From Alphaproteobacteria bacterium (GTDB taxonomy: Bacteria; Pseudomonadota; Alphaproteobacteria; Micropepsales; Micropepsaceae): DNA of 33,208 nucleotides. Below, piece after piece: positions 1 to 33,208 of this stretch (positions are counted from its first letter, which is position 1; every line of letters begins with the position of its first letter). The notes under the pieces were generated by a model, which was not told the origin of the DNA, made no database searches, and worked only from the letters and a program-made list of their open reading frames with translations. The stretch is from contig JAEUMK010000051.1 in assembly GCA_016792565.1 (NCBI GenBank), positions 1-33,208 on the forward strand, written 5' to 3'. Made by a program: the position numbers and the translations under genes.

Positions 1-17
1 CCTCCGCTTGCCTCGCC

Positions 18-1247
18 CTAGCGGGCAACGGCAGCGTCCCGCTTCAACAGAACCACTTTGCCACCGCCCCCGGCGCAATGCGCGGCCCAAGTCGCCATAA
101 GTTTCCGGCGCTTATCAAGCAGATCGGTTCGCCGATACGCCGCCTCCACCGCATTGCCGACAGCATGCGCCAGCGCCGCCTCGGCGACCTCGCGCGGCGC
201 GTTGGTCCGCTCGGCGGCAAAGTCCCGGAATGACGACCGGAACCCGTGCGGCACGAAATCCAGTTTCAACCGGCGCATCGCCATCAGCAGCGTCATTTGC
301 GACAGCGGCTTGCCCGGCTTCGCCTCAAACACGAAATCGCCCTTGCCGGAATGCGCCGCCCGGCGCGCCTTGAACAGCGCCAGCGCGCGCGGCGACAGCG
401 GCACCGCATGGGGCTTGCCGCCCTTCATCCGCTCGCCCAGCACCGTCCAGATCGCCTTGTCCAGATCGACCTCGGCCCAACGCGCGCCCAGCACCTCACC
501 CGTGCGCGCGGCGCAAAGGATCAGCACTTCCAGCGCTGCCTTGGTCGCATCGCTCGCGCCCGTCTCGGCAAGGCGCGACAGGAAGGCCGGAATCTCGGCA
601 TAGGGCATCGCCGGTTGATGCCGCTTTTCACGCGGCACCTTGGGCAGAGCGCGCGCCAGTTCATGCGTCGGGCTGCCCGTCTCGCGCCAGCCCTTCGCCC
701 GCGCATAGTCCAGCACCAGCCCGATGCGGTGCTTCACCCGCCGCGCGGTCTCTGCCTTCTCCGTCCAGATCGGCGTCAGAACGTCCATGACGTCAGCCGA
801 CGACACGGCATGCACAGGCATCCCCCCGATCTTGGGGAAGGCGTAAGCCTCCAGCGAGGAAAGCCATTGGGCGCGGTGCTTCTCATTCCGCCACTTGCCC
901 TTGCGCAAGTCGTGGCATTCCAGCGCCGCCGCCTTGAACGTGGTCCCGCCCGCCAGCGCGATGCGCGCCCGCTTCGCGGCGATGGGATCGCCCCCGGCCC
1001 GCGCCAGCTTGCGATTGGCTTCGGCGGCTTCGCGCGCCTCGCCCAGCTTTACCAGCGCCAGCGGACCGACGCCGATATCCCGCCGCCGCCCATGCACCAT
1101 AAGCCGTTGCACCCAGCGCGCTGCGCCGCTCGGATCAACTTCCAGATACAGTCCGTTGCCGTCGGCATGCCGCCCCGGCGCTGGCTTGCGCAGATGCGCC
1201 GCCGTCAGCCGCTTTTCCTGATGCTTCCCTCTGGCTTTGCCCGGCAT
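18..1247 (-). CDS. P4-type tyrosine recombinase (integrase)
   Basis: Site-specific recombinase of the phage-integrase family, expected to insert and excise a genomic island or integrative element. The N-terminus carries an Arm-DNA-binding domain of the DUF4102 type (GLYLEVDPSGAARW, about residues 30-90). A SAM-like core-binding domain follows, then a C-terminal catalytic domain. Catalytic residues are visible: Arg near residue 248 (AARTGEVLGARW), a Lys in the following beta hairpin (GGKPHAVPLS), the HGFR box, a late His (ALAHAVGN) and the Tyr nucleophile in AAYRRTDLLDKR. The length of about 409 aa is normal and the gene looks intact. The ATG at 1247 has a GGGGAC Shine-Dalgarno element; an in-frame GTG at 1268 is the alternative start. 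The element it belongs to probably lies left of the window, since no other phage or conjugation gene is seen to the right. Confidence 0.9.
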   Translation of the reverse strand: MPGKARGKHQEKRLTAAHLRKPAPGRHADGNGLYLEVDPSGAARWVQRLMVHGRRRDIGVGPLALVKLGEAREAAEANRKLARAGGDPIAAKRARIALAGGTTFKAAALECHDLRKGKWRNEKHRAQWLSSLEAYAFPKIGGMPVHAVSSADVMDVLTPIWTEKAETARRVKHRIGLVLDYARAKGWRETGSPTHELARALPKVPREKRHQPAMPYAEIPAFLSRLAETGASDATKAALEVLILCAARTGEVLGARWAEVDLDKAIWTVLGERMKGGKPHAVPLSPRALALFKARRAAHSGKGDFVFEAKPGKPLSQMTLLMAMRRLKLDFVPHGFRSSFRDFAAERTNAPREVAEAALAHAVGNAVEAAYRRTDLLDKRRKLMATWAAHCAGGGGKVVLLKRDAAVAR

Positions 1248-1497
1248 CGCCGTCCCCGATAACCCCACAACTTACCCCACACTCTAATGCGTATAGGGGC
1301 GGACGACAACGGGCGATCAGGAACGCGCGATCTTTCTATCCGCTAATACTTTACATGCATTTCGGCGACATGGGCGGACAATGCCGAATGCCCGGAAACG
1401 CGGAATTATGCGGACTCCGGCTCCGCCATCTCCCCAAAGAAATCGCCGGGCCACGGCCAAAAAAGCGCAGCGGCGTTGTGGTCCCCGGCGGTCGCTG
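1248..1497. other. Intergenic region upstream of integrase; possible attachment-site remnant
   Basis: This 250-base non-coding stretch contains a small hairpin at 1410-1426 (arms GCGGA and TCCGC, 7-base loop). The hairpin runs into CTCCGCCA at 1421-1428, which resembles the 3' end of several tRNA genes. P4-type integrases commonly use tRNA 3' ends as attachment cores and lie next to them. Two similar GGGCGGAC-x-A-x-AA motifs near 1297 and 1373 could be arm-type integrase sites. No complete tRNA is present, so the att assignment is only a suggestion. Confidence 0.2.
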
Positions 1498-1878
1498 TCA
1501 GGTCGCCGCCTTCACCCATTGGACGACCAGTTCGCCGATATCAGGAGTGTGAGTATCCAGCATCGCGCGGTCCTTCACGGACAGAACGCCGCGATCAGGA
1601 GTAGCCCAGGCGATCAGGCCTGTCGGGTCGCCGAATGAAAGGTCCACAATGGATTTCATCTTGGCACCACGATGGAAGACGAGTCCGAGGCGATGTCCTG
1701 GACGCAGGCGCATCGTCACACGGTCCTCGCCAATCCAGAAAAAGCTCGGCGCGTTCCACTTGATGGGCTCGCCAATGCCATCGTCAGCCGCAAGAATAGC
1801 CGTTCTGAGTACGACGATCTCGTCCTTCCTTTGATGACTAAGCAGGGCGAGAAATCGATCCACCTCGTCCGAGGACAT
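1498..1878 (-). CDS. DUF1801 (YdhG-like) domain protein
   Basis: Small soluble protein of 126 aa with the DUF1801/YdhG signature: EPIKWNAPSFFWIGEDRVTMRLRPG in the centre, followed by a hydrophobic GLVFHRGAKMK strand. Members are small and mostly uncharacterised, and no reaction can be assigned. The reading frame stays open upstream to 2046, but that extension (SRSRRAGLSRS...) looks like GC-rich noise. The ATG at 1878 is preceded by GGGAAAG, and the DUF1801 domain begins soon after it, so I start there. It is a single gene downstream of a methyltransferase on the same strand, with a 356-base gap between them, so an operon is unlikely. Family assignment is fairly sure; function is unknown. Confidence 0.75.
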   Translation of the reverse strand: MSSDEVDRFLALLSHQRKDEIVVLRTAILAADDGIGEPIKWNAPSFFWIGEDRVTMRLRPGHRLGLVFHRGAKMKSIVDLSFGDPTGLIAWATPDRGVLSVKDRAMLDTHTPDIGELVVQWVKAAT

Positions 1879-2234
1879 CAGATCACTTTCCCGTCGATCC
1901 GTGAGGCGCTGCGATTTCGCCTGCAGAATGCCCGCGGTGGCGTGTCTTTCTTCTTCGCCGCACGGCAGCAATCGCACTCGCTTCGGCTCAAGGCGGTGGC
2001 TCCCTGCCGACCGGGATAGTCCGGCCCTGCGGCTCCGGGACAACACGCCCAGTCGAGACGCGCAACGAGCGGTGGTGCTGCATCCGGCTTTCGGTGCCCC
2101 GGCGTCTCTTTGGTGCCCGCGACAACTCGGCGCTCCAGGTGCTCTCTGTCGCCGAGCGACCGCGCGGATGAGGAAAATCCGTCAAAGGGCGCACAGCATC
2201 GGCTCGCAGCAACGGAACCGACCATCTTGGATCT
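1879..2234. other. Non-coding stretch, nothing recognised
   Basis: 356 bases between the DUF1801 gene and the methyltransferase gene. Open frames exist on both strands, but their translations are Arg/Pro/Cys-rich and resemble no family known to me. I see no tRNA, strong terminator or clear promoter. It may hold the DUF1801 promoter or be decayed DNA at the edge of the integrated element. Confidence 0.4.
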
Positions 2235-2990
2235 TCAGTCGCCAGCCTTCCTGGCAATGTAGTAGCCATAGCTAAAGTGAGCCTTGTAGCGCTCGTAGAG
2301 CGCAATCTCGCGCCTGTAGTCTTCGACCAAAGCACGTGCCGCCTCGCTGTGTCCGTGCTCCTCCAGAAAGCCGGCGAACCTCCGTTCGATCGGCCTGTAG
2401 AAATTGTCCAGCCAGCACTGCTCGGGAAGCGCGATGTACCCCACGGGCGAGAAGCCGTGCTTTTCGAGCACGCCCAGCTTAGCGGATGCCGTATCCACTT
2501 CGCTGTACTCGCGCTCCCAGTACGCCTGCAGTTCCGAGGGCCGGGTGTGGGTCAGCCAGGTGAGCTCCGAAACGGCCAGGATGCCGTCGGGCTTCAGGTG
2601 TTTGCGCCAGGCTGCGACGCCAGCTTCGAAGCCCATGTTGTAGATGGCGCCTTCAGACCAGATCGCATCAAGCTCGGCCGCGCCGAAGGGAAGCGCGTCC
2701 ATCGATGCCGCAATGAGCGTGACGCGGTGCCCCGCACCGATTCGATTCGCCTCTGCCTCCAGTTTCGCAAGAAACTCCGGCACGAGGTCCACCGCCGTGA
2801 TGTGCGCATCGAGCTGCTGCGCCAAGACCAGCGTGGACGTACCGGTGCCACAGCCGATATCGGCGATCTTCAGGTTCCTGGCCGACGACAAGCCGGACAG
2901 GGCTATCGACATGCGCGTCTCCGCCTCCCCACCGGGGCCTTGCCGGGTCACGCCCTTGTTGAGATCGACGATCAATTGAAGGGCGTTCAT
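2235..2990 (-). CDS. Class I SAM-dependent methyltransferase
   Basis: Predicted cytosolic methyltransferase of 251 aa. Motif I is clear (IADIGCGTGTSTLVLA, about residues 42-57), with the acidic end of strand 2 (ITAVDLVPEF), motif II/III (ASMDALPFGAAELDAIWSEGAIYNMGF) and a motif IV-like strand (LKPDGILAVSELTWL). These are typical of the Methyltransf_11/25 Rossmann fold. The C-terminal part (CWLDNFYRPIERRFAGFLEEHG) resembles bacterial small-molecule methyltransferases of the UbiE/YodH type, but the substrate cannot be read from sequence. The ATG at 2990 has only a weak GAGAG-type ribosome site. It stands alone, between the katG terminator region and a non-coding stretch. Confidence 0.85.
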   Translation of the reverse strand: MNALQLIVDLNKGVTRQGPGGEAETRMSIALSGLSSARNLKIADIGCGTGTSTLVLAQQLDAHITAVDLVPEFLAKLEAEANRIGAGHRVTLIAASMDALPFGAAELDAIWSEGAIYNMGFEAGVAAWRKHLKPDGILAVSELTWLTHTRPSELQAYWEREYSEVDTASAKLGVLEKHGFSPVGYIALPEQCWLDNFYRPIERRFAGFLEEHGHSEAARALVEDYRREIALYERYKAHFSYGYYIARKAGD

Positions 2991-3328
2991 GCTCTGGGTC
3001 TCTCATCCGGAGGGTCGACCGCGCAGGCCGCCCGACAAATTTCCGCATGGGTCGCACGGCGCGCGGAAGCCGACAATGCGCGCGGTCGCTTGGCGCAGCG
3101 CGGAGGTCGCGAGCCCCCCATGGAAATGCGGCGAGGTCCGCTCGGCCATGCATCGCATGCGAGCGGCGAATGGCCGAAAAGCGACTTCCTCAACCGCCCG
3201 ATCGGCAGGCGTCGGGGACCGCTGACCCGCAGGCCGAAGCGTCCGCAAGCGCTCGGCTGAAGCATGTGCGGACGGCAACGCCCGGGCGCGGCCGGATGTC
3301 GGCCGTGCCCGGGCGTGTTCCGGGACGA
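2991..3328. other. Intergenic region between methyltransferase and katG
   Basis: 338 bases without a convincing gene. The left part should hold the promoter of the leftward methyltransferase gene, but no clear -35/-10 pair is seen. The right part holds the katG terminator hairpin, listed separately. Several open frames cross it, but all are shadows without recognisable domains. Confidence 0.5.
3278..3316 (-). terminator. Hairpin terminator downstream of katG
   Basis: A 17-bp inverted repeat (arms 3278-3294 and 3300-3316, one G/T-type mismatch, 5-base loop) starts 12 bases after the katG stop. Such a long GC stem directly behind a stop codon is typical of a transcription terminator. A strong U-tract is missing, so it may act mainly by stabilising the 3' end or together with Rho. 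Confidence 0.7.
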
Positions 3329-5542
<2,214 letters not shown>

Positions 5543-5562
5543 TCAGAGCGGGCCGAGCTTTA

Positions 5563-5600
5563 TTAGAATTATTCTAAGTACGATCCGCGCCCGGTTGCAA
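5563..5600 (-). promoter_or_regulatory. katG promoter with Irr/PerR-like operator
   Basis: Reading leftwards, a -35 box TTGCAA (5595-5600) and a -10 box TAGAAT (5571-5576) are separated by 18 bases. The -10 lies inside the perfect palindrome TTAGAATTATTCTAA (5563-5577). It has the 7-1-7 form of PerR boxes and contains the TTAGAA-N3-TTCTAA core of the rhizobial Irr (iron control element) motif. A repressor bound there would block RNA polymerase. The regulator gene is not in this window. Confidence 0.7.
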
Positions 5601-5737
5601 GGTGATTCCGAGTGGCCGGCCGCCGGTGTCTTCCCCTTGCTGGCCGAGGAAAATTAACCACTGCCCGGCGAATGTTCCTGCGCCAGACCAACCAGGGTGC
5701 CCGCGACCGGGCGCTTCCAACATCAGGACGATCCCTC

Positions 5738-5977
5738 ATGTTCCTCACCGCCACCGAGGCCCGCACGAAGTGGTGCCCTTTTGTCAGGATCGAGGGCTCC
5801 AACCGCTTCGACAACACGCTGAACGACGGCTTCGTCAACACGCCCTCGCCCTATCACTGCATCGCCGAGGAGTGCATGCAGTGGCGCGAGGTTCGCGGCC
5901 ACCTCAAGCAGGGGGTTCTGACCGCCATGAAAGACCACGGCTTCTGCGGCGTCGGGATCAAGCCGGATTTCGACTGA
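5738..5977 (+). CDS. Small four-cysteine protein (79 aa), phage-like family
   Basis: Hypothetical protein, probably starting at the ATG at 5738, which has AGGA upstream. The frame is open further 5', but that part is Arg-rich and unlike a protein. Four cysteines stand out: Cys13 in TKWCPF, Cys41 and Cys46 in YHCIAEECMQWRE, and Cys70 in HGFCGVG. The pattern WCPF...C-x4-C-MxWR...YCG resembles small proteins I know from tailed-phage and alphaproteobacterial genomes. Four cysteines could bind zinc or an iron-sulfur cluster, but this is not shown. It lies 31 bases before the globin gene on the same strand and divergent from katG. The neighbours suggest a redox or peroxide context; function is unknown. 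Confidence 0.75.
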   Translation: MFLTATEARTKWCPFVRIEGSNRFDNTLNDGFVNTPSPYHCIAEECMQWREVRGHLKQGVLTAMKDHGFCGVGIKPDFD

Positions 5978-6008
5978 CAAACCCGCTCGGTGCGCCTAGT
6001 CTTTTTTC

Positions 6009-6401
6009 ATGGACGCCGGGATCATCATGCAAACCATCGAGGCGGTCGGCGCGCGCTGCGCCGACCCGGTGCCTCTGGTCTACGAACGGCTCTTCGCCGC
6101 GCATCCCGACTTCGCGCCGCTCTTCCGCAACGATCATTCGGGCGCGGCGCGCGGCCACATGTTCACCACGGCGATCGAAACCCTGATGGATCTGCTGGCG
6201 GACGACGCCTACGCCTCGCACATGCTCCAGGCCGAGCGGACCAACCATGCAAATCTTGGCGTCGCGACCGATCTCTTCACGGCCTTCTACGGCGCCACGG
6301 CCGAAGCCTTCCGCGACATTCTTGGACCCGACTGGACCGGCGAGGCGGACGCCGCCTGGCGCACCCTGATCGTCAGGATCGACGCGCTCTCCGCCGCCTG
6401 A
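6009..6401 (+). CDS. Single-domain globin-like protein
   Basis: 130-aa protein with the globin fold. The CD region shows HPDFAPLFRND (residues 32-42). His80 in ERTNHANLGV is the expected proximal F8 heme ligand, and helices G-H (LFTAFYGATAEAFRDILGPDWTGEADAAWRTLI) fit bacterial flavohemoglobin-type globins without the reductase domain. It would bind heme and could sense or detoxify O2, NO or peroxide; no specific activity can be assigned. No good Shine-Dalgarno site precedes the ATG at 6009. The ATG at 6027 (MQTIEAVG) is a plausible alternative start. It probably forms an operon with the four-Cys protein upstream and possibly the cupin downstream. Confidence 0.8.
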   Translation: MDAGIIMQTIEAVGARCADPVPLVYERLFAAHPDFAPLFRNDHSGAARGHMFTTAIETLMDLLADDAYASHMLQAERTNHANLGVATDLFTAFYGATAEAFRDILGPDWTGEADAAWRTLIVRIDALSAA

Positions 6402-6482
6402 CTCAGAGCGGTCGCCGCACGCCGCCAGGATCATCGTGGACGAACGCCCAGCGCGAACCTAGAAGTTGGAAAGGCTGAACGG

Positions 6483-6878
6483 ATGAAGGGTTTTGTCGGC
6501 GACATCGAGAAGCTCACCGAGGAGAATGGCGACTTTCGCCGGGTTCTCTACACCGGGCACAACCTTCAGCTGGTGCTCATGGCGATCCAGCCCGGCGATG
6601 AGATCGGCGAGGAAGTCCACGAGGATCGCGACCAGTTCTTCCGGATCGAGGGCGGCGAAGGCGAGGTGTGGATTGATGGCGTCTGCAACAAGGTGAAGGC
6701 GGATGACGGCATCGTCGTGCCGCAGGGCGCCCGCCACAACGTCGTCAGCACTGGAAGCGAGCCGCTCCGGCTCTATACGATCTACGGGCCGCCCGAACAT
6801 ATCGACGGCACGGTCCATGCGACCTGCGCCGAGGCCGCGCAGGCTCACGAGCACTTTGACGGAAAGACGACGGAATAG
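6483..6878 (+). CDS. Cupin-domain protein
   Basis: 131-aa single-domain cupin. Motif 1 is GDEIGEEVHEDRDQFFRIEGGEGEVWIDG (about residues 38-66), with Glu and His replacing the usual His-x-His pair. Motif 2 is IVVPQGARHNVVSTG (about 80-94), so metal binding is likely. Proteins like this are widespread in Proteobacteria and annotated only as cupins. Substrate and activity are unknown. It lies 81 bases after the globin gene on the same strand, within the redox-related stretch between katG and the peroxiredoxin. Confidence 0.85.
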   Translation: MKGFVGDIEKLTEENGDFRRVLYTGHNLQLVLMAIQPGDEIGEEVHEDRDQFFRIEGGEGEVWIDGVCNKVKADDGIVVPQGARHNVVSTGSEPLRLYTIYGPPEHIDGTVHATCAEAAQAHEHFDGKTTE

Positions 6879-6948
6879 CTTCGTCGCCGCCGATCGACGG
6901 GAAGGCGGCACCGGCCCGCCGCCCGCCGGGCATCCGAACCGGGGATCT

Positions 6949-6973
6949 GGCCGCCCCTCATCTGCAGGCGGCC
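6949..6973 (+). terminator. Small GC hairpin between cupin and peroxiredoxin genes
   Basis: GGCCGCC (6949-6955) and GGCGGCC (6967-6973) can pair around an 11-base loop, 71 bases after the cupin stop. It may be a weak terminator separating the cupin and peroxiredoxin transcripts. No U-tract follows. Confidence 0.3.
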
Positions 6974-7042
6974 CGGCGGCGTAGCTCCAGCGGACGGTGC
7001 GCCGTGCCGTCGTTGTCATGACCCAGCAAGGGGCGGCCCGCC

Positions 7043-7576
7043 ATGAACCGATCTGTCAGCCTGCTCGCCGTCGCCGCCTTCATGATCCTGCCGGCGCGGG
7101 CCGAGCTGGCGGTCGGCGCCGACGCGCCGGCCTTCACGGCGCCCGCGACGCTCGGCGGTAGCGAATTCACCTTCTCCCTTGCCGAGGCGTTGAAGTCCGG
7201 GCCGGTCGTGCTCTACTTCTATCCTGCCGCCTTCACGAAGGGCTGCACCATTGAGGCGCACGACTTCGCCGAGGCGACCGATGCCTTCAAGGCACTCGGC
7301 GCGACCGTGATCGGCGTCTCGGCCGACGACATCGCGACACTCAATGAGTTCTCGGTTTCGGAGTGCCGCAGCAAGTTCGCGGTCGCCTCCGACAGGGACC
7401 GGGCGATCATGACGGCCTACGATGCGGTGCTGGAGGCCAAGCCTGACCTCGCGGACCGCACCTCCTATGTCATCTCGCCCGAGGGCAAGATCCTCTTCGT
7501 TCACTCCGCACTCGACCCCACCGGCCATGTCGAGAAAACGATGGCGGCCGTCAAGACATGGCAGGCCTCACGTTGA
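7043..7576 (+). CDS. Exported peroxiredoxin (AhpC/TSA, BCP-like)
   Basis: 177-aa thiol peroxidase with an N-terminal signal peptide (MNRSVSLLAVAAFMILPARA, cleavage near residue 20), so it should act in the periplasm on hydrogen or organic peroxides. The peroxidatic Cys68 sits in FYPAAFTKGCTIEAHDF with the usual Thr three residues before it. Arg in ASDRDRAIM fits the active site. A second cysteine, Cys108 (SVSECRSKF), is a candidate resolving residue. The Cys five residues after the peroxidatic one in E. coli BCP is replaced by His. AGCAAGGGG precedes the ATG. The 3' end overlaps the convergent nrsF-like gene by 9 bases. Confidence 0.9.
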   Translation: MNRSVSLLAVAAFMILPARAELAVGADAPAFTAPATLGGSEFTFSLAEALKSGPVVLYFYPAAFTKGCTIEAHDFAEATDAFKALGATVIGVSADDIATLNEFSVSECRSKFAVASDRDRAIMTAYDAVLEAKPDLADRTSYVISPEGKILFVHSALDPTGHVEKTMAAVKTWQASR

Positions 7577-8236
7577 GGCCCTGAGCGCGCTGCGCCCTGC
7601 CGCGGCGCCCGATCCCGACGACAGCGCGACGATCAGCATCACCGCTGCGACGTGCCAGATGACGTCCATGATGCGGGCGTCGCCTTCGTGGAAAAGCTCC
7701 AGCGCCGCCGAGGCGAGCGAAGCGACCGCCAGCCCGCCCATCGCGGCCGTCTGGACGGGGCGGATCAGGCGGCCGTGGCGCAGCATCGCCAGCATCGGCA
7801 GTCCGACCAGAAGGCTGATGAGCACGATCGCCAGGAAGCAGTCGAACGCCTCGCCAAACTCCAGTCCAGCCGGTCCCTGCCGCAGCCACTCGGCATAGCA
7901 GCCGAGCCCGAGCCCAGAGGCCCAGAGCAGCGCCACCGGCAGCGGCAGCAGCGCCCAGCCGCGAGACGTGCCCGGGATCGCGAGGTGAAAGGCCGCATAG
8001 GTGGCGGCGACGCCGGTCGCCCCAGCGGCAAGAATCGACAGCCAGCCGCCAGGCTCGGCCAGCGCTTCGGCCAGACCGGGGCGAAGGCCATGATAGGCGA
8101 TGATGGCCGCCATCGCCGCCAGCGCGCCCAGCAGCCAGACCGTCGCGCGCAGGGCGGGCGGCGCCAGACGCCGCACCGGGCGGGCGTCCAGCGCCAGCCG
8201 CGCGATCAGGTCGTCCGTATCCAAGTCGCCGGCCAC
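7568..8236 (-). CDS. nrsF: NrsF-family (DUF1109) membrane anti-sigma factor
   Basis: 222-aa integral membrane protein with about six hydrophobic helices. The short N-terminal cytosolic segment (MAGDLDTDDLIARLALDARPVRRL) is the hallmark of DUF1109/NrsF proteins. In Caulobacter, NrsF holds the ECF sigma factor SigF at the membrane and releases it under chromate, cadmium or similar stress, with two conserved cysteines involved. Two cysteines are present here at 113 (LGCYAEW) and 133 (AFDCFLA), plausible sensing residues. It begins with GTG three bases after the sigma stop codon, so the two are translationally coupled. Its 3' end overlaps the convergent peroxiredoxin gene. Confidence 0.9.
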   Translation of the reverse strand: MAGDLDTDDLIARLALDARPVRRLAPPALRATVWLLGALAAMAAIIAYHGLRPGLAEALAEPGGWLSILAAGATGVAATYAAFHLAIPGTSRGWALLPLPVALLWASGLGLGCYAEWLRQGPAGLEFGEAFDCFLAIVLISLLVGLPMLAMLRHGRLIRPVQTAAMGGLAVASLASAALELFHEGDARIMDVIWHVAAVMLIVALSSGSGAAAGRSALRAST

Positions 8237-8239
8237 GGC

Positions 8240-8800
8240 CTACTCCTTCAATCCGCCGAAGCGGCGTCTCAGCGCCGCCACGGCCCGGTGCGTCGCAACC
8301 TTCAGCGAGCCGATCGACTGGCCGCTGATGGCCGAGGCTTCTGCAAGGGACAGTTCCTTCAACTTCGTCAGTTCCAGCGCGCTGCGCTGCGCGGCCGGCA
8401 GCGCGGCGATCGCCGCCTGCAGTTCCGCCGCCGTCAGCACGCCATCTGGCTTATTCGCCGCATCGCCATCGGAAGTTACTTCCGACGCCTCGTCCAGCGG
8501 GGCATGATACCCGGCCCGCCGCAGCGCGGTCAGTCTGTCCGAAATCCGGCGGCGGGCGATCGTCACCAGCCAAGGCCGGAACGGGCGCGAGGGATCGTAG
8601 GTCGCCCGCGCCTTGTGGATGGTCACCAGGATATCCTGCACCGCGTCTTCGGCGTCTTCCGACGTCGGCAGGCGGCGCCTGCAGAAACGCCGCAGAGGCA
8701 CCAGGAGTTCGCGCAGCAATTCGGCATAGCGCACGCGGTCTCCGTCCTGCGCCTCGCGCATGAACGCTCGCCAGCGCGCGTCGATGTCGTCGTCGATCAC
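8240..8800 (-). CDS. sigF: ECF sigma factor, SigF-like
   Basis: 186-aa extracytoplasmic-function sigma factor. Region 2 covers about residues 5-75, including AEDAVQDILVTIHKARATYDPSRPFRPWLVTIARRRI, where the DAVQD helix binds core polymerase. Region 4 is AAIAALPAAQRSALELTKLKELSLAEASAISGQSIGSLKVATHRA near the C-terminus. No ATG precedes region 2 within the plausible frame, so I choose GTG at 8800 (VIDDDIDARW). An ATG at 8761 would cut into region 2.1, and the much longer open frame to 9322 is antisense to bufA/bufB. It is coupled to the NrsF-like anti-sigma and divergent from the bufferin operon, its likely target. No GTAACC/CGAA promoter faces its own gene. Confidence 0.92.
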   Translation of the reverse strand: MIDDDIDARWRAFMREAQDGDRVRYAELLRELLVPLRRFCRRRLPTSEDAEDAVQDILVTIHKARATYDPSRPFRPWLVTIARRRISDRLTALRRAGYHAPLDEASEVTSDGDAANKPDGVLTAAELQAAIAALPAAQRSALELTKLKELSLAEASAISGQSIGSLKVATHRAVAALRRRFGGLKE

Positions 8801-8809
8801 GAAGCGACC

Positions 8810-8835
8810 GTAACCTTTCGGCGCAAGCGCGCGAA
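8810..8835 (+). promoter_or_regulatory. SigF-type ECF promoter of the bufferin operon
   Basis: GTAACC at 8810-8815 and CGAA at 8832-8835, with exactly 16 bases between, match the -35/-10 pair I recall for Caulobacter SigF-controlled promoters. The site faces bufA and lies between the divergent sigF and bufA genes, giving a leader of roughly 60 bases. The bases are seen directly; the matching consensus is from memory of the literature. Confidence 0.8.
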
Positions 8836-8905
8836 CTGCTCTTCGGAAGCGCCGCGAGCGGACGGTCCGACCGCGTCTTCCGCGCCATGAAATGGAGCAA
8901 ACCCC

Positions 8906-9169
8906 GTGAAAGTCCAGACCCTCGCCGCCCTTGCCATCGCCGCTGCCTTCGCTGCACCGGCCTTCGCCGAAGACATGCCCGCCTCGGACACGGCGAAGAA
9001 CGAGAAGTGCTACGGCGTCGCCAAGGCCGGCAGCAACGACTGCGCCTCGGCCGGCAACAATTCCTGCGCCGGCACCTCGAAGGCCGACGGCGACAAGACC
9101 GCCTGGATCTATGTTCCCGCCGGTCTCTGCACGAAGCTGGTCGGCGGCTCGCTCGAGCCGAAGGCCTGA
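8906..9169 (+). CDS. bufA: Bufferin precursor peptide BufA (DUF2282)
   Basis: 87-aa secreted Cys-rich peptide. A Sec signal peptide ends at AFA-ED (residues 19-23). The mature part has four cysteines: Cys35 ([10 protein letters not shown]), Cys46 (NDCAS), Cys54 (SCAGTSK) and Cys75 (GLCTK). This is the DUF2282 pattern. Such peptides are ribosomally made and modified on cysteines by a DUF692/MNIO enzyme; characterised bufferins bind copper and protect the periplasm. The start is GTG at 8906 with GGAG 8 bases upstream; initiation within the signal peptide fits. It is first in the operon, about 70 bases after the SigF-type promoter and 22 bases before bufB. The family call is firm; the metal bound by this peptide is not known. 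Confidence 0.93.
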
Positions 9170-9191
9170 GGCGATGCGGGAGGACGCCGCC

Positions 9192-10040
9192 ATGACCGGC
9201 CCGGAGCGAACCGAACCGTGGCGCCCCACCACGGGAATCGGCCTGCGCGCGCCCCTTATCGACGCCGTTCTGACCCTGCGTCCTCCCGCGCCTTTTCTCG
9301 AAGTCCACGCCGAGAACCACATGGGCGACGGCCGTGCCTTCCGTACGCTGGAGCGCGTGCGCGGCGACTATGCGGTCTCGCTTCACGGCGTTGGCCTGTC
9401 GCTCGGCAGTCCCGAACCGCCCGACGAGTGTCATCTGGCGCGCTTCGCGGAACTGGTGCGGCGCATCCAGCCGATGCTCGTCTCCGAGCATCTCTCCTGG
9501 TGCCGCAGCGGCGGCGTCTATCTCAACGACCTCCTGCCCATCCGCTACGACCGCGCTGCGCTCGATGCGATGGCGCGCAACGTCGACAGCGTTCAACAGG
9601 CCATCGGCCGCGCGCTGCTGATCGAAAACCCCTCGCGTTACCTCGATTGCGAGGGCGCCGAGATGCCCGAGACCGATTTCCTCGCCGCGCTCTGCCGCCG
9701 CACCGGCTGCGGCGTGCTGCTCGACGTCAACAACGTATATGTCTCCGCCCGCAATGCCGCCTTCGACCCGCAGGCCTGGCTTGCCGCATTGCCCGCCGAC
9801 CTGGTCGGCGAGTACCACCTCGCCGGACATGAGGCCGAGGGCGATGTTCTGATCGACACCCATGGCGAAGCCGTCCCGCCCGCCGTCTGGGCGCTCTACG
9901 CCGATGCCTTGCGCCGCTTCGGCCCCGCCCCGGCTCTGATCGAGCGCGACCGCAACATCCCGCCGCTCGACGCGCTGCTCGACGAGGCGGCGCAGGCGGA
10001 CCGGATTGCAGCTGCCGGAGTGTTCGCCCATGCAGCCTGA
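9192..10040 (+). CDS. bufB: MNIO-family bufferin maturase BufB (DUF692)
   Basis: 282-aa multinuclear non-heme iron oxidase of the DUF692 family with a TIM-barrel fold. In characterised bufferin systems it oxidises core cysteines of BufA to sulfur heterocycles. Expected metal ligands are visible: FLEVHAENHM (His39, His43), SLHGVGLSLG (His65), VSEHLSW (His100), IENPSRY (Glu145), LLDVNNVYVSA (Asp178, Asn180), EYHLAGH (His209, His213), IDTHGE (Asp222, His224) and ALIERD (Glu251). I start at the ATG at 9192, which has GGAGGA 8 bases upstream; the ATG at 9174 is a weaker alternative. The frame remains open far upstream across bufA but is not coding there. It overlaps bufC by 11 bases. Confidence 0.95.
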   Translation: MTGPERTEPWRPTTGIGLRAPLIDAVLTLRPPAPFLEVHAENHMGDGRAFRTLERVRGDYAVSLHGVGLSLGSPEPPDECHLARFAELVRRIQPMLVSEHLSWCRSGGVYLNDLLPIRYDRAALDAMARNVDSVQQAIGRALLIENPSRYLDCEGAEMPETDFLAALCRRTGCGVLLDVNNVYVSARNAAFDPQAWLAALPADLVGEYHLAGHEAEGDVLIDTHGEAVPPAVWALYADALRRFGPAPALIERDRNIPPLDALLDEAAQADRIAAAGVFAHAA

Positions 10041-10752
10041 ACTCCAGAGCCGCATGACGCAGGCGATCCGCGACGCTGCGGGCCAGGCGACGGCCGTGCC
10101 GTCCGCCGTCGCGGGCCTCAACCCGCCGGAGCGCCTGGCGATCCATGTGCGCAATTTCCGCTCGAGCCTCACCGAGGCGCTGGCTGCTGCCTTTCCCGCG
10201 ACCCGCCGCCAGACCGGCGAGGGTTTCTTCGCCTATGTCGCCGCTCAGTTCATCGCCGCAGCCCCTCCGGACGATCCCATCGTCGCCCTCTACGGCGGCG
10301 GCTTTGCGGACTTTCTCGCCGTCTTTCCGCCACTCGTGGCCTATCCTTGGCTGCCTGATCTCGCCCGCTTCGAATGGGCATTGCACAGCCTCAGCGACGC
10401 CCTTCCGCCGCCTGCTCCTGACGCGCCTGGCGAGAGCGGCGACGCGCGCGTCGGATGGAGCGACTCGGCGAGGCTCGTCGGTTCGGACTGGGCGATCGAT
10501 CGCCTTCTCGATGAGGACGAAGCCGCACTTGAACGGAAGCCGACGCACCTTCTGGTGCACGCCGCCGCCGACGCCGTTGTCAGCGTGACCCTGGCGCCGG
10601 CCGCCTTCGCCTTCCTGAAGGCGCTTCAGGACGGCCGCCCGCTCAGCGCCGCCATCGGCGCCGCTCTCGCCCATGACGGCGCCTTCGACGCCGCCGCAAC
10701 GCTGCGTCTGGCCCTCCGGCGAGGCTGCATCGCCGCCTTCCGCCCACTCTAA
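10030..10752 (+). CDS. bufC: Bufferin partner protein BufC (DUF2063)
   Basis: 240-aa protein with an N-terminal DUF2063 domain (about residues 5-100: RLAIHVRNFRSSLTEALAAAFPATRR, FFAYVAAQFIAAAPP, VAYPWLPDLARFEWALHSL) and a C-terminal region that likely contributes precursor recognition. DUF2063 proteins pair with DUF692 enzymes and are thought to present the precursor peptide to the MNIO enzyme, acting like a RiPP recognition element. The ATG at 10030 lies inside bufB, with GGAG about 9 bases upstream, so the two are translationally coupled and probably made in equal amounts. The longer open frame upstream is bufB sequence. Confidence 0.93.
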   Translation: MQPELQSRMTQAIRDAAGQATAVPSAVAGLNPPERLAIHVRNFRSSLTEALAAAFPATRRQTGEGFFAYVAAQFIAAAPPDDPIVALYGGGFADFLAVFPPLVAYPWLPDLARFEWALHSLSDALPPPAPDAPGESGDARVGWSDSARLVGSDWAIDRLLDEDEAALERKPTHLLVHAAADAVVSVTLAPAAFAFLKALQDGRPLSAAIGAALAHDGAFDAAATLRLALRRGCIAAFRPL

Positions 10753-10765
10753 GGACCCTTACCCG

Positions 10766-11227
10766 ATGACCGATCGAGCCGCCGGCCCCGGCCTTCTCAC
10801 GCGTCTCCATGCGCTCCTGGCGACCGCCGTTCCCCTGTCCCTGATTCTCCTATCGGCTCGGGTCGGCATCGCGGGCGTCTTCTTCAAGTCGGGCCTCACC
10901 AAGGTCGATGGCGACTGGCAGGTGACCGATCTGGCGATCATACTGTTTCGCGAGGAGTACAAGGTGCCGCTCCTGCCGCCGGAGCTTGCCGCCCATCTGG
11001 GCGCCTATACCGAGCTGACGATGCCGGTGCTGCTGGCGATCGGTCTCTTCAGCCGCTTCGCGGCCCTGCCCTTGCTCGGCATGACCGCGGTCATCGGGCT
11101 GTTCATCTACCCGGCCGCCTGGGACACCCATCTCACCTGGGCCGCGCTGCTGCTTCTGATCATCGCCCGCGGCCCCGGCCTCGTCTCGCTCGACGCCCTC
11201 TTGGGCCTCGACCGGGCGTCGCGCTGA
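10766..11227 (+). CDS. DoxX-family membrane protein of the bufferin operon
   Basis: 153-aa inner-membrane protein of the DoxX family with four predicted helices: LSLILLSARVGIAGVFFKSGLTKV, a segment near LTMPVLLAIGLFSRF, LPLLGMTAVIGLFIYP and WAALLLLIIARGPGLVSLD. A DoxX member regularly follows DUF692-DUF2063 genes in bufferin/gig operons (gigD in gold- and copper-induced systems). It may pass electrons or help handle the thiol-modified peptide at the membrane, but its role is unproven. The ATG at 10766 follows AAGGA and lies 13 bases after the bufC stop, so they are cotranscribed. Confidence 0.88.
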   Translation: MTDRAAGPGLLTRLHALLATAVPLSLILLSARVGIAGVFFKSGLTKVDGDWQVTDLAIILFREEYKVPLLPPELAAHLGAYTELTMPVLLAIGLFSRFAALPLLGMTAVIGLFIYPAAWDTHLTWAALLLLIIARGPGLVSLDALLGLDRASR

Positions 11228-11335
11228 GTAGCGACGCATTGCCTCGCAGGCCCACTGGCCGATTGCATCGGCGGTCCGGTCGGACAAGATGACGCTTGGG
11301 AGTGCGCCGCGGGGGGGCGGCGCCGGTGAGGGCGC

Positions 11336-12193
11336 ATGAGGTTTGTCCTGTCCTGTCTGTGGTGGCCGGTGCTGATGACCGGCGCCATCGCGATCAACGC
11401 CTATGGCATGACCACCGGCACGCCATTGCTCTGGCTGAACGTCAGCTATTTCTCGCTGGCACTCGCCATCTTCGCGCTTGAACGTGCCATGCCGCATGAA
11501 CGGGCCTGGCTTGCCAATGACGGCCAGATCTGGGCCGATCTCGGCCACACCTTGCTCAGCAAGTCGGCCGTCCAGGTGCTCATCGTGGTGCCCGCCCTCG
11601 CCGGACTTGAGGGCGAAGCGCTCGCTTCCGGTGCCGCCTGGTGGCCGCGCCACTGGCCGCTCGCGGCGCAGGCCGCCCTCGGCCTGCTGATCGCCGAGTT
11701 CGGCTTCTATTGGGCGCACCGTCTCTCGCACGAGGTGGCGACGCTCTGGCGCTTCCATGCGGTGCACCACTCCGTCACGCGGCTGTGGTTCTTCAACACC
11801 GGGCGCTTCCATTTCGTCGACACGCTGCTCAGCGTCTCGTTCGGCCTCGCCGTCGGTCTGGCGGCGGGCGTGCCGCAGGAGATCATCATCTGGGTCAGCG
11901 CGATCACCGCCTATATCGGCCTCCTGACCCACTGCAACATCGAGATGCGGACCGGGCCGCTGAACTACCTCTTCAACACCCCCGGCCTTCACCGCTGGCA
12001 TCACTCCAAGCGGCCGGACGAAGGCAACACCAACTACGGCGAGAACCTCGTCGTCTTCGATCTTCTGTTCGGGACCTTTCTCAATCCCCGGCGCCGGCCG
12101 CCCGCCGATATCGGCATCGCGGATCCGATGCCGGCGACGCTGGGCGGGCAGATCCTCTACCCCTTCCGCCGCGCCGCCGCTTCGCAGGGCTGA
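11336..12193 (+). CDS. Membrane fatty-acid hydroxylase / sterol-desaturase family protein
   Basis: 285-aa integral membrane di-iron enzyme of the FA_hydroxylase superfamily. All three histidine clusters are present: HRLSH (HX3H), HAVHH (HX2HH) and HRWHH (HX2HH), in the order and spacing typical of C-4/C-5 sterol desaturases, carotenoid and lipid hydroxylases. At least four hydrophobic helices surround them. It should use O2 and a reductant to hydroxylate or desaturate a lipid, but the substrate is not evident. It starts 108 bases after the DoxX gene, on the same strand and with GAGG before its ATG. No terminator is seen in the gap, so it could be a fifth gene of the bufferin operon. It converges on the SDR gene with a 30-base gap. 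Confidence 0.92.
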   Translation: MRFVLSCLWWPVLMTGAIAINAYGMTTGTPLLWLNVSYFSLALAIFALERAMPHERAWLANDGQIWADLGHTLLSKSAVQVLIVVPALAGLEGEALASGAAWWPRHWPLAAQAALGLLIAEFGFYWAHRLSHEVATLWRFHAVHHSVTRLWFFNTGRFHFVDTLLSVSFGLAVGLAAGVPQEIIIWVSAITAYIGLLTHCNIEMRTGPLNYLFNTPGLHRWHHSKRPDEGNTNYGENLVVFDLLFGTFLNPRRRPPADIGIADPMPATLGGQILYPFRRAAASQG

Positions 12194-12223
12194 TTCCCCT
12201 CGCCTTCCGGAGAAAGGTGCGCG

Positions 12224-12991
12224 TCAGCCCGGCGCATCGCCCTCCGGCAGCGGCAGCACCTGGCCTGTCACCGCCCCGCCATCGACCACGAACTCGCTGC
12301 CCGTGGAATAGCTCGCCTCGACCAGCAGGAACCGCGCCATGCGGGCGACCTCGTCCGCCTCGCCAAAGCGCGGGATCGGCTGGGCGCGGGCGAGATCGCC
12401 GCTCAGCCCGGCGGTCATCGGCGTGGCGATCGGGCCGGGATGGATCGAGACCACGCGAATGCGCTGCGGTGCGAGGTCGAGCGCCGCTGCTTTGGTCAGG
12501 CCTCGCACCCCCCACTTGCTCGCCACATAGGCCGCCAGATTGGCATAGCCCTGAAGGCCCGCCGTGGACGAGGTGTTGACGATCACGCCGCCGCCCGCGC
12601 GTGCAAGGGCCGGTGCCGCAGCATGGATGCCGAGGAAAACCCCGGTGAGGTTCACGTCGATGACCCGCCGGAAGGCGTCGGGCGTGCAGGCGGCAACGCT
12701 GGAAAAGGCAACGATGCCGGCATTGTTGAACAGCGCGTTGAGGCCGCCGAAGGCCGCTTCGGCCGCCGCGACGGCAGTCCGCCAGTCTTCGTCCGATGTA
12801 ACGTCGAGATGGCGGTAGAGCGCGTTGGGGCCGAGTTCCGCCGCCAGGGCCTCGCCGTCCGCGTCGAGCACGTCGGCGATCATCACCTTCGCGCCCCCGG
12901 CGCAGAGCAGGCGGGCGGTAGCGCCGCCAATGCCGCGGGCACCGCCGGTGATGATGATCCGCAGGTCTTGTGTGGAGGTGGCGGCAGCCAT
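12224..12991 (-). CDS. Short-chain dehydrogenase/reductase (SDR)
   Basis: 255-aa NAD(P)-dependent oxidoreductase of the classical SDR type. The cofactor loop TGGARGIG (15-22), an acidic residue after beta-2 (IADVLDADGE, suggesting NAD preference), NNAG, the catalytic Ser in NTSSTAGLQG, Tyr and Lys in AAYVASKWG, and the IHPGPIATPM motif are all present. The sequence resembles hydroxysteroid/cyclohexanol dehydrogenases, but the substrate is uncertain. It lies 12 bases downstream of the P-type ATPase gene, with GAGGAG between them, so they are likely cotranscribed even though no functional link is obvious. Confidence 0.92.
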   Translation of the reverse strand: MAAATSTQDLRIIITGGARGIGGATARLLCAGGAKVMIADVLDADGEALAAELGPNALYRHLDVTSDEDWRTAVAAAEAAFGGLNALFNNAGIVAFSSVAACTPDAFRRVIDVNLTGVFLGIHAAAPALARAGGGVIVNTSSTAGLQGYANLAAYVASKWGVRGLTKAAALDLAPQRIRVVSIHPGPIATPMTAGLSGDLARAQPIPRFGEADEVARMARFLLVEASYSTGSEFVVDGGAVTGQVLPLPEGDAPG

Positions 12992-13003
12992 TCTTGTGCT
13001 CCT

Positions 13004-15733
13004 CTATTCCGTTTCGCGGTGCGCGGCCGATACTGCAGCAGACGCGTCGGTTCTGCGAAGGGCCAGGCGGATCTGCTTCTCGGTTTCGATGATCGCGAAG
13101 AAGATCGCCCCGACAGCGACGATCAGCAGCCCGTCGAACAGCGGCACGTCCCGCGTTCCGAACGCCGCCTGCAACGGCGGCGCATAGGTGATCGCGAACT
13201 GCGCCGCCGTGATGGCCACGACCGACACCCAGACCACGGGCGTGCCGCGCGCTGCTGCCCAGGTCAGCGAGGTGCCGTGGATGTTGCGGATGAAGAACAG
13301 GTGGAAGATCTCCAGCACGACCAGCATGTTGAGAGCCATGGTGCGGGCCAGTTCGGGCGGGTGCCCGGCGTCGATCGCATAGGCGTAGATGCCGAAGACC
13401 GCGGCGAGAAACAGCGCCGAGACCAGGACGATGTGCCAGGTCAGCGCCCCGGTCAGAAGCGGCTGTGAGCGCGGCCGCGGCGGGCGCCGCATCGTTCCTG
13501 CCTCGGTCGGCTCGAAGGCGAGCGCAAGGCCGAGCGTGATCGCGGTGACGAGGTTGATCCACAGAATCTGAACCGCAGTGACCGGCAATGCCAGGCCGAA
13601 GAAGAGCGCGGTCGCAATGGTCATCGTCTCGCCCGCGTTCGTGGGAAGGGTCCAGCTGACGACCTTCTTGATGTTGTCGTAGACCGTCCGTCCTTCCCGC
13701 ACGGCGGCGACGATCGTGGCGAAATTGTCGTCGGCCAGCACGAGGTCCGAGGCTTCCTTGGCCGCCTCGCTGCCTTTCCGACCCATGGCGATGCCGGCGT
13801 CGGCGCGCTTCAGGGCCGGCGCGTCGTTGACCCCGTCGCCCGTCATGGCGACGGTCAGCCCGTGCGACTGCAGCGCCGTGACGAGGCGCAGTTTGTGCTC
13901 GGGACTGGTGCGCGCGAAGATGTCGGTGTCCACGACTCCGGCCGCAAGGCCTGCATCGTCCATCGCGTCCAGGTCGGTCCCGGTCAGGACGCGCTCGGGA
14001 TTCGTCAGGCCGATCTCGCGGGCGATCGCGCGCGCGGTGCCGGCATGATCGCCGGTAATCATCTTGACGCGGATGCCCGCCGAGCGGCACTCGACGACGG
14101 CGGCCTTCGCCTCCGCACGCGGCGGATCGATCAGCCCGACCAGACCTACCAGCATGAGGGCGCCGTCGAAGTCTGACGCCGTCAGCGCCGTGGTCCCATC
14201 GGCCACGCGCTTGGCGGCCAGCGCCAGTACGCGTTGACCGCTCGCCGTCACCGCATCGATCTGCCGGTGCCAGTAGCCGGCGTCCAGCGAGCCGGCGCTG
14301 CTATCGCCCGTCCGCTGGCTCGCGCACATCGACAGGACCTGCTCCGGCGCGCCCTTCACGTGGATCCAGCTCTCGCCCGCGGGACTGCGGTCGAGAACCG
14401 CCATATAGCGGTGCCGGGCATCGAACGGGATGCTGCCGATCCGCGTCCAGTCGGAATATGGAGCGGGCCCCGCGCCGGTGATCTTCCCGGCCAAGGCGAC
14501 CAGCGCGCCCTCCATCGGATCGCCCTCGACCCGCCAGTCCGCAGCCTGGCCGTGCAGAACCGCGTCGCTGCACAGGGCGGCGACGCGGGCGATGTCGTGC
14601 AGATCCTGCCGGTCGAGATCATCGCCATCGCCGCCGGTGCGGCGGATCGCCCCTTCGGGCGCATAGCCCGTCCCCTCCGCCGCATAGACATGATCCGCCG
14701 TGATCATGGAGGCTGCCATCATCTCGTTGCGCGTCAGCGTGCCGGTCTTGTCGCTGCAGATGACGGAGACCGAGCCCAGCGTCTCGATGGCAGGCAGGCG
14801 GCGGACGATCGCATTGCGCCGGGCCATCGCCTGGACACCGACCGCCAGCGTGATCGTCAGAACCGCCGGCAGCCCCTCCGGGATTGCTGCGACCGCGAGG
14901 CCGACGATCGTCATGAAGAGTTCGGCGAACGGCAGATGGCCGACGGCGTAGCCATAGACCAGCAGGACTCCCGAAAGCAGCAGGATCAAAACCGTCAGCC
15001 AGCGCGCGAAGCCGTCCATCTGCCGGATCAGCGGCGTGGTCAGCGCCTCGATGCCCGAGAGCAAGCCGCTGATCCGGCCGATCTGGGTCGCCGCGCCTGT
15101 CGCGACGACCACGCCCTTGCCCGCCCCGGCAGCGACCAGCGTGCCGCTGAACGCCATGCAGGACCGGTCGCCAAGCACGGCCTCGCCTTGGACGCTGTCG
15201 GTGGTCTTGTCCGCAGGCACGGATTCGCCGGTGAGGATCGCCTCCTCGATCCTCAGACCGCTCGCTTCGATCAGACGAAGGTCCGCGGACACTTTCTCGC
15301 CCGCCTCCAGCAGCACGATGTCGCCTGGGACGATAGCCGCGCCGTCCACGCTGCGTCGCTTGCCGTCGCGCAGCACGGTCGTGCGCGGCGCCAGCATCTG
15401 GCGGATCGCTTCCATCGCCTGCTCGGCGCGGCCCTCCTGCACGAACCCGATGAGCGCGTTCGCGACGACCACCGCAACGATGACGGCCGTATCGACGACA
15501 TGTCCCAAGCCGGCCGTGATGACGGCCGCGCCCAGCAGCACGTAGATGAGAACGTTATGGAACTGCGCCAGGAAACGCATCAGTGCGCTCCGTCGCCGCT
15601 GCTCCGGCAGGCGATTGGGGCCGTGGCGCAGCAGCCGCGCTTCGGCCTCCCCCTGGCTCAGTCCAGCCGCCGTCGCGCCGAGAGCCGCAAGGCTCTCCGT
15701 CGCAGACATGGCATGGTGACGCGTTTCCGGCAT
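13004..15733 (-). CDS. P2-type cation-transporting ATPase (Ca2+/Na+ pump-like)
   Basis: 909-aa inner-membrane pump that exports or imports a cation at the cost of ATP. The N-terminal cation-ATPase domain (GLSQGEAEARLLRHGPNRLPE) is followed by the actuator domain with LTGESVPADK, the PEGLP ion-binding helix, phosphorylation site CSDKTGTLTRNEM, nucleotide-domain KGAPEQVL, MITGDHAGTARAIA and hinge TGDGVNDAPALKRADAGIAMG. The C-terminal cation-ATPase domain adds four helices. This is the P2A/P2B-like (MgtA/PMR1/SERCA) architecture without heavy-metal-binding CxxC motifs, so Ca2+ or a similar hard cation is the likely substrate. An alternative start is the ATG at residue 9 (MSATESL). The SDR gene follows in the same transcript. 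Confidence 0.93.
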   Translation of the reverse strand: MPETRHHAMSATESLAALGATAAGLSQGEAEARLLRHGPNRLPEQRRRSALMRFLAQFHNVLIYVLLGAAVITAGLGHVVDTAVIVAVVVANALIGFVQEGRAEQAMEAIRQMLAPRTTVLRDGKRRSVDGAAIVPGDIVLLEAGEKVSADLRLIEASGLRIEEAILTGESVPADKTTDSVQGEAVLGDRSCMAFSGTLVAAGAGKGVVVATGAATQIGRISGLLSGIEALTTPLIRQMDGFARWLTVLILLLSGVLLVYGYAVGHLPFAELFMTIVGLAVAAIPEGLPAVLTITLAVGVQAMARRNAIVRRLPAIETLGSVSVICSDKTGTLTRNEMMAASMITADHVYAAEGTGYAPEGAIRRTGGDGDDLDRQDLHDIARVAALCSDAVLHGQAADWRVEGDPMEGALVALAGKITGAGPAPYSDWTRIGSIPFDARHRYMAVLDRSPAGESWIHVKGAPEQVLSMCASQRTGDSSAGSLDAGYWHRQIDAVTASGQRVLALAAKRVADGTTALTASDFDGALMLVGLVGLIDPPRAEAKAAVVECRSAGIRVKMITGDHAGTARAIAREIGLTNPERVLTGTDLDAMDDAGLAAGVVDTDIFARTSPEHKLRLVTALQSHGLTVAMTGDGVNDAPALKRADAGIAMGRKGSEAAKEASDLVLADDNFATIVAAVREGRTVYDNIKKVVSWTLPTNAGETMTIATALFFGLALPVTAVQILWINLVTAITLGLALAFEPTEAGTMRRPPRPRSQPLLTGALTWHIVLVSALFLAAVFGIYAYAIDAGHPPELARTMALNMLVVLEIFHLFFIRNIHGTSLTWAAARGTPVVWVSVVAITAAQFAITYAPPLQAAFGTRDVPLFDGLLIVAVGAIFFAIIETEKQIRLALRRTDASAAVSAAHRETE

Positions 15734-15828
15734 GGTCCGGTCCGATTGCGGTATCTTGAACCTATCGCATGCGGCGCCCGGAAGGCATGCCTATCGGAGC
15801 GGTCAGGTCACCCGGTTCCTCTTGCCGC

Positions 15829-16692
15829 TCAGCGGGCGATGACGCTCGGCTTGGCGGCCGGCACCGGCCAGGGATCGGCGGCCGTCACGACCGGTACGAC
15901 GATCGCGACCAGCACTGTCCCGGCGGACGGCGGCGGCGCGGCGGCAAGCTCGACCGGTGCCCGTACCGCAGCCGGCGCCGGAATGGGCACGGGTATGGGA
16001 TCTGTCCCAAGCGCCGTCGCAGGCGCTGCTGCCGGTTCGCCGGGCCTCGCGGCGGCGGCGGCGACCCTCGCGCCCGGGGTCCCTGCGGCCGCCGCGACCA
16101 CGCGTTCCGCTGCCTCGACGTCATAGGCGGCATAGCCGCGCACATTGCCCGGCGGATCGTAGCGGCAGACCAGGAAGTCGCTGCTCGCGCTGCGCTTGAC
16201 CGCGCAGCCGACGGCGCGGGTCGTCGCCCAGACCACCGCCGTGTAGTGCCCGACATGGCGCCAGTCGCCGGTCGTGCTCACATTGGGGTGGGCGCCGCCG
16301 GGAATGTAGTAGAGCTTCTCGTCGGTCCAGCCCTGCACCATCTGCGCCGGCGTGCGCCGGCCGGCCCCGTTGAAGAACAGGTTCTCGCCATGCCTGCGCT
16401 GACTGGCATGCTCCATCCGGTTCGCCCGGGCGAGTTTCTCGGCCCAGTCCTCGGCGTCCTCGGCCAGATCGTCCGACCAGACCAGGGGCGCGATACCCAG
16501 CAGCGTCCGCTCGCGGTTATGCGCGGCGAGGATCTCCTCCTGGAAGGCCGGATCGTCGATCGGGGGCACGAGCGGCATGCCAAGCGGTCCGCTCGCCGGA
16601 TAGAGCCGCACCTCGCCGCCCTTCATGGGCAGCTCTGCGGCGGACGCAGCCGAAAGACCGCAAGCGACAGCCAGGACCAGCAGCCGGCGCAT
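15829..16692 (-). CDS. Secreted CAP-domain (SCP/PR-1-like) protein
   Basis: 287-aa exported protein. A signal peptide (MRRLLVLAVACGLSAASAA) is followed by a CAP/SCP domain (about residues 45-185): HNRERTLLGIAPLVWSDDLAEDAEDWAEKLA, then HGENLFFNGAG, and GHYTAVVWATTRAVGCAVKRS with VCRYDPPGNVRG. The conserved His and Glu of the CAP cavity and two cysteines able to form a disulfide are visible. The last about 95 residues are Ala/Pro-rich low complexity with a weakly hydrophobic VLVAIVVPVVTA stretch, perhaps a surface anchor or spacer. Function of bacterial CAP proteins is poorly known. The ATG at 16692 has GGGAGAG upstream. A much longer open frame upstream is antisense to the next gene and is rejected. 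Confidence 0.9.
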   Translation of the reverse strand: MRRLLVLAVACGLSAASAAELPMKGGEVRLYPASGPLGMPLVPPIDDPAFQEEILAAHNRERTLLGIAPLVWSDDLAEDAEDWAEKLARANRMEHASQRRHGENLFFNGAGRRTPAQMVQGWTDEKLYYIPGGAHPNVSTTGDWRHVGHYTAVVWATTRAVGCAVKRSASSDFLVCRYDPPGNVRGYAAYDVEAAERVVAAAAGTPGARVAAAAARPGEPAAAPATALGTDPIPVPIPAPAAVRAPVELAAAPPPSAGTVLVAIVVPVVTAADPWPVPAAKPSVIAR

Positions 16693-16866
16693 CACCGCTC
16701 TCTCCCATGTTCGATGCGCCCAATGTGCACCAGGCGGCTGAGGCGGAACAAGTCGAGTTCGACGGGCAGTTGAACGATCTCCCGACCGCCCGGACGCGCC
16801 GCATCGCGGTTGGCGATGGCGCGTTGACCGCCTAGGTTGGCCAAAGCCGCCGCCAAGGAGGAACAG

Positions 16867-17805
16867 ATGCCCGGACCGCTCGACGACCCGCTCTCGGTTG
16901 CGCTCGATACGAGCGATCCGGACGCCTTCGCAGCCGCGCTCGGAGGACAGTTCCAGCGCTATGGCTTCGCCAGCGTCAAGGATCACGGCATCCCGCAACC
17001 GCTCATCGACGCAGCGCTCGCCGACATCAAGGCGTTCTTCGCCCTGCCCGAAACGGTCAAGCGCCGCTACCACCAGGTGGGCGGCGGCGGTCAGCGCGGC
17101 CTCACCCCGTTCGGCATCGAGACCGCCAAGGGTTTCGACAAGCACGACCTCAAGGAATTCTGGCACACCGGGCGCGAACTGCCGGGCGGGCACAGGCTGT
17201 CGCGTTTCATGCCGCCCAATGTCTGGCCGACCGAGATCGCCTGCTTCAAGGAGCACATCTACGGGCTGTTCCAGGCCCTCGACGCGCTGGGTCTCACGCT
17301 GCTGCGGGCCATCGCGCGCCACCTTAAGCTCGCGGCGGACTTCTTCGACGATCCGGTCCGCGACGGCAATTCGATCCTGCGCCTGCTGCATTATCCTCCG
17401 GTCGAGGGCGCGACCGATCATGTCCGCGCCGGCGCGCATGAGGACATCAACGTCATCACCCTGCTGCTGGGAGCGGAGGAAGCGGGCCTCGAAATCAAGG
17501 ACCGCGACGGCTCCTGGCTGCCGGTCAAGCCGCCGCCGGGGGCGCTGGTCGTCAATGTCGGCGACATGCTTCAGCGCCTGACCAACCACGTCCTGCCCTC
17601 GACCACGCACCGCGTCGTCAACCCGTCGCCGGAGCGGGCCCGGTTCCCCCGCTTCTCGACCCCGTTCTTCCTGCATTTCCGGCCCGACTACCTGATCCGC
17701 ACCCTGCCCTCCTGCATCGCGGCGGAGCGCCCGGACCGCTATCCCGCGCCGATCACCGCGGATGGCTACCTCCAGGAGCGCCTGGCCGAGATCAGACTGA
17801 AATAG
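16867..17805 (+). CDS. 2-oxoglutarate/Fe(II) oxygenase, isopenicillin-N-synthase family
   Basis: 312-aa non-heme iron dioxygenase. The N-terminal DIOX_N domain has FQRYGFASVKDHGIPQPLID and FFALPETVKRRYH. The C-terminal double-stranded beta-helix has the iron facial triad: His and Asp in AGAHEDINVITLLLG and the distal His in STTHRVVNP. The Arg-x-Ser that binds the 2-oxoglutarate carboxylate lies in PRFSTPFFLHF. It probably hydroxylates or desaturates a small molecule of unknown identity. The ATG at 16867 has a strong AAGGAGG site; a TTG at 16837 is rejected. It precedes the homogentisate-dioxygenase-like gene by 82 bases on the same strand, so a link to that catabolic operon is possible but unproven. 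Confidence 0.92.
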   Translation: MPGPLDDPLSVALDTSDPDAFAAALGGQFQRYGFASVKDHGIPQPLIDAALADIKAFFALPETVKRRYHQVGGGGQRGLTPFGIETAKGFDKHDLKEFWHTGRELPGGHRLSRFMPPNVWPTEIACFKEHIYGLFQALDALGLTLLRAIARHLKLAADFFDDPVRDGNSILRLLHYPPVEGATDHVRAGAHEDINVITLLLGAEEAGLEIKDRDGSWLPVKPPPGALVVNVGDMLQRLTNHVLPSTTHRVVNPSPERARFPRFSTPFFLHFRPDYLIRTLPSCIAAERPDRYPAPITADGYLQERLAEIRLK

Positions 17806-17887
17806 ATGCCGTGGGCGGGGCGGCATCGGCCGCCGCGCCTTCCGCAGCGTCATGGTCTTCCGCTACAGTCGGCCGAGGAGGACTCGC

Positions 17888-19024
17888 ATGTCCGAGAAGA
17901 ACTGGATTCCGGTCCATGGGATCGACGGCGCGGCGTCGCGCCAGGCCCATGCCGACCTGCCCGAGGGCACCTATGAGCGCGAGATGTCGAAGGAGGGCTT
18001 CTTCGGCCCTGCGGCGTTTCTTTACCATCCCCGGCCGCCGACCGGCTGGACCGGCTTCGAGGGTCCGCTGCGCCCCCGCGCCTTCGATCTCGCGGCGCTG
18101 AACGAGGCGCCCTCAAGTCCCTGGGACGCGCCGCGCATTCTCGGCAACGCCGCCTGCGAGATGCGCTTCTGGAAGCTTTCTGCCCCGATGCCGGCGCTGG
18201 CCCGCAACGGCGATGGCGACCAGATTCTCTTCGTCCACCGCGGCGGCGGCGCGTTCTTCTGCGACTTCGGCCATCTCGCCCTGCGCGCCGGCGACTATCT
18301 CGTCATCCCGCGCGGCACGATGTGGCGGATCGAGCCGGACGGCCCGTCCGCCTTCCTGACGATCGAGGCGACCAACGCCCACTTCACGCTCCCCGACAAG
18401 GGCATGCTCGGCCGCCATGCGGTATTCGATCCGGCGCTGTTCGACACGCCCGCGATGGACGAGGTCTTCCGCGCCCAGCAGCGCGAGGACCGACCCTATG
18501 CGGTCGAGGTGAAGAAGCGCGGCGCGGTCAGCCGTATCGCCTATCCGTGGAACCCGCTGGACGCGGTCGGCTGGCACGGCGACCTCGCCCCGGTGCGGAT
18601 CAACGTCGAGAGCATCCGCCCGATCATGTCGCACCGCTATCATGTGCCGCCGTCGGCGCACACGACCTTTCTCAGCGCCCGTTTCGTCGTCTGCACCTTC
18701 GCGCCGCGTCCGTTCGAGACCGATCCGGGCGCGCTCAAAGTGCCGTTCTTCCACAACAACGACGACTACGACGAGGTCCTCTTCTATCACGCGGGCGACT
18801 TCTTCAGCCGCGACAACATCGACGCCGGCATGATGACCTTCCACCCCTCCGGCTTCACGCACGGCCCCCACCCCAAGGCGCTGAAGAACATGCTGACCCA
18901 GACCAAGCCCGCCACCGACGAATACGCGGTGATGATCGACACCCGCGACCCGCTCGACGTGCTCGACGGCGCGTCGGCGGTGGAAAACCCCGCCTATGCG
19001 GACAGCTGGAAGCCGAGGCCATGA
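17888..19024 (+). CDS. hmgA: Homogentisate 1,2-dioxygenase-like ring-cleavage enzyme
   Basis: 378-aa cupin-fold Fe(II) dioxygenase of the HgmA family, expected to open the ring of homogentisate (tyrosine/phenylalanine breakdown) to maleylacetoacetate. Recognisable blocks are FLYHPRPPTGW, GDGDQILFVHRGGG, DYLVIPRGTMWRI, FFHNNDDYDEVLFY (His289 and Glu296 or Asp295 as iron ligands) and FHPSGFTHGPHP (the third ligand region). It is shorter than the usual HmgA of about 430-440 aa and the acidic ligand is shifted by one position, so it may be a divergent subtype with another gentisate-like substrate. The ATG at 17888 follows GAGGAGGA. Its stop overlaps the cupin start as ATGA. Confidence 0.82.
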   Translation: MSEKNWIPVHGIDGAASRQAHADLPEGTYEREMSKEGFFGPAAFLYHPRPPTGWTGFEGPLRPRAFDLAALNEAPSSPWDAPRILGNAACEMRFWKLSAPMPALARNGDGDQILFVHRGGGAFFCDFGHLALRAGDYLVIPRGTMWRIEPDGPSAFLTIEATNAHFTLPDKGMLGRHAVFDPALFDTPAMDEVFRAQQREDRPYAVEVKKRGAVSRIAYPWNPLDAVGWHGDLAPVRINVESIRPIMSHRYHVPPSAHTTFLSARFVVCTFAPRPFETDPGALKVPFFHNNDDYDEVLFYHAGDFFSRDNIDAGMMTFHPSGFTHGPHPKALKNMLTQTKPATDEYAVMIDTRDPLDVLDGASAVENPAYADSWKPRP

Positions 19025-19392
19025 GCGGGGTCCAGTCAGGCGCGCTCGGCGAAAAGTTCGGCCGGATCGCCGAACACTGGCGTCCGCGCGTCGCGGCCAG
19101 GCTGAACGGCCAGGAGGTCAAGCTCGTGAAGACCGAAGGCGTCTTCCCCTGGCATGCCCACGCCGACGCGGATGAGATGTTCATGGTCTGGAAGGGCCGC
19201 TTCCGCGTCGAGTTCCGCGACCGCATTGTCGACATGGGGCCGGGCGAGTTCTGCGTGGTGCCGCGCGGCGTCGAACACCGCACCGCGTCGGACGCTGAGG
19301 CCGAAGTCCTCATCTTCGAGCCCGCCGAGGTCATCAACACAGGCGACGCGCCGGTTTCCGAATTCACCGCGAAGAACGGTATCGACATATGA
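19021..19392 (+). CDS. Cupin-domain protein of the ring-cleavage operon
   Basis: 123-aa single-domain cupin. Metal-binding motif 1 (FPWHAHADADEMFMVWKGRFRVEF) has the full His-x-His...Glu set. Motif 2 (GPGEFCVVPRGVEHRT) supplies the last His. The protein may be an isomerase, a small dioxygenase or a regulator-like accessory; sequence alone does not decide. It overlaps the hmgA-like stop and the FAH-like start by ATGA on both sides, which implies tight coupling. Its position is where a maleylacetoacetate isomerase would be expected in a homogentisate operon, but it is not a glutathione transferase. Confidence 0.88.
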   Translation: MSGVQSGALGEKFGRIAEHWRPRVAARLNGQEVKLVKTEGVFPWHAHADADEMFMVWKGRFRVEFRDRIVDMGPGEFCVVPRGVEHRTASDAEAEVLIFEPAEVINTGDAPVSEFTAKNGIDI

Positions 19393-20399
19393 AACTCGCC
19401 ACCCTTCGCAACGGCACGCGCGATGGCCGCCTCGCCGTCGTCTCGCGCGATCTGAAACGTGCCGCCTATGCCGACGGCATCGCGCCGACCCTGCAGGCCG
19501 CGCTGGACGACTGGGACGTCGCCGCGCCCCGCCTCGCCGCGCTCCATGGCGGTCTCGCCAGCGGCGTCGCGCCGTCCTTCGCCTTCGACGAGACGGCCTG
19601 CCTTGCGCCCCTGCCGCGCGCCTATCAATGGGCGGATGGCTCGGCCTATGTGAACCATGTCGCGCTGGTCCGCCGCGCCCGTAACGCCGAGATGCCCTCC
19701 AGCTTCTGGACCGATCCGCTGATGTATCAGGGCGGTTCCGACGTGATGCTCGCCCCGCGCCAGCCGATCCCGCTCAGGGACGAGAGCTGGGGCCTCGACT
19801 GCGAGGCCGAGGTCGCGGTCATCACCGGCGACGTGCCGCTGGGGGCCAGCGAGGCCGAAGCCGAGGCGGCGATCAAGCTGATCGTCATCCTCAACGACGT
19901 CTCGCTGCGCAATCTCATCCCCGGCGAACTCGCCAAGGGGTTCGGCTTCTTCCAGTCCAAGCCCTCGACCGCCTTCGCCCCCGTCGCCGTGACCCCGCAC
20001 GAACTGGGCTCGGCCTGGCGCGACGGCCGCCTGCACGGCGCGCTGCATGTCATGCTCAACGACGTGCCGTTCGGACGGGCCGATGCCGGAATCGACATGA
20101 CCTTCAACTTCCCGCGCCTCGTCGCTCACGCGGCCCGGACGCGGGCGCTGGGCGCGGGCACGATCGTCGGCTCCGGCACCGTCTCCAACCGAGGGCCGGA
20201 GGGCGACGAGGGTCGGCCCATTGCGGAGGGCGGCGTCGGTTATTCCTGCATCGCCGAACTGCGCGCCGTGGAAACGATCCGCCAGGGCAAGCCGATCACC
20301 CCCTTCATGAGCATCGGCGACCGCGTCCACATCGAGATGCTCAACGACAAGGCTGGCTCGATTTTCGGCGCCATCGACCAGACCGTCGTCGCCGCATGA
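19389..20399 (+). CDS. Fumarylacetoacetate hydrolase family protein
   Basis: 336-aa FAH-superfamily enzyme, the expected last step of homogentisate breakdown, splitting fumarylacetoacetate to fumarate and acetoacetate. An N-terminal domain (KLATLRNGTRDGRLAVVSRDL; PRAYQWADGSAYVNHV) precedes the catalytic domain. Metal ligands lie in SWGLDCEAEVAVITG (two Glu) and IVILNDVSLRNLIP (Asp). The catalytic Lys lies in FGFFQSKPSTAFAPVAVTP. GTIVGSGTVSNRGPEGDEGRPI is the usual substrate loop. The start overlaps the cupin stop and its own stop overlaps the next start as ATGA. Family is certain; the exact substrate rests on the neighbouring hmgA-like gene. Confidence 0.9.
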   Translation: MKLATLRNGTRDGRLAVVSRDLKRAAYADGIAPTLQAALDDWDVAAPRLAALHGGLASGVAPSFAFDETACLAPLPRAYQWADGSAYVNHVALVRRARNAEMPSSFWTDPLMYQGGSDVMLAPRQPIPLRDESWGLDCEAEVAVITGDVPLGASEAEAEAAIKLIVILNDVSLRNLIPGELAKGFGFFQSKPSTAFAPVAVTPHELGSAWRDGRLHGALHVMLNDVPFGRADAGIDMTFNFPRLVAHAARTRALGAGTIVGSGTVSNRGPEGDEGRPIAEGGVGYSCIAELRAVETIRQGKPITPFMSIGDRVHIEMLNDKAGSIFGAIDQTVVAA

Positions 20400-21184
20400 C
20401 GCCCCTCCGTGTTGCCGCGCTCGCAGCGGCGCTGCTGCTGGCGGCCTGCGCCGCCCCGGCGAAAGGGTACAGGATCGCTGCGCCGCAGGCCGCCGATCCG
20501 CCGGTCCTGCGGATCTATGCGCCCGACGACGGCGCGCGCCATCCCGCGGTCCTTATCGTGCCGGGCTGCGAAGCGCCGCTGCTGTCGGCCCGAGCCGCCT
20601 TCTACGAGCGGCTGGCGGAACGTCTGGAGGCGGAAGGCTTTGCCGCGGCGATCCTCGCCTGGCCCGGCTCCGGATCGGGCGATCCGTCCTGCCGGACCAT
20701 GACGGCGCCGGCGACGCTGGCACGGACGATCGCCGGGGCGCTCGGCCAACTCCGCGCGACCGCGCGCGTCGATCCCGAGCGGCTCCATCTCGCCGGCTGG
20801 GCCTGGGGCGGCCGCGGCGTCCTCGAGGTGGTGATGGCGGAGCAGCGCCTTCCCGGCCTGGTCTCGGCCGCCGCCTTCTACCCGCCCTGCCCGGCGGCAA
20901 GGCCGTGGCGGAGCGCAGTGACGCTTCAGCTCTTCCTGGCGGAGAAGGACGCGGTCGCCCCGCCGGCCGCCTGCCGCGACTGGGCCGACCTGTCCGACGG
21001 GCCCGGCCCGGTCGTCATCACGCGCTATGTCGGCGTCGGACACGGCTTCGACATCGACGAGGCGGGCGATCCGCGTTTCGCCCCCTATCGCACGGGCGCG
21101 CCGATCGCCTTCGACGCCAGCACCGCCTGGCAATCCTGGCTCGATCTCCTGAAGTTCCTGCGCCTCGCTTTGCCCTCGGGCTGA
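20396..21184 (+). CDS. Dienelactone-hydrolase-like lipoprotein lacking the nucleophile
   Basis: 262-aa alpha/beta-hydrolase-fold protein with a lipoprotein signal: hydrophobic stretch then LLAAC with Cys18 as the lipidation site, so it should sit in a cell-envelope membrane. The fold is clear (PAVLIVPGCEAP, GFAAAILAWPGSG, HLAGWAWGGRGVLE). At the nucleophile elbow the expected Ser or Cys is Ala136 (G-W-A-W-G). The candidate acid (Asp185, LFLAEKDAVAPP) and base (His216, GVGHGFDID) remain. It is therefore either a non-enzymatic binding protein or works differently. It overlaps the FAH-like gene by ATGA and ends 9 bases from the convergent ThDP-enzyme gene. Confidence 0.85.
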   Translation: MTPLRVAALAAALLLAACAAPAKGYRIAAPQAADPPVLRIYAPDDGARHPAVLIVPGCEAPLLSARAAFYERLAERLEAEGFAAAILAWPGSGSGDPSCRTMTAPATLARTIAGALGQLRATARVDPERLHLAGWAWGGRGVLEVVMAEQRLPGLVSAAAFYPPCPAARPWRSAVTLQLFLAEKDAVAPPAACRDWADLSDGPGPVVITRYVGVGHGFDIDEAGDPRFAPYRTGAPIAFDASTAWQSWLDLLKFLRLALPSG

Positions 21185-21193
21185 GGCCGAGCG

Positions 21194-22759
21194 TCAGGGC
21201 ATCACGGCTTCGATCAGGAAGGGACCGGGCCGCCGCATCGCGCCCGAGAACGCCTCGGCGAAATCCTCCGCCGTCTCGCAGCGCACCGCGTCGACGCCAA
21301 GGCCGCGCGCCAGGTCGACGAAGCCGATATCGGGCCGCGACAGGTCGAACATGGCTAGCGTATTGGGGCCGGGGTTCTGCGCGCCGGTTCGCATCATCTC
21401 GACCTTCAGGATCGCATAGGAGCGGTTCGAGAAGATCACCGTCACCATGTCGAGATGCTCGCGCGCCGCGGTCCACAGCGCCTGGATCGTGTACATCGCC
21501 GAGCCGTCTCCCTCCAGGCAGACGACCTTGCGCCCCGGCGCGGCGGTCGCGGCGCCGACCCCGACGGGCAGGCCCTGTCCGATCGAGCCGCCGGTCAGTT
21601 GCAGCCAGTCATGCGGCGGCGAGCCTGCCGTGTGCACGAACGCCCCTGCACCGCAGGTCGCGCCCTCGTCCGACACGATCGCCCCCTCCGGCAGGAAGCG
21701 GCCGATGATCGCGCCGGCCTTCATGGAGTCCAGAGTCCCCGTTGGCAGGCCGGGCGTCATCGCGCTGGCCCGCACCGGTTCGCGCCCCACCGCGCCCAGC
21801 GCCTCCGCCAGCGCGCGCAGGCCGGCGACCGCATCCTCGCCCGGCCGGGCGAGCGTGACGACTTCGGCGCCGTCCGGCGTCAGCGAGCCGCGGCGGCCGG
21901 GATAGGCGAAGAACGCGACGGGCGCCTTGGTCGAGACCAGGACCAGATGCGCGACGCCCTTGAGTTCTTCCTCCACCGCTTCGGCAAAATACGGCAGGCG
22001 GCGGACGAAGGCCCGGCCGGCGCCGCGCGCCATGACGCCGACGAAGGTATCGCAGTAGAGCCGGGCCCCCGTCGCCGCGGCGATCGCGCCGGCCAGTTCC
22101 AGCCCCTCGCCCGACAGGACCGGGTCGCTGAGCAGCAGCGCCGAGCTCTCGCCGTGCGCCAGCGCCGCGCGGGCGGCGGCGACGGCGGCCTCCGCCGGCG
22201 GCGCAAACGGCGTCGGGGCGACCGGCGCGGCCGGCCCCTTCGTCGTCTCGGTCCAGGCCGTGTCGGCCGGCAGGATCAGCGTGGCGACGCCGCCGGGTGC
22301 GGCCTGCGAGGCGGCGACCGCCTCGGCGGCGGCCTCGCCCACTTCGTCCGCCGTATCGGCCGACCTGATCCACTGCGACACGGGCGCCGCGAACCCGGCG
22401 AGATCGCTGGCGAGCGGTGCGTCGAGCGTGCGGTGCGAGACCGCGTGATCGCCGACGATGTTGACGATGGGCGAGCGCGCCCGCCGCGCATTGTGCAGAT
22501 TGGCCAGGCCGTTCGCGAGGCCGGGGCCCAGATGCAGCAGCGTGCAGGCCGGCTTGCGGGCGATCCGGGCATAGCCGTCCGCCGCCCCGGTCGCCACGCC
22601 TTCGAACAGGCAGAGCGAGGCCCTCAGCGTCGCCGCCCGGCCGATCGCCGCGACGGCGTGCATCTCCGACGTGCCGGGATTGGTGAAGCAGCGATCGACC
22701 CCCGCCGCCTCGAGCGTCTGGACCAGCGCCTCTGCGCCCGTCATGACCGGCTTGTCCAT
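21194..22759 (-). CDS. ThDP-dependent enzyme (acetolactate synthase / benzoylformate decarboxylase-like)
   Basis: 521-aa three-domain thiamine diphosphate enzyme. The N-terminal PYR domain has the catalytic Glu in LCLFEGVATGAADGYAR. The middle domain is degenerate in the FAD-binding manner. The C-terminal PP domain has the Mg/ThDP motif GDGSAMYTIQALWTAAREHLD followed by IFSNRSYAIL. It resembles IlvB-like proteins often labelled acetolactate synthase, but no regulatory small subunit gene is adjacent and the context is a CoA-ligase operon. A decarboxylase or carboligase acting on an aromatic or short 2-oxo acid is equally likely. A GAGGAGA site lies before the ATG. Last gene of the acuI-like/fcs/lysE operon, 13 bases after lysE. 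Confidence 0.88.
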   Translation of the reverse strand: MDKPVMTGAEALVQTLEAAGVDRCFTNPGTSEMHAVAAIGRAATLRASLCLFEGVATGAADGYARIARKPACTLLHLGPGLANGLANLHNARRARSPIVNIVGDHAVSHRTLDAPLASDLAGFAAPVSQWIRSADTADEVGEAAAEAVAASQAAPGGVATLILPADTAWTETTKGPAAPVAPTPFAPPAEAAVAAARAALAHGESSALLLSDPVLSGEGLELAGAIAAATGARLYCDTFVGVMARGAGRAFVRRLPYFAEAVEEELKGVAHLVLVSTKAPVAFFAYPGRRGSLTPDGAEVVTLARPGEDAVAGLRALAEALGAVGREPVRASAMTPGLPTGTLDSMKAGAIIGRFLPEGAIVSDEGATCGAGAFVHTAGSPPHDWLQLTGGSIGQGLPVGVGAATAAPGRKVVCLEGDGSAMYTIQALWTAAREHLDMVTVIFSNRSYAILKVEMMRTGAQNPGPNTLAMFDLSRPDIGFVDLARGLGVDAVRCETAEDFAEAFSGAMRRPGPFLIEAVMP

Positions 22760-22772
22760 GGATGCCGTCTCC

Positions 22773-23456
22773 TCAATTGACCCAGTGACCGAAAAACAGG
22801 TTCACCAGGACCGCAATGCCGAAGACGCCGATGAGCACGCCCGTGACGCGGTTGATGATGACGATCGCCCGGTCGCCGATCTGTTTGTGGGCGAAGAACG
22901 TGATGGCCACGATAACCATCCACCAGAAGGTCGAGCCAGCAACCACAGCGAGCACGAACACCCCGGCCCCGAAATAGCTGGAGGCGCCTTCGGGCACCAT
23001 CGAGGCCATCGAGGCGGCGACGGCGGCGAAGAAAAACAGCGTCGCCGGATTTATGACCGTCAGCCCGAAGGTCGAGAACGCGGCGCTGAGAAAGCCCGTC
23101 GATTTCGCTTCCAGCATTTCGCCCTTCTCCTCGATCCGCCGGATCGGCGGCTTGGTGACCAGGGCATAGACGGCATAGCCGATCAGGATGACCCCGCCAG
23201 TCAGTTCGAGCGCGAACTTGTTGCTCGTCATGAAGCTCGACAGGCTGGTGAAGCCGAAGGCGACGAGGGCGGCGAAGAAGCCGTCGCCCAGCGCTGCGCC
23301 GAGTCCCGACAGGAAGCCGTTGATCGGACCGAAATGCAGCGTGCGGCGGATGCAGATGATGTTGACCGCGCCGATCGGTGCGGCGGCGACGAAGCCGAAC
23401 CCGAAGCCCGTCGCGATCAGCCAGAACCAGTCGAGGATGATCTTGGCGTCGGGCAT
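22773..23456 (-). CDS. LysE-family exporter
   Basis: 227-aa inner-membrane protein with six hydrophobic segments and the LysE/RhtB fold. The N-terminal motif GFVAAAPIGAVNIICIRRTLHFGPINGFLSGLGAALGD and the helix with STFGLTVINPATLFFFAA are characteristic. Family members export amino acids or other small metabolites by proton exchange. The substrate here is unknown, although the operon suggests a product or toxic intermediate of the aromatic acid pathway. Its ATG overlaps the stop of the CoA-ligase gene by one base (TGATG), so translation is coupled. Confidence 0.88.
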   Translation of the reverse strand: MPDAKIILDWFWLIATGFGFGFVAAAPIGAVNIICIRRTLHFGPINGFLSGLGAALGDGFFAALVAFGFTSLSSFMTSNKFALELTGGVILIGYAVYALVTKPPIRRIEEKGEMLEAKSTGFLSAAFSTFGLTVINPATLFFFAAVAASMASMVPEGASSYFGAGVFVLAVVAGSTFWWMVIVAITFFAHKQIGDRAIVIINRVTGVLIGVFGIAVLVNLFFGHWVN

Positions 23457-25309
23457 CAGGCGGCCACGACTCCGGGGCCGGCCGGTTCGGCGTAGAGGCG
23501 CGCGACGAGGTCGGCGCGGCGCTCCAGCGACAGCGACTGGTTGACATAGCCCTTGTCGGTGGTCTCGCCGGCGTCGAGGCTGGGCGGCTCGGTCATCAGC
23601 AGGGCGCGGCGGATCTGCGTGCTGGAGCCGGGATGGTCCGCATTGTGGCGCGCCAGGCCCTCGCCGATGCGGGCGAGGATGCGCGGGTCGGCGACGATCT
23701 GCTCGACGCTCAGCTCCTCGCCCGCGAAGGCGCGGCAGGCCGCCAGGTTGGGCCAGGCGAGGATCGCGGCATAGGGCCGGTCGAGCCCGGCGACCAGCGC
23801 ATCCTGGATCAGCCCGCCGGCCGCCTCGATCGCCTGGATGCGCAGCCGCCCGGCGCTGACGAAAGTACCGGTGTCGAGCTTGAAGTCCTCCACCACGCGG
23901 CCGTCGAAAACGAGGCCCTTCGAAGGATCGTCAGGATCGACGAACTTCGCGGCGTCGCCCAGCTGATAGAATCCTTCCTCGTCGAACGCCTTGGCGGTGA
24001 GGTCGGGCCGCCCGAAATAGCCGGGCGTGACGCAGTCGCCCTTGACCCGCACATCCAGCTTGGCGCCAACCGGCGCCAGCTTCACCACGACGCCTGGCAG
24101 CGGAAGGCCGATCAGGCCCATGCGCTCGCTCGCCCAGTGGACGTTGCAGATGGTCGGCGCGGTCTCGGTCGCGCCGTAGCCCGAAGAGAACGGCAGGCGG
24201 TGGCCGACGGTGCGCGCCGCGACCGCCTGGATCCGGTCGCCGAGATCCTGGCTCAGCGCCGCCCCGCCATAGGCGAGCTGCTTGAGGTCGCGGAAGAACG
24301 TGGCGGCCAGCGCCGGATCGCGCTCCAGCTCGGGCGTCAGCATCGCCCAGGCGGCCGGCACGTTGGAGTAAGTGGTGGGCGAGACCTCGCGCAGATTGCG
24401 CAGCGTCTCGGCGAAGCCCTGCGGCGTCGGCGCGCCGCCGTCGAGATAGATCGTCCCGCCCCAGCTCGTCGTGCCGTTCAGCACCGAATTGCCGCCGAAC
24501 GAATGGTTCCAGGGCAGCCAGGACAGCGTCACCGCCGGCGGCTCGTTCGCCGGATCGGCCAGCATCGAACGCAGCATCGCGGCGTTCGTGCACATCATGC
24601 GATGGGTGTTGATCGCCGCCTTCGGCATCCCCGTCGAACCGGAGGTGAAGAGGAATTTCGCCACGTCGTCGAACGAAAGGCGGTCATAGGCCGCGCGGGC
24701 CGCCGCGCCGGACGGCGTCGCGACAAGCTCCGCGAAGGCCGTCGATCCAGTGCTGTGCGGGCGCCTGGAGTGGAAAAGCTGCACGCCGGTCAGGTCCAGC
24801 GCCGCCAGCGCCTTCTCGTAGAGCGGCATGTCGTCCGCATAGATCGCCCGCGGCTTCACCAGATAGGCGACGTAACGCAGCTTGGCGAAGTCGCTCGACT
24901 GGGTGGAATAGCTGCGGCTGACCGGCGCGACCGGACAGCCCGCCAGGATCGCGCCATAGGTCATCAGCGCATGGTCGATGCTGTTGCCGCTGAGGATCAT
25001 CAGCGGCGCATGGCCGCCCGAGGCATGCCCCAGACCCCGCGCCATCAAGCCTTCCGCGATGCGCGAGATCAGCTCCAGCGCCTCGCTATAGGTGACCGTC
25101 CGCCAGCCCGGCCCCGGGCCGGTGCGTTCGGCCAGCCAGATGCGCTGCGGCGCTTCGGCCGCCCAGCGGCGGAACGGCGCGATCAGGTTTTCCGGCGGCG
25201 TCACCAGCGGATAGGGGTTGCGCAGCAGGATCGACCCGTCCGGGCGGCGCTCCACCTCGACGCGGGGGGGATGGTTGCCCCCGCGGCGGAACGGCGCCAG
25301 GGCGTTCAC
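23456..25309 (-). CDS. fcs: Feruloyl-CoA synthase-like acyl-CoA ligase
   Basis: 617-aa ANL-superfamily AMP-binding enzyme that should activate a hydroxycinnamate-like acid to its CoA thioester with ATP. The P-loop [18 protein letters not shown], the [12 protein letters not shown] motif, [15 protein letters not shown] hinge region and the C-terminal [15 protein letters not shown] are visible. The last, with its Lys, is the form seen in feruloyl-CoA synthases rather than the PxTxxGK of acetyl-CoA synthetases. The N-terminus ([30 protein letters not shown]) also fits this group. Start is GTG at 25309, overlapping the stop of the upstream reductase gene by four bases (GTGA). No enoyl-CoA hydratase or vanillin dehydrogenase gene is in the window. 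Confidence 0.88.
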
Positions 25310-26301
25310 GCCGCGACGTCCACGACGGTCCGCCCGCGCACTTTGCCTTGCAGGATGTCCGGCCCCAGGCCCGCGGCCGCACTCAGCGACACCGTCGTCG
25401 TCATGGCGTCCAACTTAGCGGTATCGAGGTCGCGCGCCAGCCGCTCCCATGCGGTCAGACGCCGCGCCCTGGGCGCCATGACGCTGTCGATCCCGGCCAG
25501 CGTCACGCCGCGCAGGATGAACGGCGCGACCGAGCCGGGCAGGTCCATCCCCGCCGCGAGCCCGCAGGCGGCGACGCAGCCGCCGTATTTGGTCATCGAC
25601 AGGGCATTGGCCAGCGTCTTCGATCCGACGCTGTCCACCACCCCGGCCCAGCGTTCCTTGCTGAGCGGCCTCGGCTCGCCCGCCAATTCGGCGCGCGGGA
25701 TGATCTCGGCCGCGCCGAGTCCGGTCAGGTAGTCCGCCTCCTCGACCCGCCCGGTCGAGGCGATGACCCGGTAGCCGAGCTTCGACAGGATGGCGATCGC
25801 CACCGAGCCGACGCCGCCCGCCGCCCCGGTCACCAGGATCGGCCCGCTCGCCGGCGTCACGCCGTTGTGCTCCAGCGCCAGGACCGCCAGCATGGCAGTG
25901 TAGCCGGCGGTGCCGATCGCCATCGCCTGCGCCGGGCTGAACGCGGCAGGCAGAGGTACCAGCCACTCGCCCTTGACCCGGGCCCGCGTCGCGTAGCCGC
26001 CCAGATGCGTCTCGCCGAGGCCCCAGCCGTTCAGCACCACCTTGTCGCCCGCCGCCCAGGCGGGGTTGGACGAGGTCTCGACCGTCCCGGCGAAATCGAT
26101 CCCCGGGATCATCGGCCAGCGCCGCACCACGGGCGCCGCTCCGGTCAGCGCCAGGCCGTCCTTGTAGTTGATGGTGGAATGGCTGACCGCGACGGTGACG
26201 TCGCCGTCCATCAGGTCGGCATCGGTCAGTTCGGCGATGCGCGCCGCCTGCTGCCCGCCCTCGCCCTTTTCCAGCAGCAGCGCGCGGAATGTCCCAGCCA
26301 T
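25306..26301 (-). CDS. acuI: AcuI/YhdH-type acrylyl-CoA reductase-like quinone oxidoreductase
   Basis: 331-aa zinc-free medium-chain dehydrogenase. The N-terminal GroES-like domain has [13 protein letters not shown] and [17 protein letters not shown]. The Rossmann domain has [63 protein letters not shown] is diagnostic of the YhdH/AcuI subgroup, which uses NADPH to reduce acrylyl-CoA or related enones. The ATG at 26301 begins [12 protein letters not shown]. The open frame extends to 26478, but the extra part crosses the promoter region. It is the first gene of a four-gene minus-strand operon, with a likely operator just upstream. Confidence 0.9.
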
Positions 26302-26337
26302 GCGTATCGCCCCCAAGATGTGTTCTGCGGGCCGGAA

Positions 26338-26364
26338 ACCATAGGAATTTGACGCTCTGGTCAA
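26338..26364 (-). promoter_or_regulatory. Promoter with inverted-repeat operator of the acuI-like/fcs operon
   Basis: Reading leftwards, TTGACC (26359-26364) and TATGGT (26338-26343) form a -35/-10 pair with a short 15-base spacer. A perfect inverted repeat, TTGAC-N6-GTCAA (26349-26364), covers the -35 box and part of the spacer. This is the size of MarR- or TetR-type operators, and hydroxycinnamate ligase operons are often controlled by MarR-type repressors. The regulator is not encoded here. Confidence 0.45.
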
Positions 26365-26434
26365 GGCGGAGCGGACGCCCCCGCGCCGTGCCGCCGCCGT
26401 AATGCATGGGCATCGCCGCAAGGGTTGAGGCAAT

Positions 26435-27538
26435 ATGGCGGCCTCGCCGGCACAGGACCTTGCCTTGACCGACCCCACCCTCGACGATCTCTCCGTCTTC
26501 GTGCCGGTGCTGCTTCAGGCGCTCGAGACCCTCGGCTTCGTGGCGCGGCACTTTCATCCGCCGCGTCTGGCCGAGCTGGTCGCCGGCGTCGGCGCGCGGG
26601 ACGAGGCGCTGCGCGCCGTCCGGCCCCGGCTCGACGCCTGGCCGGCCGAGAGGGCGGCCCTGCGCGCCCCGCTGGTGCGGGCGGCCGATCATGCCCTCGC
26701 CGCCTTCGACGCGCTGCGCGCGGCGGCGGCGGGCGCCGAGGGGCCGCTGGCGGCTTTCCGCGCCTTCCGCCACGTGCCGCTGGCGCTCGAGGCGCTCTAT
26801 CCCTTCGCTCAGGTCCTGCCGCCGGTCAGCCGCTTCTTCCTCAGCCCCGACCGGCGCGCCGATCTCGATCTTCAACAACGCCTCGCCGCCGCGCAGCCGC
26901 GTCCCGACACCGGCCTGCTGCATGTCGACAACACCTACGATTCGCGCGGCGGCTTCTCGCTCTACGTGCCCGAGACCTACACGCCCGAGACCGCCCTCCC
27001 CCTCGTCGTCGCCCTGCATGGCGGCAGCGGCCACGGCCGCGCCTTCCTCTTCAGCTGGCTGCGCGACGCCCGCGGCCGCGGCGCGATCCTCGCCGCGCCG
27101 ACCTCGACGGGGCCGACCTGGGCGCTCAGCGGCCCCGATCCCGACACGCCGAACCTGAAGCGCATCGTCGCCGATGTCTGCGAACGCTGGGCCGTCGACC
27201 CGCGCCGCATCCTGCTCACCGGCCTCAGCGACGGCGGCACCTTCGCCTATCTGAGCGGGTTGGAGCCGGACTCGCCCTTCACACACCTCGCCCCTGTCGC
27301 GGCGGCCTTCCATCCCATGCTGGCCGAGTTCGCCGACCCCGAGCGGCTCGCCGGCCTGCCTGTCCACATTGTCCACGGCGCGCTCGACTGGATGTTCCCG
27401 GCCGACCTGGCGCGCCAGGCGCACCGCACGCTCGCCGCGGCGGGCGCCGCGGTCGTCCACCGCGAGATCGCCGATCTCAGCCACACCTATCCGCAGGACA
27501 TGAACCCGGCGATCCTCGACTGGTTCATGGCCGCCTGA
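26435..27538 (+). CDS. Alpha/beta hydrolase (phospholipase/carboxylesterase type)
   Basis: 367-aa protein with a roughly 170-residue Ala/Arg-rich helical N-terminal part and a C-terminal alpha/beta-hydrolase domain. In that domain are the oxyanion-hole HGGSGHG ([16 protein letters not shown]), nucleophile elbow GLSDGGTF (Ser265), acid in [12 protein letters not shown] and base His in DLSHTYPQD. It fits predicted phospholipase/carboxylesterases with an intact triad. There is no signal peptide, so it is probably cytosolic. The ATG at 26435 has GAGG upstream. It is divergent from the acuI-like operon and shares its 133-base intergenic region. The substrate is unknown. Confidence 0.88.
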
Positions 27539-27669
27539 ACCTCTTGCAGGCGCGCGCCCATCGGTTACCGTTCGTTGACGATTCCGCCCCACGCTGATCC
27601 CCAATAAGTCGGACGGCGCGGGTCGGTCAGGGGGAGGTGCTGTAACCTGAAAGAGGGTTGTGCCTGACC

Positions 27670-27936
27670 ATGGAAGACTCACTGGCGAAGCGTATCGACG
27701 GCTACAAGCTCACGACCGCCGAAATTCTCTACCACCTGCCCGATCACCCTTCGGTGCTCCAGACTTTCCTGTGGCAGGACCTCGACATCGTTCCGAGATT
27801 CCCGATCCTCACCAAATTCCTCGACTACTGGTCGGGCCACCTCGACGGCAAGCTGCACTCGGTGCGCGTCGCGGTGCGCGGCGTGATCGCGCCGACCGAG
27901 CTGAAGGTCTACGGCGCCGAATTGCGCATGCACTAG
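27670..27936 (+). CDS. usg: Usg family protein
   Basis: 88-aa small soluble protein with the conserved Usg core: YKLTTAEILYHLPDHPSVLQTFLWQDLDIVPRFPILTKFLDYW, then LDGKLHSVRVA. Usg proteins are restricted largely to Alphaproteobacteria and have no established function; the name comes from an upstream gene near trpF in Caulobacter. ATG at 27670 is chosen. The TTG 12 bases upstream sits directly on the GAGGG Shine-Dalgarno stretch and cannot use it. It is the first of two small genes reading rightwards before the convergent pyrC-like gene. Confidence 0.92.
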   Translation: MEDSLAKRIDGYKLTTAEILYHLPDHPSVLQTFLWQDLDIVPRFPILTKFLDYWSGHLDGKLHSVRVAVRGVIAPTELKVYGAELRMH

Positions 27937-27945
27937 CGATGGGCG

Positions 27946-27998
27946 CTGTCCCCCGCCGCCACAAGGGCGTAGGGGACAGGGGCCCGGCAGTGCGGGCC
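27946..27998 (+). promoter_or_regulatory. Two tandem hairpins between usg and the small basic protein gene
   Basis: Two perfect stems lie back to back: CTGTCCCC (27946-27953) with GGGGACAG (27972-27979), and GGCCCG (27981-27986) with CGGGCC (27993-27998). The second ends directly before the GGAGG ribosome site of the next gene. They may form an attenuator, a processing site or a translation control element. No U-tract is seen after either. Confidence 0.4.
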
Positions 27999-28011
27999 GG
28001 AGGTATCGCCC

Positions 28012-28149
28012 ATGTCCAAGGAAAAGAATCGCGGCAATCGCGAACTGAAGAAGCCCAAGAAGCCCAAGCCCGCGGCGGCCGTCTCGACCTCGACCTTTGC
28101 GGACCGCAAGCCGGCCGGCCAGCCCAAGGCGGGCAAGAAGAAGGGCTAG
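28012..28149 (+). CDS. Small basic Lys/Pro-rich protein (45 aa)
   Basis: Tiny ORF beginning MSKEKNRGNRELKKPKKPK and ending KPKAGKKKG-like, with about a third Lys plus Arg. A strong GGAGG ribosome site sits 8 bases before the ATG. Similar very short basic proteins with the start MSKEKxRGNRE are common and unnamed in Alphaproteobacteria. The charge suggests nucleic-acid or ribosome contact, but that is inference. It lies 75 bases after usg, behind two hairpins, and 5 bases before the convergent dihydroorotase stop. Confidence 0.75.
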   Translation: MSKEKNRGNRELKKPKKPKPAAAVSTSTFADRKPAGQPKAGKKKG

Positions 28150-28154
28150 CGCAC

Positions 28155-29474
28155 TTACTGGAAGCGCACGGGCGCGCCTGATGGCGCGTCCTGCGCCTCG
28201 CCGTCGCGCATGGCGATGCGGCCGCGCACGACGGTCGCCATCGGCCAGCCGGTCGCCTGCATCCCGTCGAACTGGGTCCAGCCGCAGCGCGAGGCCATGT
28301 CGGCGTTACGGATGGTCCTTACCGCCTTCAGGTCGACCAGCGTGAAATCGGCGTCATAGCCGGCCGCGATCCGTCCCTTGCCCGCGATGCCGTAGATGCG
28401 CGCCGGCCCGGCCGAGGTGAGGTCCACCAGCCGCTGGAGGCTCAGCCGCCCCTCCGCCACATGGGTCAGCAGCACCGGCACCAGGGTCTGCACCCCCGGC
28501 ATGCCCGAGGGGGTCTGGGGATAGACGCCGTCCTTCTCGGCCCGCGTGTGCGGCGCGTGGTCCGAGCCGATCGCGTCGATCAGCCCGTTCGCCACCGCCT
28601 GCCACAGCGCCGCGCGGTGCGCCGCGTCGCGCACCGGCGGATTCATCTGGGCATAGGCGCCCAGGCGCTCGTAGCAGTCGGGCGCAACCAGGGTGAGGTG
28701 GTTGGCCGTCACCTCGACCGTGGCGATGTCGCGGTTGAGGGCATAGAGCGCCATCTCCTCCGCCGTCGTCGCGTGCAGCACGTGAATCTGTCTGCCGGCC
28801 GCCCGGGCGAGGCGCAACAGTCGCTGGGCGGCCGCGTGCGCGCATTCGCTATCACGCCAGACCGGATGCGTATCCGGCCGCCCGGAAAGCGCTAACCCCT
28901 TGCGCCGCTGGAGTCTTTCCTCGTCCTCGGCATGAAACGACATCCGCCGCCGCCCGCTCCGCAGCGCCCGGACCAGCCCCTCCTCGTCGGCGAGCAACAA
29001 CGAGCCGGTCGAAGCTCCCATGAAGATCTTCACGCCCGCGCAGCCGGGCAGCCGCTCCAGCTCGCCCAGCATCCCCGCGTTCTCCGCCGAGCCGCCGATA
29101 TAGAAGGCATAGTCGCAGGCCATCCGACCCTTCGCCCGCGCCAGCTTGTCGAGTAGCCGCTCGGCGGTCGTCGTCACCGGATCGGAGTTCGGCATCTCGA
29201 ACACGGCCGTCACGCCGCCCAGCACGGCGGCGCGCGCGCCGGTCTCGAAGTCCTCCTTGTGGGTCAGCCCCGGTTCGCGGAAGTGGACATGGGCATCGAT
29301 CACGCCGGGCAGGACATGCAGCCCCGCCGCATCGAAGGTCTCGCCCGCCTGCGACGCCTCGATCGGCCCGAGCGCCGCGATCCGTCCCTCGGCCACTCCG
29401 ATATCGGTCTGAACGAGGCCGCCGGGCGTCGCCACCTGGCCGTTGCGGATCACGAGGTCGAATGTGTCGGACAT
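28155..29474 (-). CDS. pyrC: Dihydroorotase-family amidohydrolase
   Basis: 439-aa class I cyclic amidohydrolase, expected to interconvert carbamoyl-aspartate and dihydroorotate in pyrimidine synthesis. Zinc site motif DAHVHFREPGLTHKEDFETG is that of dihydroorotases (HKEDF) rather than allantoinases. GCAGVKIFMGASTG carries the Lys expected to be carbamylated. His ligands follow in RMSFHAEDEE and IHVLHATTAEE, and the catalytic Asp in IGSDHAPHTRAEK. The composite beta-sandwich is formed by the two ends. Single gene, convergent with the small basic protein gene and divergent from the YgfZ-like gene. A hydantoinase-like activity cannot be fully excluded. Confidence 0.9.
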   Translation of the reverse strand: MSDTFDLVIRNGQVATPGGLVQTDIGVAEGRIAALGPIEASQAGETFDAAGLHVLPGVIDAHVHFREPGLTHKEDFETGARAAVLGGVTAVFEMPNSDPVTTTAERLLDKLARAKGRMACDYAFYIGGSAENAGMLGELERLPGCAGVKIFMGASTGSLLLADEEGLVRALRSGRRRMSFHAEDEERLQRRKGLALSGRPDTHPVWRDSECAHAAAQRLLRLARAAGRQIHVLHATTAEEMALYALNRDIATVEVTANHLTLVAPDCYERLGAYAQMNPPVRDAAHRAALWQAVANGLIDAIGSDHAPHTRAEKDGVYPQTPSGMPGVQTLVPVLLTHVAEGRLSLQRLVDLTSAGPARIYGIAGKGRIAAGYDADFTLVDLKAVRTIRNADMASRCGWTQFDGMQATGWPMATVVRGRIAMRDGEAQDAPSGAPVRFQ

Positions 29475-29532
29475 GCCGTCCTTATAGGATCGCCCCCTTG
29501 CCGTTCCTAGCCGCCTCGCCCATGTCTGGACG

Positions 29533-30348
29533 ATGCCCTCGGCCCGATTGACCGACCGCGCCGTCCTCGCCGTTTCCGGCCCGGACGCCGCCGCCCTGCT
29601 CCAGGGCCTCGTGACCAGTTCGCTGACGCGGGTGACGGCCGCGACGCCCGTCTATGCGGCCCTGCTGACGCCGCAGGGCAAGGTGCAGGCGGACTTCGTT
29701 CTCTTCTCTGACGGCGCAGGCGGATTTCTCGTCGATGTTGCAGCCGCCGGTGCGGACGATCTGCTGAAGCGCCTGAAGCTCTATCGCCTGCGCGCCGCCG
29801 TCGCCCTCGATCCGCGTCCGGACCTTCATGTCTTTGCCTCCTGGGAGACCGGCGCGCCGGCACATCCGGGCGATGCCGCGCCCGACACTCCGCCGCTCGA
29901 CCCCCGCCTCCCGGCCCTCGGCCGCCGCTGGATCGCCGCTGCCGCCGGCACCGATGCGGACCTTGCCGCCTACACGCAGCACCGTCTCGCGCTTGGCGTG
30001 CCCGATACGGCGGACGTTCTCGGCGAATTTCTCCTCGACGCCAATTTCGAGGAGCTGAACGGCGTCGACTTCAAGAAGGGCTGCTTCGTCGGCCAGGAAG
30101 TCACCGCCCGCATGAAGCACAAGGCCCAGCCCCGCCGCCGAATCGTCCCGCTGACCGTCGAGGGCGACGTCCGGCGCGGCGCCAGACTTACCGACGCCAA
30201 CGGCCTTGAAATCGGCGAAGTGACCTCAAGCGCCGGAGGCAACGCCCTCGCCTCGATCCGCCTCGACCGTCTGCGCGAGGCAGGCATGCTCATCGCCGGC
30301 GACAAGCCAGCGGCGCTTCGCCCAGCCGCCTATGCGCTGCCGATCTGA
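29533..30348 (+). CDS. ygfZ: YgfZ/GcvT-like folate-binding protein
   Basis: 271-aa relative of the glycine cleavage T-protein, which binds tetrahydrofolate and supports assembly or repair of certain iron-sulfur enzymes (IBA57/YgfZ group). The signature KGCFVGQEVTARMKHK (about residues 182-197) with its conserved Cys is present. N-terminal LTDRAVLAVSGPDAAALLQGLVTSSL and YAALLTPQGKVQADFVLF match the family, and the C-terminal barrel has ADNGLEIGEVTSSA-like sequence. It starts 58 bases from the divergent dihydroorotase gene, a neighbour arrangement I recall as common in Alphaproteobacteria. Fe-S role is family knowledge, not seen here. Confidence 0.92.
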   Translation: MPSARLTDRAVLAVSGPDAAALLQGLVTSSLTRVTAATPVYAALLTPQGKVQADFVLFSDGAGGFLVDVAAAGADDLLKRLKLYRLRAAVALDPRPDLHVFASWETGAPAHPGDAAPDTPPLDPRLPALGRRWIAAAAGTDADLAAYTQHRLALGVPDTADVLGEFLLDANFEELNGVDFKKGCFVGQEVTARMKHKAQPRRRIVPLTVEGDVRRGARLTDANGLEIGEVTSSAGGNALASIRLDRLREAGMLIAGDKPAALRPAAYALPI

Positions 30349-30381
30349 CGTCCCCCGGACCGGCCTTCCGCGGCCCGGCGG

Positions 30382-31815
30382 CTATGCCGCCTTGTGCCCG
30401 TCGCTCTCCGGGAGAGCCCCCGCCGCCGCCAGCGCCATCGCCCGCGCACCGGCCATGTCGTAGGTGCGGTTCATCATCACCCGCTGAGCCGCAAGGCCGC
30501 CGCCCGCCTGCAGCGCCACCACCAGGTGCCAGCCGCCATAGGCGTCGGCCGTCATGTCGCGGATGAGGTTGTAGACGCGCATCCGCGTCTCGACGTCGAC
30601 CCCCGCCTTGGTGCTGAGATATTTGCGGATGTAAGGCCCGGTCTCCGGGCTGCGCAGATCGGCTTCCTCGGGCAGCGTTACGACCAGCCCGCCGCTCAGG
30701 TCCTGCAGATTGCGGACCATCAGATGGTAGTTGGCGGCATAGTAGTACTTGGCCGCATTCACGGCCAGGACGTTGGGGTGGATCATCCCCGTCGGCGTCG
30801 TCTCGTAGTGGCGCAGCGCGAAATCCAGCCCCATGCGCAGCATCTCGGCATAGCAGACCAGTTCCGCGATCGTGCTCTGCACATGGGCGTCGCGGTCCTT
30901 CCCCTGATACTCCGACACCAGCGTCGCCAGACCGACGAAGAGCTTCGACGATGCGACGGCGGCGACCAGTCCGCCGGTCCGCTCCCACAGGCCCAGCGAC
31001 TGCGCCAGCACCGAAGCGAGGCGCACCTCGCCCGCCAGGAAAACCCGGTCCCACGGGACGAAGACGTCGTCGAACACGACGAAGCCTTCCGGCATCGAGT
31101 GATGCGAGCTTGAGGGATAGTCGAAGGCATTGAGCTCCGGCGGCGCGAAGCTGCGGTTGATGATCTTCACGCCTGGCGCGTTGACCGGGATCGCGAACGA
31201 GACGGCGTAGTCCGTCTCGTCCTGCCGCATCCCCTTGGTCGGCATGACGACCAGCTCATGTACGAGGCTGGCTGCCGTGATGTGCAGTTTCGCGCCGCGC
31301 ACGACAATGCCCTCGTCGGTGCGCTTGACGATGCGGACATAGAGGTCCGGATCGTCCTGCTCGTGCGCCCGCTTGCTGCGGTCGCCCTTGGGGTCGGTGA
31401 TGACTTCGGCTGCCCGTAGATCGTTGTCGCGCACATGGCGGTACATCCGCTCGATGTTCTCGCCATATCTGGGGTTCGCCTGCGCGACGGCGTCCTTCAC
31501 GCTCATCAGCGCCATCATGACGCCGGTGACCCCGCCGACGATCGACATCTCGTGCATCATCTCGACCCGGGCGTTGAGATCGGCCTCGGAGCGCGGGATC
31601 TGGAAGACGCGGTGGGCCCGTCCGCCCTCCGCCGTGACATAGGCGTGGACGGCGCTGTGGCCCCCCTGCGTCGCCGCATAATCGCGCGCCGCGACGGCGA
31701 TCGGCACGCGGAAGCGCGGATGCGTGGTGATGTCCTCGATCCGCTCGCCGTCCCAGTAGGTGACGCGGCCATCGCGCAGGCTCTCGATGTACTGTTCCGG
31801 CGTCTTCAGTCCCAT
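30382..31815 (-). CDS. HpaB-family flavin-dependent hydroxylase (4-hydroxyphenylacetate 3-monooxygenase-like)
   Basis: 477-aa protein of the HpaB superfamily. Blocks include TPEQYIESLRDGRVTYWDGERIEDITTHP at the N-terminus, MYRHVRDNDLRAAEVITDPKGDRSK, DPDLYVRIVKRTDEGIVVRGAKLHITAA (FAD and substrate region) and the C-terminal helical bundle with IRKYLSTKAGVDVETRMRVYNLIRDMTADAYGGWH. 4-hydroxybutyryl-CoA dehydratases of the same fold need several Cys for a [4Fe-4S] cluster. Only one Cys exists here (LVCYAEML), so a reduced-flavin phenol monooxygenase is more likely. No HpaC reductase gene is nearby. The ATG at 31815 (MGLKTPEQY) is chosen; the frame is open to 31896. Confidence 0.88.
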   Translation of the reverse strand: MGLKTPEQYIESLRDGRVTYWDGERIEDITTHPRFRVPIAVAARDYAATQGGHSAVHAYVTAEGGRAHRVFQIPRSEADLNARVEMMHEMSIVGGVTGVMMALMSVKDAVAQANPRYGENIERMYRHVRDNDLRAAEVITDPKGDRSKRAHEQDDPDLYVRIVKRTDEGIVVRGAKLHITAASLVHELVVMPTKGMRQDETDYAVSFAIPVNAPGVKIINRSFAPPELNAFDYPSSSHHSMPEGFVVFDDVFVPWDRVFLAGEVRLASVLAQSLGLWERTGGLVAAVASSKLFVGLATLVSEYQGKDRDAHVQSTIAELVCYAEMLRMGLDFALRHYETTPTGMIHPNVLAVNAAKYYYAANYHLMVRNLQDLSGGLVVTLPEEADLRSPETGPYIRKYLSTKAGVDVETRMRVYNLIRDMTADAYGGWHLVVALQAGGGLAAQRVMMNRTYDMAGARAMALAAAGALPESDGHKAA

Positions 31816-31896
31816 GGCGTCAGTCCCGTCGGTCTTGATTATGTGTCCGGGCAGCATGACTCTGCCGGCCGGCAACGCCAACCGCATGCCCCTCAC

Positions 31897-31924
31897 TTGA
31901 CAGTTCTCTTTTTGTTCCTAAGAT
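31897..31924 (+). promoter_or_regulatory. Sigma-70-type promoter for the VOC/tag operon
   Basis: TTGACA (31897-31902), a perfect -35 consensus, is followed after 16 bases by TAAGAT (31919-31924), one mismatch from the -10 consensus. It lies about 26 bases upstream of the VOC gene start. It is the clearest housekeeping-type promoter in the window. Confidence 0.75.
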
Positions 31925-31949
31925 GGCGGCCGCTTTCGGGGAGGCTACC

Positions 31950-32330
31950 ATGAGCATCGTGCATCACGTTTCGCTGGGTTCCAACGAGATGGAAAAGGCT
32001 CTCGCCTTCTATGACGCCGCGCTCGGCGCGCTCGGCTACCGGCGGGTGATGGATTTTGCCCCGCATGCCGTCGGCTACGGCATCGACCATCCCGAGTTCT
32101 GGATCCAGGTGCCCTACGATCGCGGCAGGGCGAGCGTCGGCAACGGCGTGCACATCGCCTTTGGCGCCGCCTCGAAGGATCAGGTCGCGGCCTTCTACGA
32201 GGCGGCGCTCAGAGCCGGCGGCACCGATGACGGCCCTCCCGGCCCGCGCCCCGACTACGGCCCGGCCTATTACGGCGCCTTCGTGCGCGACCTCGACGGC
32301 AACAAGATCGAAGCCTGTATCGTCGGATGA
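31950..32330 (+). CDS. VOC-family (glyoxalase/bleomycin-resistance-like) protein
   Basis: 126-aa vicinal-oxygen-chelate protein, usually a metal-dependent dimer. It starts MSIVHHVSLGSNEMEKALAFYDAALGALGYRRV, with the first metal His in the HHVS strand. It ends GAFVRDLDGNKIEACIVG, with the Glu typical of the last metal ligand (DLDGNKIEA). Members act as dioxygenases, isomerases or drug-binding proteins; this one is close to uncharacterised small VOC proteins. The ATG at 31950 follows GGGGAGG and a strong promoter. The stop overlaps the tag start as ATGA. Confidence 0.9.
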   Translation: MSIVHHVSLGSNEMEKALAFYDAALGALGYRRVMDFAPHAVGYGIDHPEFWIQVPYDRGRASVGNGVHIAFGAASKDQVAAFYEAALRAGGTDDGPPGPRPDYGPAYYGAFVRDLDGNKIEACIVG

Positions 32331-32920
32331 GCGGGTCGCGCGGCGGCTGCGCCTGGCCGGGAACGGACCCGCTCTATCTCGCCTATCACGACGAGGAATG
32401 GGGGGTGCCCGAATATGACGGCCGCGCCCTGTGGGAGAAGCTCATTCTCGACGGCTTCCAGGCCGGCCTCGCGTGGATCACCATCCTGCGCAAGCGCGAG
32501 AATTTCCGCCGCGCCTTCCACGGCTTCGACCCTGCCCGGATCGCCCGCTACACCGAGCGCGACGTGACGCGCCTGCTCGGCGACGAAGGCATCATCCGCC
32601 ATCGCGGCAAGATCGAGGGCACGATGAAGAACGCCCGCGCCTGGCTCGAGATCGAAGCCGGACATCCCGGCGGCTTCTCGGCCTATTGCTGGGACTGGGT
32701 GGACGGCAAGCCGCTCCAGCCGGGGCCGCGCACCATGAAGGACGTGCCGGCCGCCACCCCGCTCAGCACCGCCATCTCGAAGGACTTGAAGAAGCGCGGC
32801 TTCACCTTCTGCGGCCCGACCATCGTCTACGCCTGGATGCAGGCCTGCGGCCTCGTCAACGACCACATGACCGACTGCTTCCGCCACGCCGAGGTAGCGC
32901 ACGCGAAGCGCCCGCGCTGA
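32327..32920 (+). CDS. tag: DNA-3-methyladenine glycosylase I (Tag)
   Basis: 197-aa base-excision repair enzyme that removes 3-methyladenine from DNA. The zinc knot is complete: Cys8 (GGCAWPG), His21 (YHDEEWGVP), and His180 and Cys184 (NDHMTDCFRH), spaced as in E. coli Tag. The catalytic/base-binding blocks ILDGFQAGLAWITILRKRENFRRAF and KKRGFTFCGPTIVYAWMQACGLVNDH are also typical. Its ATG overlaps the VOC gene stop (ATGA), so both use the promoter at 31897-31924. Length and motifs are normal. Confidence 0.96.
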   Translation: MSGSRGGCAWPGTDPLYLAYHDEEWGVPEYDGRALWEKLILDGFQAGLAWITILRKRENFRRAFHGFDPARIARYTERDVTRLLGDEGIIRHRGKIEGTMKNARAWLEIEAGHPGGFSAYCWDWVDGKPLQPGPRTMKDVPAATPLSTAISKDLKKRGFTFCGPTIVYAWMQACGLVNDHMTDCFRHAEVAHAKRPR

Positions 32921-32970
32921 ACGCGGCAGCGCCTGGACGCAACGCCTCGGCGCCCCCCGCCTGACGTTAC

Positions 32971-33004
32971 GGCCGCTTGCGGCCATTGAGTGCATCTGGC
33001 ACTC
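32971..33004. other. Two short inverted repeats upstream of the glycosyltransferase gene
   Basis: GGCCGCTTGCGGCC (32971-32984) is a perfect 6-bp stem with a TT loop, and GAGTGC-ATCTG-GCACTC (32988-33004) follows at once. The first could end the tag transcript, and the second could be a regulatory half-site pair for the next gene. No -35/-10 pair is clear. Confidence 0.3.
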
Positions 33005-33037
33005 CTCCCCGCCTTCCGTTTCCGTCAGGTGGATCGT

Positions 33038-33208
33038 TTGACGTCTCAGCCTGCCCCCTCCACTTTTGCGGCCTCCGTACCGGCCCCGGCCGACCCGGTC
33101 GCCGCCGCGCGCCGCCGCGAGGCCGTGCTGCGCGGCGATGAGCCGCTGCGCATCCTGCTGCCCAGCTACCGCTCCGACCCGCACACCGGCGGTCAGGGCA
33201 TCTACATG
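33038..33208 (+). CDS. GT4-type glycosyltransferase, 5' end only
   Basis: The first 57 codons of a gene that runs off the right edge. After a Pro/Ala-rich lead comes PLRILLPSYRSDPHTGGQGIYM, the N-terminal beta-strand and glycine loop (HTGGQG) of family 4 glycosyltransferases (GT-B fold). TTG at 33038 is preceded by AGGTGG at suitable spacing. An in-frame GTG at 33029 is the alternative start. The product would transfer a sugar to a lipid or glycan on the cytoplasmic side of the membrane. Substrate unknown. Confidence 0.75.
   Translation, partial: MTSQPAPSTFAASVPAPADPVAAARRREAVLRGDEPLRILLPSYRSDPHTGGQGIYM

Follow-up and report, generated by a model that had tools for sequence, protein, structure and literature searches.

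The window analyzed here, a stretch of DNA of 33,208 nucleotides considered in full, carries a complete type-1 bufferin cluster composed of bufA (DUF2282), bufB (a multinuclear non-haem iron oxidative enzyme, MNIO/DUF692), bufC (DUF2063), and doxX, together with an ECF sigma factor gene and a coupled NrsF (DUF1109) gene that diverge from it. On the plus strand, bufA (8906..9169) encodes an 87-aa type-1 bufferin precursor and is followed by bufB (9174..10040), by bufC (10030..10752), which encodes the DUF2063 partner protein of the MNIO, and by doxX (10766..11227), which encodes a membrane protein and is the last gene of the conserved operon. The intervening gaps are 4 nt, −11 nt (an overlap), and 13 nt. 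On the minus strand, the gene for a SigF-like ECF sigma factor of 186 aa (8240..8800), with an inferred GTG start codon at 8800, lies upstream of nrsF (7568..8236) and is separated from it by 3 nt; the latter encodes a six-helix DUF1109 anti-sigma factor of 222 aa. All six families scored above the curated Pfam cut-offs: DUF2282 for BufA (83.5 against 22.4), MbnB_TglH_ChrH, the former DUF692, for BufB (333.3 against 25), DUF2063 for BufC (73.7 against 27.2), DoxX (59.8 against 23.6), NrsF (PF06532; 99.3 against 26.8), and Sigma70_r2 and Sigma70_r4_2 for the sigma factor (61.9 against 24 and 36.6 against 25.7). The original prediction of a complete bufferin-type cluster with its own ECF sigma/anti-sigma switch, arranged as a single tight operon divergent from the sigma/DUF1109 pair, is thus borne out by family models, gene order, and promoter. 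MNIO and NrsF are each encoded only once in the genome, in both cases within the window, and the split alpha-type tmRNA of the genome identifies the host as an alphaproteobacterium.

The extent of the cluster had been placed at 7568-12193. This span is correct for the six genes but not for its end, which is occupied by a gene outside the conserved cluster, that of an OlsE-like fatty-acid hydroxylase (lipid hydroxylase; 11336..12193, plus strand; Pfam FA_hydroxylase), whose NCBIfam OlsE score of 353 bits lies below the cut-off of 475. On the other side, a gene for a secreted peroxiredoxin (7043..7576, plus strand; Pfam AhpC-TSA) is convergent with nrsF and overlaps it by 9 nt. The closest relative, a sister species (locus L069), retains every gene from the peroxiredoxin to the OlsE-like hydroxylase, with 65% identity for the former and 72% for the latter; among the loci examined, the OlsE-like gene adjoins doxX only there and in the window. 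Both neighbors were considered as cluster members and rejected because they are shared with this one sister species alone.

BufA starts with a GTG at 8906, its Sec signal peptide ends in AFA, its mature part begins with EDM, and it contains exactly four cysteines (Cys 35/46/54/75), in agreement with the predicted DUF2282 peptide bearing a signal sequence and four Cys. Judged by its family models, BufA is a type-1 bufferin: the DUF2282 model was exceeded by a wide margin, whereas the model for type-2 bufferins (BufA2) gave 27.4 bits against a cut-off of 60. BufB belongs to the bufferin-maturase group (NCBIfam MNIO_BufB, 344.2 against a cut-off of 310), and its alignment to the solved MNIOs 3BWW, TglH, and MbnB shows that the histidine, glutamate, aspartate, and asparagine (H/E/D/N) motifs are kept; BufC fell under the cut-off of the NCBIfam HvfC model. 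In characterized type-1 bufferins, the two central cysteines are modified, the outer two form a disulfide, and the resulting thiooxazoles bind copper in the periplasm (PMC12452194, PMC12668002). By extension, BufA is expected to be modified and to bind copper, and the proposal of a modified metal-binding periplasmic peptide has good support from homology, promoter, and synteny.

Protection against copper is the most likely role of this peptide when judged by analogy, given the chemistry of type-1 bufferins, the copper induction of the Caulobacter SigF regulon and the copper sensitivity of a sigF::Tn5 insertion mutant (PMC8224329), and the fact that deletion of Caulobacter sigF did not raise sensitivity to chromium or cadmium (PMC3511200). 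It is quite improbable that the target is instead another metal, such as gold, silver, or cadmium, or an oxidant. Relatives of the cluster have been named gold-induced genes in Cupriavidus, and the Caulobacter targets respond to chromium and cadmium (PMC3511200, PMC12452194, PMC8224329). However, the bufferins of reported function act on copper (PMC12452194, PMC12668002), and it is copper tolerance, not chromium or cadmium tolerance, that is lost with sigF in Caulobacter (PMC3511200, PMC8224329).

The link between the operon and the switch is provided by the promoter. The published Caulobacter SigF motif GTAACC-N16-CGAA (PMC3511200) has an exact match at 8810..8835 on the plus strand (GTAACC at 8810-8815, CGAA at 8832-8835), starting 96 nt upstream of bufA. 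It occurs once in the window, against 0.03 occurrences expected from shuffling, and the 3.07 Mb genome contains no other N16 match. Two N17 matches were found elsewhere in the genome; since a reversed control pattern likewise yields two, these are at chance level. The −35 element begins upstream of the sigma gene, 10 bp from its start codon, and both transcription units therefore share a compact region of 105 bp. If transcription begins 7-9 nt after CGAA, the predicted start lies about 64 nt before bufA, and the start measured for bufA in Caulobacter lies 61 nt before the gene (PMC3511200). No exact SigF site facing the sigma gene was found, so autoregulation of the sigma factor is not indicated. 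Among relatives, counting exact motifs with N15-17 spacing within 450 nt upstream of bufA, the motif was present at 17 of 26 loci with a Cys/His-type NrsF and at 2 of 16 with the Cys/Cys type.

The anti-sigma factor departs from the characterized proteins at the conserved cysteine pair, including the cysteine known for sensing. The two-cysteine sensor pair of NrsF and OsrA (C131/C181 in Caulobacter) is not found in the window NrsF: the first conserved cysteine is kept as C133, the second is replaced by His183, an extra cysteine is present at position 113, and one residue is deleted before C133. The C133-H183 spacing of 50 equals that of the C129-C179 and C131-C181 pairs. Against the NCBIfam model for Caulobacter-like equivalogs (AntiSigF_NrsF, NF042994), the protein scored 39.2 bits, with a cut-off of 300. 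Across 20 aligned sequences of this type from the family, with 30-66% identity to the window protein, C133 and H183 never vary (20 of 20), and C113 is present in all but one (19 of 20). A simple hydropathy prediction with the N-terminus inside places C113, C133, and H183 where helices 3, 4, and 5 end on the periplasmic side; an AlphaFold model built from the single sequence reached a pLDDT of 53, too poor to define the geometry of these residues. In OsrA of Bradyrhizobium, retention of the sigma factor requires C129 and the response to H2O2 requires C179 (PMC3420878), and in Caulobacter NrsF, replacement of either cysteine raises basal expression (PMC3511200). The position homologous to OsrA C179 is His183 in the window NrsF.

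This Cys-Cys-His (C/C/H) arrangement is an old and stable variant, as indicated by a deep clade, near-invariant residues, and spread to plasmids. A tree was computed for 126 NrsF proteins, of which all but one belong to a single class, with the three residue columns kept in (a small bias). In it, 48 Cys/His-type proteins and one other group together in a single deep clade with 49 members (support 100/98), and the Cys/Cys proteins, with few exceptions, fall outside this clade. C113 is missing from three Cys/His members of the clade (L070, L215, L223). An even draw across the class gave the Cys/His type in 28 of 60 NrsF proteins, about half, nearly all with the extra cysteine. Five plasmid-encoded NrsF proteins from named beta- and alphaproteobacteria were all C/C/H, a set that shows spread rather than frequency because the window protein served as the query. 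No description of the variant was found in the literature searched, which mostly leaves out subscription papers, and the branch to which the window NrsF belongs is apparently unstudied.

The variant is not tied to bufferins. A specific association of the C/C/H type with bufferin loci was considered and rejected, as both NrsF types drive bufferin operons: in the class sample, a BufB gene lay within 5 kb of 11 of 28 Cys/His-type and 11 of 26 Cys/Cys NrsF genes (p = 1.0). The association seen in the window's own family (12/20 C/C/H against 3/43, p about 1e-5) was discounted because a single genus, which carries stand-alone Cys/Cys copies, accounts for most of it. Bufferin-free C/C/H NrsF genes have mixed neighbors, including a YHS-domain protein (five loci, one genus), a secreted methionine-sulfoxide reductase (MsrA) behind a SigF motif (L222), a DUF1223 protein (L226), a cytochrome P460-like Cys-rich protein, and a heavy-metal ATPase.

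Taken as a whole, the locus is probably a self-contained type-1 bufferin operon that buffers copper and is controlled by an ECF sigma/anti-sigma pair of its own. NrsF would keep the sigma factor at the inner membrane until C113, C133, and H183, at the predicted periplasmic ends of helices 3, 4, and 5, are acted on by a periplasmic signal, for which copper in excess or a different soft metal is, by analogy, the likeliest candidate. The sigma factor thus released would read GTAACC-N16-CGAA upstream of bufA and switch on bufABC-doxX. BufB and BufC would then convert the central cysteines of BufA (C46 and C54) into thiooxazoles before Sec export, C35 and C75 would form a disulfide, and copper would be bound by the mature peptide once in the periplasm. 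For the sensing of a thiophilic metal or oxidant by this locus, as put forward in the original prediction, Caulobacter SigF/NrsF offers an analogy only: the precedents carry a Cys/Cys pair, and the window NrsF belongs to the other clade. The signals described for Caulobacter, Bradyrhizobium, and Brucella are not directly transferable, because the stress-signal residue of OsrA is a histidine in this clade.

For the sensor itself, we tentatively read C113/C133/H183 as a remodelled metal-sensing site, since a Cys-Cys-His set resembles a soft-metal site, in keeping with the copper-buffer operon and with a histidine that does not vary. A step further, the clade could possibly represent a distinct class of membrane anti-sigma factors that bind a soft metal, e.g., Cu(I), directly at the periplasmic face. 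If so, a metal-ligand sensor would stand beside the thiol switch of the studied Cys/Cys clade, and bufferin operons would be wired to two kinds of input. Counting against the explanation of operon and switch as a whole, H2O2, Cd, and chromate all failed to induce RpoE7, which lies at a bufferin locus in S. meliloti (PMC6180224). C/C/H NrsF also occurs beside the MsrA mentioned above, suggestive of oxidative damage, and beside the DUF1223 protein, suggestive of other functions, so that sensing of an oxidant deserves consideration. The protein may, again doubtfully, be a thiol redox switch in which oxidant drives a periplasmic C113-C133 disulfide, C113 replaces the lost cysteine, and His183 tunes reactivity or is structural. 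Both cysteines lie at the predicted periplasmic face and co-occur in nearly all clade members, OsrA responds to H2O2 (PMC3420878), and some C/C/H loci adjoin a methionine-sulfoxide reductase or, as in the window, a secreted peroxiredoxin. Nevertheless, H183 is as conserved as the cysteines although a two-Cys switch does not need it, three Cys/His members of the clade lack C113, and generators of reactive oxygen species did not induce the SigF targets of Caulobacter (PMC3511200). It is unlikely, finally, that the NrsF difference has no effect and that the switch operates in the Caulobacter manner. Bufferin loci that do not otherwise differ carry either type, and the class sample shows comparable rates for the two, but the coupled gain of C113, exchange of Cys for His, and one-residue deletion before C133 are fixed in a deep clade, and the exchanged residue is essential for the response of OsrA (PMC3420878).

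The operon itself adds to a large family that is already known, and what makes it useful is its sensor. The NrsF-type anti-sigma factors have so far been studied in the literature in terms of a cysteine pair; what is new here is the C/C/H anti-sigma clade, in which the sensing Cys has become a His and an extra Cys has been added. The Cys/His type comes with an identical promoter motif and often with an identical copper-buffer operon. This offers a natural comparison of two sensor chemistries, with named residues to mutate.

The six-gene architecture itself is already known, and the window cluster adds one example to a published system. Caulobacter CC3252-CC3257 likewise comprises a sigF-nrsF operon and a DUF2282-DUF692-DUF2063-DoxX operon under SigF, with an identical promoter motif and a similar predicted leader length (PMC3511200), and known inducers of its regulon are copper, chromate, and cadmium (PMC3511200, PMC8224329). 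The two systems differ in that Caulobacter NrsF has Cys131 and Cys181 where the window protein has Cys113, Cys133, and His183, and in that the Caulobacter SigF regulon adds a second bufferin cluster and MsrPQ; neither a second exact N16 site nor a second MNIO gene was found in the window's genome. OsrA/EcfF of Bradyrhizobium and AbcS/BcrS of Brucella also pair a six-helix DUF1109 anti-sigma factor with an ECF16-type sigma factor, but OsrA and the Brucella anti-sigma factor carry Cys129 and Cys179, the latter being His in the window protein. Genes for sigma-70 and NrsF proteins have been listed as frequent MNIO neighbors in bufferin clusters (PMC12452194). Within the window's family, an NrsF gene lies within 5 kb of the MNIO gene at about 15 of 27 MNIO loci, mostly in divergent orientation, and within its genus both genes occur in one further species and are absent from three. 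More widely, the six-gene order is met repeatedly in alphaproteobacteria and also on plasmids of proteobacteria. The clusters on Paraburkholderia phenoliruptrix pSYMBR3459, Burkholderia contaminans pB1701, and Nitrobacter hamburgensis plasmid 3 differ from that of the window in being plasmid-borne and in their small edge genes (thioredoxin, TlpA, and a GDCCVxC protein), but match it in all six genes, their divergent order, the promoter motif, and the C/C/H type of NrsF.

A gene encoding a secreted peroxiredoxin (window positions 7043-7576) shares 9 nt at its 3' end with nrsF, and the same convergent arrangement was identified in L069, the sister species, where the peroxiredoxin is 65% identical. 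The peroxiredoxin could be functionally linked to the sigma/NrsF switch. At the extreme start of the window, a tyrosine-recombinase integrase gene (21-1268) encodes Arm-DNA-binding, core, and catalytic domains, and this gene possibly marks the edge of a mobile island. Relatives of BufB, the MNIO maturase of bufferin clusters, are also carried by plasmids: a search of a plasmid collection revealed 355 records encoding one, including 73 from Escherichia, 18 from Klebsiella, and 8 from Salmonella.

Further residue variants were observed among the NrsF proteins of the compared loci. In a separate branch (L182, L183, L184, L186, and L190), the first Cys is retained and the second is replaced by Glu; L183 adjoins a bufferin cluster. 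Conversely, the first Cys, normally near-invariant, is replaced by Ala in L080 and L041, which retain the second, and the L080 gene lies close to an odd bufA bearing repeated CKGQ-like motifs.

Sigma/anti-sigma pairs of the C/C/H type, in which His (His183 in the window's NrsF) replaces the second conserved Cys of the anti-sigma factor, also adjoin other genes. Within one genus of Micropepsaceae (L093, L094, L095, L099, and L100), a secreted YHS-domain protein takes the place of the bufferin cluster. In L207, the pair is divergent from a gene (6020-7087) whose secreted product is rich in Cys, bears NPC repeats, and contains a cytochrome P460 domain, and this gene is preceded by GTAACC, the -35 part of the published Caulobacter SigF promoter.
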